Below, in pieces: positions 1 to 64,000 of a stretch of DNA of 64,000 nucleotides. The translations under genes and the position numbers were made by a program. Origin of the DNA: Tsukamurella sp. TY48 (lineage in GTDB: Bacteria > Actinomycetota > Actinomycetes > Mycobacteriales > Mycobacteriaceae); NCBI RefSeq assembly GCF_019656655.1, contig NZ_BPMV01000001.1:2356001-2420000 (forward strand). The letters are read 5' to 3'. The notes under the pieces are model-generated. The model worked only from the letters and a program-made list of their open reading frames with translations. It was not told the DNA's origin and made no database searches. Positions within the stretch are counted from its first letter, which is position 1, and each line of letters begins with the position of its first letter.

Positions 1-509
1 GGCCGCGAGGCGTCCAACGCCTCCTGCGGTTCGACGACGACGCCGGGATGCCCCGGGGGCAGCAGGTGCCAGGTGCCGGACGGGGACGCCACCAGCAGGT
101 GCGATCCGGGGGTCGCATCGACGGCGAGGGCCCCGTCGCCACCGAGCACCAGCGCCGCGCGCGCCTCGCCCGCCGCCAGGGACTCACGTACCGCCGCCAG
201 CCGGTCGGTGCCGCGGAGCAGGTCCTCCAGCAGGGCCGCCACCGTGACGGTCCCCGAGACGGGCCCCGGCGCGAGCGCCAGCGTGGCCGCCTCGACCGCC
301 GCGGCCGCGTCCTCGGCGGTTCCGCCCATGCCGCCGAGCTCCTCCGCCAGCGTGATGCCGAAGACGCCGATCTCGGCGAGCCCGCGCCAGACCTTCTCGG
401 CGGCGCCGGAATCACCCGACCGAACCGCGTCGATCGGATGGGCGCGCTCGGCCCAATCCCGGATCGAATCGGACAGCGCGAGCTGGACATCGGTGACGGC
501 GAGGGCCAC
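1..509 (-). CDS. Acyl-CoA dehydrogenase, N-terminal part (cut by window edge)
   Basis: About 169 codons of the amino end of an FAD-dependent acyl-CoA dehydrogenase are visible on the minus strand, starting at a GTG at 509 with an AAGGAG ribosome site just upstream. The N-terminal helical domain is recognisable: an early VRDWA-like helix (here SIRDWAERAHPID) and a GVFGITLAEELGGMGG segment typical of FadE proteins. It lies 21 bp after mce4F on the same strand, so it is probably the last part of the Mce operon. A FadE34-like enzyme for sterol side-chain beta-oxidation would suit the KstR context, but this is inference; the catalytic half lies outside the window. Confidence 0.85.
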   Translation of the reverse strand, partial: MALAVTDVQLALSDSIRDWAERAHPIDAVRSGDSGAAEKVWRGLAEIGVFGITLAEELGGMGGTAEDAAAAVEAATLALAPGPVSGTVTVAALLEDLLRGTDRLAAVRESLAAGEARAALVLGGDGALAVDATPGSHLLVASPSGTWHLLPPGHPGVVVEPQEALDASR

Positions 510-530
510 GGTTCTCCTTCGGCCCGCGGA

Positions 531-1613
531 TCAGCGGGGCTTGGTGGGGGAGGGCGACGGTGCGGGCGAGGACGGTGCCGGCTTCCCGGAGGGCTTCGGC
601 GACGCCGCGACGGAAGGCGAGCCGGACGGTGCCGCGGACGGCCGGGCCGAGGGCTGCGGTGCGCCGCCCGCCGGTGCCAGCCGCAGCGTGACACCGTCGC
701 GGCCGCGCACCGATCCCAAAGCGGTGTCGAGCAACTGGCCCGCGTTGATCGTCGACAGCGGCTCCGCGATGGCACGAGCCGAGGGCAGCACGAGCTCCGA
801 GAGGTACTTCACGCTGGGCGCGGCATCGTCCTCGAACTTCTGGATCACCTTGAACAGCTCCAGCATGCCGTCCTTGATCACGTTGGGGTAGTCGCCCTCC
901 ATGATGTACGACACAGCGAACGGAGCCATCTCGCCGTAGCCCTTGCCGAAGGTGCGCAGCGGGGCGTCGAGCGAGAGCAGCAGCGGCCCGATCTGATCGG
1001 CGCGCGGCGTGATCGAGTTGAAGGACTTGAGGATGTCCCCGATATCGGGGAGCTGCCGCAGGATCGCGGTGGCGGTGAGGACCGCGCCGGCATCGATGGT
1101 GGGCACCGTCTGCTGCTGTTCCGGCAGCGCCGCATCGGCCCGCTTGAGGAGTCGCTGCACCGTGCCCGGATCGAGCTGGCTCATCAAGCGCGACAGCGAA
1201 CTCGACAGGGCGCCGATGGTGGAGTCCGAGGTGTCCACGATCCCGGCCAGCCGCGCACCGTCGGGCAGCGGCGGACCGTCGCCCTTCGACAGCGTCAGGT
1301 AGGTCTCGCCCAGGCCGGAGAGGTTCTGGACCCGCACCCTCGCACCGGCGTTGATCCGGGTGTCCTTGGCGTAGCGCACCTCCACCTCGACCCGATCGGC
1401 GTCCACGCGCAGCGCCTTCACGGTGCCCACCTCGACACCGCGGTCGAGCACTCGCGAGCCCTCCATGAGCCCGTTCGCGTCGGTCAGCTGGATGTAGGCG
1501 GTGCGCTGTCCGGACGGCGAGAGCCACTGCACGCCCTGCTGTCCCAGCAGCAGCACCGAGACCACGACCAGAGCCACCAGCCCCAGGGCCGAGGCGAGAC
1601 CCGAGCGCGTCAT
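531..1613 (-). CDS. mce4F: Mce-family protein MceF (sixth Mce subunit)
   Basis: A 360-residue MCE-domain protein. One N-terminal membrane segment (about residues 5-25) precedes the MCE/MlaD domain (about 38-115), then a long helical stretch and a low-complexity Pro/Ser/Ala/Lys tail from about residue 315, a usual MceF ending. In the family, six Mce proteins (A-F) form a tunnel across the mycobacterial envelope delivering lipids to the YrbE permease. The start ATG overlaps the stop of mce4E (ATGA), so translation is coupled. The assignment to subfamily 4 rests on the adjacent KstR-like regulator rather than on this protein itself. Confidence 0.9.
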   Translation of the reverse strand: MTRSGLASALGLVALVVVSVLLLGQQGVQWLSPSGQRTAYIQLTDANGLMEGSRVLDRGVEVGTVKALRVDADRVEVEVRYAKDTRINAGARVRVQNLSGLGETYLTLSKGDGPPLPDGARLAGIVDTSDSTIGALSSSLSRLMSQLDPGTVQRLLKRADAALPEQQQTVPTIDAGAVLTATAILRQLPDIGDILKSFNSITPRADQIGPLLLSLDAPLRTFGKGYGEMAPFAVSYIMEGDYPNVIKDGMLELFKVIQKFEDDAAPSVKYLSELVLPSARAIAEPLSTINAGQLLDTALGSVRGRDGVTLRLAPAGGAPQPSARPSAAPSGSPSVAASPKPSGKPAPSSPAPSPSPTKPR

Positions 1614-2629
1614 CGTGCCTGTCCGATCATCCGCAGGAGTTTCACCGCGGACGGCGAGAGGTCCTCGCCGCTCGCGCTGCGCACGGACTCCACCTTCACG
1701 GTGGGCTTGGCGACGAACGGGGCGAGGTTCTTGTTCACCAGGATCGAGCCGCCGTGGATGGCGGTACCCAGCGAGACCATATCGGCGGTGAGCAGTTCGA
1801 ACAGGTCCGATGACGAGTTCATCAGCGGGATCAGCCAGTACCCCTGTTGCAGCATGCCGCCGACGGCGGGGAGCAGCACGCCGATGTTGGACATCAGCTT
1901 ACCCTGGTTCTTCCAGTACTTCATGTTGTACGGGCTGAGCGTGTACTTGAAGTTGGCCTCCTGCTTGGCGGTGCGGTCCGCCATCTCGGACACCGAATCG
2001 AGGAGACGGTTCACCTCGGCGGTCGACGCGCCGATACCCGTCACATCACGGCTGAGCTGGTTGGAGAGCTGCTCGAACTGCGGGCGCTCCTTGGGCAGTG
2101 AGGTGTTCAGCTTCGTGATGGTGCGGCTGATGTCCTGCACCGAACCGCTGCCGAAGTAGTCGGCGAGAATCGTCAGGGTGCTCTCCACCGATCGCGGCGG
2201 ACTCGTCTGTGCGAGGGGAAGCGTGGCCCCGGCGCGCAGCTGAGTGGAGCTGGGCGAGGGCTTCTCGGGCGCCTCGAGCCGCACGTAGGCCTCACCGAGC
2301 AGGGTGTCCTGCAGCACCGAGGCGTGGATGTCGGACGGGAGCGCGACGGTCTTGTCCACGCGGGTGGTGACCGTGGCCGCGGACTCCCCGAGCGAGACCG
2401 CTTTGACCCGCCCCACGGTGAGCCCGCCCAGCGCGAGCCGCGCGCCCACCGGGAGGTTCAGGACGTCGGCGAACTCCATCTTCAACTCGTACTGATCACC
2501 GTCGGACAGCGGATTGCGCAGGTCCATGTTCGCCGGGCTCACCGTGCACCCCGTGAGGGTGGCGGCGGCGACCACCGCGAGGGTGGCCGATACCGGACGC
2601 GGTAGCCACCGCACCGTTCGCCTCATCAT
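1610..2629 (-). CDS. mce4E: Mce-family lipoprotein MceE
   Basis: About 339 residues. The signal peptide ends in a lipobox (LTGC, Cys near residue 27), as in MceE/LprN subunits, so the protein is expected to be lipid-anchored on the outer face of the membrane. An MCE domain follows (about 45-125), then a helical domain. Two adjacent ATG codons (2629 and 2626) overlap the mce4D stop; GGGAGG upstream is 3 nt from the first and 6 nt from the second, so the second may be the real start. It overlaps mce4F by 4 nt at its other end. Confidence 0.9.
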   Translation of the reverse strand: MMRRTVRWLPRPVSATLAVVAAATLTGCTVSPANMDLRNPLSDGDQYELKMEFADVLNLPVGARLALGGLTVGRVKAVSLGESAATVTTRVDKTVALPSDIHASVLQDTLLGEAYVRLEAPEKPSPSSTQLRAGATLPLAQTSPPRSVESTLTILADYFGSGSVQDISRTITKLNTSLPKERPQFEQLSNQLSRDVTGIGASTAEVNRLLDSVSEMADRTAKQEANFKYTLSPYNMKYWKNQGKLMSNIGVLLPAVGGMLQQGYWLIPLMNSSSDLFELLTADMVSLGTAIHGGSILVNKNLAPFVAKPTVKVESVRSASGEDLSPSAVKLLRMIGQAR

Positions 2630-3711
2630 CGACCTCCCTGGAGGGGCAGCTGGAGCAGGTTGACGGTGGCCACCTGGGCGGAGCCGCCGGCCACCGAGCA
2701 CGCGCCCGGGACCTCGGCATTGACGCGGGCGCACAGGGCCGCCGGATCGCGCGTGGCGACCGTGGTGACGGGCACGCCCGCCACGGTGGTCTCGGCACCG
2801 TCGCCCCGGGGCAGGTAGGGCGCGATCTGGGACCCGAATACCGGGAGCATCTTCGCGAGCGCCTCGTTCGAGCGCACCGATGTGGCCGCCAGCTTCACGG
2901 CATCGGCGGCGAGCGTGCCACCGGGCCGCAGGATCGCGCCGTAGCGGCGCATCGCATCGTCACCGACCAGGAAGAAGACGGGCAGCGTCTGGAAGATCTC
3001 GGAGACCGCGGGGAAGGTGACGCGACCGTACTGATCCATCACGTTGGCCGCGTGCTGCAGCGTGAGCAGCATCTCGCCCCACTGCGCGTCGAAGCTCTGC
3101 ATGAGCGGCCGCACGTTGCTGACCACCGTGGTCACGTCCCCGAGGAAACCGGCGGGATCGCTGAGCAGCGTCGACAGGTTGGTGAGGCTGCGGGCGGCCT
3201 GCGGCGGAACGCTGGGGCCGACCTCCTTGTCGAGCGTGGTGAGCAGCTTCCCGAGATCTGCCGAGGCGCCGCCCTCGGTGACCGAATCCACGAGGCGGGT
3301 CGCCGATTCCGTGGTCTCGGAGATCGACTTCGGGGTGGCGGTGTTGTTCCGGCCGATGCAGTTCTCGGAGCCGAGGGTGGGACCGGTGGAGTAGTTGCCC
3401 ACGAGTTCGAGGGTGCGGTCGGCCAGGATCGAGGTGGCCCGGGTGACGGCCTTGACCGACGCCGGCAGCGTGCGTCCGGACACGTCGAAGGTGACCTTCA
3501 CGCCGTCGGCCTGCGGTTCGACCGTGCGGACCGAGCCGATCTTCACGCCCATCTGCGTGACGTCGTTGTCCGGATACAGACCGATGCCGTCGGCGAGGAA
3601 GGCGCACAGCGTGCTCGACGAGGCCGCCTGTGCGGTCCCGGTGCCCACCGGGACCGCCGTCAGCGCGAGCGTGCCGACGACCGTGAGCAGGCCGATCTTC
3701 CCGGGCCGCAT
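2626..3711 (-). CDS. mce4D: Mce-family protein MceD
   Basis: 361 residues with an N-terminal hydrophobic signal or anchor (about 7-28, ending near AQAASS) and an MCE domain (about 40-115) followed by helices. The ATG at 3711 shares its base with the mce4C stop (TGATG), which makes it more likely than a start 30 nt upstream. Compared with typical Mce4D proteins (around 450 residues) this one is short, lacking most of the Pro-rich tail. Part of the six-subunit lipid-transfer assembly. Confidence 0.88.
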   Translation of the reverse strand: MRPGKIGLLTVVGTLALTAVPVGTGTAQAASSSTLCAFLADGIGLYPDNDVTQMGVKIGSVRTVEPQADGVKVTFDVSGRTLPASVKAVTRATSILADRTLELVGNYSTGPTLGSENCIGRNNTATPKSISETTESATRLVDSVTEGGASADLGKLLTTLDKEVGPSVPPQAARSLTNLSTLLSDPAGFLGDVTTVVSNVRPLMQSFDAQWGEMLLTLQHAANVMDQYGRVTFPAVSEIFQTLPVFFLVGDDAMRRYGAILRPGGTLAADAVKLAATSVRSNEALAKMLPVFGSQIAPYLPRGDGAETTVAGVPVTTVATRDPAALCARVNAEVPGACSVAGGSAQVATVNLLQLPLQGGR

Positions 3712-4703
3712 CAGCAGCTCACCGTCGCGGTGGGGAAGCACAGCTTGCTGGCGAGGACGGTGTCGGGCGACATCGGCTTGCCCTGCTTCTCCAGCCCCTT
3801 CTGCATGGTGTCGATCGACTTCTGCAGCTCGCCGATCATGGCGGGGATGGTGACGTTCGTGGTCTTCAGCGCGGATTCGATGGTGGTGAAGGCGTTCCCG
3901 AGCTGCTCGCGGTACTTCCAGTACAGATCGAGGAAGGGCTTGATCTTGCCGAACATGCCCGCCAGGCCCACATAGGCGAGCCCGAAGTTGGCGGCGGTCT
4001 GGTCCAGCGTGACGATCGCGAGGGAGGCCTTGCGGATCATCGTCATGATGGTCTCCCGCTGATCGGCGAAGCCGGTGGCGTACTGGGTGCTCACGTTGAT
4101 GATGCGGCCCACCTGATCACGCTGTTCGGTGAGCTGCCCGACCAGTGAGTTCACGCCCTCGACGATGTTGTCGACGGAGCCGGGGTTGGCGTCGAGGCCG
4201 GTGCTCAGCGCCTTGATCGACGTTGCGAGCTGGGTACGGTCGATGGGCACCAGCTTCTCGGGGACGTCCTGCAGCAGATCGCCGATGCTGTACGGCAGGC
4301 TCACCCGGGAGCTCGGAATCGGCTTGTCGCCCAACGCGGCCTTGCCCGCCGAGGTGACGGCCACGTAGAAGCCGCCGGCCACGGTGAGCATGCGGACCGC
4401 GACCGAGGTCTGATCGCCCACGAAGACCCCGTCGTCGATGCGCGCCGTGACCCGGACGGAATCGCGTTCGAGCTCAACGGACTTGACCGATCCGATCCGG
4501 ACGCCCGAGGCGCGTACCTCCACGCCCGCCTTGATCAGCGCGGCGTCCTGCGTGGTGAACGAGAGCTCCTTCTGGCCGGGCGGGCGCACGTACACGTACG
4601 CGAGCCCGGCGGTGATGAGCAGCGCGATCGTGACCGCGACGGCACCGATCTTGGTGGTGCGGGTCATGAGCCCCCGGAACGGGGGACGGCCGGTGAAGAT
4701 CAT
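3711..4703 (-). CDS. mce4C: Mce-family protein MceC
   Basis: About 330 residues from the ATG at 4703, which overlaps the mce4B stop (ATGA). Other possible starts are GTG at 4712 and an internal ATG (MTRTTKIG) preceded by a G-rich stretch; the choice only changes a short cytoplasmic leader. A single membrane segment is followed by an MCE domain (about 50-125) and a long helical region. It lacks the Pro-rich extension common in MceC of pathogenic mycobacteria and ends in a Cys (TATVSC). Confidence 0.87.
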   Translation of the reverse strand: MIFTGRPPFRGLMTRTTKIGAVAVTIALLITAGLAYVYVRPPGQKELSFTTQDAALIKAGVEVRASGVRIGSVKSVELERDSVRVTARIDDGVFVGDQTSVAVRMLTVAGGFYVAVTSAGKAALGDKPIPSSRVSLPYSIGDLLQDVPEKLVPIDRTQLATSIKALSTGLDANPGSVDNIVEGVNSLVGQLTEQRDQVGRIINVSTQYATGFADQRETIMTMIRKASLAIVTLDQTAANFGLAYVGLAGMFGKIKPFLDLYWKYREQLGNAFTTIESALKTTNVTIPAMIGELQKSIDTMQKGLEKQGKPMSPDTVLASKLCFPTATVSC

Positions 4704-5698
4704 TTCAGGCACACCGTCACATTCGTGCCGCCGAGCAGCACCGTGGTCGACTTCGGGAGCTGGGCCTCGCCCTTGGAGCAGGTGGTGGGCGGGGTGCCGA
4801 GGAGCGCGGCCACGCCGGTGAACAGGCCCGGCAGTTTGCTCATCGCCTGGACCGCCGCCTGCGGGTCCTTGAACGCGGTGGTGAACAGGCGCTCCACATC
4901 GAGCTCCTTGGACAGTCCGAGCGCCGTGAGCGTGCGGTTCGTCGCGGCGCCGAAACCCGGTCCGTAGGTGGCGGTCCGGCGGAACTCGTCGAGGTTCTCG
5001 AGCACCTTCGTCAGCAGCAGATCGAAGTTGGTGACGAACTCCACCACCTGCGGCGAGTAGTCGTTGATCATGTTCGCCACGCGGGTCACGTTGTCGATCA
5101 GCGTCTTGATCACCACCTGCCGGTCGGCGAGGTTCGCGGTGATCTTGTCGATGGCGCCGAAGGTCTGCGCGGCGGTGGTGTCGTCGCCCTGCAGCAGGCC
5201 GAGCAGATTGCGGGTCAGCTCGTTCACATCGTCCGGGCTCAGCGTGCGCAGCACCGGGGCGAGACCGTTGAACAGCGTGGTGATGTCGAACGACGGCGTG
5301 GTCCGCGACATCGGGATCGACGTGGTGGGGATGCCGCCACCCGAGGTTCCGGGCTCCACCTCGATGAAGCGTTCACCGGTGAGGTTGCGGTACTTGACGG
5401 CCACGCGCGTGGTGGAGGTGACCGGATGCTGGTTCTGCGCGGTGAACCCGACCACGGCCTCGTTGCCGGTGTCGGTGCCGCGCACGTCGACCGATGTGAC
5501 CTTGCCGATGAGCACGCCGCGCAGCCGCACATCGCTGCCCACCCGCAGGCCGGAGGCGTCGGACAGGTGGGCCTCGTAGCCGCGGGTGTCGCCGTCCACC
5601 GGATTGCGCAGCGCGGCGAAGATGCCCGCCGAGACGAGCAGGGTGATCACCAGGGCGACCGCGAGCCAGATCGCGGCGCGAGTGTTCTTGGTGCGCAT
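4700..5698 (-). CDS. mce4B: Mce-family protein MceB
   Basis: 332 residues: a short basic N-terminus, one membrane helix (about 9-29), the MCE domain (about 38-115, with the GLRVGSDVRLRGVLIGKV signature) and a helical tail with two conserved Cys near the end (TTCSKGE and VTVCLK), as in other MceB subunits. Only 3 bp separate it from mce4A. Second component of the lipid-transfer tunnel. Confidence 0.9.
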   Translation of the reverse strand: MRTKNTRAAIWLAVALVITLLVSAGIFAALRNPVDGDTRGYEAHLSDASGLRVGSDVRLRGVLIGKVTSVDVRGTDTGNEAVVGFTAQNQHPVTSTTRVAVKYRNLTGERFIEVEPGTSGGGIPTTSIPMSRTTPSFDITTLFNGLAPVLRTLSPDDVNELTRNLLGLLQGDDTTAAQTFGAIDKITANLADRQVVIKTLIDNVTRVANMINDYSPQVVEFVTNFDLLLTKVLENLDEFRRTATYGPGFGAATNRTLTALGLSKELDVERLFTTAFKDPQAAVQAMSKLPGLFTGVAALLGTPPTTCSKGEAQLPKSTTVLLGGTNVTVCLK

Positions 5699-5701
5699 GG
5701 C

Positions 5702-6736
5702 TCAGCGACCCCCCGTCGACAGGACCGAGGCGGCGGCCGGGAAGCGGTCGGCGACGACGTTCATGCGCAGCGCGGTGCCCTCCGGGACGGTGACGAAGGC
5801 CGAGTTGAGGCCCGAGATCATGGGGATCACCTGGCGCGGGATGCTCACGGTGCGCATCACCTTGGTGGTGGCGTCCATGATCACCTGCAGCAGGACGGTT
5901 CCCGGCTTGAAATCCGCCTCGTGCGAGCCGAACATGTCGGCCAGCGGGGTGAAGAAGCCGGTGCCGAGCAGGGTGGTGGTGGCATCGACCTTGTCGTAGG
6001 AGTTCACGACGAAGTCGAGCGTGCCGGCCTTCTCACCGCCGCGCAGCTGCGGGACGAACCAGCCCTCGAAGGCCGCCTCGATGATGCCCGGCACCCCGTC
6101 GACCGTGGTGCGCACGGTGCGCAGGGTGGTGCCGATCGGCACCTGCGTCGACAGCGCGTTCTGCCGCTCGACGGCGAAGGCCACTTCCAGCAGCGGGGTG
6201 ATCGCCTGGGTGTACTTGGTGGCCTTCTTGGTGACGTCGATGAGCTGCGGTGTCATCACACCGCCCACCGATATCGAGCTGCGGGTGAGCAGATCGGAGA
6301 TGGTGTCGTTGCTCGACGGGGGCCGCAGGGTGGCGCCGCTGCGCAGCGCCGTGCCACCGCCGCGCGGCAGGAGCGCCATCTCGGTGACGCCGAAGTAGTT
6401 GCCGGGCTGGTACCGCACGGCGAGCGCGTCGGTGAGGCCGCGGATGCCGCCCTGGTCGAGCCGGATCGCCACCCGGGCCTGGCCGGGCCGGGGGATCTCG
6501 ACGGCCTTGACCTCGCCGACCGGCACCCCGCGCAGGGTGACCCGGGTACCGGCCTTCACGCCGGGACCCACATCGGCCGATTCGACGGTGAGCGCCAGCC
6601 GATCATCGGAATCCGGGATCCGGGAGGAGATCACGGCCACGAGCACGCCGATCAACGCCACCGCCACCGCGGCCGCGCCCAGCGTGACGAAGATCTTCTG
6701 CTGGCGCTGCAGGGTTCCTCCGAGCAGTTCGTACAT
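5702..6736 (-). CDS. mce4A: Mce-family protein MceA
   Basis: 344 residues from the ATG at 6736, 8 bp after yrbE4B. A membrane helix (about 18-38) is followed by the MCE domain with GVKAGTRVTLRGVPVGEV (about 60-77) and a long alpha-helical part. The first MCE gene after the two YrbE permeases is MceA by position. In M. tuberculosis Mce4A belongs to the cholesterol importer; the same substrate is inferred here from the KstR-like gene upstream. The ATPase MceG is not encoded in the window, as is normal. Confidence 0.9.
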   Translation of the reverse strand: MYELLGGTLQRQQKIFVTLGAAAVAVALIGVLVAVISSRIPDSDDRLALTVESADVGPGVKAGTRVTLRGVPVGEVKAVEIPRPGQARVAIRLDQGGIRGLTDALAVRYQPGNYFGVTEMALLPRGGGTALRSGATLRPPSSNDTISDLLTRSSISVGGVMTPQLIDVTKKATKYTQAITPLLEVAFAVERQNALSTQVPIGTTLRTVRTTVDGVPGIIEAAFEGWFVPQLRGGEKAGTLDFVVNSYDKVDATTTLLGTGFFTPLADMFGSHEADFKPGTVLLQVIMDATTKVMRTVSIPRQVIPMISGLNSAFVTVPEGTALRMNVVADRFPAAASVLSTGGR

Positions 6737-6744
6737 CGGTCCCC

Positions 6745-7566
6745 CTATCCCTTGAAGATGATCGTGGGAGTGACGCCCCACATCACGATGGTCAGAATGA
6801 AGTCCAGGGTCAGCACCGTCACCAGGCTGGCGCGCACTGCGCGACCGCTGGCCAGGCCCACGCCCTCCGGGCCGCCCTTGGCGAAATAGCCGTAGTAGCA
6901 GTGGATGATGGTGACCGCGGCGCAGAAGACGACGGCCTTCACCGTGGAGAGCAGGATGTCGCCCGGGCTGAGGAACTGCTCGAAGTAGTGGTTGTAGGTG
7001 CCCTGCGCCTGGCCGTGGAAGACCACCACGATCAGCTTGCAGGTGAGGAACGCCAGCAGCAGCGTGAGCAGGTAGGCCGGGATCACCACCACGATGCCGG
7101 CGATGAGGCGGGTGCTCACCACGTAGGGGATCGAGCGGATGCCGAGTGCCTCGACGGCGTCGATCTCCTCGGCGATGCGCATCGAGCCGATCTGCGCCGT
7201 CATGCGGCAGCCGGCCTGGGCGGCGAAGCCGATGCCGGCGGAGATGGGGATCATCTCCCGGATGTTCGCCAGGCCGCCGATGACGCCGGTGAGCGGCCCG
7301 AAGCCGATCAGGTTCAGGCCCGCGTAGGCCTCGATCGCCACGGCGGCGCCGCTGGCCGCGCCGAGGATCACCATCATCACCACGACGCCGCCGTCGACGA
7401 TCACCGAACCGCGGCCCCAAGCGAGAGTCTTGAGCACACTGGAGGTTTCGCCGCGGTACTTCCGCAGCGCGACGGGCACCAGGTAGATCGACTGCGCGAC
7501 GAACAGGACGGCTTCGCCGATCCGGGCGACCGCGGTGACGGGCTTCGAGGCTGAGGCGGTGGTCAT
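6745..7566 (-). CDS. yrbE4B: YrbE/MlaE-family permease subunit B
   Basis: 273-residue polytopic membrane protein of the MlaE/YrbE permease family. The core signature is intact: EEIDAVEALGIRSIPYVVSTRLIAG lies in the cytoplasmic coupling region (about residues 140-165) and KGGPEGVGLASGRAVR near the C-terminus. The ATG at 7566 shares its A with the yrbE4A stop (TGATG). It pairs with YrbE4A as the inner-membrane permease of the Mce lipid importer. Confidence 0.93.
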   Translation of the reverse strand: MTTASASKPVTAVARIGEAVLFVAQSIYLVPVALRKYRGETSSVLKTLAWGRGSVIVDGGVVVMMVILGAASGAAVAIEAYAGLNLIGFGPLTGVIGGLANIREMIPISAGIGFAAQAGCRMTAQIGSMRIAEEIDAVEALGIRSIPYVVSTRLIAGIVVVIPAYLLTLLLAFLTCKLIVVVFHGQAQGTYNHYFEQFLSPGDILLSTVKAVVFCAAVTIIHCYYGYFAKGGPEGVGLASGRAVRASLVTVLTLDFILTIVMWGVTPTIIFKG

Positions 7567-8384
7567 CACGCCACCTGACTCGGGAAGAACATGGTCTGGA
7601 TCTGGGTGAGTCCCAGGAAGGACAGGAAGATCAGCGTGATCGACAGCACCACTGAGGAGTTCACGCCGTCGGCCACGCCGCGCGGACCGCCGCTGGCCTC
7701 CAGGCCGCGCAGGCCCGCGACCAGTCCGACGATCATGGCGCCGGTCTCGGACTTGAGTACCGCGAAGGCGAGATCGGACGGTGCTGAGAAGGCGCCGAAC
7801 GACGACCAGAAGCCGCCCGAGCTGAGCCCGAACTGCCACACGGAGACGGTGAGCGCGATGAGCATCGCGACGGCGACGATCGCGACCAGCAGCATCGGCG
7901 CGATGATCATCAGCGCGAGCATGCGGGGCGCGATCAGGCGGGCGATCGGATCGACGCCCATGACCTGCATCGCCTGCAGTTCCTCACGGACCGTGCGCGA
8001 GCCGAGGTCGGCGGCGATGGCGGAGGCGCAGACACCGCCGAGCAGGACACCCGTGGCGAGCGGGGCACCCTGCCGGATGATGCCGATGCCGCTGGCTGCG
8101 CCGACCAGGGAGTTGGCGCCGACCGTGTCGACCAGTGCGCCCACCTGCACCGAGACGACGGCGCCGAAGGGGATCGCGACCAGGATGGCGGGCAGCGTGG
8201 TGACGCGCAGCAGGGTGACGGCCTGGGTGATGGTCTCACCGACTGCGAAGTTCCCCTTGACGATGCCGCGCACCGTCCACACGATGATCGACCGGGCCAG
8301 CAGGACCGACCGGCCGATGGTCGCCAGGCTGCGGGTGAAGATCGCCGCGAACTGGTACAGCCGGTACAGCGCCGCGGCCCTCAC
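7566..8384 (-). CDS. yrbE4A: YrbE/MlaE-family permease subunit A
   Basis: 272 residues, MlaE/YrbE permease with the signature REELQAMQVMGVDPIARLIAPR (about 130-152), which docks the MceG ATPase, and a GGPRGVADGVNSSVV C-terminal loop. The chosen GTG (8384) has GGAG 7 nt upstream and overlaps the stop of a tiny upstream reading frame (GTGA). It is the first real gene of the Mce operon; a KstR-like site lies about 80 bp upstream. Confidence 0.9.
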   Translation of the reverse strand: MRAAALYRLYQFAAIFTRSLATIGRSVLLARSIIVWTVRGIVKGNFAVGETITQAVTLLRVTTLPAILVAIPFGAVVSVQVGALVDTVGANSLVGAASGIGIIRQGAPLATGVLLGGVCASAIAADLGSRTVREELQAMQVMGVDPIARLIAPRMLALMIIAPMLLVAIVAVAMLIALTVSVWQFGLSSGGFWSSFGAFSAPSDLAFAVLKSETGAMIVGLVAGLRGLEASGGPRGVADGVNSSVVLSITLIFLSFLGLTQIQTMFFPSQVA

Positions 8385-8407
8385 GCCACGTCTCCGAACT
8401 CCAGCAT
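8381..8407 (-). other. Possible 8-residue upstream ORF (MLEFGDVA)
   Basis: A nine-codon frame with ATG at 8407 sits behind a good ribosome site (GAGGAG, 8412-8417, 4 nt spacing). It ends in a TGA that overlaps the GTG start of yrbE4A. It is in a different frame from yrbE4A, so it is not an N-terminal extension. It could be a coupling peptide feeding ribosomes to the permease start, or chance. Confidence 0.4.
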
Positions 8408-8460
8408 CGCGCTCCTCTTCCGCTAGGTGCGAACGGAGCGTAGCAAGCGGGCGGCAAAAC

Positions 8461-8474
8461 TAGTACGTGTTTCA
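8461..8474. promoter_or_regulatory. KstR-box-like operator upstream of the mce operon
   Basis: TAGTACGTGTTTCA matches the KstR consensus TNNAACNNGTTNNA at 7 of 8 fixed positions (AAC is TAC). It lies between the KstR-like gene and yrbE4A, in the region expected to hold the operon promoter. Confidence 0.55.
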
Positions 8475-8513
8475 GTTGTTTACCGGGTGACCTGCGATGA
8501 CAGGGTGTCTTTC

Positions 8514-9140
8514 TCAGTCTTTTATCAGCAAATTGACCGCGACACCCAGGCGCTTTTGCACCTCCGAAGCCGAGGCCCGATGGGTGACCCAGGCGACCAG
8601 ATTGGCCATCCAGACGTCCGCGATCAGGTGGAAGGTGTCGCGCTGTTCGTCGGTCGGGTTCTCGACGCCGAGTGCGTGCGCGAACATCCCCTCCAGCAGT
8701 CGTCCGACCCGCTCCACCTCGGCCGCGGCGGTGGCATCCGCGAACATGAAGGCGCGCACCATCGCTTCGGTGAGCAGCGGTGCCCGCTGCAGGGCCTGAG
8801 TGTTGCGGTCGAGCACGAACATCAGGCGCTCGGCGTTGGTGTCGCCCGGCACCGTCGCCTTGCCGATCCGGTCGCCCGCGCGCTCGAACTGGCTCACCAG
8901 GCCGGCGACCAGCAGGTGCACCTTCGACGGGAAGTAGCGGTACAGGGTGCCCAGGGCCACATCGGCCTTCTTGGCCACGGCACGCATCTGCACGGCGTCG
9001 TAGCCGCCCTTGCGGGCCAGGGCGAGCGTGGCGTCGATGATCCGCTTGCGACGCTCCCGCTGGCCGGCGGTGTCCAGTTCGTCGCGGGCGGGCGCGGCGG
9101 GGGCTACCGGAGCGGCGGCGGTTGTGCCTTCGGGCGGCAT
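8514..9140 (-). CDS. kstR: TetR-family repressor, KstR-like (sterol catabolism regulator)
   Basis: 208 residues. The N-terminal helix-turn-helix (about 28-75: QRERRKRIIDATLALARKGG, then VGTLYRYFPSK-type turn with ALGTLYRYFPSKVHLL) and the ligand domain segments LLTEAMVRAFMFADA and DVWMANLVAWVTHRASA closely resemble mycobacterial KstR, which represses cholesterol uptake and degradation genes and is released by a 3-oxo-cholestenoyl-CoA type ligand. ATG at 9140. It precedes the mce operon on the same strand, and KstR-box-like sites flank it on both sides. Confidence 0.85.
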   Translation of the reverse strand: MPPEGTTAAAPVAPAAPARDELDTAGQRERRKRIIDATLALARKGGYDAVQMRAVAKKADVALGTLYRYFPSKVHLLVAGLVSQFERAGDRIGKATVPGDTNAERLMFVLDRNTQALQRAPLLTEAMVRAFMFADATAAAEVERVGRLLEGMFAHALGVENPTDEQRDTFHLIADVWMANLVAWVTHRASASEVQKRLGVAVNLLIKD

Positions 9141-9211
9141 GGAGGGTCACCTCTGTTTCGATCGACGTGGCTCCGAGCGGCCTGATCGAGGCGCCCGGAG
9201 GTTTTGACAAT

Positions 9212-9225
9212 TGAAACAGGTTATC
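9212..9225. promoter_or_regulatory. KstR-box-like operator upstream of kstR
   Basis: TGAAACAGGTTATC contains the AAC-N2-GTT core and matches TNNAACNNGTTNNA at 7 of 8 fixed positions. It is about 70 bp before the kstR start, which suggests autoregulation, as known for KstR. Confidence 0.55.
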
Positions 9226-9264
9226 GTTGGATACCTGTGGTTTCCGGCCCCTATTCGACGAAAA

Positions 9265-11582
<2,318 letters not shown>

Positions 11583-11612
11583 GAACACCAGCCTAGGACC
11601 ACCACCGGTGCG

Positions 11613-11996
11613 TCAGGCGTCGGACGGCGTGGGCTGCTCGTCGGAGATCTGACGGAGCGTGGCCACCATGGACACCTCCGGCCAGTACTTCGCGTGCAGG
11701 TCGGCGAAGTCCTGCTGTCCGGCGATCGCCTCCTCGACGGTGTCGTACTGCAGCAGCGCCCACCCGCCGACGACCTCCTTGGCCTCGGCGTAGGGGCCGT
11801 CGACCCGGGTGACCTCGCCCTGGCGGACCACGAAGTTCACCGCGTCCTCGGTGCCGTACAAGCCACCGCCGTCCAGGAAGACGCCCTTGGCGGCCTGCTC
11901 GCCGATGTAGGCGTCCATCGCATCGAACAACGCCTGCGGCGGCGTTCCGACCGCGGCGCCCTCTTCCATCCGTACCAGTCCCATGAAACGTGGCAT
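11613..11996 (-). CDS. DGPF/YCII-domain protein, partner of the ECF42 sigma factor
   Basis: 127 residues with a ferredoxin-like YCII/DGPF fold; the signature reads VDGPYAEAKEVVGGW (about 75-90). The ATG at 11996 has AAGGA 9 nt upstream; a longer frame reaches 12062 but adds an unrelated leader. Such proteins are co-encoded with ECF42 sigma factors and are often members of their regulons; their biochemical role is unknown. It ends 30 bp before the sigma factor start. Confidence 0.85.
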   Translation of the reverse strand: MPRFMGLVRMEEGAAVGTPPQALFDAMDAYIGEQAAKGVFLDGGGLYGTEDAVNFVVRQGEVTRVDGPYAEAKEVVGGWALLQYDTVEEAIAGQQDFADLHAKYWPEVSMVATLRQISDEQPTPSDA

Positions 11997-12092
11997 ATCG
12001 ATCAGTCCTTCTGTGAGCGGTTTCTTGCACTGTCGCACGGACGTCGAACGAGGGACCGCCACTTCGACATCGGCCCGGAAGATTTTTCCGAG

Positions 12093-12926
12093 TCAGGCGG
12101 AGGGGGCGTCGAACCAGCGCAATAACCGCAGGTCGGAGTCGGGTTCGGCGGCGGCGAGCGCGGTCCATGCCCGGTCGGCGCGGGCGCGGGCGCGGGTGCC
12201 CGCCCAGTCCGCGGGGAGCAGTTCCGGAGGCAGCAGGGGGTCGGATTCGTGGGCCCGGGTGAACTCGGCGACCAGGGCCACCGTCATCGCCAGCCGGTCG
12301 GCGTGACCGGCCTCGCCGACCCGGTCGAGCGTCTCGTCCGCGAGCACCGCGAGCCGACGGTGCCCGTCGGCCAGCTCGTCGAGCGGCCACAGGCGCGCCG
12401 CCGCTGCCACGCCGCGGGCACCGCCCACGTCGAGGTCGGAGGTACTCAGGGTCGTGAGGTAGGCGGAGGCGCCGAGGCCGGCGGCGGTGCCGCGGAGCGC
12501 CTCCTCCCAGGCATGCGGCGATGCGTAGAGACCGCCCTGCACCGGGGCCCCGCCGAGCGCGAGGATCGCATCCCGCAGCCCGGTCCGGGCCTCGCGGGCC
12601 GACTCCGGGACGCCGAATCCGGCCAGGTGCCACACCCCGTCCCACGGCGCTTCGCCGCGATCCTGCGCGTACATCAACCGCACGTGCTCCCGGTCCGGCT
12701 CGATCCCGGCCCGCGTGGCGTCGGTCGCGGTGAGGACCGCGCCGCGCCCGCGGCCGCTGTGCGTGAACCGTCCCTCCGCGACGAGTCGTTTGATCGCCAG
12801 CCGCACCTGCTGATCGCCCATGCCGAGGAGTCCGGCCACCTCGTACAGCTCGCCCGCATCGATGGTGGCGTCCGAACGCAGCATCGATTCGATGAGCGCG
12901 CGGGTGCTGATCACGCCGTCAGGCAT
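12093..12926 (-). CDS. PaaX-like transcriptional regulator
   Basis: 277 residues. The N-terminal winged helix (about 5-70, LGMGDQQVRLAIKRLVAEGRF) and central domain (WHLAGFGVPESAREARTGLRDAILALGGAPVQGGLYASPH) match the PaaX family, whose founder represses phenylacetate degradation and responds to phenylacetyl-CoA. No paa genes are nearby. Its start lies 16 nt inside the end of the preceding saccharopine-dehydrogenase-like gene, so it is probably the last gene of a three-gene operon; the effector cannot be told. Confidence 0.82.
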   Translation of the reverse strand: MPDGVISTRALIESMLRSDATIDAGELYEVAGLLGMGDQQVRLAIKRLVAEGRFTHSGRGRGAVLTATDATRAGIEPDREHVRLMYAQDRGEAPWDGVWHLAGFGVPESAREARTGLRDAILALGGAPVQGGLYASPHAWEEALRGTAAGLGASAYLTTLSTSDLDVGGARGVAAAARLWPLDELADGHRRLAVLADETLDRVGEAGHADRLAMTVALVAEFTRAHESDPLLPPELLPADWAGTRARARADRAWTALAAAEPDSDLRLLRWFDAPSA

Positions 12927-14107
12927 CCGGGCTCCTCCTCGACGACGATCCGGGTTCCCGGAAACGCTACCGCCAGATCGCCGAACAGGCGGGGCCGGTC
13001 GACGATCGCATCGGGCGGGTGCACGCCCGGGGGATTCGAGCCGTCCACGAGTTGGACGGCGATCAAGGCGGCGGGGGCCCCGGTGATCGCCGCCATATCG
13101 GCGAACAGTCCGCTCCCGGCAGGCGATTCCAGCCGGGCGAGCACCCGGCGCGGCGCGCCGTCGGCGGTGCCGTCCGCCGCCGCGAAGAACGCGGGCAGAT
13201 CCCCGGCGGATCGCCGGTACCGCCCGAAACCGCCGGGGAGCGAGCGGATCACGCGCAGTGCCGACGGTGCGCCGAGCAACCCGGCAGCGTCCTCAGGGGT
13301 GAGTGCTCCGGAGTCGATGTCGCGCCGCAGGACGTCGAGGTAGGCGGCGGTGCCGGGGCGGAGCAGCATGAGGCACGCGGCATCTCCCGACGGGGACACG
13401 GTGCGCGACAGCGTGATCGGTTCCGGGTGGCCCACGGTGTATCCGGTGCCGCTGCGCCCACCGGGCAGCTGCAGCGAAACCGGGCGCAGTGGCCGGCGAT
13501 GCGCGCGTGTGCCGTCCCGGATCTCCGCGACCCGGCCGCTGCACTGGTGCATCCAGTGCACCGCGGCCGCTCCGGCGGTGAGATCGCCGTCGTCGCCCCG
13601 TGCGGCCGCCGACGTGCCCGCATCCACGGGCCACGCGGTGTACACGTGGCGCACCGCGTCCAGCCGGGCCGTCGCCTCGGCCGCCAACAGGGTGCTCAGT
13701 CCGGGGCTCGCGCCCGCGCCGACCACCGCGCACACCCCGGCGCGCCGGGCGTCCGCATCGAGGTCGAGGAGCTCCAACGTGGGCTCCCAGTCGTCGCAGA
13801 TGTCGACGTACCCGGTCCCGGTCTCGATCGCCGCCCGCAGCACGGCGACGCCGTACCGGTAGAACGGCCCGACGGTGCTGAGCACGAGGTCGACCTCCGC
13901 GTGCAGCGCGCGCAGGGCGGGGCCGTCGGTCACGTCGAGGCGGCGCGCCGTCACGCCCGCCCGACGGTCCGCGAGGCGCCCCGCCAGATCCGCCGCACGG
14001 CGGGCATCGCGGTCGGCGACCAGCAATCCGTCGATCCCGGGCAGATCGGCCAGGGTCGCGGCGGCCCGCGCGCCCATACCGCCGGCGCCGAGCACCGCGA
14101 CCCTCAT
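12911..14107 (-). CDS. Saccharopine dehydrogenase-like NAD(P)-binding protein
   Basis: 398 residues. The N-terminal Rossmann motif is GAGGMGAR (about 7-14), followed by segments usual in the saccharopine dehydrogenase/trans-acting enoyl reductase group: LVLSTVGPFYRYG, GTGYVDICDDWEPT and GAGASPGLSTLLA. Substrate unknown. The ATG overlaps the stop of the upstream hydrolase gene (ATGA) and the 3' end overlaps the PaaX-like gene by 16 nt. A role in lipid or aromatic acid metabolism is only a guess. Confidence 0.78.
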   Translation of the reverse strand: MRVAVLGAGGMGARAAATLADLPGIDGLLVADRDARRAADLAGRLADRRAGVTARRLDVTDGPALRALHAEVDLVLSTVGPFYRYGVAVLRAAIETGTGYVDICDDWEPTLELLDLDADARRAGVCAVVGAGASPGLSTLLAAEATARLDAVRHVYTAWPVDAGTSAAARGDDGDLTAGAAAVHWMHQCSGRVAEIRDGTRAHRRPLRPVSLQLPGGRSGTGYTVGHPEPITLSRTVSPSGDAACLMLLRPGTAAYLDVLRRDIDSGALTPEDAAGLLGAPSALRVIRSLPGGFGRYRRSAGDLPAFFAAADGTADGAPRRVLARLESPAGSGLFADMAAITGAPAALIAVQLVDGSNPPGVHPPDAIVDRPRLFGDLAVAFPGTRIVVEEEPGCLTA

Positions 14108-15171
14108 CGGGCGCCCTGCTGCTGCGTGAACCGCGTGAGCAGATCGAGGTAGCCGGGGGCGTAGATCGAGCGCGGCGCGAAGATCGCGCGGGCCGCGACG
14201 GTGAGCTCGTCGGCGCGGTACTCGATGTCATCGCGGGTGATGCTGTGGGTGGCACCGGGGAAGCGGTGCTCGGTGAGCAGCCCGGGGCGCATCCCCGCCT
14301 CGTACGCGCGGGCGGTCTCGTCGACGTCCACGTTGCGGTCGGCGTCGCCCAGGATCAGCAGTGTGGGCACCGCGATCGCCGGGATGGCGGGGGTGACATC
14401 GGCGCGGAAGTTCCGCTCGACGAACCCCCACCGGTCCGCGGACATCGGCGGATCGTCGACCGTCGACGCGAGGTAGGTCCCGTAATCGGCCCCTTGCCGG
14501 AGGAGGGCCACGCTCGCGGCCCGACGGTCCAGGGCCCGCGTCCGGTCCTCCTCGGAGGCGCCGGCCGCCCTGAGTTCGGCGAGGGTGTTGTACTCGCCCT
14601 GGCGCAGCCAGTTGACCGCGGCGCCGACCAGGATGAGGAACCGGATGTCCGGGCGCCGCGCGGAGATCTCCGGCAGCACCCAGCCGGCCTGGCTGACGCC
14701 CCAGGCGCCGATCCGGGAGCGATCGATGTCCGGGCGTCCGCGCGCCCAGTCCAGGGCCGCCGCGACCTCCGCGCCGCGGTCGGCCAGGGACTGCTGCAGC
14801 CAGTTGCCCGGGGAACCGTCGACCCCGGCCTTGTTCCACGCCAGCGTGGCGAAACCGGCCTTCGCGAAGGCCTCGGACAGCGGCTTGTAGCCGTCGTCGC
14901 GGGTGGCGTTCGCGGCGCCGTCGCCGTGCACCATGACCACGAGGCCGTGCGGCCCGGAGCTGCCCTTCGGTGTGGTCAGCAGACCGTCGAGGCGGCCCCC
15001 GGTGTGGGCGTCGGGGGCACTGCCGCCCGCGGCGAGCGCGTCGGTGACGGGGATGGTGACCCGTTGCTCGTCGTAGCCGAAGGTGTTCGCCCCCACGACC
15101 CAGGCACCGCCGCCGAGTACCACGACGACCGCCAGGAGGAGCGCACCGAGCGCGTAATACCGACTCTTCAT
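14104..15171 (-). CDS. Alpha/beta-hydrolase, membrane-anchored or secreted
   Basis: 355 residues. A hydrophobic N-terminal helix (about 6-28) suggests an anchor or signal. The hydrolase core follows: oxyanion-hole region MVHGDG (about 80), nucleophile elbow GVSQAG (Ser near 160), acid in GDADRNVD (about 275) and His in GATHS (about 308). It resembles dienelactone-hydrolase/acyl-CoA-thioesterase type enzymes. The ATG at 15171 follows TACGAT by 6 nt (possible leaderless start). First gene of an operon with the dehydrogenase-like and PaaX-like genes. Confidence 0.82.
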   Translation of the reverse strand: MKSRYYALGALLLAVVVVLGGGAWVVGANTFGYDEQRVTIPVTDALAAGGSAPDAHTGGRLDGLLTTPKGSSGPHGLVVMVHGDGAANATRDDGYKPLSEAFAKAGFATLAWNKAGVDGSPGNWLQQSLADRGAEVAAALDWARGRPDIDRSRIGAWGVSQAGWVLPEISARRPDIRFLILVGAAVNWLRQGEYNTLAELRAAGASEEDRTRALDRRAASVALLRQGADYGTYLASTVDDPPMSADRWGFVERNFRADVTPAIPAIAVPTLLILGDADRNVDVDETARAYEAGMRPGLLTEHRFPGATHSITRDDIEYRADELTVAARAIFAPRSIYAPGYLDLLTRFTQQQGAR

Positions 15172-15213
15172 GAAACGATCGTAGCAAAAACGATCGAAAT
15201 GAAAAAGATAGTT

Positions 15214-15846
15214 CTAGACGTGATGCTCCAGAAGGCCGATCATCAGCGCCTTGCACTCCGCGAGCACGTTCCCCTCCTGATCCGAGAGGGTGGCCGCGAC
15301 GTAGATCTTGCGGCCCTCCACCCGATCCACCCAGCCGTCCACGATCAGCTCGGGTCCCACGGGGGCCACGCGCCAGTAGGAGACGTTGAGGTAGGCGGTG
15401 CGGGCCAGCGGATGGCCGCCGCTGTAGACGATCCAGCCGAGGTGCTCGTCGAAGACGTTGGCGATCATGCCGCCGTGCGCGGCGTTGTTGCCGCCCACGT
15501 GCGCCCGGCGGAACCGGAGCAGCGAGCGCACGCCGCTCTCGTCGAACTTCACCATCCGCCAGGGCGTCTGCATCGCGCTGCCGCGGCCCGGCAGATCGGA
15601 CACCCGGTTCGCGGGCCCGTCGCCCTCCTTGACCTCCCGGTACGGTTCGAGCGTGTCGACCGCCTCCCGGACCTGCGCGGCGGCCGCGGCGTAGGCGGCA
15701 TCGTCGGCATCAGCGGCCACGGACAGATCGAGCAGGTCGCGAACGGCTTCGACGAATCCACCGAAGGAGGGCGGCGCCTCCCTGGGCTGGAACTTCGGGA
15801 ATTCGGAGCGGCGGTCCACGCGGCGGGGGGTCTCGGAGGTGCTCAC
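15214..15846 (-). CDS. PaaI-type hotdog thioesterase
   Basis: 210 residues. The C-terminal two thirds form a hotdog fold with the characteristic AAHGGMIANVFDEHLGW helix (about 125-141), where the His-Gly-Gly and Asp/Glu form the active site, and TAYLNVSYWRVAPVGPEL. It should hydrolyse acyl-CoA thioesters; substrate unknown. The N-terminal ~80 residues are a helical extension seen in actinobacterial members. It stands apart from its neighbours by 33-42 bp. Confidence 0.85.
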   Translation of the reverse strand: MSTSETPRRVDRRSEFPKFQPREAPPSFGGFVEAVRDLLDLSVAADADDAAYAAAAAQVREAVDTLEPYREVKEGDGPANRVSDLPGRGSAMQTPWRMVKFDESGVRSLLRFRRAHVGGNNAAHGGMIANVFDEHLGWIVYSGGHPLARTAYLNVSYWRVAPVGPELIVDGWVDRVEGRKIYVAATLSDQEGNVLAECKALMIGLLEHHV

Positions 15847-15879
15847 CGTCCGAGGTTAGCGCAGCGAATTCGGCTGCGC

Positions 15880-17286
15880 TCAGTGGGATTCGAGCACGGG
15901 CAACGGCGGCAGCGGCGTCTCGTAGAGCCAGGTGCGCCACAGGTCGCGCAGCGGCTCCGGGCTGTGCTTCGCGGCGAGTGTGACGAGGTTCTCGGTGGTC
16001 ACCGATTCGTGCGCGTACTCCGAGGTCCATTCGTGCAGCAGCGTGAAGAAGGCCGGATCGCCCAGCGCCACCCGCAGAGCGTGCACCGTGATCGCGCCGC
16101 GCTTGTACACGCGGTCGTCGAACATGTCGTCCGGGCCCGGATCGCCGATCAGGATGTTCGCGGGCGAGTTCGCGAGCTTGGCGTAATAGCGCGCCACCAT
16201 CTGCTGTGTGGTGGCCTCGCCGCACTCCTGCGCCCACAGCCACTCGGCGTAGCAGGCGAAACCCTCGTGCAGCCAGATGTCCTTCCAGCGGGTCAGGGTC
16301 AGGGAGTTGCCGAACCACTGATGTGCCAGCTCGTGCGCCACGAGTCGCTCCGCGTCGCGGGTCCCGTCGCAGTGGTTGGCACCGAAGATCGACACCGTCT
16401 GCGCCTCGACCGGGATCTCCAGCGTGTCGTCGGTGATCACCACGGTGTACTCGGGGAACGGATACGGCCCGAACCAGCGGGTGAACGCGCGCATGATGCG
16501 CTCCTGGTTGCCGAAACTGCGCTCGAACTGGCGGCGCAGCCGCGGCGGCAGCACCGCCCGGATGGGCACCGGCTTCTCGGCCACCTTCACCGACTCGTAG
16601 GCGCCGATCTGGATGGTCGCGAGGTAACTCGCCATCGGGGCCGCCTGCTCGAAGACCCAGGTGGTGTGGCCCGCGGCCACCCGTCGGGAGGTGAGCACGC
16701 CGTTCGAGACCACGCGGTACGGCGAGTCCGTGGTGATCTCGATCCGGTACGAGGCCTTGGAGGCGGGGTGGTCGTCGCACGGGAACCACGACGGTGCGCC
16801 GCTCGGCTGCGAGGCCACGATGACTCCCTCGGTGAGCTCCTCCCAGCCCACCTCGCCCCATGTGGAGCGGATGGGGCGGGGCGTGCCGGCGTACCGGATG
16901 GACAGTGTCATCGCGGCGCCCGCGGGCACCTCCGTCGCGAGCGTGATGTCGAGCTTGCCGCCGCGCTGCGTGAACCGAGCCGGACGGCGACCGTTCACCG
17001 AGACCTTCGATGCGGCAAGGGAATCGGACAGATCCAGCGAGAATCGGCGCAGCGGTTCCGAGGCGGTGGCGGTGATCTCCGCCTTGCCCGCCAAGCGGTT
17101 GCTGGCCACCTTGTACTCGATCTCCAGGTCGTAGCGGGAGATGCGGTAGCCGGGATTGCCGTGGCCGGGGATGTAGGGATCGACGGCGCGGGCGTGCTGG
17201 AGGTTCGGCGCGGCACCGGGCCTCGGCTTCGCCGACTTGCGCACCACGGTCCGCACCTGCCTTTCGCTCTGGGGTCGGGTGATCAC
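15880..17286 (-). CDS. Short M1-family zinc aminopeptidase
   Basis: About 468 residues from a GTG at 17286 that overlaps the upstream stop (GTGA); GTG at 17256 is an alternative. The zinc site is complete: HELAHQW (about 307-313) plus the second Glu in DIWLHEGFA 18 residues on. The GAMEN exopeptidase element is replaced by PVEAQT, as in the small bacterial M1 branch, and the large C-terminal helical domain of PepN is absent, so length is normal for this branch. No signal peptide is evident, so it is probably cytoplasmic. Confidence 0.88.
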   Translation of the reverse strand: MITRPQSERQVRTVVRKSAKPRPGAAPNLQHARAVDPYIPGHGNPGYRISRYDLEIEYKVASNRLAGKAEITATASEPLRRFSLDLSDSLAASKVSVNGRRPARFTQRGGKLDITLATEVPAGAAMTLSIRYAGTPRPIRSTWGEVGWEELTEGVIVASQPSGAPSWFPCDDHPASKASYRIEITTDSPYRVVSNGVLTSRRVAAGHTTWVFEQAAPMASYLATIQIGAYESVKVAEKPVPIRAVLPPRLRRQFERSFGNQERIMRAFTRWFGPYPFPEYTVVITDDTLEIPVEAQTVSIFGANHCDGTRDAERLVAHELAHQWFGNSLTLTRWKDIWLHEGFACYAEWLWAQECGEATTQQMVARYYAKLANSPANILIGDPGPDDMFDDRVYKRGAITVHALRVALGDPAFFTLLHEWTSEYAHESVTTENLVTLAAKHSPEPLRDLWRTWLYETPLPPLPVLESH

Positions 17287-18110
17287 CTTACCGGCGGTGT
17301 CGCCGGACCGTTGCGCGGCGACCCGGCCGCGTCGTGAACATCGGGGAGATTCGGGGACCGATCGCCCACCGGTGGCGAGGCGAACATGATCGCTGCGGCG
17401 ATCGCCAGGACCGCGGCCGTGATCAGGACCGCGATCGCACCGCCGGCCGCGGCCGGGTCCGCGGCGAACGCCCAGCGTTGCGGCGGCGGGATTCCTCGGT
17501 CTGCTCGATCCCGGTAGTAGGAGCCCGCCGCTCCGACCGCGAACGCGGCGAGGGCGCAGCACATCGCGGCCAGGGGCATCAGCGCGGTCACCGCCCGCGT
17601 CGCGATGATCCGCCGCGTGCGGGGTTCATCCGCTGGATCGAGCTCCGCGCGTCCCCGGCAGTCCGCGACGATGCCCACCGTGAGAATCAGGCCCGCGAGG
17701 AAGCATGCGTACATCGTCCACGCGACCGCGGTGAACGGGAACCGCCCGAAATCGGTGACCTCGGTGTTGCGCAGGAGTGGGTCGGAGAACAACCGCGGCG
17801 CTCCGAGTGCGGGGATCGTCACCAGGGTGGCGACGGCGAGGAGCCAGCGCGGTACCAGCGCCTGCACCGGACCGTGGGTCGTCGGTCCCTTGGGGCTGGT
17901 GACGACGGGGATCGCGAGCGCGACGAGGAAGAGCAGTGGTGAGCAGAAGAAGACCAGCGTCATGGCGTTCGTCACGGTCTCCTGCATTCCGCGTGGCAGG
18001 AAGTCGACGACGAATCCGAGGGGGCCGATACCGAGGCCGGCGAAGGTGACGATCGAGGCGATGCCGAGGTTCTTCCGCACCCTCGTCGCGAACTCCGACC
18101 GCGCAGCCAC
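17283..18110 (-). CDS. Hypothetical integral membrane protein
   Basis: 275 residues with about six hydrophobic segments (roughly 17-37, 50-72, 90-105, 128-150, 178-200, 220-245) and a hydrophilic C-terminal tail of about 30 residues rich in Pro, Gly and Asp. No family recognised. It overlaps the M1 peptidase start by 4 nt (GTGA), so the two are probably co-translated. Confidence 0.72.
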   Translation of the reverse strand: MAARSEFATRVRKNLGIASIVTFAGLGIGPLGFVVDFLPRGMQETVTNAMTLVFFCSPLLFLVALAIPVVTSPKGPTTHGPVQALVPRWLLAVATLVTIPALGAPRLFSDPLLRNTEVTDFGRFPFTAVAWTMYACFLAGLILTVGIVADCRGRAELDPADEPRTRRIIATRAVTALMPLAAMCCALAAFAVGAAGSYYRDRADRGIPPPQRWAFAADPAAAGGAIAVLITAAVLAIAAAIMFASPPVGDRSPNLPDVHDAAGSPRNGPATPPVR

Positions 18111-18160
18111 GGCACCCCCTGTTGATCGTGAACTCGGTCATCACGATAACAAGGAATGGC

Positions 18161-18646
18161 TCAGGGGCGAGGCTTGCGGAGGGTGACGGTGGGGACGCCG
18201 TGGCCCGCAGGCGGGGCCTCGGGTGCGGAGGCCTGGTAGCCGGCGCGCTCGTAGGTGCGGATGTTGCGTGCACTCCCCGCGCCGGTGAACATCAGGAACT
18301 CGCGGGTGTCCTCGGGTGCGAGCGCCTCCATCAGGGCGATGAGCTGCGTGCCCAGGCCGCGGCCGGCCAGATCCGGTGCCACCATGAGGCGCCCGATGTG
18401 CCACGTGCCGTCGGCCTCGGCGCGGCCCCGTCCGGCACCCACCAGTCGGCCGTCGAGCCGCATCACCACGGTGGTCCACTCGGAGGCCCAGGCCAGGATG
18501 TCGTCGTGGGTCTCGGTGAGCGGAGGGATCTGCAGGCTGTCGTTGGCGAGGGCCTCCTGCACCCAGCAGCAGCGCTGCAGGACCAGCAACTCCGCTACAT
18601 CGGAGGGGCTGAACGGGGCGATCTGGAAACCGTCGGTCACCGTCAC
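18161..18646 (-). CDS. GNAT-family N-acetyltransferase
   Basis: 161 residues. The acetyl-CoA-binding motif A reads RLMVAPDLAGRGLGTQLI (about 90-107, with the R/Q-x-x-G-x-G/A type GRGLG loop), followed by NIRTYERAGYQ, the usual GNAT end. The GTG at 18646 overlaps the stop of the TetR gene (GTGA), so it belongs to the P450-TetR-GNAT unit. It may modify or detoxify the product of the isocyanide cluster, or be unrelated; the substrate cannot be read from the sequence. Confidence 0.82.
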   Translation of the reverse strand: MTVTDGFQIAPFSPSDVAELLVLQRCCWVQEALANDSLQIPPLTETHDDILAWASEWTTVVMRLDGRLVGAGRGRAEADGTWHIGRLMVAPDLAGRGLGTQLIALMEALAPEDTREFLMFTGAGSARNIRTYERAGYQASAPEAPPAGHGVPTVTLRKPRP

Positions 18647-19221
18647 ACCGTAGTCGCGAGAGTGGGATCCGTGAGCACCGCCGGGATCACGAACCGGCGC
18701 AACAGGTCCTCCTCGGCCCCCGGATCGGCCTCCGGGTGGGAGAGCAGCGAGACCACCACCCGGACCAACCAGCGCGCCGCAGCCGGCGCGCTCTCGGCAT
18801 CGGAGGCGCCCGTCAGCTCGCTGAGCAGGCCGAAGGCGACCGCATCGATCCCCGCCGACCGGGAGGCGAGGCCACCCGCCGGCGGTTCGTCGACGGCGAA
18901 CCACGCCGCCAGTGCGGGCGCGGCACGCACCTGCTCGACCGCGGTGAGGAGGGCGCGCACCAGGCGCTCGCCCGGATCGTCGATCGCCGAGACCCGCTCG
19001 CGCACCGTCGCCGCCACGGCCTGCGCCTCGCGCTGGACGAAGGCGGCGTGCAGGGCCTGCCGGTTGGGGAAGTAGCGGTAGAGCGTGGCGCGCGAACAGC
19101 CCGCGGCCTGCGCCACCTCGGCCATGCCCACCGCGGCCACCCCGTCGCGCGCGAAGAGCTCGGAGACCGAGGCCAGGATGCGGTCGGCGGCGTCACGCTC
19201 GCGGGCGGCCTGCCAGTTCAC
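18643..19221 (-). CDS. TetR-family regulator of the P450/isocyanide cluster
   Basis: 192 residues. N-terminal HTH (about 8-53) with AAGCSRATLYRYFPNRQALHA; the ligand-binding domain is unremarkable. A longer frame extends upstream, but the GTG at 19221 overlaps the P450 stop (GTGA) and gives normal TetR length. Lying between P450-1 and the GNAT gene, it probably controls this unit; a 24-bp inverted repeat spanning the P450-1 start codon is a candidate operator. Confidence 0.85.
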   Translation of the reverse strand: MNWQAARERDAADRILASVSELFARDGVAAVGMAEVAQAAGCSRATLYRYFPNRQALHAAFVQREAQAVAATVRERVSAIDDPGERLVRALLTAVEQVRAAPALAAWFAVDEPPAGGLASRSAGIDAVAFGLLSELTGASDAESAPAAARWLVRVVVSLLSHPEADPGAEEDLLRRFVIPAVLTDPTLATTV

Positions 19222-20438
19222 GTGCGCACCCGCAGCGAGATGGGCCGGCGCACGTAGTTGCCCGGCGCCCAGGTGAGGGATTCGGCATCGACCTCGAGGT
19301 CGGGGACGCGGGTCAGCAGCTCGTGCAGTGCCACCCGTGACTGCATGCGTGCCGCGGCGGCGCCCAGACAGTGGTGATTGCCCTGCGCGAAGGTGAGGAT
19401 CTCGCGCGGCCGGCGGGTCACGTCGAGCTCCTCGGAGCGCGGGCCGAAGACCCGCTCGTCCCGGTTCGCGCTCGCGTACAGCAGGAGGGTCTTGCGCCCG
19501 GCGGGGATTCTCACGCCCTCGATCGTGACATCCCGGGTCGGCGTGCGGGCGAGCCCCTGGACGGGCGAGGTGAGCCGGAGGAACTCCTCGACCGCGTCCG
19601 GGATCAGGGCCGGATCGCCGGCGAGCAGTCGCCACTGATCGCGGTGGCGCGAGAGCATCTCGACGGCGCCACCGAGCATGCCGGTGGTGGTGTCGTTGCC
19701 GCCGGTCACCATCGTGAAGGCGAAGCCGAGGATGGACAGCAGTCCGCTCACGTCACCGTCGGCCCCGTATCCGGCCTCGACCAGGTGGCTGATGGTGTCG
19801 TCGCCGGGCTCGCGGCGACGGCGCTCCACCAGCTCGCCGAAGTAGCCCATGAGCTCGCCGATCGCGGTGGCCACCTCCGGCCCCATGGCGGCGATGTCGG
19901 TACCCGCCTCGGCGGCGGCGCCGACGATGCGTTCGGTCCAGTCGTCGAACCGCGCCCGGTCCTCCTCGGGCACACCGAGGTAGTGCGCCACGACCATGCT
20001 GGGGAGCGGTTTGAACAGTGTCGCGACGATGTCGCCGCCGCCCTCGGCGCGGAGCCGCTCGATGCGTTCCACCACGAAGTCGCGGACCGCGGGTTCGACG
20101 GCGGTCACCTGGCGCGGAGTGAATCCTCGTGAGACCAGGCGTCGGAACTCGGTGTGCTGCGGCGGGTCCTGCATCACCATCGGCGGATTGTCCTGCAGGC
20201 CGGTGCGTTCCAATTCTCCGTACACCGTGGTGAGTCCGGATGCCGAGGAGAAGGTGGCGCTGTCGCGCAGCGCCGCCAGGACATCGGCGTGGCGGGCGAG
20301 CACGTAGTAGTCGCCGTCCTCGCCGGTGTCGACGTGGTGCACCGGCTCGTGCTCGCGAAGTGAGCGGTACATCGGCCACGGATCGGCCCAGGTCGCGCCG
20401 GACCGAGGGGTGTAGCGATGAGACATTGAAGCCATCAT
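19218..20438 (-). CDS. Cytochrome P450 (P450-1 of the isocyanide cluster)
   Basis: 406 residues, soluble class I bacterial P450. The I-helix has GGNDTTT (about 243-249) with the acid/Thr pair for oxygen activation, the K-helix ExxR reads EEFLR (about 285), and the heme loop FAQGNHHCLG places the Cys ligand at 357. All catalytic landmarks are normal, so it should be an active monooxygenase. Two ATGs open the gene. It lies 23 bp after the isocyanide synthase, with a TTGACA-N17-AACAAT promoter of its own, and overlaps the TetR start. It probably tailors the isonitrile made by the neighbour. Confidence 0.9.
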   Translation of the reverse strand: MMASMSHRYTPRSGATWADPWPMYRSLREHEPVHHVDTGEDGDYYVLARHADVLAALRDSATFSSASGLTTVYGELERTGLQDNPPMVMQDPPQHTEFRRLVSRGFTPRQVTAVEPAVRDFVVERIERLRAEGGGDIVATLFKPLPSMVVAHYLGVPEEDRARFDDWTERIVGAAAEAGTDIAAMGPEVATAIGELMGYFGELVERRRREPGDDTISHLVEAGYGADGDVSGLLSILGFAFTMVTGGNDTTTGMLGGAVEMLSRHRDQWRLLAGDPALIPDAVEEFLRLTSPVQGLARTPTRDVTIEGVRIPAGRKTLLLYASANRDERVFGPRSEELDVTRRPREILTFAQGNHHCLGAAAARMQSRVALHELLTRVPDLEVDAESLTWAPGNYVRRPISLRVRT

Positions 20439-20443
20439 GTCTC
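20420..20443. promoter_or_regulatory. Inverted repeat over the P450-1 start codon (candidate TetR operator)
   Basis: Seven-base arms GAGACAT (20420-20426) and ATGTCTC (20437-20443) are perfect inverses separated by 10 bp. They cover the P450-1 start codon and lie just downstream of its -10 element, a good place for repressor binding. The link to the TetR encoded one gene downstream is inference. Confidence 0.45.
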
Positions 20444-20444
20444 G

Positions 20445-20473
20445 ATTGTTGGGCGATCAAGTCAGATTGTCAA
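20445..20473 (-). promoter_or_regulatory. Housekeeping-type promoter for P450-1
   Basis: On the minus strand TTGACA (20473-20468) and AACAAT (20450-20445) are separated by 17 bp. The -10 ends 6 nt before the ATG, so the message would be leaderless. The -35 overlaps the last codons of the isocyanide synthase gene. Confidence 0.55.
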
Positions 20474-21376
20474 TGGTTCGACGTAGTGGCTGATGCGGCC
20501 CCGGGCCACCACGGGCTGGAAGCGTCGTCGTGCTTCGCGGTGCGGTACCAGGGCCGGGCGGCCGTCCCGCCGATACACCAGGACTGAGTGCCAGGGCGTG
20601 GCCCAGGCCCCGTCGGCGGCGTCGATCAGCCGGATGCCGAACTTCTCCGACCCCGGCGCCTGCGGATGGATCGACAGGCGGACCGCCTCGGGTTTGACGT
20701 GCGCCAGCAGATCGCCCCATGCGCGACTGAGGCGGAGCAGCTCGTACGCCCTGCGCTTCGCCGCGCGTTGCAGCTGAGATTTCGAGCCGGACCATTCGGC
20801 GGTGTCACCCACCATGAACCGGGTCATCCCCTGCAGCATCCGCGCGGTCTGCGGTTCGGCGAGCACTGCGCGACGCACCTCCTCGCGGGTCGGCGCCCAC
20901 TCCCGGTCCAGGCGGTCGCGCTTGGTGGCGAAAGCCTCGGTCTCCCAGATGGAGTCGAGACCGAAGGTGCTCACGTGAGACAGGCCCTCCGCGGTGATCA
21001 TCTCGCGCAGTGCGGCGTTGTACGCGGTCACCACCGTGTCGGGCACGCCGATCACATCGGTGAAGACGTGTCCGTCGGAGCAGACCACGATGCGGGCGCC
21101 GGGTGGATGGATCCGAGTGATCTGTCCGGCCCACGCGTCGAGGTTGCGCAGGGCGAGCCGTTCCCCCTCGTCCGGCAGATGGCCCGCCACCTTGTCGGGA
21201 TTGGGCGACTTGCACGGGAAGGCGGGCAGCACGAACTCGATCGGTGCCTGCGCCGCGATGCGCTCGCGGATCGCCGCCAGTTGGACGGGCCAGTCGGCGG
21301 CCCGGTCGCCGCCGTCGCCCGCCACCCGGCGCCACGGGAGCAGGACTCGCAGGACGTCCTCGGCTCGATCGCTCAC
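20462..21376 (-). CDS. Isocyanide synthase, PvcA/IsnA/DIT1 family
   Basis: 304 residues. Family landmarks are clear: LPAFPCKSPNPDKVAGHLPD (about 50-69), CSDGHVFTDVIGVPD (about 99-113), VRLSIHPQ (about 232-239) and KFGIRLI with TPWHSVLVY (about 245-268). Characterised members turn the amino group of L-Tyr or L-Trp into an isonitrile with carbon from ribulose 5-phosphate; the yeast relative Dit1 makes N-formyl-tyrosine. The GTG at 21376 overlaps the P450-2 stop (GTGA), so the two are co-translated. No IsnB-type Fe/2-oxoglutarate oxygenase is present; P450s occupy that place. Substrate (Tyr or Trp) is unknown. Confidence 0.9.
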   Translation of the reverse strand: MSDRAEDVLRVLLPWRRVAGDGGDRAADWPVQLAAIRERIAAQAPIEFVLPAFPCKSPNPDKVAGHLPDEGERLALRNLDAWAGQITRIHPPGARIVVCSDGHVFTDVIGVPDTVVTAYNAALREMITAEGLSHVSTFGLDSIWETEAFATKRDRLDREWAPTREEVRRAVLAEPQTARMLQGMTRFMVGDTAEWSGSKSQLQRAAKRRAYELLRLSRAWGDLLAHVKPEAVRLSIHPQAPGSEKFGIRLIDAADGAWATPWHSVLVYRRDGRPALVPHREARRRFQPVVARGRISHYVEPLTI

Positions 21377-22614
21377 GCGCGCACACCGTCGTAGGTGACC
21401 GGGAGGCTGCGGATCCCGCGCGCCAGCGGCGCATGGAAGTACTCCAGATCGTCGACGGTGCACGCCAAGCGGAGCCCGTCGAGCCGGGACACCAGCGCGG
21501 TCAGCGCCTCCTGCAGTTCGATCCGTGCGAGCGCCGCCGCCGGACAGTAGTGCGCGCCGTGCCCGAAGGCCAGGTGCGGGTTGGGGGAGCGCTGCAGGTC
21601 CACCGCGTGCGGGCAGGCGAACCGTGCCGGATCGCGGTTGGCGGCCATGAGCGAGACGATCACCGAATCACCGGCGGGCACCGTGTGCCCGCCGTACTCG
21701 GTGTCCCGATCGAAGAACCGCCAGGTGGTCAGGACGAAGGCGCTCTCGCGGCGCAGCAGCTCCTCGACCGCGGTCGCGATCCGATCCGGATGCGCGCGCA
21801 GATCGGCCAACTGATCGGGATGCTGCAGCAGCGCGAGCACCGAGAGCGCGAGCTGATTGGTCACCGGGTCCTGTCCGGCCGCGAGCAGCTGGAAGATCAT
21901 CGACCGCAGTTCGTCGCGGTCGATCTCGCCGGACTGCTCGGCCGCCACCAACCGGGCGAGCAGACACTCGGGATCGCCGCCGCCGTCGGCGAAATGGTCC
22001 ATCACATCGGCGATGAAACCCTCCAGCCCGCGGAGCAGCTCCTCGTACCGGGGACGGCGAGGATCGTCGGGTCCCACCGGTGCCACCACCCCGCCCCAGG
22101 CCGGGTCGAACCGGTCCACGTGGTGGGGCGGCAGGCCGATCGCATCGGCGAGCGCCAGGAGGGGGAGCTTCGCGGCGAACCGTGCGACCAGGTCGACGGT
22201 GCCGGACGCGGGGAGGCCGTCGATCAGTGCGCGCACGTGCCGCGCGATCGACGGTCGCTGCTGTTCGGACCGCCGGGCGGTGAACGCCCCCGTGACCAGT
22301 GCGCGCATCACGGTGTGCCGCGGCGGATCCTGATGCAACAGGTGCGCCTGCAGCCGGCTGTGCTGCGGTTCCGCCATGACCGACGCCCGGGCCCGCCAGT
22401 TCGCGTTGCCCCGCGAATGGTCCTTGCCCAGACGCTCGTCGGTCAGTGCCGCGACGGCCGCGTCGTATCCGGTGACCAGCCAGGCGTGCACCGCCGGGAA
22501 GTCGACGGGGTGCACCGGTCCCGCGGCGGTGAGCTCGTCGAAGACGGTGTGCGGGGCGCGGTAGTAGGCGTCACCGTGAAGTGGGACGCGCGGGGGCGTG
22601 ACGGAGGGGCGCAT
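21373..22614 (-). CDS. Cytochrome P450 with unusual I-helix (P450-2)
   Basis: 413 residues. K-helix EELLR (about 290) and the heme loop FGHGAHYCPA put the Cys ligand at 357, but Ala replaces the usual Gly two residues after it, and the I-helix reads AGQDPVTN instead of AGxDTT, so the conserved Thr is displaced. Such P450s often do atypical chemistry such as coupling or rearrangement. The ATG at 22614 has no ribosome site; an ECF-type promoter places the transcript start at or next to it (leaderless). It overlaps the isocyanide synthase start by 4 nt. Confidence 0.88.
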   Translation of the reverse strand: MRPSVTPPRVPLHGDAYYRAPHTVFDELTAAGPVHPVDFPAVHAWLVTGYDAAVAALTDERLGKDHSRGNANWRARASVMAEPQHSRLQAHLLHQDPPRHTVMRALVTGAFTARRSEQQRPSIARHVRALIDGLPASGTVDLVARFAAKLPLLALADAIGLPPHHVDRFDPAWGGVVAPVGPDDPRRPRYEELLRGLEGFIADVMDHFADGGGDPECLLARLVAAEQSGEIDRDELRSMIFQLLAAGQDPVTNQLALSVLALLQHPDQLADLRAHPDRIATAVEELLRRESAFVLTTWRFFDRDTEYGGHTVPAGDSVIVSLMAANRDPARFACPHAVDLQRSPNPHLAFGHGAHYCPAAALARIELQEALTALVSRLDGLRLACTVDDLEYFHAPLARGIRSLPVTYDGVRA

Positions 22615-22623
22615 GTAAGAGGA

Positions 22624-22650
22624 GTCGGATGCGGGCGGCGGGAAGTTCCC
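22624..22650 (-). promoter_or_regulatory. ECF (SigC-type) promoter for P450-2 and isocyanide synthase
   Basis: Minus strand: GGGAAC (22650-22645), 17-bp spacer, CGAC (22627-22624), then 9 nt to the ATG of P450-2. The same GGGAAC-N17-CGAC arrangement precedes the cysteine-rich gene next to sigC at 26211-26237. It overlaps the end of the ATPase gene region, so it would allow separate induction of the biosynthetic genes. Confidence 0.6.
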
Positions 22651-22655
22651 GGCGA

Positions 22656-23447
22656 TCAGGCCTCGGGTCGCGCGTCGTCCCCGAGGTAGTCGACCGCCAC
22701 GAGGAGACGGCCGGTGTTCGGATGGCGGATCACCTCGCCGCGCACCCCGAAGACGTCGGCGAGCAGGTCCCGTGTCAACACCTCGGCGGGGGTGCCGCCG
22801 GCCACGATCCGGCCCTCGGAGAGCACGTGCAGCCGATCGCACACGGCCGCGGCCGCGTTGAGGTCGTGCACTGTGATCAGCGTGGTCGTGGCCCGGCGCG
22901 TGAGCAGCGTCAGCAGCTGGGCCTGGTGCGCGAGATCGAGGTGATTGGTCGGCTCGTCGAGCACCAGGACCCGGCCGTCCTGCGCGAAACACCGTGCCAG
23001 CAGGGCCCGCTGCCGCTCGCCGCCCGACAGCGACGCGAAACTGCGATGCGCGAGCGGGAGCAGTGCGGCATCGGCGAGAGCGGTGTCGATGCGGTCGCGG
23101 TCCTCGGCGGATTCGCGGCCGAACCTGCCCTGATGTGGAATCCGGCCCAGCGCCACCACATCGCGCACCGTCAGATCGAACTCGGAGCCCCGTTCCTGCG
23201 GCATCGCCGCGATCCGACGCGCGGTCTCGCCCGGCGAGAGCGCGCGCAGGTCCTCGTCGCCGATCAACACCGAACCCGCCGACGGCTTCAGATGCCGGTA
23301 GACGGTGCGCAGCAGGGTCGATTTACCGCTGCCGTTCGGGCCGATCACCCCGGTGATCTCACCGGGCCGCGCGAGCACGGAGACGCCGCCGAGGATGGTC
23401 GCGCCGTCCAGGGTGACCGCGACCTCGCGGACCGTGATGCCACTCAT
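22656..23447 (-). CDS. Fec/FhuC-type metallophore ABC transporter ATPase
   Basis: 263 residues. Walker A GPNGSGKST (about 35-43), Q-loop MPQERGS, signature LSGGERQR (about 140) and Walker B VLVLDEPTNHLD are all intact. It belongs to the FhuC/FepC group that powers uptake of metal chelates, heme or cobalamin. The ATG overlaps the permease stop (ATGA). Third gene of the importer lying between sigC and the P450/isocyanide genes. Confidence 0.92.
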   Translation of the reverse strand: MSGITVREVAVTLDGATILGGVSVLARPGEITGVIGPNGSGKSTLLRTVYRHLKPSAGSVLIGDEDLRALSPGETARRIAAMPQERGSEFDLTVRDVVALGRIPHQGRFGRESAEDRDRIDTALADAALLPLAHRSFASLSGGERQRALLARCFAQDGRVLVLDEPTNHLDLAHQAQLLTLLTRRATTTLITVHDLNAAAAVCDRLHVLSEGRIVAGGTPAEVLTRDLLADVFGVRGEVIRHPNTGRLLVAVDYLGDDARPEA

Positions 23448-24490
23448 GCGATCCGCCGCTGCGACCGCGACACGAGGTACAGCAGGACCGGCGCACCGAT
23501 CAGCGCCGAGACCACGTTGACCGGTAGTTCCTGGTCGATCACGCGGGTCGCGAGCCGGCACAGCAGGTCGACCGCGCACAGCAGGACCGCACCGCACAAT
23601 GCCGCCGCCGGGATCACGCGGCGGTGATCGGCGCCCACCAGGAATCGGGCGATGTGCGGAATCACCAGGCCGACGAAGCCGATCGCGCCCGAGAAGGCCA
23701 CCATCACCCCGGTCATCAGGCTGGTGAGCACGAAGACCGCGGTGCGGACCCGGCCGGCGCGGATGCCGAGCCCGTGGGCCGTCTCATCGCCCATCGCGAG
23801 CGCGTTGAGCGGCCGGGCCAGGCCGAACAGCACGACGCAGCCGAGCAGCACCGTGGCACCGACGATCGGGACAGCCGGGCCGATGGCGCCGGCGAGGCTG
23901 CCCATCAGCCAGTGCAGGATGCCCTGCGTCTGATTGATGTCCTTCGACTGCAGCACCAGGAAACTGGTGAACGAGGAGAGGATCTGTCCGATCGCGACCC
24001 CGGCGAGCACGAGTCGCAGCGGAGCCACGCCCGGTCCGCGCGCGCCCACCAGCCACACCGCGGCGAAGGCCAGCAAGGCGCCGGCGAAGGCCGCCGCGGG
24101 GAGCGAGAACATCGGGGGGAGGAGCGATCCCGCCACGCCGCCGCCGGTCACCAGCGCCGCGACCGCGCCGAGCGAGGCGCCGGAGGAGATGCCGAGCAGG
24201 TACGGATCGGCCAGCGGATTGCGCACGATGGCCTGCACGGCGACGCCCACCACGCCGAGCCCCGCACCGATCAGCGCCGCGAGCACGGGCCGGGGGAAGC
24301 GCACCCGCCACACGATGATCTCGGTGCTGCCCTCGACCATCGGGCGGCCGGTCAGCTGGTGCAGCAGTATCCGCCAGACATCGCCGAGCGCGATATCCGT
24401 GGAGCCGTAGCTGACGCCGAGCGCGATCAGCAGGACGAGCAGCGGTACGCCGACCGCCCACAGTGCCGGAAGGCGCACCGAGCGGATCAT
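23444..24490 (-). CDS. FecCD/BtuC-type metallophore permease
   Basis: 348 residues with about nine to ten membrane segments. FecCD landmarks include RFPRPVLAALIGAGLGVVGV, QAIVRNPLADPYLLGISSGA (about 85-105) and the C-terminal GLVIPHIARFLVGADHR. A single permease gene suggests a homodimer, as in BtuC. The ATG overlaps the stop of the binding-protein gene (ATGA). Confidence 0.92.
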   Translation of the reverse strand: MIRSVRLPALWAVGVPLLVLLIALGVSYGSTDIALGDVWRILLHQLTGRPMVEGSTEIIVWRVRFPRPVLAALIGAGLGVVGVAVQAIVRNPLADPYLLGISSGASLGAVAALVTGGGVAGSLLPPMFSLPAAAFAGALLAFAAVWLVGARGPGVAPLRLVLAGVAIGQILSSFTSFLVLQSKDINQTQGILHWLMGSLAGAIGPAVPIVGATVLLGCVVLFGLARPLNALAMGDETAHGLGIRAGRVRTAVFVLTSLMTGVMVAFSGAIGFVGLVIPHIARFLVGADHRRVIPAAALCGAVLLCAVDLLCRLATRVIDQELPVNVVSALIGAPVLLYLVSRSQRRIA

Positions 24491-25500
24491 CGAATTCCGT
24501 TGAGTGCGTTCGCCAGAGTGGTGACCATCGTGGCGTTCTCGACGCCGGGCAGCGACATGTCCTCGGCGAAGGCGCGCACGATCCGGTTCTCGCGCACCGC
24601 GGTCAGGCCGGCGGTCCGCGGATCGGCGCGCAGCTTCGCCACCGCGGCCTCGTACGCGGCGTCGACCTTGGCATCGGAGTCCTGCCGGGTCACGGCGAGC
24701 ACGATCAGGTCGGGGGAGGTGGCCACCACTGTTTCCCACGGGGCGGCGAACTGCGCCTTATCGGTCCGATCGAAGACGTTCCGGCCGCCCGCCAGCGCGA
24801 TGACGGCGTTGGCGATCTGTCGGTTGCCCACGCTGGTGGCCTGCGCATCGTCGCGGCCCGGGGTGAGGTACAGCACCGACGGACGGTGGTTGGGGGCCTT
24901 CGGCGCACCGTCGACCGCGGCCTGCATCCGCTCGATCAGCCGGTCGCCGTCGCCGCGCCGGTCCACGAGGGCGGCGAGCGAGCGGATGTCCTGTTCGACC
25001 TCGCCGAGATCGGTGACCGGCTTGTTCTGCGTTGCGGCACAGGCCGACGAACGCAGCACGATCCGCTGCATCTTGGCCGCGGCGAAGTCCGCCGCGGACG
25101 GTCCGGGCACCCCCATCATGACCATGCCGTCGTACGGGTCGACGTACACCTGCGCACCGGAGGTGAGGAGCTTCTCCTTATCGGCGGCGCGGGCGCCGAG
25201 TGAGGGGACGCGCGTGGCCTCCTCGCGGACATCGGCCGGCAGGGTCTTCGCGCCGTCGGACCACGCGGTCCCGACCACCTTGTTCCCGGCCCCGAGGCGG
25301 AGCAGGAGCTCCAGTGCCGCAGTGTTTCCGGTCGCGATCGCATCCGGGGTGCGGTCGACCTTCACGGTGCTCCCGTCGCACAGCGTGAAGTCGGCGCCCT
25401 GTGCCGCAGGCGACGGTGCCGATTCGACCGGGGAGCAGCCGGCGATCGCCGATCCCGCTGCCAGCGCGACGATCAGACTCCGGACGGGAACGGACGGCAT
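24487..25500 (-). CDS. FecB-type metallophore-binding lipoprotein
   Basis: 337 residues. The signal peptide ends in a lipobox (IAGC, Cys near 21), so the protein is membrane-anchored outside. Two periplasmic-binding-protein lobes follow: TGNTAALELLLRLGAGNKVVGTA (about 55-78) and SPDLIVLAVTRQD (about 250) with VENATMVTTLANALNG near the end. The ATG at 25500 has GAGGAG 5 nt upstream; an upstream frame to 25527 is unlikely. It lies 13 bp after sigC, so the importer is probably transcribed with it. Ligand unknown; context suggests the product of the isocyanide genes. Confidence 0.88.
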   Translation of the reverse strand: MPSVPVRSLIVALAAGSAIAGCSPVESAPSPAAQGADFTLCDGSTVKVDRTPDAIATGNTAALELLLRLGAGNKVVGTAWSDGAKTLPADVREEATRVPSLGARAADKEKLLTSGAQVYVDPYDGMVMMGVPGPSAADFAAAKMQRIVLRSSACAATQNKPVTDLGEVEQDIRSLAALVDRRGDGDRLIERMQAAVDGAPKAPNHRPSVLYLTPGRDDAQATSVGNRQIANAVIALAGGRNVFDRTDKAQFAAPWETVVATSPDLIVLAVTRQDSDAKVDAAYEAAVAKLRADPRTAGLTAVRENRIVRAFAEDMSLPGVENATMVTTLANALNGIR

Positions 25501-25513
25501 GGCTTCTCCTCGA

Positions 25514-26104
25514 TCATCCGGCCGCACGCGCTGTGCGGACCGAGTCCGCGGCCTCGCCGTGGACGAGTGCGTGCAGGTCGGCCCGGGCGCGCGCGACCCG
25601 CGAGCGGATGGTGCCCACCGCGCAGCCCACGATCTCGGCGGCCTCGGCGTAGCTGAACCCGATCACCTGGGTCAGCACCAGCGCCTCACGCCGGTCGGCG
25701 TCGATGCGGTCGAGCAGATCGCGCAGCTCGACGCGGGCGTGCTCGGGCACATCGCGTCGGGGTGCGCCGTCGGTGAGGCCGTCGAGGTCGGAACCGTCGC
25801 CCACCGCCAGGCTGGGACGGGCGCAGCGGTGCCGGATCGCGTCGACCACCACATGTCGGGCGATGCTCGCGAGCCAGGTCCGCGCCGACGAGCGGCCCTC
25901 GAACCGGTGCAGCGCGCCGAACGCGCGCAGGTAGGTCTCCTGCACCAGATCGTCGGCCTCCGCCGCACCGGCGACGAGCACGATGAATCGCCGCACATCG
26001 TGTTGAGTGAGCGCGACGAAGTCGGCGAGGGCGGCACCGTCGCCCCGACCGGCGCGCAGGGCAGCGCCGGTCGCGGCGCTCACCTCGGCTTCGTCGTTCG
26101 GCAT
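25514..26104 (-). CDS. sigC: ECF sigma factor, SigC-like
   Basis: 196 residues. Region 2 (about 22-90: DDLVQETYLRAFGALHRF, RSSARTWLASIARHVV) and region 4 (about 135-178: REALVLTQVIGFSYAEAAEIVG, VGTIRSRVARARADL) are strikingly like M. tuberculosis SigC, including the opening TQHDVRRFI element. SigC in M. tuberculosis has been linked to copper acquisition genes, including the nrp isonitrile cluster. Here it heads a metallophore importer and isocyanide biosynthesis genes. Start ATG 26104; a promoter like its own targets lies upstream (26183-26210), suggesting autoregulation. Confidence 0.87.
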   Translation of the reverse strand: MPNDEAEVSAATGAALRAGRGDGAALADFVALTQHDVRRFIVLVAGAAEADDLVQETYLRAFGALHRFEGRSSARTWLASIARHVVVDAIRHRCARPSLAVGDGSDLDGLTDGAPRRDVPEHARVELRDLLDRIDADRREALVLTQVIGFSYAEAAEIVGCAVGTIRSRVARARADLHALVHGEAADSVRTARAAG

Positions 26105-26182
26105 AGGGGCATTGAACGTGATCTCGCGAACCGGTCATACCCGCTGAGGGTATGGTCGCCCGAATGCTTCTGTGACGGAATC

Positions 26183-26210
26183 ATCGCAGGTGAGAATGGT
26201 TCCGATTCCC
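26183..26210 (-). promoter_or_regulatory. Candidate SigC autoregulatory promoter
   Basis: Minus strand: GGGAAT (26210-26205), 18-bp spacer, CGAT (26186-26183). This fits the published SigC pattern SSSAAT-N16-20-CGT-like only partly (CGAT for CGT). Its -35 abuts the -35 of the divergent promoter at CCCGGG. Confidence 0.4.
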
Positions 26211-26237
26211 GGGAACCATCCCGCCTTCCGAGACGAC
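26211..26237 (+). promoter_or_regulatory. ECF (SigC-type) promoter for the cysteine-rich gene
   Basis: GGGAAC (26211-26216), 17-bp spacer, CGAC (26234-26237), about 47 nt before the ATG. The elements are identical to those upstream of P450-2 (22624-22650). The arms TGGTTCC (26197-26203) and GGAACCA (26212-26218) also form an inverted repeat in the divergent region. Confidence 0.55.
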
Positions 26238-26284
26238 TAATACCGTAGGGCAGGGTGTGGGTCCGGAGCGCAGAGGAGGGTGCG

Positions 26285-26584
26285 ATGCACTGCGAGTCGT
26301 GGCGCGGAGCCCTGTCCGCGGAGCTCGACGGTGAGCTCGGTCCCGCCGAGCGGGCCGCCCTGGTGCGGCACCTCGGCGAGTGCGCCGCGTGTGCCGCGTG
26401 GTTGGAGCAGGGCCGCCGCATCGGCCGCCGCCTCGCCTTGCGCCCGGTGGAGAGCGCCCCCGACCTGCACGCGCGGCTGCTGCCGCTGGTCGATCTGCGC
26501 ACCATCTGCGGCTGCGGCGACACCTGCCGCTGCGAGCCCGAGTGCACCTGCGGCGACCTCTGCGCCTGCCGTTCGACGCACTGA
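26285..26584 (+). CDS. zf-HC2 protein with metallothionein-like CxC repeat tail
   Basis: 99 residues behind an excellent ribosome site (GAGGAGGG). Residues 2-45 form a zf-HC2/anti-sigma-like motif: Cys3 and H29-x3-C33-x2-C36 with GELGPAERAALVRHL. The C-terminal 25 residues hold eight Cys in four perfectly spaced CxC hexads (75/77, 81/83, 87/89, 93/95: CGCGDT, CRCEPE, CTCGDL, CACRST), as in copper metallothioneins. No membrane segment. Divergent from sigC, so it may be a cytoplasmic anti-sigma factor that senses or stores Cu(I), releasing or binding SigC according to metal status. That role is inference. Confidence 0.82.
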   Translation: MHCESWRGALSAELDGELGPAERAALVRHLGECAACAAWLEQGRRIGRRLALRPVESAPDLHARLLPLVDLRTICGCGDTCRCEPECTCGDLCACRSTH

Positions 26585-26598
26585 GGCCGCCGCCGCGA

Positions 26599-29500
26599 TC
26601 AGTCGCGCTTGCGCTTGCCCTGGTTGAACACCCACGGTGAGATCGGATTGCCCTGCCACTTGGTGTTCGGCGGCACGGAATCGCCGCGCATCACCAGCGA
26701 CGCGGGGCCGACCGTGGCACCGTCGCCCACCGACGATGCGGGCAGCGCCACGCAGTGTGGTCCCAGCGTGGCGCCCTTGCCCAGCACCACGGTGTCCATG
26801 GCCATGATCCGGTCGTGGAACAGGTGGGTCTGGACAACGCAGCCGCGGGAGACGGTCGCGGCATCGCCGAGCGTCACCAGATCCGCCTCCGGTAGCCAGT
26901 AGGTCTCGCACCACACGCCGCGGCCGATCTTCGCGCCCAGCATCCGCAGCCACAGGTTGAGGATCGGCGTGCCGGTGGCCGCGTGCGCGAACCACGGGGC
27001 CGCGACGCACTCGACGAACGCGTCCGACAGCTCATTGCGCCACACGAAGGAGCTCCACAGCGGATGCTCCTCGCGGCCGATCCGGCCCACCACCAACCAC
27101 TTCGCGGCCGCGGCGACGCAGCACGCGACCGCGCCCGCCACCAACAGCACGACGCCCGACAGCAGCGCCGCGAGCCACCAGCCCACGTTGATCACGAAGT
27201 AGTTCAGCGCCACCAGCACGCCCAGGCCCAGGCCGAAGCTCACGAACACCGCGAGCAGGCGTGCGGTCTCGACGCTGCCGCGGGCGAACCGCAGCGCGCG
27301 CGACGGGTTGTAGGTGAACGTGGAATCGGTGTTCCCGGCCGTGCGGCGCAGGCGCACCGGAGGGCTGCCCAGCCACGAACTTCCGCTCTTGGCCTTCGAC
27401 GGGGTGGCGCTCAGCACGGCCACCAGGCCGTCCTTGGGCACCCGGCGGCCCGGTCCCGTCATTCCCGAGTTGCCGAGGAAGGCGCGCTTGCCGATCTTCG
27501 CCTCGTCGATGCGCATCCAGCCGCCGCCCAGCTCGTAGCTGCCGACCATGGTGTCGTCGGCGAGGAAGGAGCCGTCGCCGATCGAGGTGAACTTGGGAAT
27601 GACCATCGCCGTGGAGATCTCGGCGTCCTTGCCCACCTTGGTGCCGAGCATGCGGAACCAGATGGGCGTGAGCAGCGAGGCGTACAGCGGGAACAGGAAG
27701 GTGCGGGCGGCGTCCATCAGGCGCTCGGTGGCCCACACCTGCCAGCCCACCCGGCTGCGCACCGCGTGGTAACCCGGTTTGAGCCCGATCGACAGCAGGC
27801 GCACCGCGATGAGGGTGAGCAGGGCGTACACCACCAGCGAGACGATCACCGCGATCGGCAGTGCCGGAAGCGCCTGCTGCGTGGCCTCCTTGAGGTTGCT
27901 CGCGTCCTTGACCACCCACCCGAGCAGGGCGAGTCCGGCGCCGATCGCGAGCATCGGCAGGCCGGCCAGGAGAATCGAGCTGACGCCGTAGATCCACACC
28001 CACTGGGGCTTGCGCGGCGGGCGCTCCGAGGGCCACGGATGCTCGGCCTTGCCGATCTTCTCCGCGGGCGAGCCGGCCCAGTGCTGCTTGGCCTTCACCT
28101 TGCCGAAGACCGCGGACCCGGGGCCCACCTCGGCCCGACGGCCGATCTTCGCACCCGGCAGCAGCGTCGAGCGGGCGCCGATCGAGGCCTCCTCACCGAT
28201 GCTGATCGCACCGATGTGCAGCTCGTCGCCGTCCAGGTAGTGCCCCGCGAGATCGACCTCGGGCTCCACCGAGCACTGGTCGCCGAGCTCCAGCATGCCG
28301 GTGACCGGCGGGAGGCTGTGCAGGTCAACGCCGCGCCCGATCGTGGCGCCGAGCGCGCGGGCGTAGTAGATCATCCACGGTGCGCCGGAGAGGTTCTCGG
28401 CACCGGACGCCGCGGTGAACCGCTCCGCGATCCACAGCCGCAGGTGCTCCGGTCCGCCGCGCCGGTACACGCCGGGCTCCAGGCCGCGCAGCAGGAGTCG
28501 GCACGCGATCACCGACAGCGTCATCCGGCCGATCGGGGTGATGAACACCAGGAACAGCGCGAGCACAGTCCACCAGTTCAGGGTGGGCAGCAGATCCGAG
28601 CCGGTGGCCCAGGCGAAGACGTTGTTGGCGATCGCCATCCATGTCAGCCACTGCAGACCGGTCAGCGTGGTGAGCGGGACCGACAGCACGATCTGGGCGA
28701 GCCCCGTCGACCGCGGCGTCGGGCGCACCTCACGCGGCTCGGCCACCTCGGCGGGGTGCAGCGAGTCCAGGTACCCGGCAAGGGATCCCAGGCGCGGGTG
28801 GTCGTACAGATCGGCGACGGTGACCGACGGGTACTGCTCGCGCAGCGCGGTCACCAGCTGGGCGGCGCTCAGCGAGCCGCCGCCCTCCGCGAAGAAGTCG
28901 GCGTCCTCGCTGGTGATCGCGGCGCCGAGGATGCCCGACCAGCGTTCGGCGACCCAGGCAGCGGTGCCGGTGAGATCGCCCGTATCGGTGTCGTCGGCGC
29001 CGGGAAGCGGCCAGGGCAGGGCGTTGCGGTCGACCTTGCCGGAGGTGCGGGTGGGCAGCTCGTCCATCAGGGCGAGCCGGGGCACCAGCGCGGCGGGCAG
29101 CTGCTCGGCGAGCTGCTCGCGGGCGGCCTTGAGATCGAAGTCGGGGTCGGTGGAGGCGAGGTAGCCCACCAGCATCGAGGTTCCCGCCGAGTTCTTCCGG
29201 ACCGCGGCGGCGGCACCGGAGACGCCGGGGAGGTTCTGCAGGGCGTTGTCGACCTCGCCGAGCTCGATGCGGCGTCCGCCCACCTTCACCTGGTCGTCGG
29301 CGCGTCCCTCGAACAGCAGGCCCTCGGGTTCGAGCCGCACCAGGTCGCCCGAGCGGTAGGCGCGCTCCCAGCCGAGGGTCTCCATCGGCGCGTACTTCTC
29401 CGCGTCCTTCGCGGGATCGAGGTAGCGGGCCAGGCCCACGCCGCCGATCACCAGCTCACCGGATTCACCGACGGCGACCGGTAGCGAGGTCGCGGGATCG

Positions 29501-30507
29501 ACGACCGCGAGGTCCCAACCCTGCAGCGGCAGACCGATGCGGACGGGGCCCTGCCCGTCGAGCGGCGCGGCGCAGGCGACGACGGTGGCCTCGGTGGGGC
29601 CGTAGGTGTTCCACACCTCGCGGCCGTCGACGGCGAGCCGCTGCGCCAGCTCGGGTGGGCAGGCCTCGCCGCCGAAGATCAGCAGGCGGACGGCTTCGAG
29701 GGCCTCGGCCGGCCACATCGCGGCCAGGGTGGGCACCGTCGACACCACCGAGATGTCGCGGGACACCAGCCAGGGCCCGAGGTCCATGCCGGACCGCACC
29801 AGCGAGCGCGGCGCGGGCACCAGGCAGGCGCCGTGCCGCCACGCGAGCCACATCTCCTCGCACGAGGCGTCGAAGGCCACGGACAGGCCCGCGAGCACGC
29901 GGTCGCCGGGCTTGAGCGGCTCGTCCTGCAGGAACAGCCGGGCCTCGGCGTCGACGAAGGCCGCCGAGTTGCGGTTGGTGACGGCCACGCCCTTCGGGGT
30001 GCCCGTGGAGCCCGAGGTGAAGATGATCCAGGAATCGTCCGCAGGCGTCGGGAGCCGGTTGCCGGGCTGCTCGGTCCCGGCCTCGATGGCCGCGGCGCGC
30101 TCCTTGGTCGACGGTGCGCGCCAGAGTCCGTCGCCGGTGAAGATGGCGGCGGCGTCGGCCTCGCCGAAGACGAGGTCGGCGCGCTCCTGCGGATCGTCGG
30201 CGTCCACGGGGACGTAGGCGGCGCCGGCGGCCAGCGTGGACAGGATCGCCACGTACAGCGAGCGGTGGCCGGACGGCATGCGCACGCCCACGCGATCACC
30301 CGCACGGACGCCGCTGCGGCCGAGGAAGGCGGCGCCCTCCAGCACCTCCTCCCACAGCTCCGAGTAGGTGAGGACGGAGTCACCGTCGTCGATGGCGGGT
30401 TCTTCCGGGTACGCCTCGACGGACGCCTCGAGGATGTCGATCAGGGTCCGCGGCGCGGGTGCCAGCGCGGACAACAGGTACTGCGGGGGGATCTCGTTCG
30501 GGACCAC
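26599..30507 (-). CDS. Pls/PosA-family membrane peptide synthetase (NRPS-like)
   Basis: 1302 residues. An adenylation domain (about 20-505) has FTSGSTGTPKG (163-173), NTYGPTEA, YRSGDLV and GKVDRNALP. A carrier domain (about 515-590) carries the phosphopantetheine site GGGSLSAAQL. Then come several membrane helices and repeated left-handed beta-helix (hexapeptide) acyltransferase-like segments (about 690-820, 975-1060, 1190-1300). This A-T-membrane-tandem layout is that of poly-lysine synthetase Pls and PosA. It should link one amino acid to a small molecule or to itself. It ends 15 bp from the convergent cysteine-rich gene; GTG start at 30507. Substrate unknown. Confidence 0.88.
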   Translation of the reverse strand: MVPNEIPPQYLLSALAPAPRTLIDILEASVEAYPEEPAIDDGDSVLTYSELWEEVLEGAAFLGRSGVRAGDRVGVRMPSGHRSLYVAILSTLAAGAAYVPVDADDPQERADLVFGEADAAAIFTGDGLWRAPSTKERAAAIEAGTEQPGNRLPTPADDSWIIFTSGSTGTPKGVAVTNRNSAAFVDAEARLFLQDEPLKPGDRVLAGLSVAFDASCEEMWLAWRHGACLVPAPRSLVRSGMDLGPWLVSRDISVVSTVPTLAAMWPAEALEAVRLLIFGGEACPPELAQRLAVDGREVWNTYGPTEATVVACAAPLDGQGPVRIGLPLQGWDLAVVDPATSLPVAVGESGELVIGGVGLARYLDPAKDAEKYAPMETLGWERAYRSGDLVRLEPEGLLFEGRADDQVKVGGRRIELGEVDNALQNLPGVSGAAAAVRKNSAGTSMLVGYLASTDPDFDLKAAREQLAEQLPAALVPRLALMDELPTRTSGKVDRNALPWPLPGADDTDTGDLTGTAAWVAERWSGILGAAITSEDADFFAEGGGSLSAAQLVTALREQYPSVTVADLYDHPRLGSLAGYLDSLHPAEVAEPREVRPTPRSTGLAQIVLSVPLTTLTGLQWLTWMAIANNVFAWATGSDLLPTLNWWTVLALFLVFITPIGRMTLSVIACRLLLRGLEPGVYRRGGPEHLRLWIAERFTAASGAENLSGAPWMIYYARALGATIGRGVDLHSLPPVTGMLELGDQCSVEPEVDLAGHYLDGDELHIGAISIGEEASIGARSTLLPGAKIGRRAEVGPGSAVFGKVKAKQHWAGSPAEKIGKAEHPWPSERPPRKPQWVWIYGVSSILLAGLPMLAIGAGLALLGWVVKDASNLKEATQQALPALPIAVIVSLVVYALLTLIAVRLLSIGLKPGYHAVRSRVGWQVWATERLMDAARTFLFPLYASLLTPIWFRMLGTKVGKDAEISTAMVIPKFTSIGDGSFLADDTMVGSYELGGGWMRIDEAKIGKRAFLGNSGMTGPGRRVPKDGLVAVLSATPSKAKSGSSWLGSPPVRLRRTAGNTDSTFTYNPSRALRFARGSVETARLLAVFVSFGLGLGVLVALNYFVINVGWWLAALLSGVVLLVAGAVACCVAAAAKWLVVGRIGREEHPLWSSFVWRNELSDAFVECVAAPWFAHAATGTPILNLWLRMLGAKIGRGVWCETYWLPEADLVTLGDAATVSRGCVVQTHLFHDRIMAMDTVVLGKGATLGPHCVALPASSVGDGATVGPASLVMRGDSVPPNTKWQGNPISPWVFNQGKRKRD

Positions 30508-30659
30508 GGTGGCCGACTTCCTCCGGTGATTACGGCGCGGACGACAGAGAACACATCACTTCGCGACGATTGTGTCAGGTCACACCGGGACCGCAGTAGG
30601 CGCGGGCAGAGCTACGCTGTTCTTAGAAATACTGGTCAGTAGCAAAGGGAGAAGTCGAG
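30508..30659. other. Divergent intergenic region with a TetR-type palindrome
   Basis: 152 bp between the synthetase (leftward) and the esterase (rightward). The palindrome TACTG-GT-CAGTA (30630-30641) lies 18 bp before the esterase start and resembles TetR half-sites; an imperfect GTGT/ACAC dyad lies near 30570. No clear -35/-10 pair was found. Confidence 0.4.
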
Positions 30660-31649
30660 ATGGCGGTCATCGCCCATCGTGGCCGGAGCCTGCGTTCGCG
30701 CATCGTCCTGTGGTTCGTACGGATCGTGATGAAAACGATCTTCCGGCTGTTCCCCATGAGCGACCGCACACTGCCGCTGCTCCGCGCCGCGGAGCCCTAC
30801 CTGAGCCGCGTACCCCAGTCGGTCCGCGGTGTACGGATCGAGAAGATCACGCTCGGCGGCGTCCCCACCGAGCTGATCGTCCCCGAGGGCGACGCCGATC
30901 CGCACCCGCGCGCCGCGTTGATCTACTACCACGGTGGCGCGTTCATCGGCTGCAACCTCGACACCCATCGCCGGATCGCCGTGCTCCTGGCCCGCGGCCT
31001 GCGGGTTCCCGTCTACAACGTGGAGTACCGCCAGTACCCCGACGGCGGAGTGGGCACCTCGGTGGCCGATGGTTTCGCCGCCTACCGCGAGCTGCTCGAC
31101 TCTGGTGAGGTCGACCGCATCCTGGTGGCGGGAGACTCCGCCGGCGGATTCGTGTGCGCGAAGGTGATCCAGTACGCCGCCGAGGCCGGTATCCAGCGGC
31201 CCACCGCCTTCGCCGGCTTCTCGCCCTTCCTCGACATCAGCGCCGTCCTGCCGCGCTCGTCGCGGCACGACGCGATGCTGCCGCTGGGCAAGATCCGCAA
31301 GCTGCGCACCGTGCTCGGCCGCGGACCCGAGGAGCTGCGGGGTCCGGAGGACATGACCACGGACGCCACCGCCGCGTACTTCCCGCCGAGCGTCCTGTTC
31401 GCCGCCGACCGCGAGGCGCTCATGGTCGACTCGCTGGAGCTGCACGCCTCGCTCGACCGGGCGGGCATCCGCAATGAGGTGCACATCTACGACGGCCAGG
31501 TGCACGCCTTCGTGGTCAGTGCGGGACTCACCCCCGAATCGTGGGACGCCTACAAGGTGACCGTGGGTTTCCTCTCCGACCGGCTCACCGAGGCCGAGGC
31601 GGGGGAGACCGCCGTCCAGGCCGAGCAGGAGCGGCACCTCGCGTCCTAG
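30660..31649 (+). CDS. HSL-family alpha/beta-hydrolase (esterase/lipase)
   Basis: 329 residues. Hormone-sensitive-lipase features: oxyanion motif YYHGGAF (about 90-96), nucleophile GDSAGG (about 160-165), acid in FAADREALMVD (about 250) and His in GQVHAFVV (about 282). It resembles mycobacterial Lip esterases. A hydrophobic amphipathic stretch at about 15-32 may touch the membrane. AAGGGAGAA precedes the ATG. Confidence 0.88.
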   Translation: MAVIAHRGRSLRSRIVLWFVRIVMKTIFRLFPMSDRTLPLLRAAEPYLSRVPQSVRGVRIEKITLGGVPTELIVPEGDADPHPRAALIYYHGGAFIGCNLDTHRRIAVLLARGLRVPVYNVEYRQYPDGGVGTSVADGFAAYRELLDSGEVDRILVAGDSAGGFVCAKVIQYAAEAGIQRPTAFAGFSPFLDISAVLPRSSRHDAMLPLGKIRKLRTVLGRGPEELRGPEDMTTDATAAYFPPSVLFAADREALMVDSLELHASLDRAGIRNEVHIYDGQVHAFVVSAGLTPESWDAYKVTVGFLSDRLTEAEAGETAVQAEQERHLAS

Positions 31650-31667
31650 CGGCCTCCCGCCCGCGAA

Positions 31668-31722
31668 CTTCGGTGCGAAACCGCGGTGATTCCGTCCGCG
31701 TGACCGCAGTTCGGCACCGAAG
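31668..31722. terminator. Long imperfect hairpin downstream of the esterase
   Basis: Arms 31668-31687 and 31703-31722 pair over about 20 bp with a few mismatches around a 15-nt loop (CTTCGGTGC matches GCACCGAAG at the outer end). It begins 19 bp after the esterase stop. No T-run follows, so it may be an actinobacterial I-shaped terminator or an RNA stabiliser. Confidence 0.4.
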
Positions 31723-31750
31723 CTGTGAATCGAGAACGTAAACTCGCACC

Positions 31751-31777
31751 ATGACTATTCGTCATCGGAGGCTCTGA
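31751..31777 (+). other. Possible leaderless 8-residue micro-ORF (MTIRHRRL)
   Basis: TAAACT (31739-31744) followed by 6 nt and an ATG suggests a leaderless transcript starting with this nine-codon frame. Its TGA lies 1 nt before the GTG of the next gene, whose ribosome site (GGAGG) is inside the micro-ORF. It contains three Arg and a His. Confidence 0.4.
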
Positions 31778-31778
31778 G

Positions 31779-32357
31779 GTGCGCCGCGCGATCGCAGCGC
31801 TGTGCGCGTTGGTGGTCGTGATGGGGATCGGTGTGGTGATCCCCGGCGTCGCGGGCACGGCGTCGGCGTGCAGTTGTGCCGTCCAGCGGGAGATCCCGCC
31901 GGATCTCGTGGTGATCCGCGGTGTGGTGCAAGCGCAGCGCGTCGGATTTCGCGACACGGATCTCCAAGTGCGGGTCAGCTCGATGTACGGAGCTCCACCG
32001 GAGAAGGTGACAGTGATCCGCACGCAATCCGCCACCTACACCTCCTGCGGAAGCCGGTTCGATAGCAGCGAGCAGGTGACCCTGGTGGTCAAACGCCAGG
32101 ATTCGCGGTGGGTGCATCCGGTGTGCGGGAATGCCGTTCTGTCCAGCCCCAGTGGAGCTTCCAGAGACTTGCCGGGCGAATCCCCTGGTCCGGATGCGCC
32201 GGAGACTCGGCTGTCGGGTGCGCCGCAGTCGTGGCTGTTCCATCTGCGGCAACCGTTCTATCGCGAGAGCCCGGGAGCGATCGCGGGTGCCATCGTTGCG
32301 GTGGTAATTCTGGTCGGCTTGGTCGTCTGGATCGGTCCACGATTCCGACGGAGATGA
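31779..32357 (+). CDS. Secreted/anchored protein with TIMP-like Cys-x-Cys N-terminus
   Basis: 192 residues. A signal peptide (1-29, cleavage likely after TASA) exposes a mature N-terminus CSCAVQ, followed by DLVVIRGVVQAQRV, the pattern of tissue-inhibitor-of-metalloproteinase/NTR-like folds. Four Cys (two in CSC, one in YTSCGS, one in HPVCGN) could form two disulfides as in TIMP N-domains. A C-terminal membrane helix (about 167-187) with a RFRRR end anchors it. Start GTG 31779 with GGAGG 8 nt upstream. Function unknown; the TIMP relation is by pattern only. Confidence 0.72.
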   Translation: MRRAIAALCALVVVMGIGVVIPGVAGTASACSCAVQREIPPDLVVIRGVVQAQRVGFRDTDLQVRVSSMYGAPPEKVTVIRTQSATYTSCGSRFDSSEQVTLVVKRQDSRWVHPVCGNAVLSSPSGASRDLPGESPGPDAPETRLSGAPQSWLFHLRQPFYRESPGAIAGAIVAVVILVGLVVWIGPRFRRR

Positions 32358-32361
32358 GACC

Positions 32362-33087
32362 CTACCGCGGTCGATCGAACTCGGCGACCACGGCCGTCTG
32401 GCCGCGCCGCACGGCGTGCTGGCGGGGCGTGACACCGTCGAAGTCGCCGAGGGCGGGGTTCGCGCCGGCGTCCAGGGTCAGGCGCACCGTCTGGACGTGT
32501 TCCGGGCCGCCGTCGCCGAGGATCACGGCCTCCAGCAGGCAGGTCCAGCCGGAGCCGTTCACGTGATCGGCATCGACCCCGGCGGCCAGGAGCAGCTTCA
32601 CGTTCTCCACGTGCCCGTGTTCGCACGCGGGGATCAGGGCGGTTCCGCGGTACCGGTTGAGGCTGCGCACGTCCGCCCCGTGGCGCAGCGTGGAGGCGAG
32701 GATCTCCGTCATCCCCTCCGCGCCCGCGTACAGGTACGCCGAATCCTGGATGTCGTCCTTGGCGTTCGGATCGGCGCCGGCATCGAGCAGGGCGAGCGCG
32801 ATCGGGGTGTTTCCGGCTTTGGTCGCCGCGACCAGCGGGGTGCGGCCCGCGGCCCCGCGGCGTTCGAGCTCCGCGCCGGCGGCGAGCGCGGCGCGGGCCC
32901 CGGCCTCGTCGTTGGTCGCGATCGCGGACGCCAGCGCCCTGGTGGCTTCGGGGTTCGGGGCCGGGCGGACCGACGACGACGGTGCGCCGCTCGACGGTGC
33001 GCTGACCGATGCCGGCCCGGGTGGCAGCCTCTCCACCGAGCAGCCCGCGAGCGCGAGCACGAGGCCCGCAGCTACGAGGCGCCTCAC
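32362..33087 (-). CDS. Ankyrin-repeat lipoprotein
   Basis: 241 residues. The signal peptide ends in LAGC (Cys about 16), so it is a lipoprotein; a Ser/Pro/Ala linker follows, then about five ankyrin repeats (from about 50) with GRTPLVAATKAGNTPIALALLDAGADPNAKD, TALIPACEHGHVENVKLLLAAG and GWTCLLEAVIL. The GTG start overlaps the deaminase stop (GTGA). Exported ankyrin proteins usually bind protein partners; none can be named. Confidence 0.85.
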   Translation of the reverse strand: MRRLVAAGLVLALAGCSVERLPPGPASVSAPSSGAPSSSVRPAPNPEATRALASAIATNDEAGARAALAAGAELERRGAAGRTPLVAATKAGNTPIALALLDAGADPNAKDDIQDSAYLYAGAEGMTEILASTLRHGADVRSLNRYRGTALIPACEHGHVENVKLLLAAGVDADHVNGSGWTCLLEAVILGDGGPEHVQTVRLTLDAGANPALGDFDGVTPRQHAVRRGQTAVVAEFDRPR

Positions 33088-33578
33088 GCCGTGATGCCTG
33101 CGGCGCGTGCGTGCAGGGCGCGCACCTCCTGCGTGAGTGCGGGTTCCGGACCCGACACCGGGATGCCGGGCGCCACCTCGCCGATCGCGAGCGCCGCGAC
33201 CGGTGCGGGGGTCACGCCCCACTCGGCGTGCCAGGCCACGAGCTGCTCGGTGCTCGCGGCGTAGACGATGCGGCCGAGCCCCACCCAGGCGTGCGCGGCG
33301 CTGCACATGGCGCAGTGCTCGCCCGAGGTGTACACCGTGGCGGTGGCGCGTTCCGCTGCGGAGAGGTGGTCGGCGGCCCACCGCGCGATCTCGAACTCGG
33401 GGTGCCGCGTGGCATCGCCGCCGGACACCCGGTTGCGGTCCTCGAACCGGACCACGCCCGCGGCGTCGACGAGCAGCGAACCGAAGGGCTGATCGTCGGC
33501 GTCGAGCGCCTCGCGGGCGAGTTCGACGCAGCGGCGCAGGTGCGGCAGATCGGCGGCGGTGGGGGCGGTGATGCTCAT
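33084..33578 (-). CDS. Nucleoside/guanine deaminase-family zinc enzyme
   Basis: 164 residues, cytidine-deaminase fold. The zinc site is HPEFEIA (His and catalytic Glu, about 58-64) and EHCAMCSAA (two Cys, about 86-94). The sequence is closest to guanine deaminase/tRNA-adenosine-deaminase-like proteins (QPFGSLLVDAAG). ATG 33578. Probably a small-molecule deaminase rather than TadA because of the C-terminal region; substrate not certain. Divergent from the MerR gene and coupled to the ankyrin lipoprotein. Confidence 0.85.
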   Translation of the reverse strand: MSITAPTAADLPHLRRCVELAREALDADDQPFGSLLVDAAGVVRFEDRNRVSGGDATRHPEFEIARWAADHLSAAERATATVYTSGEHCAMCSAAHAWVGLGRIVYAASTEQLVAWHAEWGVTPAPVAALAIGEVAPGIPVSGPEPALTQEVRALHARAAGITA

Positions 33579-33597
33579 GGATCCGACCGTAGCGGGG

Positions 33598-33629
33598 TTG
33601 ACCCTCCCGGTAGGGGGAGACTCCATACT
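33598..33629 (+). promoter_or_regulatory. MerR-type promoter with 20-bp spacer
   Basis: TTGACC (33598-33603) and CATACT (33624-33629) are 20 bp apart, wider than a normal spacer, and the spacer holds a dyad (CCTCCCG / GGGGGAG). This is the hallmark of MerR-activated promoters. The -10 ends 6 nt before the GTG, so the message is probably leaderless. Confidence 0.6.
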
Positions 33630-33635
33630 CTGTCT

Positions 33636-34460
33636 GTGAACGCAACCGGACTCATGTCGATCGGCATGTTCTCGCGCGCCACGCTGCTGTCGGTCAAGCA
33701 GTTGCGGCGCTATCACGAGCAGGGCGTGCTGGTGCCCGCGGCGGTCGACCCGGAGAGCGGGTACCGGCTCTACGACGCCGCGCAGGTGCACGATGCCGCG
33801 GTGCTCACCCGGCTGCGCGACCTGGACCTGCCGCTGGCAGCGGTGGCGCGGGTGCTCGACGCCCGCGATCCGGAGGTGACCCGTGCGATCCTCGCCGAAC
33901 ACGAGGCCACCCTGCGGGAGCGCCGGGCCGATCTCGAACGCGCCATCGTCGCCCTGCAGGACGTGACGGCGCCGATCGCCCACACCCCCACGCACCTGCG
34001 GGAATTCGGGTCGGTCGACGTCCTGGAGATCCATGCCACCGTGGAGCACGCCGGGCTGCCGCAGTTCCTCGACGCCGCCTACTCCGAGCTCGAATCGTGC
34101 GCCGCGGCCGCGGGTCTCACGGTGACGGGGCCGTCGATGGCGGAGTACCCGTCGCAGGTCGCCGAGATCGAGGAGGTCTCGGCCCTGCTGCCGGTGTCCG
34201 GCCCCGGCGCGGTGACCGGGCGGGTGCGCAACCGGCGACTGGGCCGCGCGCTGTGCGCCGTTGCCGTGCACCACGGCTCGTACGAGAAGTTCGACGAGAC
34301 CTACGGGCAGCTCGGTGCCTGGGTGGCTCGTAATGCGACCGATGCGGGCGCCGCCATCATCGAGCGCTACCTCGTGGACCCCTGTGCGGCCGCGACCCCC
34401 GCGGACCTGCGCACAGAGATCTGGTGGCCCGTCCTGGCCGCCGCACCGAAGGAGAACTGA
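33636..34460 (+). CDS. MerR-family regulator with GyrI-like effector domain
   Basis: About 274 residues. The MerR winged helix (about 8-75: FSRATLLSVKQLRRYHEQGVL, GYRLYDAAQ) and a coiled-coil linker (about 80-112) precede a GyrI/BmrR-type ligand domain (about 120-270, ending TEIWWPVL). Such proteins sense hydrophobic drugs or metabolites. The GTG at 33636 lies 6 nt after a -10, favouring a leaderless start; an ATG seven codons on (MSIGMFS) is the alternative. A MerR-type spacer upstream suggests autoregulation. The VOC gene follows by 1 nt. Confidence 0.87.
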   Translation: MNATGLMSIGMFSRATLLSVKQLRRYHEQGVLVPAAVDPESGYRLYDAAQVHDAAVLTRLRDLDLPLAAVARVLDARDPEVTRAILAEHEATLRERRADLERAIVALQDVTAPIAHTPTHLREFGSVDVLEIHATVEHAGLPQFLDAAYSELESCAAAAGLTVTGPSMAEYPSQVAEIEEVSALLPVSGPGAVTGRVRNRRLGRALCAVAVHHGSYEKFDETYGQLGAWVARNATDAGAAIIERYLVDPCAAATPADLRTEIWWPVLAAAPKEN

Positions 34461-34461
34461 G

Positions 34462-34815
34462 ATGGCACTGACACTGCAGATGATCAACCTGGACTGCGCG
34501 AACGTGGCCGGCCAGGCCGAGTTCTGGTCGCGAGCGCTCGACGTCCCCGTGGACGACAATGACGGCAATGCCTTCATGCGCACCATCGGCTACGCGAACG
34601 CCGCACTGCCGCGGATGATGTTCCTCGCCGTCCCGGAGGGCAAGACGGTGAAGAACCGCATGCACGTCGACCTGCACGCCGATGACCGGGTGGCCGAGGT
34701 CGATCGCCTGGTGGCACTGGGCGCGAAGCACGTTCGTGATCACAACGAGTGGGGCGTGACGTGGACCGTGCTCACCGACCCCGAGGGCAACGAGTTCTGC
34801 ATCGCCCAGGGCTGA
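34462..34815 (+). CDS. VOC (glyoxalase/bleomycin-resistance) family protein
   Basis: 117 residues with paired beta-alpha-beta-beta-beta units: LQMINLDCANVAGQAEFWSRAL at the start and MHVDLHADD, WTVLTDPEGNEFCIAQ at the end. GGAG precedes the ATG. It is co-transcribed with the MerR regulator and may bind or degrade the same kind of compound. No specific reaction can be assigned. Confidence 0.84.
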   Translation: MALTLQMINLDCANVAGQAEFWSRALDVPVDDNDGNAFMRTIGYANAALPRMMFLAVPEGKTVKNRMHVDLHADDRVAEVDRLVALGAKHVRDHNEWGVTWTVLTDPEGNEFCIAQG

Positions 34816-34822
34816 TCGGGCT

Positions 34823-36691
34823 TCACGCCGCCTGATCGGCGAACTGGGTGCGGTAGAGCTCGGCGTACCGTCCGCCCTGGGCCAGCAGGCTCTCGTGCGT
34901 GCCCCGTTCGACGACCCGGCCCGCCTCGAGCACCAGGATCAGGTCGGCCGCGCGGATCGTGGACAGCCGGTGCGCGATCACCAGCGAGGTGCGATCGGCC
35001 AGGGCCTCGCCCAGCGCCGCCTGCACCGCCGCCTCGGACGTCGAATCCAGGTGCGCGGTGGCCTCGTCCAGGATCACCACCGAGGGCTGCGCGAGCAGCA
35101 GGCGGGCGATCGTGAGCCGCTGGCGTTCGCCGCCGGAGAGCCGGTAGCCGCGCTCGCCGACCACCGTGTCGAGTCCGTCGGGCAGATGCGCGATCAGCTC
35201 CGTCAGGCGGGCCCGGCGCAGCGCATCGGCGATCTCGGCGTCGGTGGCCTCCGGGTTGGCGAGCACCAGGTTCGAGCGGATGCTGTCGTGGAAGAGGTGC
35301 CCGTCCTGGGTCACCAGGCCGACCGCGGAATGCAGTGACTGCGCGGTGATATCGCGAAGATCGGTGCCGTTCAGGGTGATCGACCCGGCGTCGGGGTCGT
35401 AGAGCCTGGTGGCGAGCTGCGCGATCGTCGACTTGCCCGCGCCCGAGCTGCCGACCAGCGCCACCATGGAACCCGGTGCGGCGGTGAAGGAGACGTCGTG
35501 CAGCACCGTCTCGCCGCCCCGGGTGTCGAGCTGGGCCACCTCCTCCAAGGAGGCCAGCGAGACCTTCTCGGCCGACGGGTACGCGAAGCTCACGCCGTCG
35601 AACCGCAGCTGCGTGGGGGTCTTGTCGATCGTCACGGCGTCGGGTGCGTCCCGGACCATGGGCACCAGATCGAGCACCTCGAAGACCCGCTCGAAGGAGA
35701 CGAGCGCCGTCATCACCTCGACCCGGGCGTTCGCGAGCGCGGTGAGCGGCGCGTACAGCCGGGTGAGCAGCAGCGCCAGGGCCACCACCGCGCCGGCCTG
35801 CAACTCCCCGCGCAGCGCGTAGAAGCCGCCCAGTCCGTACACCAGGGCCAGGGCCAGCGAGCTCACCAGCGTGAGCATGGTGACGAACAGCATCCGCGCC
35901 ATCGCGGTGCTCACCCCGATGTCGCGCACCGCGGCCGCGCGGGCGGCGAACTCCTGCGATTCCCGTTCGGGCCGGCCGTACAGCTTGACCAGCGTGGCGC
36001 CCGGTGCCGAGAAGCGTTCCGTCATCTGGTCGCTCATGCTGGCGTTGTGCCGCGCGGCACGGCGCGACATCCCTGCGATCTTCCGCCCCATCGGCCGCGA
36101 GGGCAGGATGAAGACCGGCAGCAGGACCAGAGCGAGCAGGGTGATCTGCCAGGAGATGCTGAGCATGACGCCGAGGGTGAGCAGCAGCGTGACCACGTTG
36201 GTGACCACGCCGGCGAGGGTGTCGGAGAAGGCGCGCTGTGCGCCGAGCACGTCGTTGTTGAGCCGGGACACCAGTGCGCCGGTTCGGGTGCGCGTGAAGA
36301 AGGCCACCGGCATCGTCTGCACGTGATCGAAGACCGCGGTGCGCAGCTGGTAGATCAGACCCTCGCCGATCCGGGACGAGAACCAGCGCGACAGCAGGTC
36401 GATGCCGGCGCCGACGATCGCGATCACGGCGATGAGCACCGCGAGTTCCACCACCACGCTGACGGGGCCGCCGCCGACGATCCGGTCCACGACCCGGCCG
36501 GCCAGCAGGGGAGTGGCCACCGCGAGCAGCGCTGAGATCACCGACAGCGCGAGGAAGGCGGTGAGCCGCCACCGGTGGGGCCGGGCGAACGGTCCCATCC
36601 GGCGCAGGGTCTCGATCGGGCGGCGCGACGGTGCGTCCAGCGCGCGCGTCCCGCGGTACAGGGTGTCCCAGGCGACCGATTCCATGCTCAT
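34823..36691 (-). CDS. ABC exporter (fused membrane and ATPase domains)
   Basis: 622 residues, half-transporter of the multidrug/lipid exporter class. Six membrane helices (about 43-345) are followed by the ATPase: Walker A GSSGAGKST (about 413-421), Q-loop VTQDG, signature RLSGGERQR and Walker B VVILDEATAHLD. It probably works as a homodimer; the substrate is unknown. ATG 36691; its promoter contains a SoxR-box-like dyad in a 19-bp spacer, pointing to a drug- or redox-sensing MerR-family activator. Confidence 0.9.
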   Translation of the reverse strand: MSMESVAWDTLYRGTRALDAPSRRPIETLRRMGPFARPHRWRLTAFLALSVISALLAVATPLLAGRVVDRIVGGGPVSVVVELAVLIAVIAIVGAGIDLLSRWFSSRIGEGLIYQLRTAVFDHVQTMPVAFFTRTRTGALVSRLNNDVLGAQRAFSDTLAGVVTNVVTLLLTLGVMLSISWQITLLALVLLPVFILPSRPMGRKIAGMSRRAARHNASMSDQMTERFSAPGATLVKLYGRPERESQEFAARAAAVRDIGVSTAMARMLFVTMLTLVSSLALALVYGLGGFYALRGELQAGAVVALALLLTRLYAPLTALANARVEVMTALVSFERVFEVLDLVPMVRDAPDAVTIDKTPTQLRFDGVSFAYPSAEKVSLASLEEVAQLDTRGGETVLHDVSFTAAPGSMVALVGSSGAGKSTIAQLATRLYDPDAGSITLNGTDLRDITAQSLHSAVGLVTQDGHLFHDSIRSNLVLANPEATDAEIADALRRARLTELIAHLPDGLDTVVGERGYRLSGGERQRLTIARLLLAQPSVVILDEATAHLDSTSEAAVQAALGEALADRTSLVIAHRLSTIRAADLILVLEAGRVVERGTHESLLAQGGRYAELYRTQFADQAA

Positions 36692-36698
36692 GCATACA

Positions 36699-36729
36699 AG
36701 GCTAGGACCTCAAGTTACGTTGATGTCTA
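36699..36729 (-). promoter_or_regulatory. SoxR/MerR-type promoter of the ABC exporter
   Basis: Minus strand TAGACA (36729-36724), 19-bp spacer, TAGCCT (36704-36699), then 7 nt to the exporter ATG. Positions 36708-36725 (CCTCAAGTTACGTTGATG) match the SoxR box CCTCAAGTTAACTTGAGG at 15 of 18 bases and fill the spacer, as SoxR-family activators require. Confidence 0.6.
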
Positions 36730-36803
36730 GATCGTTCGCCGACAGCGGAACAGGGACGGCCGTTCCGTGCCGTGAAATCGCAACCGCTAGGCGAAACACA
36801 ACC

Positions 36804-36820
36804 CTCAATGGTAACTTGAG
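36804..36820. promoter_or_regulatory. Second CTCAA...CTTGAG dyad
   Basis: CTCAA-N6-CTTGAG in the divergent region carries the same half-sites as the exporter promoter, with a spacer one base longer than in a SoxR box. GTAACTTGAG here is the exact inverse of CTCAAGTTAC at 36709-36718. The rest of the 232-bp gap (36692-36923) holds no gene that I can see. Confidence 0.4.
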
Positions 36821-36923
36821 CCCCAATAGTCTCAATAATCACGCCTGTCCGGGTGCGATCGCGCGCGACCCACCGGCTCGTCGCCCCTGGTGACGGCGCC
36901 GACCTCAGACCGAAGGAGACCCG

Positions 36924-37850
36924 ATGCCCGTCTGGATCGATGGCGGACCTCGTCGTTCTCGACGATTGCGCGCTGCTCGCGCCGCCATCGTCACCGTGGT
37001 GCCCGCCCTGGTGATCGGCGGCGCCCTCACCGGCTTCGGCCCCGCCGCCGAGCCGACCCTCGTGGACGACACCTCGCCGGGCAACGCCGTGGCCCCGGGG
37101 AGCGCGGGCGGACACGGCCGCGGCATGAGCCAGCTCGGCGCCTTCGGGTACGCGAAACAGGGCTGGACCGTGCAGCAGATCCTGGACCGCTACTACCCGG
37201 GCACCACGATCGGCGCCGTGCACACCGGCCTGCCGATCACCGTGCGGCTGACCGACCAGAACCGCCTCGACGTGGTCGCGCCCGCCGGCGGACTCATCGC
37301 CGGCAAATCGCTCGCCCCCGGCCAGGCCGTGAGCATCTCCGGGACGACCGCGACGGTGCGCGCCGGGTGCGGCGGCCAGGTGCTCGGCACGCTCGAGGTG
37401 CCGGACGGCACCGTCAACCCGCCCTCGCCGAATCAGTCGCTCCCCGCCGACCAGGTGCTGCGCTTCTGCGGTAGCAACGCCGGGTACCGCGGCAGCCTCG
37501 TGGCCCGGGACGGCAAGGTGCTCAACATCGTCGGCATCGAGGACTACGTGCGCAGCGTGGTGCCCGTCGAGAGCTCGCCGGGATGGGCCGATCAGGGCGG
37601 CGGTGCGGCGCTCCAGGCGCAGGCGATCGCGGCGCGGTCGTACGCCCTGGTCCGCGGCGCCGAACGCGGTGACACCTTCGACGACACCCAGGCCTCGCAG
37701 GTCTACGGCGGCCTCGACCGGGAGGACCCGCGCACCGACGCCGCCGTGGCCAGCACCACCGGGTGGGTGATGTCCCAGAACGGACGCGTCTACGAGACCG
37801 AGTACGGCGCGTCCCGCATCGACGACCCGGCCGGCGCCTCGACCCCGTAA
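36924..37850 (+). CDS. SpoIID/LytB-domain protein, apparently short
   Basis: 308 residues. A signal or anchor helix (about 20-42) precedes a SpoIID/LytB domain: [32 protein letters not shown] (about 63-94) and [10 protein letters not shown]...[13 protein letters not shown] (about 213-243). LytB/SpoIID proteins act on peptidoglycan. Relatives continue past the YSAS(T/S)GG motif; here the protein ends at [18 protein letters not shown], so the conserved end seems lost or replaced. AAGGAGA precedes the ATG. Confidence 0.8.
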
Positions 37851-37945
37851 TCCCGACACCGCAATCCCCACCCCGTCATCCCGATGCCGTAGGCGCCGCA
37901 CACGTCCCGGGTGCGATGTCGGCCGGGGACAGTAGGGTGAATCCC

Positions 37946-38956
37946 ATGGCGAAGTTGCAGCTCGGGTACAAGGCATCGGCGGAGCAGTTCGGGCCCCGCG
38001 AGTTGGTGGAGATCGCGGTCGCGGCGGAGGCCGCGGGCATGGACTCGGTGGCCGTGAGCGACCACTTCCAGCCCTGGCGCGTGAACGGCGGCCACGCCCC
38101 GTTCTCGCTGGCCTGGATGGCGGCCGTGGGCGAGCGCACCGAGCGGGTGAAGATCGGCACCTCGGTCATGACGCCCACCTTCCGCTACAACCCCGCGGTG
38201 GTGGCGCAGGCCTTCGCGAGCATGGCCTGCATGTACCCCGACCGGATCTTCCTGGGCGTGGGCAGCGGCGAGGCGCTCAACGAGTACGCCACCGGCTTCC
38301 AGGGCGAGTGGCCCGAGTTCAAGGAGCGGTTCGCCCGCCTGCGCGAATCCGTGCGGCTCATGCGCGAGCTGTGGTCGGGCGAGATCACCAACTTCGACGG
38401 CGATTACTACCACACCAAGGACGCCGTCCTGTTCGACATTCCGGAGCGTCCCGTGCCCGTCTACATCGCCGCGGGCGGCCCCGTGGTGGCGAAGTACGCC
38501 GGCCGCGCGGGCGACGGCATGATCTGCACCTCGGGCAAGGGCATGGACCTGTACACCGAGAAGCTGATCCCCGCCGCCAAGGAGGGCGCCGAGCTGGGCG
38601 GCCGCGATTTCGACGCGCTGGACAAGATGATCGAGATCAAGATCAGCTACGACCCGGATCCCGAACTCGCACTGGAGAACACCCGGTTCTGGGCGCCCCT
38701 GTCGCTGACCGCGGAGCAGAAGCACAGCGTGAACAGCTCCGCCGAGATGGAGCGCCTGGCCGATGAGCTGCCGATCGAGCAGGTGGCCAAGCGGTGGATC
38801 GTCTCCTCCGATCCCGACGAGGCGGTGGCCGCGGTGAAGCAGTACGTGGACGCCGGCCTGAACCACCTCGTCTTCCACGCCCCCGGCCACGACCAGCGCC
38901 GCTTCCTGGACAACTTCCAGCGCGATCTGGCCCCCCGGCTGCGCGCGCTGGGCTGA
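37946..38956 (+). CDS. fgd: F420-dependent glucose-6-phosphate dehydrogenase
   Basis: 336 residues, luciferase-like TIM barrel nearly colinear with M. tuberculosis FGD1. Active-site residues His40 and Trp44 (SDHFQPW) and the Glu in [10 protein letters not shown] are present, and [16 protein letters not shown] and [11 protein letters not shown] near the end are diagnostic. It oxidises glucose 6-phosphate to 6-phosphogluconolactone, reducing F420. TAGGGT lies 7 nt before the ATG, suggesting a leaderless mRNA. It is followed by pta-ackA, the same order as Rv0407-Rv0409. Confidence 0.96.
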
Positions 38957-38977
38957 CCGGGCTGCGATAGTAAAGCC

Positions 38978-41110
38978 ATGTCCGCGAGCGCTGACCGATC
39001 CCCGACGACGACCAGCATCTACATCGCCTCCCCCGAGGGGGACACCGGGAAGTCGACCATCGCGCTGGGCGCGATGAACCTGCTGACCTCCACGGGCTGG
39101 ACCATCGGCGTCTTCCGTCCGATCCCCCGCACCTGGGGGGAGCAGCGCGATTACATCCTGGAGCTGCTCATCGAGCAGGCCACGGCCGATCTCGACTACG
39201 ACGAGTGCGTGGGTGTCTCGTACGACCAGGTGCACGAGGATCCGGACGCGGCGATCGCCGAGATCGTCAGCCGCTATCACGCGGTGGCCGACAAGTGCGA
39301 TTTCGTGCTGATCCTGGGCTCGGACTACACCGACGTCACCTCGCCCACCGAGTTGTCCTTCAACGCTCGGATCGCAGCCAACCTCGGTGCGTCCATCCTG
39401 CTCGCGGTGAAGGCGCTGGACCGGACCCCCGAGCAGGTGGTCTCGGTGGCCGAGCAGTCGATGGCCGAGATCAAGGCGAACCACGCCCACACCTCGTCGG
39501 TGATCGCGAACCGGTGCGATCCCGGCCAGCTCGACGCGGTGTGCGACGCCCTCAAGGCCGCGACGGGGCTGCCCGTGTGGGTGCTGCCGGAGGAGCCGGT
39601 GCTCACCGCGCCCACCGTCGGCGAACTCATGGAGGCGATGGACGGCAAGCTGCTCTGGGGCGATCCGGAGCTGCTCTCGCGTGAGGCGATGGACGTGCTG
39701 GTGGCCGGGATGACGGCCGAGCACAGCCTGGAACGGGTCACCGAGGGCGTCGCGGTGATCGCACCGGGTGACCGCTCCGAGGTGCTGCTGGCGATGGTGA
39801 ACGCGCACCGCGCCAACGGTTTCCCGTCGCTGGCCGGCATCATCCTCAACGGTGGCTACGCGCCGCACCCGATGACGGCGGCCCTCGTCGACGGCCTCAA
39901 GCCGACTCTGCCCATCGTCTCGGTGCCGCACGGCACCTACGAGACCGCGCGGATCGCGGCCAAGACCCGAGGGCGGGTGGGGCCCGGTTCCGCCCGCAAG
40001 GTGGACCTAGCGGTCGCGCTCACCGAGCGGTACGTGGTCTCCGAGGACCTGATGGATGCGCTCCAGGTCTCCAACCCCGGCGTGGTCACCCCGCAGATGT
40101 TCGAGTACCACCTGATCGCCCGGGCCCGCGCGGACCGCAAGCGGATCGTGCTGCCCGAGGGCGACGACGACCGGATCCTGCGCGCCGCCGGCCGCCTGCT
40201 GCAGCGCGAGGTGGCCGATCTGACGATCCTCGGCCAGGAGTCCCGCGTGCGGGCCCGCGCCGCGGAACTGGGCGTGGACCTCGGCGATACCGACGTGATC
40301 GACCCGAAGCGCGCCACCGACCTCATCGCCAAGTTCTCCCAGACCTACTACGAGCTGCGCAAGCACAAGGGCATGACGCTGGAGCGGGCCGCCGAGACCG
40401 TGGTGGACGTGAGCTACTTCGGCACCATGATGGTGTACCTCGGCATGGCCGACGGCATGGTCTCCGGTGCCGCGCACACCACCGCGCACACCATCCGGCC
40501 GTCCTTCGAGATCATCAAGACCAAGCCCGGTGTCTCCACGGTGTCGTCGATCTTCCTGATGTGCCTGGCCGATAAGGTGCTGGCCTACGGCGACTGCGCC
40601 GTGGTGCCCGATCCCACCGAGACCCAGCTCGCCGACATCGCGATCTCCTCGGCGCAGACGGCCTCGCAGTTCGGGATCGACCCGCGGGTGGCGATGCTCT
40701 CGTACTCGACGGGCGAGTCCGGTACCGGCGCCGACGTCGACAAGGTGCGGGCCGCCACCGGCCTGGTCCGCGAGCGCGCCCCGGAACTGTTGGTGGAGGG
40801 CCCGATCCAGTACGACGCCGCGGTCGACCCCGGCGTCGCGGCGTCGAAGATGCCCGACTCCCCGGTCGCGGGCAAGGCCACCGTGCTGGTCTTCCCCGAT
40901 CTCAACACGGGCAACAACACCTACAAGGCGGTGCAGCGCTCGGCGGGCGCCGTCGCGATCGGCCCCGTGCTGCAGGGGCTCAACGCCCCGATCAACGATC
41001 TCTCGCGCGGTGCCCTGGTGGAGGACATCGTGAACACCGTGGCGATCACCGCGATCCAGGCGCAGGCCTTCTCCGCGGCGGAGCCCGAAGCGAAGGAGCA
41101 GCAGTCATGA
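38978..41110 (+). CDS. pta: Phosphate acetyltransferase (long form)
   Basis: 710 residues. An N-terminal dethiobiotin-synthetase-like P-loop domain (about 10-230, EGDTGKST), a DRTGG middle domain (about 230-350) and the C-terminal PTA catalytic domain (about 380-705, [19 protein letters not shown] and [12 protein letters not shown]). It interconverts acetyl-CoA and acetyl phosphate. GATAGT 6 nt before the ATG suggests its own leaderless promoter. The stop overlaps ackA (ATGA). Confidence 0.96.
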
Positions 41111-42267
41111 CCGGTGCGGTGGCGGGCGCCGTCCTCGTCCTCAACTCCGGCTCCTCGTCGCTGAAGTATCAACTGCTGCACCCCGAGACCGGCGAGGTGG
41201 TGCACGGCGGCATCGTCGAGCGGATCGGCGAGACCGAGGTCCCCGACCACAAGGCCGCCCTCCGGCTGGTCTTCGACGAGTTCGCCGAGCGCGGCCTCGA
41301 TCTGACCGCCGGTGCGGGCACGCCCGAGGGGCTCGCCGCCGTGGGACACCGGGTGGTGCACGGCGGCCGCACCTTCCACTCGCCCACGATCATCGACGAT
41401 CTGGTGCTCGCGGAGATCCGCCGCCTCAGTTCGCTGGCGCCGCTGCACAACCCGGCCAACGCCGAGGGCATCGAGGTGGCGCGCGAGTTGCTGCCGAAGG
41501 TGAAGCAGGTGGCCGTCTTCGACACCGCCTTCTTCTTCGACCTGCCCGCCGCGGCCGCCACCTACGCCATCGACCGCGAGCTGGCGCAGGAGCACGCCCT
41601 GCGCCGCTACGGCTTCCACGGAACCTCGCATCAGTACGTCTCGCAGCAGGTCGCGAAGTTCCTGGGCCGGCCGGACGCCGAGGTCGACCAGATCGTGCTG
41701 CACCTGGGCAACGGCGCCTCCGCCTCGGCGGTGCGCGGCGGCCGGGCCGTGGACACCTCGATGGGCCTCACCCCGCTGGAGGGCCTGGTGATGGGTACCC
41801 GGTCGGGCGATATCGATCCCGGTCTGGTGCTGCACCTGGGCCGCAGCCTGGGCATGGACATCGACCAGATCGACGACCTGCTCAACCGCCGTTCCGGTCT
41901 CAAGGGACTGGCGGGGGAGAACGACTTCCGCGCACTGGGAACGCTCATCGAATCGGGTGACCAGGACGCGAAACTCGCTTACGACGTGTACATCCACCGG
42001 CTCCGCCGCTACATCGGCGCCTACCTGGTGGACCTCGGCGGAGTGGATGCCATCACCTTCACCGCGGGGGTCGGTGAGAACGCCGCGGGTGTGCGCGCCG
42101 ACGCCCTCGCCGGGCTGGAGCGGTTCGGCATCGTCGTCGATCCCGAGCGGAACGCGGTGCGGTCGGGCGAGCCCCGCCGGATCTCGCCCGACGATGCCCC
42201 CGTGGCCGTGCTGGTGGTGCCCACCAACGAGGAGCTGGCGATAGCCCGCGACGCGGCGGCCCTCTGA
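41107..42267 (+). CDS. ackA: Acetate kinase
   Basis: 386 residues, ASKHA fold. [14 protein letters not shown] (about 10-23), [36 protein letters not shown] and [11 protein letters not shown] are the family motifs. It converts acetyl phosphate and ADP to acetate and ATP, or the reverse for acetate use. It is coupled to pta by ATGA and to the adenylate cyclase gene by TGATG. Confidence 0.96.
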
Positions 42268-43835
42268 TGCCCCTGGGGCACTCGGCCCCGGGGGACGCCG
42301 GAACGGACGACGGGGGAGGGGATTACGGCTCTCCGCTGCTGGGAACCGTCGGCGAGAGCGCGCAGTCGCGACGCCTGCGCACCGTGATCCTGCTGTCCGT
42401 CTCGATCGCCGTGTGCACGCTGCTCGGCGCCGGATTCGCGGCGATGCTGATCCTGGTGGGGATCCCCGAGCCGTCGGTGCGGCAACCCGAACTCAGCGAC
42501 ATCAACACCGTGATCCTCCCGGCGTACATCACCGTCGGACTGGTCTTCGGCATCCTCTACGGCACCTGGCACGTGTACACCACCCTGCGCTGGGTGGGCA
42601 GCGGCGCGCCCCCCACTGAGGAGCAGGCGAAGGAGACCCTCGCCCTGCCGCGGCGCATCTACGTCTTCGAGCTGGTGAACTGGCTGGTGGCCGCGATCCT
42701 GTTCGGGTGGCTCTACGGCCTCTACGACCCGCACCTCGTGCCGAAGGTCTCGCTGGTGATCCTCGGGGCCGGACTGGTGACCGCGGGCATCACGATGCTG
42801 CTGGTCGAGTTCAGCCTGCGGCCCGTGACCGCGATCGTGCTGCAGACCTACCAGCCCGAGCCGCGTAATCAGAGCCTGCAGGCCCGTTCGCTGGCCCTGT
42901 GGGTGCTGGGCTCCGGCCTGCCCATGGCCGGTGTGGTGCTGGTGGGTGCCTTCGCCTTCATCGAGCCCACGACCGTGAGCGGCATCGCGATCAGCGTGTG
43001 CGCCCTCGCCGCCGGCGGACTGGTGTCCGGCGCCGTGCTCAACCAGCTGGGCGTCGCGCGGATCTCCGCGCCGGTGCGCAGCGTGACCGCGGCGATGCGG
43101 CGGGTGAGCGAGGGCCGGTACGACACCGAGGTGGTGGTCTACGACGGCACCTCCCTGGGCAATCTCCAGTCGGGCTTCAACCAGATGGCGGCGGGCCTGC
43201 GCGAGCGCGAGCGCGTCCGTGACCTGTACGCCCGGCAGGTGGGCGAGCAGGTGGCCCGGGCCACCATCGAATCCGAACCCGAGCTCGGCGGCGTCGAACA
43301 GCGCGTCGCGGTCATCTTCATCGACATCGTCGGATCGACCGAGCTCGCCGCGCAGCGCCCGGCCGGCGAGGTGGTGCAGATCCTCAACCGGTTCTGCGGC
43401 GTGGTGGTGGCGGAGGTGAACAGTCGTGGCGGCCTGGTCAACAAGTTCGAGGGCGACGCGGTGCTCGCCATCTTCGGCGCCCCGGCCCCGCTCAGCGATC
43501 CCGCCGGCGCCGCGCTGGCGGCGGCCCGCGCGATGATGACCCGGCTGCGCCGCGAGGTGCCCGAGGTGCGCGCCGGGTGCGGGGTGACCTACGGCGTGGT
43601 GGTCGCGGGCTACGTGGGCGCCGCGGATCGGTTCGAGTACACCGTGATCGGCGATCCGGTCAACGAGGCATCACGCCTGTCGACCGCGGCGAAGGCGGAT
43701 CCCCTGGTGCCCTGGGCGTCGGCCCCGGCGGTGGCCGCCGCCGATGCGAGCGAATGCCGGCACTGGAGCCCCGGGCCCGTCGAGGTGCTGCGCGGACGCA
43801 ATCAGCCCACGCGCATGTACCTCGCGGTGGGCTGA
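42267..43835 (+). CDS. Membrane class III adenylate cyclase with HAMP domain
   Basis: 522 residues. Six membrane segments (about 38-265), a HAMP linker (about 265-320, RISAPVRSVTAAMRRVSEGRYD), then a class III cyclase domain (about 335-515) with FIDIVGSTE (metal-binding Asp), NKFEGDAVLAIFG (Lys and second Asp) and DPVNEASRLS (transition-state Asn/Arg). It resembles mycobacterial Rv1318c-Rv1320c and corynebacterial CyaB. The ATG shares a base with the ackA stop, so cAMP formation is translationally tied to acetate metabolism. Confidence 0.9.
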   Translation: MPLGHSAPGDAGTDDGGGDYGSPLLGTVGESAQSRRLRTVILLSVSIAVCTLLGAGFAAMLILVGIPEPSVRQPELSDINTVILPAYITVGLVFGILYGTWHVYTTLRWVGSGAPPTEEQAKETLALPRRIYVFELVNWLVAAILFGWLYGLYDPHLVPKVSLVILGAGLVTAGITMLLVEFSLRPVTAIVLQTYQPEPRNQSLQARSLALWVLGSGLPMAGVVLVGAFAFIEPTTVSGIAISVCALAAGGLVSGAVLNQLGVARISAPVRSVTAAMRRVSEGRYDTEVVVYDGTSLGNLQSGFNQMAAGLRERERVRDLYARQVGEQVARATIESEPELGGVEQRVAVIFIDIVGSTELAAQRPAGEVVQILNRFCGVVVAEVNSRGGLVNKFEGDAVLAIFGAPAPLSDPAGAALAAARAMMTRLRREVPEVRAGCGVTYGVVVAGYVGAADRFEYTVIGDPVNEASRLSTAAKADPLVPWASAPAVAAADASECRHWSPGPVEVLRGRNQPTRMYLAVG

Positions 43836-43841
43836 GCGGCC

Positions 43842-44792
43842 TCAGGAGAACGTCGGCAGCTTCGGCGGCAAGGTCTTGAGCACCCAGTCGAGGGTCACCG
43901 GGTTGGGCATCGACATGGCATTGCCCAGGGTGCGATCGATCCGCGTCACCCGGTTGTCCCGGCTCACCGCGAGCGCCCGGAAGGCCGTCTCCTCGCTCTG
44001 CTTGGTGCCGTAATCGAGGTACACCAGGGTGTCCAGGTCGAGCAGCTGCAGGTTCTCCGCCGAGACATCGGCGTAGAACTTGCCGGCCGGGACCAGGCCC
44101 GAAATCGCTGTAGGCAGGGTGAATCCGAGCATCGTGAGCACCTGTCCGCGGCCGTCGGTGCCGGCGTAGGCGTAGAAGCCGCCGTCGGACTTCGGCAGGA
44201 TCGTGGCCGCCGACTTCCCCTGGTACTGCGGGTGATCGGCCTTCGTCCGGGCGATCGTGTCGTTGGTCTTGGTGATCAGCGCGTCGCCCTGTCCGGCGAG
44301 GCCTACTCCGGCCGCGATGGTGCGGACCTGCGTCTCCCACGGCACGCCCCAGGCCGCGAACTCGGCGGGGCGGCGGATCACGGGCGCGATCGACCGGAGC
44401 CGCTCGAAGGTGGCGTCGTCGAAGCCCGAGTTCACCGCGACGATCAGATCGGGCTTGGACGCCGCGATGGTCTCGATGGCCTTCCCGTCGACCCCGTTGC
44501 CGGTGCCGAGCACCATCGCGGGCTGCTGGCCCTGCAGGAGCGGCTTCGACCATTCGCCCACCGGCTCGGTCGCGTCCTGGGCCCACGGCGCCACGAGCAC
44601 CGGCACCACGCCCAGCGCCAACAGGGTGTCCACGTCACCGAGGCCGAGCGAGGCGATGCGCTTCGCGGACCCCGGCGGAGTGCTCGACGGCGCGGAATCG
44701 CTCGACGAACCGCACGCCGCGAGCGCGGCGGCGAGTAGTGTGACGAGGGCGACGGCAGCGGTCCTGACCAGGCCCCGCGGCGACGAATTCAT
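43842..44792 (-). CDS. Siderophore-binding lipoprotein (FecB-like)
   Basis: 316 residues. Lipobox LAAC (Cys about 27) and a Ser/Pro linker, then a type III periplasmic-binding fold: RIASLGLGDVDTLLALGVVPV, KPDLIVAVNSGFD and LLDLDTLVYLDYGTKQ. GGAGGG lies 8 nt before the ATG. It is divergent from the two permeases and ATPase, with an IdeR/DtxR-like box between, so iron-siderophore uptake is the likely role. Confidence 0.88.
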   Translation of the reverse strand: MNSSPRGLVRTAAVALVTLLAAALAACGSSSDSAPSSTPPGSAKRIASLGLGDVDTLLALGVVPVLVAPWAQDATEPVGEWSKPLLQGQQPAMVLGTGNGVDGKAIETIAASKPDLIVAVNSGFDDATFERLRSIAPVIRRPAEFAAWGVPWETQVRTIAAGVGLAGQGDALITKTNDTIARTKADHPQYQGKSAATILPKSDGGFYAYAGTDGRGQVLTMLGFTLPTAISGLVPAGKFYADVSAENLQLLDLDTLVYLDYGTKQSEETAFRALAVSRDNRVTRIDRTLGNAMSMPNPVTLDWVLKTLPPKLPTFS

Positions 44793-44813
44793 GGGTGGGT
44801 CCCTCCGTAGAAT

Positions 44814-44832
44814 GAAGGGCAGCCTACCATTA
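44814..44832. promoter_or_regulatory. IdeR/DtxR-box-like site in the fec divergent region
   Basis: Read on the minus strand, TAATGGTAGGCTGCCCTTC matches the IdeR consensus TTAGGTTAGGCTAACCTAA at 12 of 19 positions, including the central AGGCT. It lies in the 45-bp gap between the two divergent transport units. Confidence 0.45.
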
Positions 44833-44837
44833 GCGGG

Positions 44838-45932
44838 GTGACCGTAGATCTCTCGACGACGCGCGATTCCCCGTCGTCCTCCGCGCGGCCCAGCGCGGGC
44901 TCGGCCCGGCGGCGCAAACGTCTCGCCGGGCTGATGCTCCTGGCGGTCCTGCTCGCCGCCACCGTGGTGGCCTCGCTCGCCATCGGCTCGCGCGATCTGG
45001 CACCGTCCGCGGTCTGGGACGGCCTGTTCTACCGCTACACCACCGGCCCGAACCCCGGCGATCCGCAGCTCAACGAGGCCGCGATCATCGTGCAGACGCT
45101 CCGGGTGCCGCGCACCATCCTGGCCCTGCTGGCCGGGGCCGCGCTCGCCCTTGCGGGGGCGCTGCTGCAGGGCCACACCCGCAACCCCATCGCCGACCCC
45201 GGCATCCTGGGCATCACCCAGGGCGCCGCGTTCGCCGTGGTGTGCGCGATCTTCCTGGGCGGCCTCACCCAGCCGCTGCAGTACGTGTGGTTTGCCTTCC
45301 TCGGCGCCGCCGTCGCCGCGATCGTGGTCTTCGGCCTCTCCAGCCTGGGCGGCGGCGTCGCCTCGCCGCTCACCCTGGTGCTCGCCGGCACCGGCGTTGG
45401 CCTCTTCCTCAGCTCGATGACCTCGGCCATCGCGCTCAGCGACAACGCCTCCCTCGATGCGCTGCGGTTCTGGAACGCGGGCGCGGTGGTGGGCCGCGGC
45501 TTCGACGTGATCGGCGCGGTCACGCCCTTCCTCGTGATCGGTGCGTTGCTCGCACTGGCGAACGGGCCCGCCGTGAACCTGCTCAACCTCGGCGACGATG
45601 TGGCCAAGGGGCTCGGCCTCAACGTGAACCTCGCGCGCACCGTCGGCATCGTGGCCGTGACGCTGCTCGCCGGTGCCGCGACCGCCGCCTGCGGCAGCAT
45701 CGCCTTCCTCGGACTCATGGTGCCGCACATCACCCGCTATTTCACCGGTCCCGATTACCGCTGGCTGCTGCCCTATTCGGCCCTGCTCGGCGCATGGCTG
45801 CTACTCGCGGCCGACATCGTGGGCCGCGTCGTGGCCCGTCCCGGCGAGCTGGAGGTGGGCATCGTCGTGGCGATGGTCGGCGCGCCCTTCTTCGTGGCAC
45901 TCGTCTGGTGGCGGAAGGCGGTCACGGTATGA
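44838..45932 (+). CDS. FecCD-family siderophore permease, first subunit
   Basis: 364 residues. About 35 disordered basic residues precede nine to ten membrane helices. Landmarks are LRVPRTILALLAGAALALAG, GHTRNPIADPGILGITQGA (about 112-130) and FLGLMVPHITRYFTGPDYR. The GTG at 44838 follows TACCAT by 7 nt (possible leaderless). It forms a heterodimer with the next gene, which overlaps it by ATGA. Confidence 0.92.
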   Translation: MTVDLSTTRDSPSSSARPSAGSARRRKRLAGLMLLAVLLAATVVASLAIGSRDLAPSAVWDGLFYRYTTGPNPGDPQLNEAAIIVQTLRVPRTILALLAGAALALAGALLQGHTRNPIADPGILGITQGAAFAVVCAIFLGGLTQPLQYVWFAFLGAAVAAIVVFGLSSLGGGVASPLTLVLAGTGVGLFLSSMTSAIALSDNASLDALRFWNAGAVVGRGFDVIGAVTPFLVIGALLALANGPAVNLLNLGDDVAKGLGLNVNLARTVGIVAVTLLAGAATAACGSIAFLGLMVPHITRYFTGPDYRWLLPYSALLGAWLLLAADIVGRVVARPGELEVGIVVAMVGAPFFVALVWWRKAVTV

Positions 45933-47029
45933 CCGACACGCAGGACACGGTCCAGGACGCGAAAGTCGACCTTCCTCCGATCCGTCCCGGAATGCGATTC
46001 GGATCCGTGCTCTCGATGGTCTGGCGGCCCTGGCCGGTGTTCGTCACCGCGGTGCTCGTCGCGGTGGCCTTCGTGGCCTTCTGCCTCAGCATCCGGATGG
46101 GCGAATTCCCGCTCAGCCTGGGTGATGTGCTCCAGGCGCTGATCGGCCGCGGTGACGCGATGACGGACTTCATCGTCATGGACCTGCGGCTGCCGCGCGC
46201 GCTGGTCGGCGTCACGGTGGGTGCGGCGCTCGGAATGTCCGGCGCGATCGTGCAGTCGATCGCCCGTAACCCGCTGGCCAGCCCCGACATCCTCGGTATC
46301 ACCGCCGGTGCCGGCGTGGCAGCGGTGTTCCTGGTGACCTCCACCAGCACGCTGGCCGCCACCCTCAACACCGATGTGGGCCTGCCGCTGTTCGCGCTGG
46401 GCGGCGGGCTCGTCACCGGCGCCCTGGTGTACCTGCTGGCCGTTCGCGGCGGGGTCGACGGTATGCGGCTGATCCTGGTGGGCATCGCCATCACCGCGCT
46501 GATGCGGGCGCTCATCGACTGGATGCTGGTGCGCGCCGACATCCGCGACGTGGCCCGAGCCCAGGCCTGGCTCGTCGGATCACTCGACGGCCGCGACTGG
46601 AGCGATGTGTGGGCCGCCCTCGGGCTCGGCGTGCCCGCCGCGATCATCGCGATGGGTGCCGCCTTCCCGCTGCGCGCCGTGCAACTCGGCGACGACGTGG
46701 CCCGCGGCCTCGGCGTGCGGCTGGGCCGCAACCGCGCCACGCTGCTCATCGCCTCGGTGCTGCTGGCCTCCGCCGGCGTCGCCGCGGCCGGACCGATCGC
46801 CTTCGTCGCCTTCGTCGCCCCGCAGCTGGCGATGCGCCTGACCCGGCTGGCAACCCCGCCGCTCATCCCCGCGGCGGCCATGGGCGCCGCTCTGCTGCTG
46901 TGCGCGGACCTGGTGGCCCGCACCGTGTTCCCGGTCCCGATGCCGGTGGGCATCGTGACGGCCGCGGCCGGTGGCCCGTTCCTCGTGTACCTCCTCGTCC
47001 GTCAGAACATCAAGGGAGCCAAGAAATGA
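45929..47029 (+). CDS. FecCD-family siderophore permease, second subunit
   Basis: 366 residues with nine to ten membrane helices. LRLPRALVGVTVGAALGMSG, QSIARNPLASPDILGITAGA (about 110-130) and FVAFVAPQLAMRLTR are the family motifs. The ATG overlaps the preceding stop, and its own stop overlaps the ATPase start (ATGA), so all three inner-membrane parts are co-translated. Confidence 0.92.
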   Translation: MTDTQDTVQDAKVDLPPIRPGMRFGSVLSMVWRPWPVFVTAVLVAVAFVAFCLSIRMGEFPLSLGDVLQALIGRGDAMTDFIVMDLRLPRALVGVTVGAALGMSGAIVQSIARNPLASPDILGITAGAGVAAVFLVTSTSTLAATLNTDVGLPLFALGGGLVTGALVYLLAVRGGVDGMRLILVGIAITALMRALIDWMLVRADIRDVARAQAWLVGSLDGRDWSDVWAALGLGVPAAIIAMGAAFPLRAVQLGDDVARGLGVRLGRNRATLLIASVLLASAGVAAAGPIAFVAFVAPQLAMRLTRLATPPLIPAAAMGAALLLCADLVARTVFPVPMPVGIVTAAAGGPFLVYLLVRQNIKGAKK

Positions 47030-47850
47030 GCGCGATCGACACTCGGCAGGCGGCCCCCTCCCGGCTGGGGGCGCGCGCTGTCTCCTCGGGCTACGGCCAG
47101 GTGACGGTGCTCGACGACCTCAGCCTGGACATCCCCACCGGTCTGGTGACCACGATCATCGGCCCGAACGGCTGCGGCAAGTCGACGCTGCTGCGCACGC
47201 TGGCCCGGCTGATCAAGCCGTCGAGCGGCCAGGTGGTACTCGACGGCACCGACATCGCCACGATGAAGACCAAGCAGGTGGCCACCACCATGGGGCTGCT
47301 CCCGCAGAGCCCCACCGCCCCCGAGGGACTCACCGTGGCCGACCTCGTGGCGCGCGGCCGGCACCCGCACCAGAGCTGGCTGCGGCAGTGGTCCTCCGAC
47401 GACGCCGACGTGGTGGACGCGGCGCTCTCACAGACCGGTGTGCGCGACCTCGCCGACCGCCCCGTCGACTCGCTCTCCGGCGGTCAGCGGCAGCGCGTGT
47501 GGATCTCGATGACGCTGGCGCAGGGCACCGAGCTGCTGCTGCTCGACGAGCCCACCACCTTCCTCGATCTCTCGCACGCCCTGGACGTGCTGGACCTGGT
47601 CGACGAGCTCAGCGGCCAGGGCCGCACCGTGGTGATGGTGCTGCACGACCTGAACCTGGCCATCCGGTACAGCGATCACCTGGTCGCCATGCGGGACGGC
47701 GCCATCGTGGCGCAGGGCGCACCGCAGGACATCATCAGCGAGGAGATGCTCGCCGACGTCTTCGGCCTGCAGTCGAAGGTGATCGACGATCCCGTGGCGC
47801 CCGGCCGCCCGCTGATCGTGCCGATCGGCGCGCGCCGCGTGGGCGAGTAG
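47026..47850 (+). CDS. Siderophore ABC transporter ATPase (FepC-like)
   Basis: 274 residues. Walker A GPNGCGKST (about 46-54), Q-loop LLPQSPT, signature LSGGQRQR (about 150) and Walker B LLLLDEPTTFLDLSH are intact; the THxxH-type HPHQSW element is typical of FepC/FagC ATPases. It completes a four-part iron-siderophore importer with 43842-47029. Confidence 0.93.
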   Translation: MSAIDTRQAAPSRLGARAVSSGYGQVTVLDDLSLDIPTGLVTTIIGPNGCGKSTLLRTLARLIKPSSGQVVLDGTDIATMKTKQVATTMGLLPQSPTAPEGLTVADLVARGRHPHQSWLRQWSSDDADVVDAALSQTGVRDLADRPVDSLSGGQRQRVWISMTLAQGTELLLLDEPTTFLDLSHALDVLDLVDELSGQGRTVVMVLHDLNLAIRYSDHLVAMRDGAIVAQGAPQDIISEEMLADVFGLQSKVIDDPVAPGRPLIVPIGARRVGE

Positions 47851-47881
47851 CCCAGCCGAGGAAGACGTCGGGGTACGGATC

Positions 47882-48337
47882 GTGCTGAGCAGGCGGATAG
47901 GGATCCTGGGCATCGGTCTTGCGATCGCTGGATGCGGCGCGCTGGCAGGGTGTGGTCAGTCCCAAACGAGTCCGGAATCGTCGCAATCCACCACGACGTC
48001 GTTGGTCCCGAGTGCCCCAGCGGACCAGCGAGTCGACCCTGAGCTGGATCGGGCGCGGAAACTGATTGTCGGAACCTGGCGGCTCGATGGTGCGGCATCC
48101 GATTGGGGATTCATCCGCTATCAGGAAGACGGATCGGTCACCACCGACGAGACCGGCTCCCAGCCGGCGTCGCACTGGGAAATCATTCGCGAAAAAGACT
48201 CCGCCCAAGGGAGATTGATCGTCCAAGATCCGGGTGACCCCACGACCGCGCTGGTCGTGGCAGTCGACCAGAGCCGATTGACGCTGCTCGATCCCGATCG
48301 TGGAGTGGAACATGCCTACGTTCGTGTGAGCACCTAG
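47882..48337 (+). CDS. Hypothetical lipoprotein
   Basis: 151 residues from GTG 47882. A signal peptide with two possible lipoboxes (IAGC about 18, LAGC about 24) is followed by a Ser/Thr/Pro linker and a small domain with KLIVGTWRLDG and GFIRYQEDGSVT, the pattern of lipocalin-like or DUF-type beta proteins. Base composition is slightly less GC-rich than its neighbours. Function unknown. Confidence 0.72.
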   Translation: MLSRRIGILGIGLAIAGCGALAGCGQSQTSPESSQSTTTSLVPSAPADQRVDPELDRARKLIVGTWRLDGAASDWGFIRYQEDGSVTTDETGSQPASHWEIIREKDSAQGRLIVQDPGDPTTALVVAVDQSRLTLLDPDRGVEHAYVRVST

Positions 48338-48341
48338 AGGC

Positions 48342-50660
<2,319 letters not shown>

Positions 50661-51641
50661 CTACCCGGTGTACTGCGCCGCGGGTGCCGACCACACCTGC
50701 CCGAGGGTAGGCGTGAACCACTGGTTGTACAGCCGCATCCACGTTCCGTCGAAGGCCATGCGCAGTAGTACGCCGTTGATGAAACGCACGAGGTCGGTGC
50801 GATTCTTCCCGACCCCCACCGCGTAGTACTCCAGGCCCATCGACGGCCCCGTCACAGTGAGGTTCGGGTCCTGGTCCTCGAGCCCGGCCAGGATTGCATC
50901 GTCGGTGGAGACCGCGTCCACCTGCTGCTGCTGGAGCATCACCAGGCAGTCCGACCAGGAATCGGCCGCGATCACCGTGGCGCTGGGCACCAGTCGGCGC
51001 ACCCGGTCCAGCGAGGTGGTGCCGCGCACCTCGCACACCCGGCGGCCGGACAGGTCGCCGACGGTGTTGATGGGCGCGCCGCGCGGCGCGAGGATGCGCT
51101 GCTGCGCGATGAAGTAGGTGGCGGAGAAGGCCACCTGCTTGGCCCGGTCGCAGGTGGCGCTCATCGTCTTGACCACAACGTCCACGGTGCCGTCGATCAG
51201 CGCCTGCTGCCGCTCGGCCGTCGAGAGGATGCGGAAGTGCACCCGGTTCGGATCACCGAAGATCGCCGCCGCGATCTGGTGCGCGATATCGGCGTCGAAT
51301 CCCTTGATCTCACCGGTGATCGGATCGCGGAAGGACAGCAGGTTCGAGCCGATGTCGATGCCCACCACCAGCCGCCCGCGGTCGAAGATATCGGCCATCG
51401 TGGTGCCCGGCACCATCTGTCCGGCAGGCGGGAGCGACGACGGTGACGGCGTGCCCGGGCACATCGCCACCTCGGCCGGCAGGGGCGTGTCCGGCGGAAC
51501 CACCGTGCCGGACCCCGGCATCGGCTGCGGGAAGGAGGTCACCGCATCGCCGGGGGCCTCCGGCGCCGAGACCACGCACGCCGAGGTGGCGAGCGTGACG
51601 CTCAGCGCGAGGGCGATCCCGCCCAGGGTCCGGCGCATCAT
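50661..51641 (-). CDS. glnH: GlnH-like amino-acid-binding lipoprotein
   Basis: 326 residues. Lipobox TSAC (Cys about 22), a Pro-rich linker, then a type II solute-binding domain (about 85-300: LVVGIDIGSNLLSFRDPITGEIKGFDADIA and VDAVSTDDAILAGL). In mycobacteria GlnH binds aspartate/glutamate and signals through GlnX to PknG. ATG 51641 has GGGAG 5 nt upstream and overlaps the glnX stop. Confidence 0.92.
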   Translation of the reverse strand: MMRRTLGGIALALSVTLATSACVVSAPEAPGDAVTSFPQPMPGSGTVVPPDTPLPAEVAMCPGTPSPSSLPPAGQMVPGTTMADIFDRGRLVVGIDIGSNLLSFRDPITGEIKGFDADIAHQIAAAIFGDPNRVHFRILSTAERQQALIDGTVDVVVKTMSATCDRAKQVAFSATYFIAQQRILAPRGAPINTVGDLSGRRVCEVRGTTSLDRVRRLVPSATVIAADSWSDCLVMLQQQQVDAVSTDDAILAGLEDQDPNLTVTGPSMGLEYYAVGVGKNRTDLVRFINGVLLRMAFDGTWMRLYNQWFTPTLGQVWSAPAAQYTG

Positions 51642-53071
51642 CGGTACTCCCTGACTCGCGGGTAGAAACCGGCCGCGACACCGGCGGCCGCGACGATGCA
51701 CAGCACGAAGGCGCCGGGACCGGAGTAGGCGATCGCGTACCGCGCGGTGTTGACGTTGTCGCGGTACAGGGTCCGGGCGCGGGCGATCGCGTTGGTGAGG
51801 TGATCGTCGAGCGCGCGGTAGGCCACGGCCGCGGAATCGGGATCGGTGCCGATCGCGACGCGGGTGGCGCCGAGGTAATCGCCCGTGGCCTCGCGGGCCG
51901 CGATCACCTGGTGCGCCGTGACCCAGCGCCGGGCGTCGCCCCGCGCACCGTCGACCGCGGCGCGGATCTCCGGGTCCTCGGTGTCCATCTGTTCCAGCGT
52001 CGCCTGCGCCTGGCCGAGGGTCTGCGCGAAGGCCTCCGGCGGTGTGCCGCGGCCGGCGCCGCGCTGTACGAGCGCCATCGTCTCCATCGACCGGGCCTGC
52101 TGCGTGAGCGTGCGGGCCTGCGTCAACGAGTCCACCGCCGCGGTGCCGCGTTGTTCGGCGCGGAGGGAGAAGGTAGTCGAGGTGAGGCTGGCGATCAGCA
52201 CCCACAGCAGGGCCACGGTGAGGGCGGTGGCCGCGACCAGCAGGCCCCGGTTCATGGTGCGTTGCGTGCGCCGGGCCAGGTACTGGTGAGTGAGCAGCAC
52301 CGACGCGAGCGTGATGCCGAGGACACCGTAGATCGCCCACGGCGGGGACGCGAACTTCGAGTGCGTGTCCCGGAGGTTGTCGGCCTCCTCGCGGTAGAAC
52401 GACTCCGCGGCGGGCAACAGGGTCTCCTGCATGAGCGTCGACGCGGTCGCCAGGTACGCGGCGGCCACCGAGTTGTCGAGCCGGTTGTTGGTGCGCGCCG
52501 TTTCGACCAGACCGGTGTACACCGACAGGTTCATCGCGATGGTGTCGAGGTTCTCGTGCGCCTTCGTGTCCTCGGGCGGCAGGCTCGTGGCCGAGGTGAC
52601 GAGCGCCTTGCCGGCGGTGGCCAGCGCCAGCCGGTAGCTGGATTGGATCTCGTCGGCAGGGAGACCGCCGGCCACGAAGGCCGCGTTCGCGGATTCGTTC
52701 GCCGTGGACAGGGAACTGTAGAGCACCTGGGCGGCATGGGCGCGGGGCTCGTAGTCGGACAGGTTCTGCTGCAGGACATCGGTACGGGAGAGCTGGCCGG
52801 CGGAGGTGAACCATCCGGTGAACAGGCACATCGTCACGAGCACGATGGCCATCGAGACCAGTTTTCCGGGGCTGGAGGTGAAGAACTCGCGGAGTTCGGC
52901 GAAGACCGATGACTCGGGGAAGGACCGGAGGCGGAGCGAGGTCAGCTGTCGATTCTTCGACGCCGTGGCCGTCACCGTTCGCACCTCTCTCGTGTCGCCG
53001 CCGGCAACGGATGGTTCCGCTGTTCCGGCTCGTTCGACCCTATCGCGCGAAGCGGCCGATCGGTCGCTCAT
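51638..53071 (-). CDS. glnX: GlnX-like membrane signalling protein
   Basis: 477 residues. A roughly 55-residue cytoplasmic start, one membrane helix (about 70-92), an extracellular helical domain, then three further hydrophobic segments (about 255-275, 290-310, 450-470). This matches GlnX (Rv0412c), which carries the GlnH signal across the membrane to PknG. The N-terminal start is uncertain (ATG 53071 or a GTG about 30 codons in). Confidence 0.88.
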   Translation of the reverse strand: MSDRSAASRDRVERAGTAEPSVAGGDTREVRTVTATASKNRQLTSLRLRSFPESSVFAELREFFTSSPGKLVSMAIVLVTMCLFTGWFTSAGQLSRTDVLQQNLSDYEPRAHAAQVLYSSLSTANESANAAFVAGGLPADEIQSSYRLALATAGKALVTSATSLPPEDTKAHENLDTIAMNLSVYTGLVETARTNNRLDNSVAAAYLATASTLMQETLLPAAESFYREEADNLRDTHSKFASPPWAIYGVLGITLASVLLTHQYLARRTQRTMNRGLLVAATALTVALLWVLIASLTSTTFSLRAEQRGTAAVDSLTQARTLTQQARSMETMALVQRGAGRGTPPEAFAQTLGQAQATLEQMDTEDPEIRAAVDGARGDARRWVTAHQVIAAREATGDYLGATRVAIGTDPDSAAVAYRALDDHLTNAIARARTLYRDNVNTARYAIAYSGPGAFVLCIVAAAGVAAGFYPRVREYR

Positions 53072-53123
53072 GACGCGGCATTTTCCCCGCCCGTGCCGCC
53101 ATCGTGTCCGCTACGGTGGACGC

Positions 53124-53594
53124 ATGTTGGGTGACGGGAACGGCTGGGTCCGCGACCCGGACGGTTCCCGGTACTGGGGCCGGTTCGGCGCCGCGGGCCT
53201 ACTGGCCTTGTCGCCAGACGAGTCGAAGGTGTTACTCCAGCACCGCGCGTGGTGGAGTCACCAGGGTGGAACCTGGGCGCTGCCCGGGGGTGCCCGCGAT
53301 TCCCACGAGTCCGCGGCCGATGCCGCGTTGCGAGAAGCCTTCGAGGAGACCGGTCTTCCGCCCACCTCGCTCGAGGTGCTCTCCGAGGTGGTCACCGCCC
53401 GCTCGGAAGTCGGGTGGACCTACACCACAGTGCTGGCCCGGCTGGTCGAGCCCCGCGACCTGATCCCGAACGAGGAGTCCACGGCGCTGGAGTGGGTGCA
53501 CCTGGGCGCAGTGCCCGACCGGCGCCTGCACCCCGCCTTCGCGCAGAGCTGGCCCGAACTTCAGGTTCAGCTGCAGTCTCTCAACGAGAGCTGA
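53124..53594 (+). CDS. mutT3: Nudix hydrolase (MutT3-like)
   Basis: 156 residues. The Nudix box is complete: [23 protein letters not shown] (about 57-79; split as G-x5-E and REAFEETG). It occupies the mutT3 (Rv0413) position beside glnX. The ATG at 53124 follows TACGGT by 6 nt, so the mRNA may be leaderless. The last 14 bp overlap the end of thiE on the other strand. Confidence 0.9.
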
Positions 53595-54252
53595 GCGCCG
53601 AGCGGAGCGCGCGGGCCGCCCCCTCCGGGTCGTCGGCGGCGGTGATCGCACGGACCACCACGATCGCGTCGGCGCCCGCGGCGGTCACCTCGGGCACCCG
53701 GTCCAGATCGATACCGCCGATGGCGAACCACTTCCGGTCCGGCGCACTGGCGGCAGTGCCGCGCACCAGCTCCAGTCCCGGTGCGGTGCGTCCGGGCTTG
53801 GTCGGCGTGGGCCAGCACGGGCCGGTGCAGAAGTAGTCGACGCCCGGTTCCGCCGCCGCGGCAGCCGCCTGCGCCGCGTCGTGCGTGGACCGGCCGATCA
53901 CCACCTCGTCGCCCACGATCCGGCGCGCGACCGCGACCGGGAGATCGTCCTGGCCGAGGTGCAGGACGTCGGCGCCGGCCGCGAGCGCGACATCGGCCCG
54001 ATCGTTCACCGCCACCAGGGCGCCGTGCGCATGCGCGATCTCGCGCAGCTCGGCCACCAGCTCGATCTCCTGCTTCGCCTCCAGCGGACCGAACTCGCGC
54101 TCGCCGGCCGACCCCTTATCGCGCAGCTGCACGATGTCGACGCCGCCGCGGAGCGCGGCCGCGACGAACTCCGCCAGGTCACCGCGCTCGCGGCGGGCGT
54201 CGGTGCACAGGTACAGGCGGGCCGAAACGAGGCGTTCGCGCGGGGAGACCAT
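53581..54252 (-). CDS. thiE: Thiamine-phosphate synthase
   Basis: 223 residues, TIM barrel. VQLRDKG (about 41-47), [30 protein letters not shown] and WFAIGGID are the ThiE motifs. It joins the pyrimidine diphosphate (HMP-PP) with the thiazole phosphate to make thiamine phosphate. ATG 54252. It is divergent from the riboswitch-controlled thiOSG operon and converges with mutT3. Confidence 0.94.
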
Positions 54253-54294
54253 GCGCCCAGGGTAGACGCCGGGGGTAGGCTGGTCGCCGAACAC

Positions 54295-54395
54295 ACGGGA
54301 GCTCCGGGCATCGCACGATGAACGAGGAGCTGAGAGTGGGGCACGAGCCGTCCCTGACCGTCAGACCTGATCCGGGTAATGCCGGCGAAGGAAGG
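54295..54395 (+). promoter_or_regulatory. TPP riboswitch (THI element)
   Basis: The conserved cores are present in order: ACGGGAGC (54295-), CTGAGAG (54330-54336) and ACCTGATCCGGGTAATGCC (54365-54383) followed by GGCGAAGGAA. It ends about 10 nt before the thiO GTG, so ligand binding probably hides the ribosome site (GAAGGA). Confidence 0.92.
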
Positions 54396-54404
54396 ATCTT
54401 GCAG

Positions 54405-55423
54405 GTGAAAAGCAGTGTCTCCGTTGTGGGTGCGGGCATCGTCGGGCTCACGGTGGCCTGGTCGTTGGCGCGCGCCGGGGCACGCGTCGCCGTCTACGAT
54501 CCCGCGCCCGGGTCCGGTGCCTCGTGGGTGGCGGGCGGCATGCTCGCGCCCTACTCCGAGGCCTGGCCCGGCGAGGAGGGGCTGCTCGCCCTCGGTGCGC
54601 AATCGCTCGCCCTCTGGGAGGGGTTCGCCACCGCGCTGCAGCCCTACGCCGACGGTCCGCTGATCACCGCCCGCGGCACCGTGTGGCTCGCCGTCGACGA
54701 CGGTGATGCGGAAGAGCTCGCCACCGTGACCACCGCCGTGGGGGACGAGCGGCTGTTCGCAGCGCTCCGTCCCTCCGCGGCGCTGCGGACGATTCCCGGT
54801 GCCGCGCCGCGGATCCGGGCGGCCGCACAGGCACCGTCGGAGCGCGCGGTCGATAATCGGCTCGTGCACCGGGCGCTGCTCGCGGCCTGTGCCGCCACCG
54901 GTGTGGAGCTGCGCGCCGAGGCCGTCCGCGCACCGTCGGAACTCCCGGGTGACGCCGTGATCGTCTGTGCTGGAGCCGCTTCCGTCGATCTCCTGCCGGG
55001 CTGCGCGGTGCGCCCGGTGAAGGGCGAGGTGGTGCGGCTCCGGCGCGCACCGTCGTGCCTGCCGCCCCCGGAGGTGACGGTCCGGGCCCGGGTGCACGGT
55101 CGACCGGTGTACGTGGTGCCCCGCGCCGACGGCGTGGTGGTGGGTGCCACCCAGTACGAGAACGACCGTGATCTGGCGCCCCGCGTGGGCCCCGTGGTCG
55201 AACTGCTCGGCGACGCCTTCACCGTGCTGCCCTTCCTCCGCGAGTACGAGCTGGTGGAGGTCACCGCGGGACTGCGGCCCACCCGCCCCGACAACCTGCC
55301 GCTGCTCGGCCGGGTGGACGGCCGGGTGTTCGCCGCCACCGGGCACGGTAGGAACGGAATTCTGCTCGCACCGGTCACGGGCGCGCGGGCGGTGGATATG
55401 GTGCTCGATCAGGAGGTGCACGC

Positions 55424-55433
<10 letters not shown>
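54405..55433 (+). CDS. thiO: Glycine oxidase ThiO
   Basis: 342 residues, FAD-dependent amine oxidase fold. Dinucleotide motif VVGAGIVGLTVAW (about 7-19) and the C-terminal GLRPTRPDNLPLLGRV, TGHGRNGILLAP are typical of ThiO. It oxidises glycine to the imine used for thiazole formation. GTG 54405 has GAAGGA 9 nt upstream inside the riboswitch expression platform. It overlaps thiS by 10 nt. Confidence 0.93.
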
Positions 55434-56390
<957 letters not shown>

Positions 56391-56400
56391 CGGATCCGGG

Positions 56401-57807
56401 TCACACCGGGGCGAGGTCGTCGTCCGCGGTGGGAGCCGTGGTGCCATCGGTCACGGGGGTCTCGACGATGTCGTGGTCCTTGGTCTCCACCATGAGGTAG
56501 CAGCAGAGCACGCTCACGGCGGACAGCCCGGCCAGCATGTAGCCCACCCACAGCTGGTTGCCATCGGCCACCCATTTCGCGGCGATCAGCGGCGGAATCG
56601 CGCCGCCCAGGATGCCCGCCAGGTTGTAGCCCAGGCCGGCCCCGGTGTAGCGGTACCGCTCGTGGAACATCTCGGGCAGCGCGGCGCCCGCCGGGCCGTA
56701 GGCGATGCCGAAGATGATCAGCGTGCCGATCAGGCCGACGGCGTAAATCGGCAGGCTCTTGGTGTCCAGGATCGGGAACAGCACCAGCGACCACACCACG
56801 GCCAGCCCGCAGGAGGTCATGATCACCTTGCGGCGGCCGATCTTGTCGGAGTAGACCGCCGACGCGGCGATCGCGAGCCCGAAGCAGACCGCGCCGGCCA
56901 TGCCCATCGCCAGCACCGTGGTGCGCGGGAAGCCCAGGTTCTTGGTGGCGTAGTTGGTGAGGAAGGCGGTGCCCATGTAGAACAGCGAGAACAGCGAGGC
57001 CAGCGCACCGGCGGCGATCAGGATCTCCTTCCACTGGAAGCGGATCGCATCCAGGAAGGGCAGCTTGGTGCGGTTGATCTCGCTCATCGCCCGCTTGCGG
57101 ACCTCGGTGAAGACGGGGGTCTCCTCCACGGTGAGCCGCACCCACAGGCCCACCAGCACCAGCAGCGCCGACAGCAGGAAGGGCACGCGCCAGCCGATGG
57201 TCATGAAGGCGCTGTCGGCGTTCTTGGTATCGCCCGCGGTCAGCGTGAACAGCAGGAACGTGCCGCTGGAGAGGAAGAACGCGAACGACGGTCCCAGCTG
57301 CGGGAACATCGCGTACAGGCCGCGCTTGCCCTTCGGTGCGTACTCGGCGGTGAGCAGCGTGGCACCGGCCCACTCGCCGCCCACGGCGAAACCCTGGAAG
57401 AAGCGCATCACCACGAGCAGCACCGGCGCGAGTGTGCCGATGCCGTTCGGGAACAGCCCGAAGACGCCGGTCTCGCTGCCGGGCAGCAGGCCGATCATCA
57501 CCGTCGCGGCGCCCATGATGAGCAGCGTCCACACCAGGGTGCGCTTGCGGCCGATCCGATCGCCGAAGTGCCCGAACAGGATCGCACCCACCGGACGGGC
57601 GAAGAAGGCCACGGCGAAGGTGGCGAACGAGGCCAGTGTGGCCACGCCCGGGCTCATGTTCGAGAAGAAGATCGTGGGGAACACCAGCGCTGCCGCGGTG
57701 CCGTAGATGAAGAAGTCGTAGAACTCGATCGTGGTGCCGATCGAGCTGGCCATCGCCACCCGGCGCAGCTTGGGCTTCGGGACGGTCGGGAGTTCGGGTG
57801 CGCTCAA
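56401..57807 (-). CDS. Metabolite:H+ symporter (MHS family, MFS)
   Basis: 468 residues with 12 membrane segments. MHS landmarks: SSIGTTIEFYDFFIYG (about 21-36), GHFGDRIGRKRTL (about 79-91), RFFQGFAVGGEWAGA and EYAPKGKRG. The family includes proline/betaine, shikimate and dicarboxylate carriers; the substrate here is unknown. The start is a TTG at 57807 with AGGAG 5 nt upstream. It converges with thiG. Confidence 0.9.
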   Translation of the reverse strand: MSAPELPTVPKPKLRRVAMASSIGTTIEFYDFFIYGTAAALVFPTIFFSNMSPGVATLASFATFAVAFFARPVGAILFGHFGDRIGRKRTLVWTLLIMGAATVMIGLLPGSETGVFGLFPNGIGTLAPVLLVVMRFFQGFAVGGEWAGATLLTAEYAPKGKRGLYAMFPQLGPSFAFFLSSGTFLLFTLTAGDTKNADSAFMTIGWRVPFLLSALLVLVGLWVRLTVEETPVFTEVRKRAMSEINRTKLPFLDAIRFQWKEILIAAGALASLFSLFYMGTAFLTNYATKNLGFPRTTVLAMGMAGAVCFGLAIAASAVYSDKIGRRKVIMTSCGLAVVWSLVLFPILDTKSLPIYAVGLIGTLIIFGIAYGPAGAALPEMFHERYRYTGAGLGYNLAGILGGAIPPLIAAKWVADGNQLWVGYMLAGLSAVSVLCCYLMVETKDHDIVETPVTDGTTAPTADDDLAPV

Positions 57808-57895
57808 CTTCGCTCCTGGGGTCGAAAGGACGTGCCAGAAACCTAGTGATGCTCGTCACAGTCGCGGTACCCCCGAAAGGGGGTAGCCCTGTGGA

Positions 57896-58756
57896 TCAGG
57901 GGAGAAGTCCCAGGCTGCGGGCCCGGGTGACCGATTCGAAGCGGGTGCGCGTGCCCAGTTTCTGGCCCGCGCTCCGCAGGTAGGCCTTCACCGTCTCGGC
58001 GCCGATGGACAGCCGCTGCGCGACCTCCGTGTTGGTGCATCCCAGGGCCACCTGGGCGAGTACATCCACTTCGCGCGCCGTGAGTGGGCGCTGCGGCGGC
58101 GCCTCGCTCGGGCTGCGGCCGAGTCCGGAGATGCGGCCGCACGCCGATTCCAACCGGGCGCGCACCGCACCGTCGGCGATCTCCCCGGCGATGGTGCGCA
58201 GTTCCGAGAAGACCTCGCGCAGCAGCTCGCGATCGATGCCGCCGAGGGCGCTGCGCTCGGCGGCCGCCGCCTCGGCGAACCGCACCCGGCGCTCCACCTC
58301 CTCGCGGATCCGCAACTCCTGCGCCAATTCCCGGACGGTGCGCGAGACCGCGCCGAGCACGGTGTCGCCGAGCGTGGACTCGCGCCGGTCGGCGGCGTAG
58401 AAGACCGCGCGCACGGTGTCGTTCACCGTGAGTGGCATCGCGACCATCGAGCGCAGGCCCTCCGCCGCGACCTGCGCGTGGTAGTGCTGGGTGATCCCGG
58501 CGGTGCTGTAGTCGGCGACCGCCGTGGGCCGCCCGGTGCGCAGCACGTGCCCGCCGAGGCCGGCGCCGCGCGCCACCGGCAGGCCGTCGAGCGCCGCCGT
58601 CCGCAGGCCGACGCCGCCGCTGAGCACCACGCGGTCGGTATCGACCAGGCCCACGAAGGACACAGGAAGTTCGGTACGGGTGCGAATGGTGCGCAGGGCC
58701 GACCGCGCCGCGTCGAGGTCGACGACCGGCGCGAGGCCGGTGGGACGGGCGGGCAT
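57896..58756 (-). CDS. GAF-LuxR transcriptional regulator
   Basis: 286 residues. A GAF sensor domain (about 12-150: GAGLGGHVLRTGRPTAVADY, SMVAMPLTV) is joined by a helical linker to a C-terminal LuxR helix-turn-helix (about 222-280: LTAREVDVLAQVALGCTNTEVAQRLSIGAETVKAYLRSAGQKLG). Ligand and targets unknown; it may act on the divergent ABC transporter or the adjacent symporter. Confidence 0.88.
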   Translation of the reverse strand: MPARPTGLAPVVDLDAARSALRTIRTRTELPVSFVGLVDTDRVVLSGGVGLRTAALDGLPVARGAGLGGHVLRTGRPTAVADYSTAGITQHYHAQVAAEGLRSMVAMPLTVNDTVRAVFYAADRRESTLGDTVLGAVSRTVRELAQELRIREEVERRVRFAEAAAAERSALGGIDRELLREVFSELRTIAGEIADGAVRARLESACGRISGLGRSPSEAPPQRPLTAREVDVLAQVALGCTNTEVAQRLSIGAETVKAYLRSAGQKLGTRTRFESVTRARSLGLLP

Positions 58757-58922
58757 GACGGTTCTCCGGGGCTACGACATCAGGTGAATCATCATGACAT
58801 GTCCGACTGTCCCCAGTGACCTGAATCACGTGTCGACGATCCACCTCCTCGGCGTCCGTTTCGCCGATCGAGGTAGCAGCGCGTCCCACCCGGAGGCGGT
58901 CCGCGGTTGCTAGCGTGAATTC

Positions 58923-59861
58923 ATGATCGAAGTCTCGGGACTGACGAAAACGTACGGAGCCGTGCAAGCGGTCAACGACCTGACGTTCGCGGTGCGGCCC
59001 GGCCGGGTGACCGGATTCCTCGGCCCGAACGGGGCGGGGAAGTCGACGACGATGCGCTGCATCCTGGGGCTCGACCGGCCCACGGCCGGCACCGCGACCA
59101 TCGGCGGCCGCGAGTACTCCACCATCGACCGGCCGCTCACTCAGGTGGGCGCCCTGCTCGACGCGAAGTGGGTGCACCCCAATCGCACGGCCCGCAATCA
59201 TCTGCGGTGGCTCGCCGCCGCGAGTGGGCTGCCGTCGAGCCGCGCGGACGAATGCCTGTCCATGGTGGGCCTGTCCGATGTGGCGAACAAGAAGGCGGGC
59301 GGCTTCTCGCTCGGCATGTCGCAGCGGCTCGGGATCGCCGGTGCGCTGCTCGGCGACCCGGAGGTCCTGATGTTCGACGAGCCGGTGAACGGCCTAGACC
59401 CCGAGGGCATCGTCTGGGTGCGAACGTTCATGAAATCGTTGGCCGCACAGGGCCGCACCGTCTTCGTCTCCAGTCACCTGCTGGCCGAGATGGCGCTCAC
59501 CGCTGACGACGTGGTGATCGTGGGACGCGGCCACCTGGTGTGGAACGGCACCATGGCCGACTTCATCGCGCAGAACTCGGAACACTCGGTGCGCGTGCGC
59601 AGTCCGCGCGAGCGCGACCTCGCGCAGGCCCTCACCGCCCGCGGCCTGCAGGTGAGCATCGCCGCCGAGGCGGCGCCCGGAGGAGGTGGCCGGACCGTGA
59701 TCACCGTGCGGGGTGCCACCAGCGACACCGTCGGGGAGATCGCCGCCGCGGAATCCCTTCCGCTCAGTGAGCTCGCGCCGCAACAGAGTTCGCTGGAACA
59801 GGTGTTCATGCAACTCACGGGTGCGGCCGTGGAGTACCGGGGCCTGGGAGGTGCCGCATGA
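58923..59861 (+). CDS. ABC-2 type transporter ATPase
   Basis: 312 residues. Walker A GPNGAGKST (about 37-45), signature FSLGMSQR (about 132), Walker B VLMFDEPVNGLDPEG and a C-terminal accessory region. It is the drug- or peptide-export type that pairs with a separate permease. TAGCGT lies 6 nt before the ATG (possible leaderless). It overlaps the permease gene (ATGA). Confidence 0.92.
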   Translation: MIEVSGLTKTYGAVQAVNDLTFAVRPGRVTGFLGPNGAGKSTTMRCILGLDRPTAGTATIGGREYSTIDRPLTQVGALLDAKWVHPNRTARNHLRWLAAASGLPSSRADECLSMVGLSDVANKKAGGFSLGMSQRLGIAGALLGDPEVLMFDEPVNGLDPEGIVWVRTFMKSLAAQGRTVFVSSHLLAEMALTADDVVIVGRGHLVWNGTMADFIAQNSEHSVRVRSPRERDLAQALTARGLQVSIAAEAAPGGGGRTVITVRGATSDTVGEIAAAESLPLSELAPQQSSLEQVFMQLTGAAVEYRGLGGAA

Positions 59862-60622
59862 TCGTTCGTGCCGTCCGCGCCGAGTGGGTCAAGCTCTCCA
59901 CCGTGCGCGCCACTCGCTGGACCCTCGCATCGTCGATCGCCCTGGGGCTGGTGATCGTGGCGCTCGTGGCCTGGGTGACCCGCAACACCGAGTCCACCTC
60001 GGAGGACGGGATCCTGCTCGCCCTGGCACCCTTCACCGGCCTGGCCGGGATGCCCGGTATCGCGGTGATCTTCTCCGCGGTGGTCGGCATCCTGTCGATC
60101 ACCAGCGAGGTCCGGTTCAACACGATCCGCACCACCTTCCTCGCGGTGCCGAACCGCCCGATCGCCCTGACCGCCAAGACCGCGGTGGTCGCCGTGGTGT
60201 GCGCGCTGGCCTTCCTGGTGGCGGAATGGCTGGCGATGGGGTTGTTCCTGCTGATCGGCGGCGGAGGGCCGGGCTTCTCCGCCACCGGCGCGGGGGCGAG
60301 CGCCTACCTCACCCTGCCGCTGGCCGCGGGCCTCGCCTCGATCCTCGGGGTCGCCGTGGGAACGGCGATCCGCAACGCCGCGGGTGCGATCACCGTGTTG
60401 CTGGCGTACATGCTGGTGGTCGAGAGCGTGATCTCGGCGGTGCCGCAGACCAGGGACGCCGCGCCGTACCTCCCGATGACGAACTTCGAGAATCTGCTCG
60501 GGATCGCCCTGCCGTCGACCACGATGCCGTGGCCCGCGTGGGGTTCGTTGATCTACCTGATCGTGGTGATCGGTGCGCTGTGGGCGGGGGCGGTCGCGCT
60601 GATCGCCCGACGGGACGCCTGA
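59858..60622 (+). CDS. ABC-2 type permease
   Basis: 254 residues, six membrane segments, starting MIVRAVRAEWVKLSTVRATRWTL, the usual N-terminal helix of this permease group, with the SITSEVRFNTIRTTFLAVPNR motif (about 80-100). It works with the overlapping ATPase gene. The transported compound is unknown. Confidence 0.88.
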   Translation: MIVRAVRAEWVKLSTVRATRWTLASSIALGLVIVALVAWVTRNTESTSEDGILLALAPFTGLAGMPGIAVIFSAVVGILSITSEVRFNTIRTTFLAVPNRPIALTAKTAVVAVVCALAFLVAEWLAMGLFLLIGGGGPGFSATGAGASAYLTLPLAAGLASILGVAVGTAIRNAAGAITVLLAYMLVVESVISAVPQTRDAAPYLPMTNFENLLGIALPSTTMPWPAWGSLIYLIVVIGALWAGAVALIARRDA

Positions 60623-60787
60623 GCGGCTCCTGTGACCCGAACCGCCGTACGGCGTTCGGGAACGCGCAGGTCACGTTCTGTATGAGGATCACGTGAACAT
60701 CTGCTCACCCACCTTTCGCCAGATCGTTCGCAGTGCTACATAGGAAGGGTGACCGCGCAGCCGCCAGTCGTCGAGGAGGCGTCGCCC

Positions 60788-61957
60788 ATGCCCACCGGGC
60801 AGGACGGCGGCGCCCGGCGGCGCGCCCCGAGCCGGGCCGCGCGGCTCCGTAAGGCGTGCACGGGGCGGGTGCCCCGGTATCTCGCGGTGGTGCTCGTGGC
60901 CTGGATCGCCGCCGAGGTCGCCTCGCTGTTCGGCGTCCCCGCACCGTCCTTGCTCGCCGCGCTCGCCCTCGGCGCCGCCCTGCGCATCTTCCTGGGCCGG
61001 GAGATCTCGGTCCCCGCCGATGCGAGCCGGTGGACCCAGGCCTTCATCGGAGTGATGCTTGGCAGCTACCTCAACCTCGAGGCCATCCGCATCGTCGGGC
61101 CGGTGATCGCGCCCTTCCTGCTGATCTCCATCCTCACCATCGTGCTGTCCATGTTCACGGCCTGGGCACTGAGCCGGTTCGTGGCGGCACTCGACCAGCG
61201 CACCGCGACCCTCGGACTCATGGTGGGCGGATCGTCCGCCGTGGTCACCCTGTGCGACGAGCTCGGCGCCCGCAAAGACGTGGTGGGCGTAATGCAGTAC
61301 TCGCGCGTGCTGCTGGTGAGCCTCACCGCTCCGTTCGTGATGACCGCGCTCGCCGGAACCGCCGCGACCACCACGGGCCGCCGCGTGACCGACCTGCAGA
61401 TCGTGGGCCGCGGCGACCAGATCGCCGGACTGTCCATCGCCATCGTCTTCGCCATGGCCGGAATGTGGCTGGGGCGCAAGCTGAAGCTCCCCGGCGGCGG
61501 CCTCATCGGGCCGATGCTGGTGGCGGCGGTGATCGGCGGCGCCCAGCTGACACGCGGCTTCGCGCCGCAGGGCGCCTTCAAGGAGCTGCTGCTGATCGTG
61601 GTGGGCCTGGAGGTGGGCCTCATGTTCGACCGCCGCATGCTGCGCCGCCTCGCGCACCTGCTGCCCGCGATCGGTGTGGGCATCGTCTTCCTCTGCGGTG
61701 TGGTGGCCCTGCTGGCCGCGGCGGCCGCCCGGATCACCGGCGTCCCGCTCGCGGACGCCTACCTCGCAACCACCCCCGGCGGCATCAACGCGGTCGTGGC
61801 CAGTGCCGCCGGCAGCGGCGACGCGAACATGGCGCTGATAGCCACGGTGCAGAGCCTGCGATTGATCATCGTGGTGCTGGCGCTCCCGCTGATCGTGGTG
61901 GCGATGAACCGCCTCGCGATGCTCAAGCGTCCGGACGCAGCCGCCACGACGCGTTGA
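60788..61957 (+). CDS. AbrB-family (AidB-regulator type) membrane protein
   Basis: About 389 residues with some ten membrane helices and the duplicated AbrB repeat: GVPAPSLLAALALGAALRI, GVMLGSYL and KLPGGGLIGPMLVAAVIGG, ATTPGGINAVVASA. Members are poorly characterised putative permeases. GAGGAGG lies 8 nt before the ATG at 60788; a GTG at 60749 with a nearby TACATA is an alternative leaderless start. Its last 35 bp overlap the end of a thiD gene on the other strand. Confidence 0.82.
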   Translation: MPTGQDGGARRRAPSRAARLRKACTGRVPRYLAVVLVAWIAAEVASLFGVPAPSLLAALALGAALRIFLGREISVPADASRWTQAFIGVMLGSYLNLEAIRIVGPVIAPFLLISILTIVLSMFTAWALSRFVAALDQRTATLGLMVGGSSAVVTLCDELGARKDVVGVMQYSRVLLVSLTAPFVMTALAGTAATTTGRRVTDLQIVGRGDQIAGLSIAIVFAMAGMWLGRKLKLPGGGLIGPMLVAAVIGGAQLTRGFAPQGAFKELLLIVVGLEVGLMFDRRMLRRLAHLLPAIGVGIVFLCGVVALLAAAAARITGVPLADAYLATTPGGINAVVASAAGSGDANMALIATVQSLRLIIVVLALPLIVVAMNRLAMLKRPDAAATTR

Positions 61958-62765
61958 CGGGGCCGTGCCCCGCCCCGACCGGGTAGGCGGCGGCCAGCGA
62001 CCGGGTGACCCAGTCCTTGCCGAAGGCGATCGCCTCGGGGACCGACCAGCCGTGCGCCAGAGCGCAGACGGTGGCGGCACCCAGGGTGTCGCCCGCGCCG
62101 TGATCATGCCGGGTGTCGATGCGCTGCGCCTCGAACTCCAGGAAGTCGGTGCCGTCGTACAGCAGGTCGGTGCTGGTGACCGCGGTGCGCAGATGCCCGC
62201 CCTTCACCAGTGCCCAGCGGGCTCCCAGATCGTGCAGGGCCCGCGCGGCGTCGCGCTGGGTGGCCTCATCGACCACCTCGATCCCCGTGATCAGCCGCAC
62301 CTCGTCGAGATTCGGAGTGACCACCCAGGCGAGCGGGAACAGCCGCCGCAGCAGGGTGTCGAGCGCCTCCGGGGTGAGCAGAGGATCGCCGTGCTGCGAG
62401 GCGCACACCGGATCGACCAGGAACGGGATGTGCTCCCCGATCCCGACATCCGCCGCGGTATCGGCGATGGCATCGATGATCCCGGCGTTCGCCAGCATCC
62501 CCGTCTTCACACCGCTCACGCCGATGTCGGCGACCACCGCGAGGATCTGCCCCGCCACCGTCTCCGGGGGGATCGCATGGAAACCCGTGACACCCAGGCT
62601 GTTCTGCACGGTGACCGCGGTGACCGCACTGGTGCCGTGCACGCCGGCGAGGGCGAACGTGCGCAGGTCCGACTGGAGACCGGCGGCGCCGCCCGAATCG
62701 GAACCGGCGATGGTCATCACCCGCACCGGCGTCTCGCCGAATCCGGGCAGGGGCAGGTGCTGCAT
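61923..62765 (-). CDS. thiD: Hydroxymethylpyrimidine (phosphate) kinase, second copy
   Basis: 280 residues, ribokinase-like fold. MTIAGSDSGGAAGLQSD (about 16-32), VVTPNLDEVRLITG and RHDHGAGDTLGAATVCAL (catalytic Asp in GAGDT) are the ThiD motifs. It phosphorylates HMP and HMP-P in thiamine synthesis. Only 10 bp separate it from the other thiD, and they share a 41-bp identical stretch, so the pair arose by tandem duplication. ATG 62765. Confidence 0.93.
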   Translation of the reverse strand: MQHLPLPGFGETPVRVMTIAGSDSGGAAGLQSDLRTFALAGVHGTSAVTAVTVQNSLGVTGFHAIPPETVAGQILAVVADIGVSGVKTGMLANAGIIDAIADTAADVGIGEHIPFLVDPVCASQHGDPLLTPEALDTLLRRLFPLAWVVTPNLDEVRLITGIEVVDEATQRDAARALHDLGARWALVKGGHLRTAVTSTDLLYDGTDFLEFEAQRIDTRHDHGAGDTLGAATVCALAHGWSVPEAIAFGKDWVTRSLAAAYPVGAGHGPVNASWRLRPDA

Positions 62766-62775
62766 GCCTGCCAGG

Positions 62776-64000
<1,225 letters not shown>

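What the first reader, a model, noticed from the sequence alone, without database searches (positions are those of the whole stretch)
18161..26584. Candidate SigC-controlled isonitrile metallophore (chalkophore) system with its own importer
Seen: one strand carries, with mostly overlapping or close genes, a SigC-like sigma factor, Fec-type binding protein/permease/ATPase, P450, PvcA/DIT1-type isocyanide synthase, second P450, TetR and GNAT; a Cys-rich zf-HC2 protein is divergent. Known: isonitriles bind Cu(I), fungal isocyanide synthase-P450 clusters respond to copper, and M. tuberculosis SigC is linked to copper acquisition and a chemically different isonitrile cluster (nrp). Inferred: the cell makes an isonitrile from Tyr or Trp, oxidised by P450s, exports it, and recovers the metal complex through the Fec-type importer. 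I know of no described system with this exact set.
Basis: partly seen in the sequence, partly recalled or inferred. Interest (0 to 1): 0.9.

Follow-up and report, generated by a model that had tools for sequence, protein, structure and literature searches.

The report
Sigma-C-controlled isonitrile copper-scavenging gene cluster
A Tsukamurella genome carries a gene set that probably makes a copper-grabbing isonitrile molecule and imports it back, and its promoter signal recurs in many other actinobacteria, including in front of genes resembling the known tuberculosis-type copper scavenger.

Summary
The window (Tsukamurella, from named relatives) has SigC, binding protein, permease, ATPase, P450, PvcA-type isocyanide synthase (ICS), second P450 and TetR on one strand, and a divergent zf-HC2 protein ending in eight cysteines. 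The GNAT is an ancestral neighbour.

Of 64 related ICS loci with full flanks, 63 have the P450, 53 the importer, 46 a SigC, 43 both of these. An ECF-type element, GGAAC-N17-CGAC, lies upstream of the binding-protein gene in 63 of 66 loci (one hit in total at 18 other spacings). The window has it before the P450-ICS genes and before zf-HC2. The same element heads 6 of 11 FcoT-marked, nrp-like isonitrile operons and precedes copper-ATPase genes in presumed mycobacterial sigC loci. Published work shows M. tuberculosis nrp is SigC-dependent and induced by copper limitation.

Best reading: two unrelated isonitrile chemistries share one SigC copper regulon; here an isonitrile chalkophore with its own importer and a candidate anti-SigC. 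Product, copper binding and direction of the copper response are untested; a CsoR-like palindrome at sigC complicates the last. New variant of a known kind.

The parts
26285..26584 (+). zf-HC2 protein, 99 aa, with an 8-Cys tail (CGCG..C.C...C.CG..C.C); candidate anti-SigC and possible Cu(I) sensor
   Evidence: PF13490 4.7e-10; tail seen in 4 Tsukamurella loci (window, L022, L060, L063), not in the other zf-HC2-like neighbours of SigC; function inferred
26210..26239 (+). SigC-type promoter element CGGGAAC..CGACTA (GGAAC-N17-CGAC), 45 nt before the zf-HC2 start
   Evidence: kept in G053 with a diverged spacer
26138..26152 (.). CsoR-like palindrome TACCC-N5-GGGTA upstream of sigC
   Evidence: within 1 mismatch at -48/-49 in 4 of 6 Tsukamurella sigC-type loci; same element at copZ and copper-ATPase genes of this genome
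25514..26104 (-). ECF sigma factor, SigC-like
24487..25500 (-). substrate-binding lipoprotein (PF01497)
   Evidence: lipobox by eye
23444..24490 (-). FecCD-type permease
22656..23447 (-). ABC ATPase
22622..22651 (-). SigC-type promoter element CGGGAAC..CGACTC, 7 nt before the P450a ATG (leaderless transcript inferred)
   Evidence: kept in G053
21373..22614 (-). cytochrome P450 (P450a), neighbour of the ICS in 63 of 64 full-flank loci
20462..21376 (-). PvcA/DIT1-family isocyanide synthase
19218..20438 (-). second cytochrome P450 (P450b); close collinear copy seen only in G053
18643..19221 (-). TetR regulator; close collinear copy seen only in G053
18161..18646 (-). GNAT acetyltransferase: ancestral neighbour, not counted as part of the cluster
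   Evidence: 78-79% homologue in the same place in two relatives without the cluster

Best explanation
The cluster makes, recovers and regulates an isonitrile chalkophore. SigC transcribes the P450a-ICS genes and zf-HC2 from GGAAC-N17-CGAC promoters (element shown; activity inferred). The ICS turns an aromatic amino acid into an isonitrile, which the P450s oxidise or couple (inferred from family). The product leaves by a transporter not encoded here; in relatives an MFS gene sits in the cluster (inferred). Its Cu(I) complex is taken up by the binding protein/FecCD/ATPase importer (inferred). zf-HC2 is the anti-sigma factor of SigC and, through its eight-cysteine tail, holds SigC while copper is plentiful (inferred). 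The same SigC regulon serves chemically unrelated NRPS-like isonitrile operons in presumed mycobacteria and one Streptomyces-like genome.
For: Linkage: of 64 ICS loci with at least 9 kb on both sides, P450a in 63, permease (at least 50% identity) in 53, SigC (at least 44%) in 46, both in 43. Promoter: GGAAC-N17-CGAC upstream of the binding-protein gene in 63 of 66 loci, 0 at spacers 8-16 and 18-25, 1 at 26; MFS 41 of 56; CopA 8 of 30; P450a 13 of 81; none upstream of permease (72), ATPase (74) or ICS (85). Over 64 loci with ICS and a permease homologue, 151 N17 sites against 5-34 at each of ten other spacers; empty-site loci 0 (2 loci). The element heads 6 of 11 FcoT loci, 5 of 6 of those in genus g30, and lies 43-88 nt before the copper-ATPase gene in 7 of 8 ATPase-bearing g30 sigC loci. 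Of 20 sigC loci without ICS, 18 have a copper-type ATPase (8) or else a PepSY or Met/His-rich gene (10) nearby. Published (passages): M. tuberculosis lacking sigC fails in copper-chelated medium and underexpresses nrp genes in low copper; nrp responds to copper limitation (PMC7924339, PMC9147137, PMC9600254). The window ICS lies in a supported Mycobacteriaceae clade (100/99) inside the 37-row clade that holds all 26 importer-linked rows.
Against: No product or copper data. PF05141 also holds yeast Dit1, reported not to be an isocyanide synthase (PMC7345447, passages). ICS and sigma factor are below the NCBIfam PvcA and SigC cut-offs (210.5 of 600 and 162 of 219 bits). The CsoR-like palindrome at sigC is shared with detoxification-type copper genes. 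sigC lacks the element (0 of 77), as does the binding-protein gene of the window, G053 and T. spumae. 5 of 11 FcoT loci lack it at the operon head; 7 of 64 ICS loci have neither importer nor SigC. Genome-wide the strict element is barely enriched: 44 sites against 32 for the control pattern in 20 genomes, 2 against 4 in the window genome. The nearest tree neighbours of the window clade are importer-less Streptomyces rows, weakly supported (87/51). PMC7924339 notes ctpB was not differentially expressed in a sigC mutant in copper-deficient medium. Loci are mostly Streptomyces and not independent. G053's ICS frame has an in-frame stop.
Confidence: 0.78

Rival explanations
1. Copper-excess response: the isonitrile is made when copper is high, as a detoxifying chelator or copper-armed antibiotic, and sigC is derepressed by a CsoR-type repressor.
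For: TACCC-N5-GGGTA at -48 of sigC; the same element at copZ, a copper-ATPase-like gene and twice at copA in this genome; CopA-type ATPases beside sigC homologues.
Against: A dedicated importer makes little sense for detoxification; shared element with nrp-like operons, whose M. tuberculosis counterpart responds to copper limitation (PMC9600254); of 72 sigC loci outside Tsukamurella only one (L129) has the palindrome within one mismatch.
Confidence: 0.12
2. The isonitrile binds another metal (zinc, iron, nickel) or is a signal or antibiotic, and the importer recaptures it.
For: FecCD-type importers mostly carry iron complexes, cobalamin or haem (family knowledge); NCBIfam's best sub-cut-off hits are F420-0 and corrinoid transporter models.
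Against: CopA- and PCuAC-type genes in 26 and 26 of 80 ICS loci and CopZ-like genes in 7 of the loci clustered; the SigC copper literature.
Confidence: 0.07
3. The PvcA-like enzyme is a Dit1-like N-formylating enzyme, so the product is an N-formyl dityrosine-like compound.
For: Dit1 is reported to make formyl tyrosine and works with a P450, Dit2 (PMC7345447, passages).
Against: The only solved relatives found are PvcA (4.7e-56) and two chains named isonitrile synthase; T. pseudospumae has a DJ-1-family gene after its ICS that resembles isonitrile hydratase among others.
Confidence: 0.06

Closest known systems
M. tuberculosis/M. marinum nrp diisonitrile lipopeptide chalkophore, SigC-controlled (PMC7924339, PMC9600254, passages)
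   Same: SigC-family control, isonitrile ligand, copper genes in the regulon; the same element at FcoT-marked operons of presumed mycobacteria
   Different: NRPS-type chemistry there, PvcA-type ICS plus P450 here; ABC importer and divergent zf-HC2 here. PMC7924339 says no anti-SigC factor had been identified
SF2768 diisonitrile chalkophore of Streptomyces thioluteus (paper not read; as cited in PMC9600254 and PMC5974471)
   Same: actinobacterial isonitrile reported to mediate copper uptake
   Different: NRPS-derived; its regulation was not examined here
Fungal xanthocillin and crm ICS clusters (PMC5974471 passages; PMC9381783 search listing only)
   Same: PF05141 ICS, proposed P450 coupling step (XanG), copper-responsive
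   Different: fungal; a bacterial sigma factor, importer and zf-HC2 are what is added here
P. aeruginosa pvc cluster (PvcA; family knowledge)
   Same: ICS homologue
   Different: no PvcB-type oxygenase (PF02668) among the ten proteins scanned here
Copper-sensing ECF sigma factors of the CorE type (recalled, no call)
   Same: idea of a cysteine-rich metal-sensing tail
   Different: here the cysteines are on a separate zf-HC2 protein

Membership tests
PvcA-type isocyanide synthase (PF05141) | full-length domain match | tested here: met
   1.8e-71, profile positions 1-267 of 273; PvcA 3e59 4.7e-56
PvcA-type isocyanide synthase (PF05141) | NCBIfam TyIsonSynPvcA equivalog cut-off | tested here: not met
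   210.5 of 600 bits: family member, not the PvcA equivalog
PvcA-type isocyanide synthase (PF05141) | isonitrile formation | not testable with these tools
   needs enzymology
SigC group of ECF sigma factors | closer to SigC than to other ECF groups | tested here: met
   best PDB match M. tuberculosis SigC; homologue group at 1e-27 or better against paralogues of the genus at 1e-16 or worse
SigC group of ECF sigma factors | NCBIfam SigC equivalog cut-off | tested here: not met
   162 of 219 bits: SigC-like, not filed as SigC itself
SigC regulon | shared -35/-10 element at target genes | tested here: met
   near these loci; weak genome-wide; that SigC reads it is inferred
isonitrile chalkophore system | biosynthesis and uptake genes linked | tested here: met
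isonitrile chalkophore system | product binds Cu(I) and supports growth in low copper | not testable with these tools
   none
zf-HC2 anti-sigma factor (ZAS) | zf-HC2 motif next to its sigma gene | tested here: met
   zf-HC2-like neighbour in 34 of 78 SigC loci (36 printed, two set aside by eye: L061, L107)
zf-HC2 anti-sigma factor (ZAS) | binds and inhibits the sigma factor | not testable with these tools
   none
NRPS isonitrile (nrp/SF2768) cluster | FcoT/ScoD-type gene (PF10862) | tested here: not met
   no PF10862 match in the window's genome

The most novel reading that the evidence does not exclude
SigC is a general actinobacterial isonitrile-chalkophore switch: one sigma regulon has captured two unrelated isonitrile chemistries plus copper trafficking genes. 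It is gated by divergently encoded zf-HC2 anti-sigma proteins, in Tsukamurella a soluble Cys-tailed form that reads cytosolic Cu(I). Streptomyces-like genomes with importer and promoter element but no synthase, one of them with an isonitrile-hydratase-like gene beside it, pirate the copper complexes of others.
Probability: 0.45. Interest if true: 0.88.

Novelty: new variant of a known kind. Interest (0 to 1): 0.77.

Why it matters
How SigC senses copper deficiency, and whether it has an anti-sigma factor, is stated as open in the 2021 SigC paper (PMC7924339, passage). This locus gives a test bed in other hosts: a divergent zf-HC2 partner, a promoter element and target genes. It also predicts a class of bacterial chalkophore in dozens of Streptomyces and allies that my searches did not find described, and a promoter element by which further members can be looked for.

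Tried and rejected
Rejected: GNAT as a cluster member. Rejected: sigC autoregulation through the same element (0 of 77 upstream regions; 16 of 77 have it on the opposite strand). Considered and lowered: importer-sigC conservation without biosynthesis as a refutation. G435 has importer and sigC but no ICS, and has an FcoT-marked cluster with the element; G458 and G584 keep importer and element alone (L159, L160). Considered: the CsoR-like palindrome as a general feature of sigC. Within one mismatch it is upstream of 5 of 78 sigC genes (4 of 6 Tsukamurella loci and Longimycelium; L061 and L062 lack it), against 12 of 1560 control windows. Dead ends: the search for a published SigC consensus gave nothing usable. 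In the window genome GGAAC-N17-CGACTA has two sites (control pattern 4), one at zf-HC2 and one inside no recognisable promoter region. Over 20 genomes GGGAAC-N17-CGACTA gives 44 sites against 32 control, and one Streptomyces match recurs in near-identical letters in several genomes, so it looks like coding sequence: the element is informative near these loci, not as a genome-wide finder. The Met/His-rich family has no Pfam match, so calling it copper-related rests on composition and place. No structure prediction was run. Novelty searches: in an open-access library only; subscription papers may describe such clusters.
Full report
1. What is there. Searches confirm the genes. The ICS family has one match in the 4.37 Mb genome and is present in 4 of the 16 genus genomes listed. 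In a relative without the cluster (G100, L245) the Pls-like gene, GNAT and aminopeptidase follow one another; in the window nine genes, zf-HC2 to TetR, lie between the first two.

2. Conservation. A four-member ICS alignment (A1) found 312 stretches in named genomes, 263 encoding relatives; the best 80 were kept. Of these, 64 have at least 9 kb on both sides of the ICS: P450a 63, permease at 50% identity or more 53 (Streptomyces 44, Kitasatospora 6, Tsukamurella, Kutzneria and Longimycelium 1 each; genus labels set by hand), SigC 46, both 43, neither importer nor SigC 7 (L074, L079, L080, L084, L088, L108, L117). Over all 80: MFS 55, AsnB-type amidotransferase 36, CopA 26, PCuAC 26. Pfam on examples confirms MFS, AsnB and PCuAC and NCBIfam a copper-type P-ATPase. 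Six ICS loci of genus g23 (presumed Nocardia) show no importer or SigC homologue and fall outside in the tree. The window, T. spumae, T. pseudospumae and genus g6 ICS form one clade (100/99) inside a 37-row clade that holds all 26 importer-linked rows; the importer label needs 5 changes against 13.7 when shuffled. The T. pseudospumae row counts as importer-less only because its contig is 7 kb; the bootstrap had not settled.

3. Survey. In the same 374 class genomes: ICS at 1e-30 or better in 12; permease at 1e-70 or better in 43, of which 11 form a separate group at 56% identity or more; SigC at 1e-24 or better in 79. Of the 11, eight have an ICS within 8 kb by coordinates (G000, G304, G334, G483, G525, G526, G540, G578); G435, G458 and G584 have none at that threshold. 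Of eight genomes with ICS at 1e-100 or better, seven have a SigC within 10 kb (not G334). SigC is thus far commoner than this cluster.

4. Promoter element. A dyad count upstream of the binding-protein gene showed GGAAC-N17-CGAC. With controls: 63 of 66 loci with at least 200 nt; the three without are the window, G053 and T. spumae. The window instead has it before P450a (22622-22651, seven bases from the ATG) and before zf-HC2 (26210-26239); both are kept in G053 while the spacer changed. T. spumae has it before its second binding-protein gene (L063, 7589). In genus g6 it lies at the binding-protein start and, divergently, before a CopD/CtaG-like gene (the last identified by eye). N17 counts against each of ten other spacers, with CGAC followed by T or C: ICS loci with a permease homologue 151 against 5-34 (in 63 of 64 loci); sigC loci without ICS 31 against 0-6 (14 of 20); FcoT loci 17 against 1-5 (6 of 11); Tsukamurella 10 against 0-1; g6 4 against 0-3; importer-less ICS 6 against 0-6 (2 of 9); g23 ICS 2 against 0-3 (1 of 6); empty-site loci 0 against 0-1. 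Genome-wide the strict form is barely enriched (44 against 32 in 20 genomes).

5. Link to the known chalkophore. PF10862 (FcoT, the Rv0098/ScoD type by recall) marks nrp-like clusters: 9 of 374 genomes, 11 loci. No NRPS family scan was made; the NRPS is judged from FcoT and large ORFs. By ORF positions the element lies upstream on the same strand in 6 of the 11 (L233, L235-L239) and not in L234 and L240-L243. In G567 and G238 sigC, a CtpB-like ATPase and the FcoT operon share one 20 kb region; in G099 FcoT lies about 8 kb from sigC. In M. tuberculosis this operon depends on SigC and responds to copper limitation (PMC7924339, PMC9147137, PMC9600254, passages).

6. Copper neighbours of SigC. I fetched 20 of the 79 genomes' sigC loci, picked from the upper part of the list, skipping some, none with ICS. 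A CopA/CtpB-like ATPase is near in 8, a PepSY or Met/His-rich gene in ten more, none clear in L181 and L182. PepSY_TM, DUF5134 and CtaG were verified by Pfam on G168 examples.

7. zf-HC2. A zf-HC2-like neighbour is readable in 34 of 78 SigC loci (two of 36 set aside by eye); four Tsukamurella loci carry the eight-Cys tail. The protein as anti-sigma factor and copper sensor is inference.

8. The awkward fact. TACCC-N5-GGGTA sits at -48 of sigC. Sixteen TACCC-N3-8-GGGTA sites exist in the genome, nine for the control pattern. Eight have the N5 spacer: sigC; copZ; a copper-ATPase-like gene; two at copA; a His/Met-rich lipoprotein gene (by eye); C2:175758, context unclear; and C1:3132628, not examined. 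This ties sigC to copper but points to CsoR-type control, usually derepression in excess copper. It might build a stock of SigC that the anti-sigma factor holds until copper falls; that is speculation.

9. Orphan importers. L158 (G435), L159 (G458) and L160 (G584) keep importer and element. L159 has a DJ-1 gene beside the importer whose best solved match is isonitrile hydratase (8.6e-18; the best match of another kind 4e-12). T. pseudospumae has a DJ-1 gene after its ICS, nearest an uncharacterised ThiJ protein (1.1e-39), then isonitrile hydratase (1.4e-23). Piracy, or copper release by hydration, is a hypothesis.

10. Verdict. Shown: gene content, linkage, promoter element. Inferred: SigC recognition, product, export, import, copper sensing. 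On re-reading my calls I corrected several counts (palindrome 4 of 6 Tsukamurella loci, genome-wide control totals, choice of the 20 sigC loci); these did not require a change of odds.

Noticed in passing
L088 (Archangium lansinium), 8597-10876: A myxobacterium carries the P450a-ICS pair; its ICS pairs with a Streptomyces row (98/96), without importer or SigC within 10 kb: likely transfer between phyla.
   Followed up: partly
L022:9350-10237 (G053): The closest relative's ICS frame has an in-frame stop near its start; the cluster proteins are about 80-88% identical.
   Followed up: partly
L244 (G030) between Pls-like gene and GNAT: The slot that holds the cluster in the window holds two other ORFs here and none of note in G100: a variable insertion slot.
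   Followed up: partly
L060:7419-8771 and L064:620-2020: PepSY_TM-type proteins beside sigC (L060, Pfam-verified, with the element 55 nt upstream) and before an ICS cluster (L064, by resemblance). Possibly a reductase for the metal complex.
   Followed up: partly
Streptomyces clusters, e.g. L142:6514-8496: An AsnB-type amidotransferase gene in 36 of 80 ICS loci suggests an amide in those products; none in the window cluster.
   Followed up: no
window 57868-57885: Another TACCC-N8-GGGTA palindrome; context not examined.
   Followed up: no
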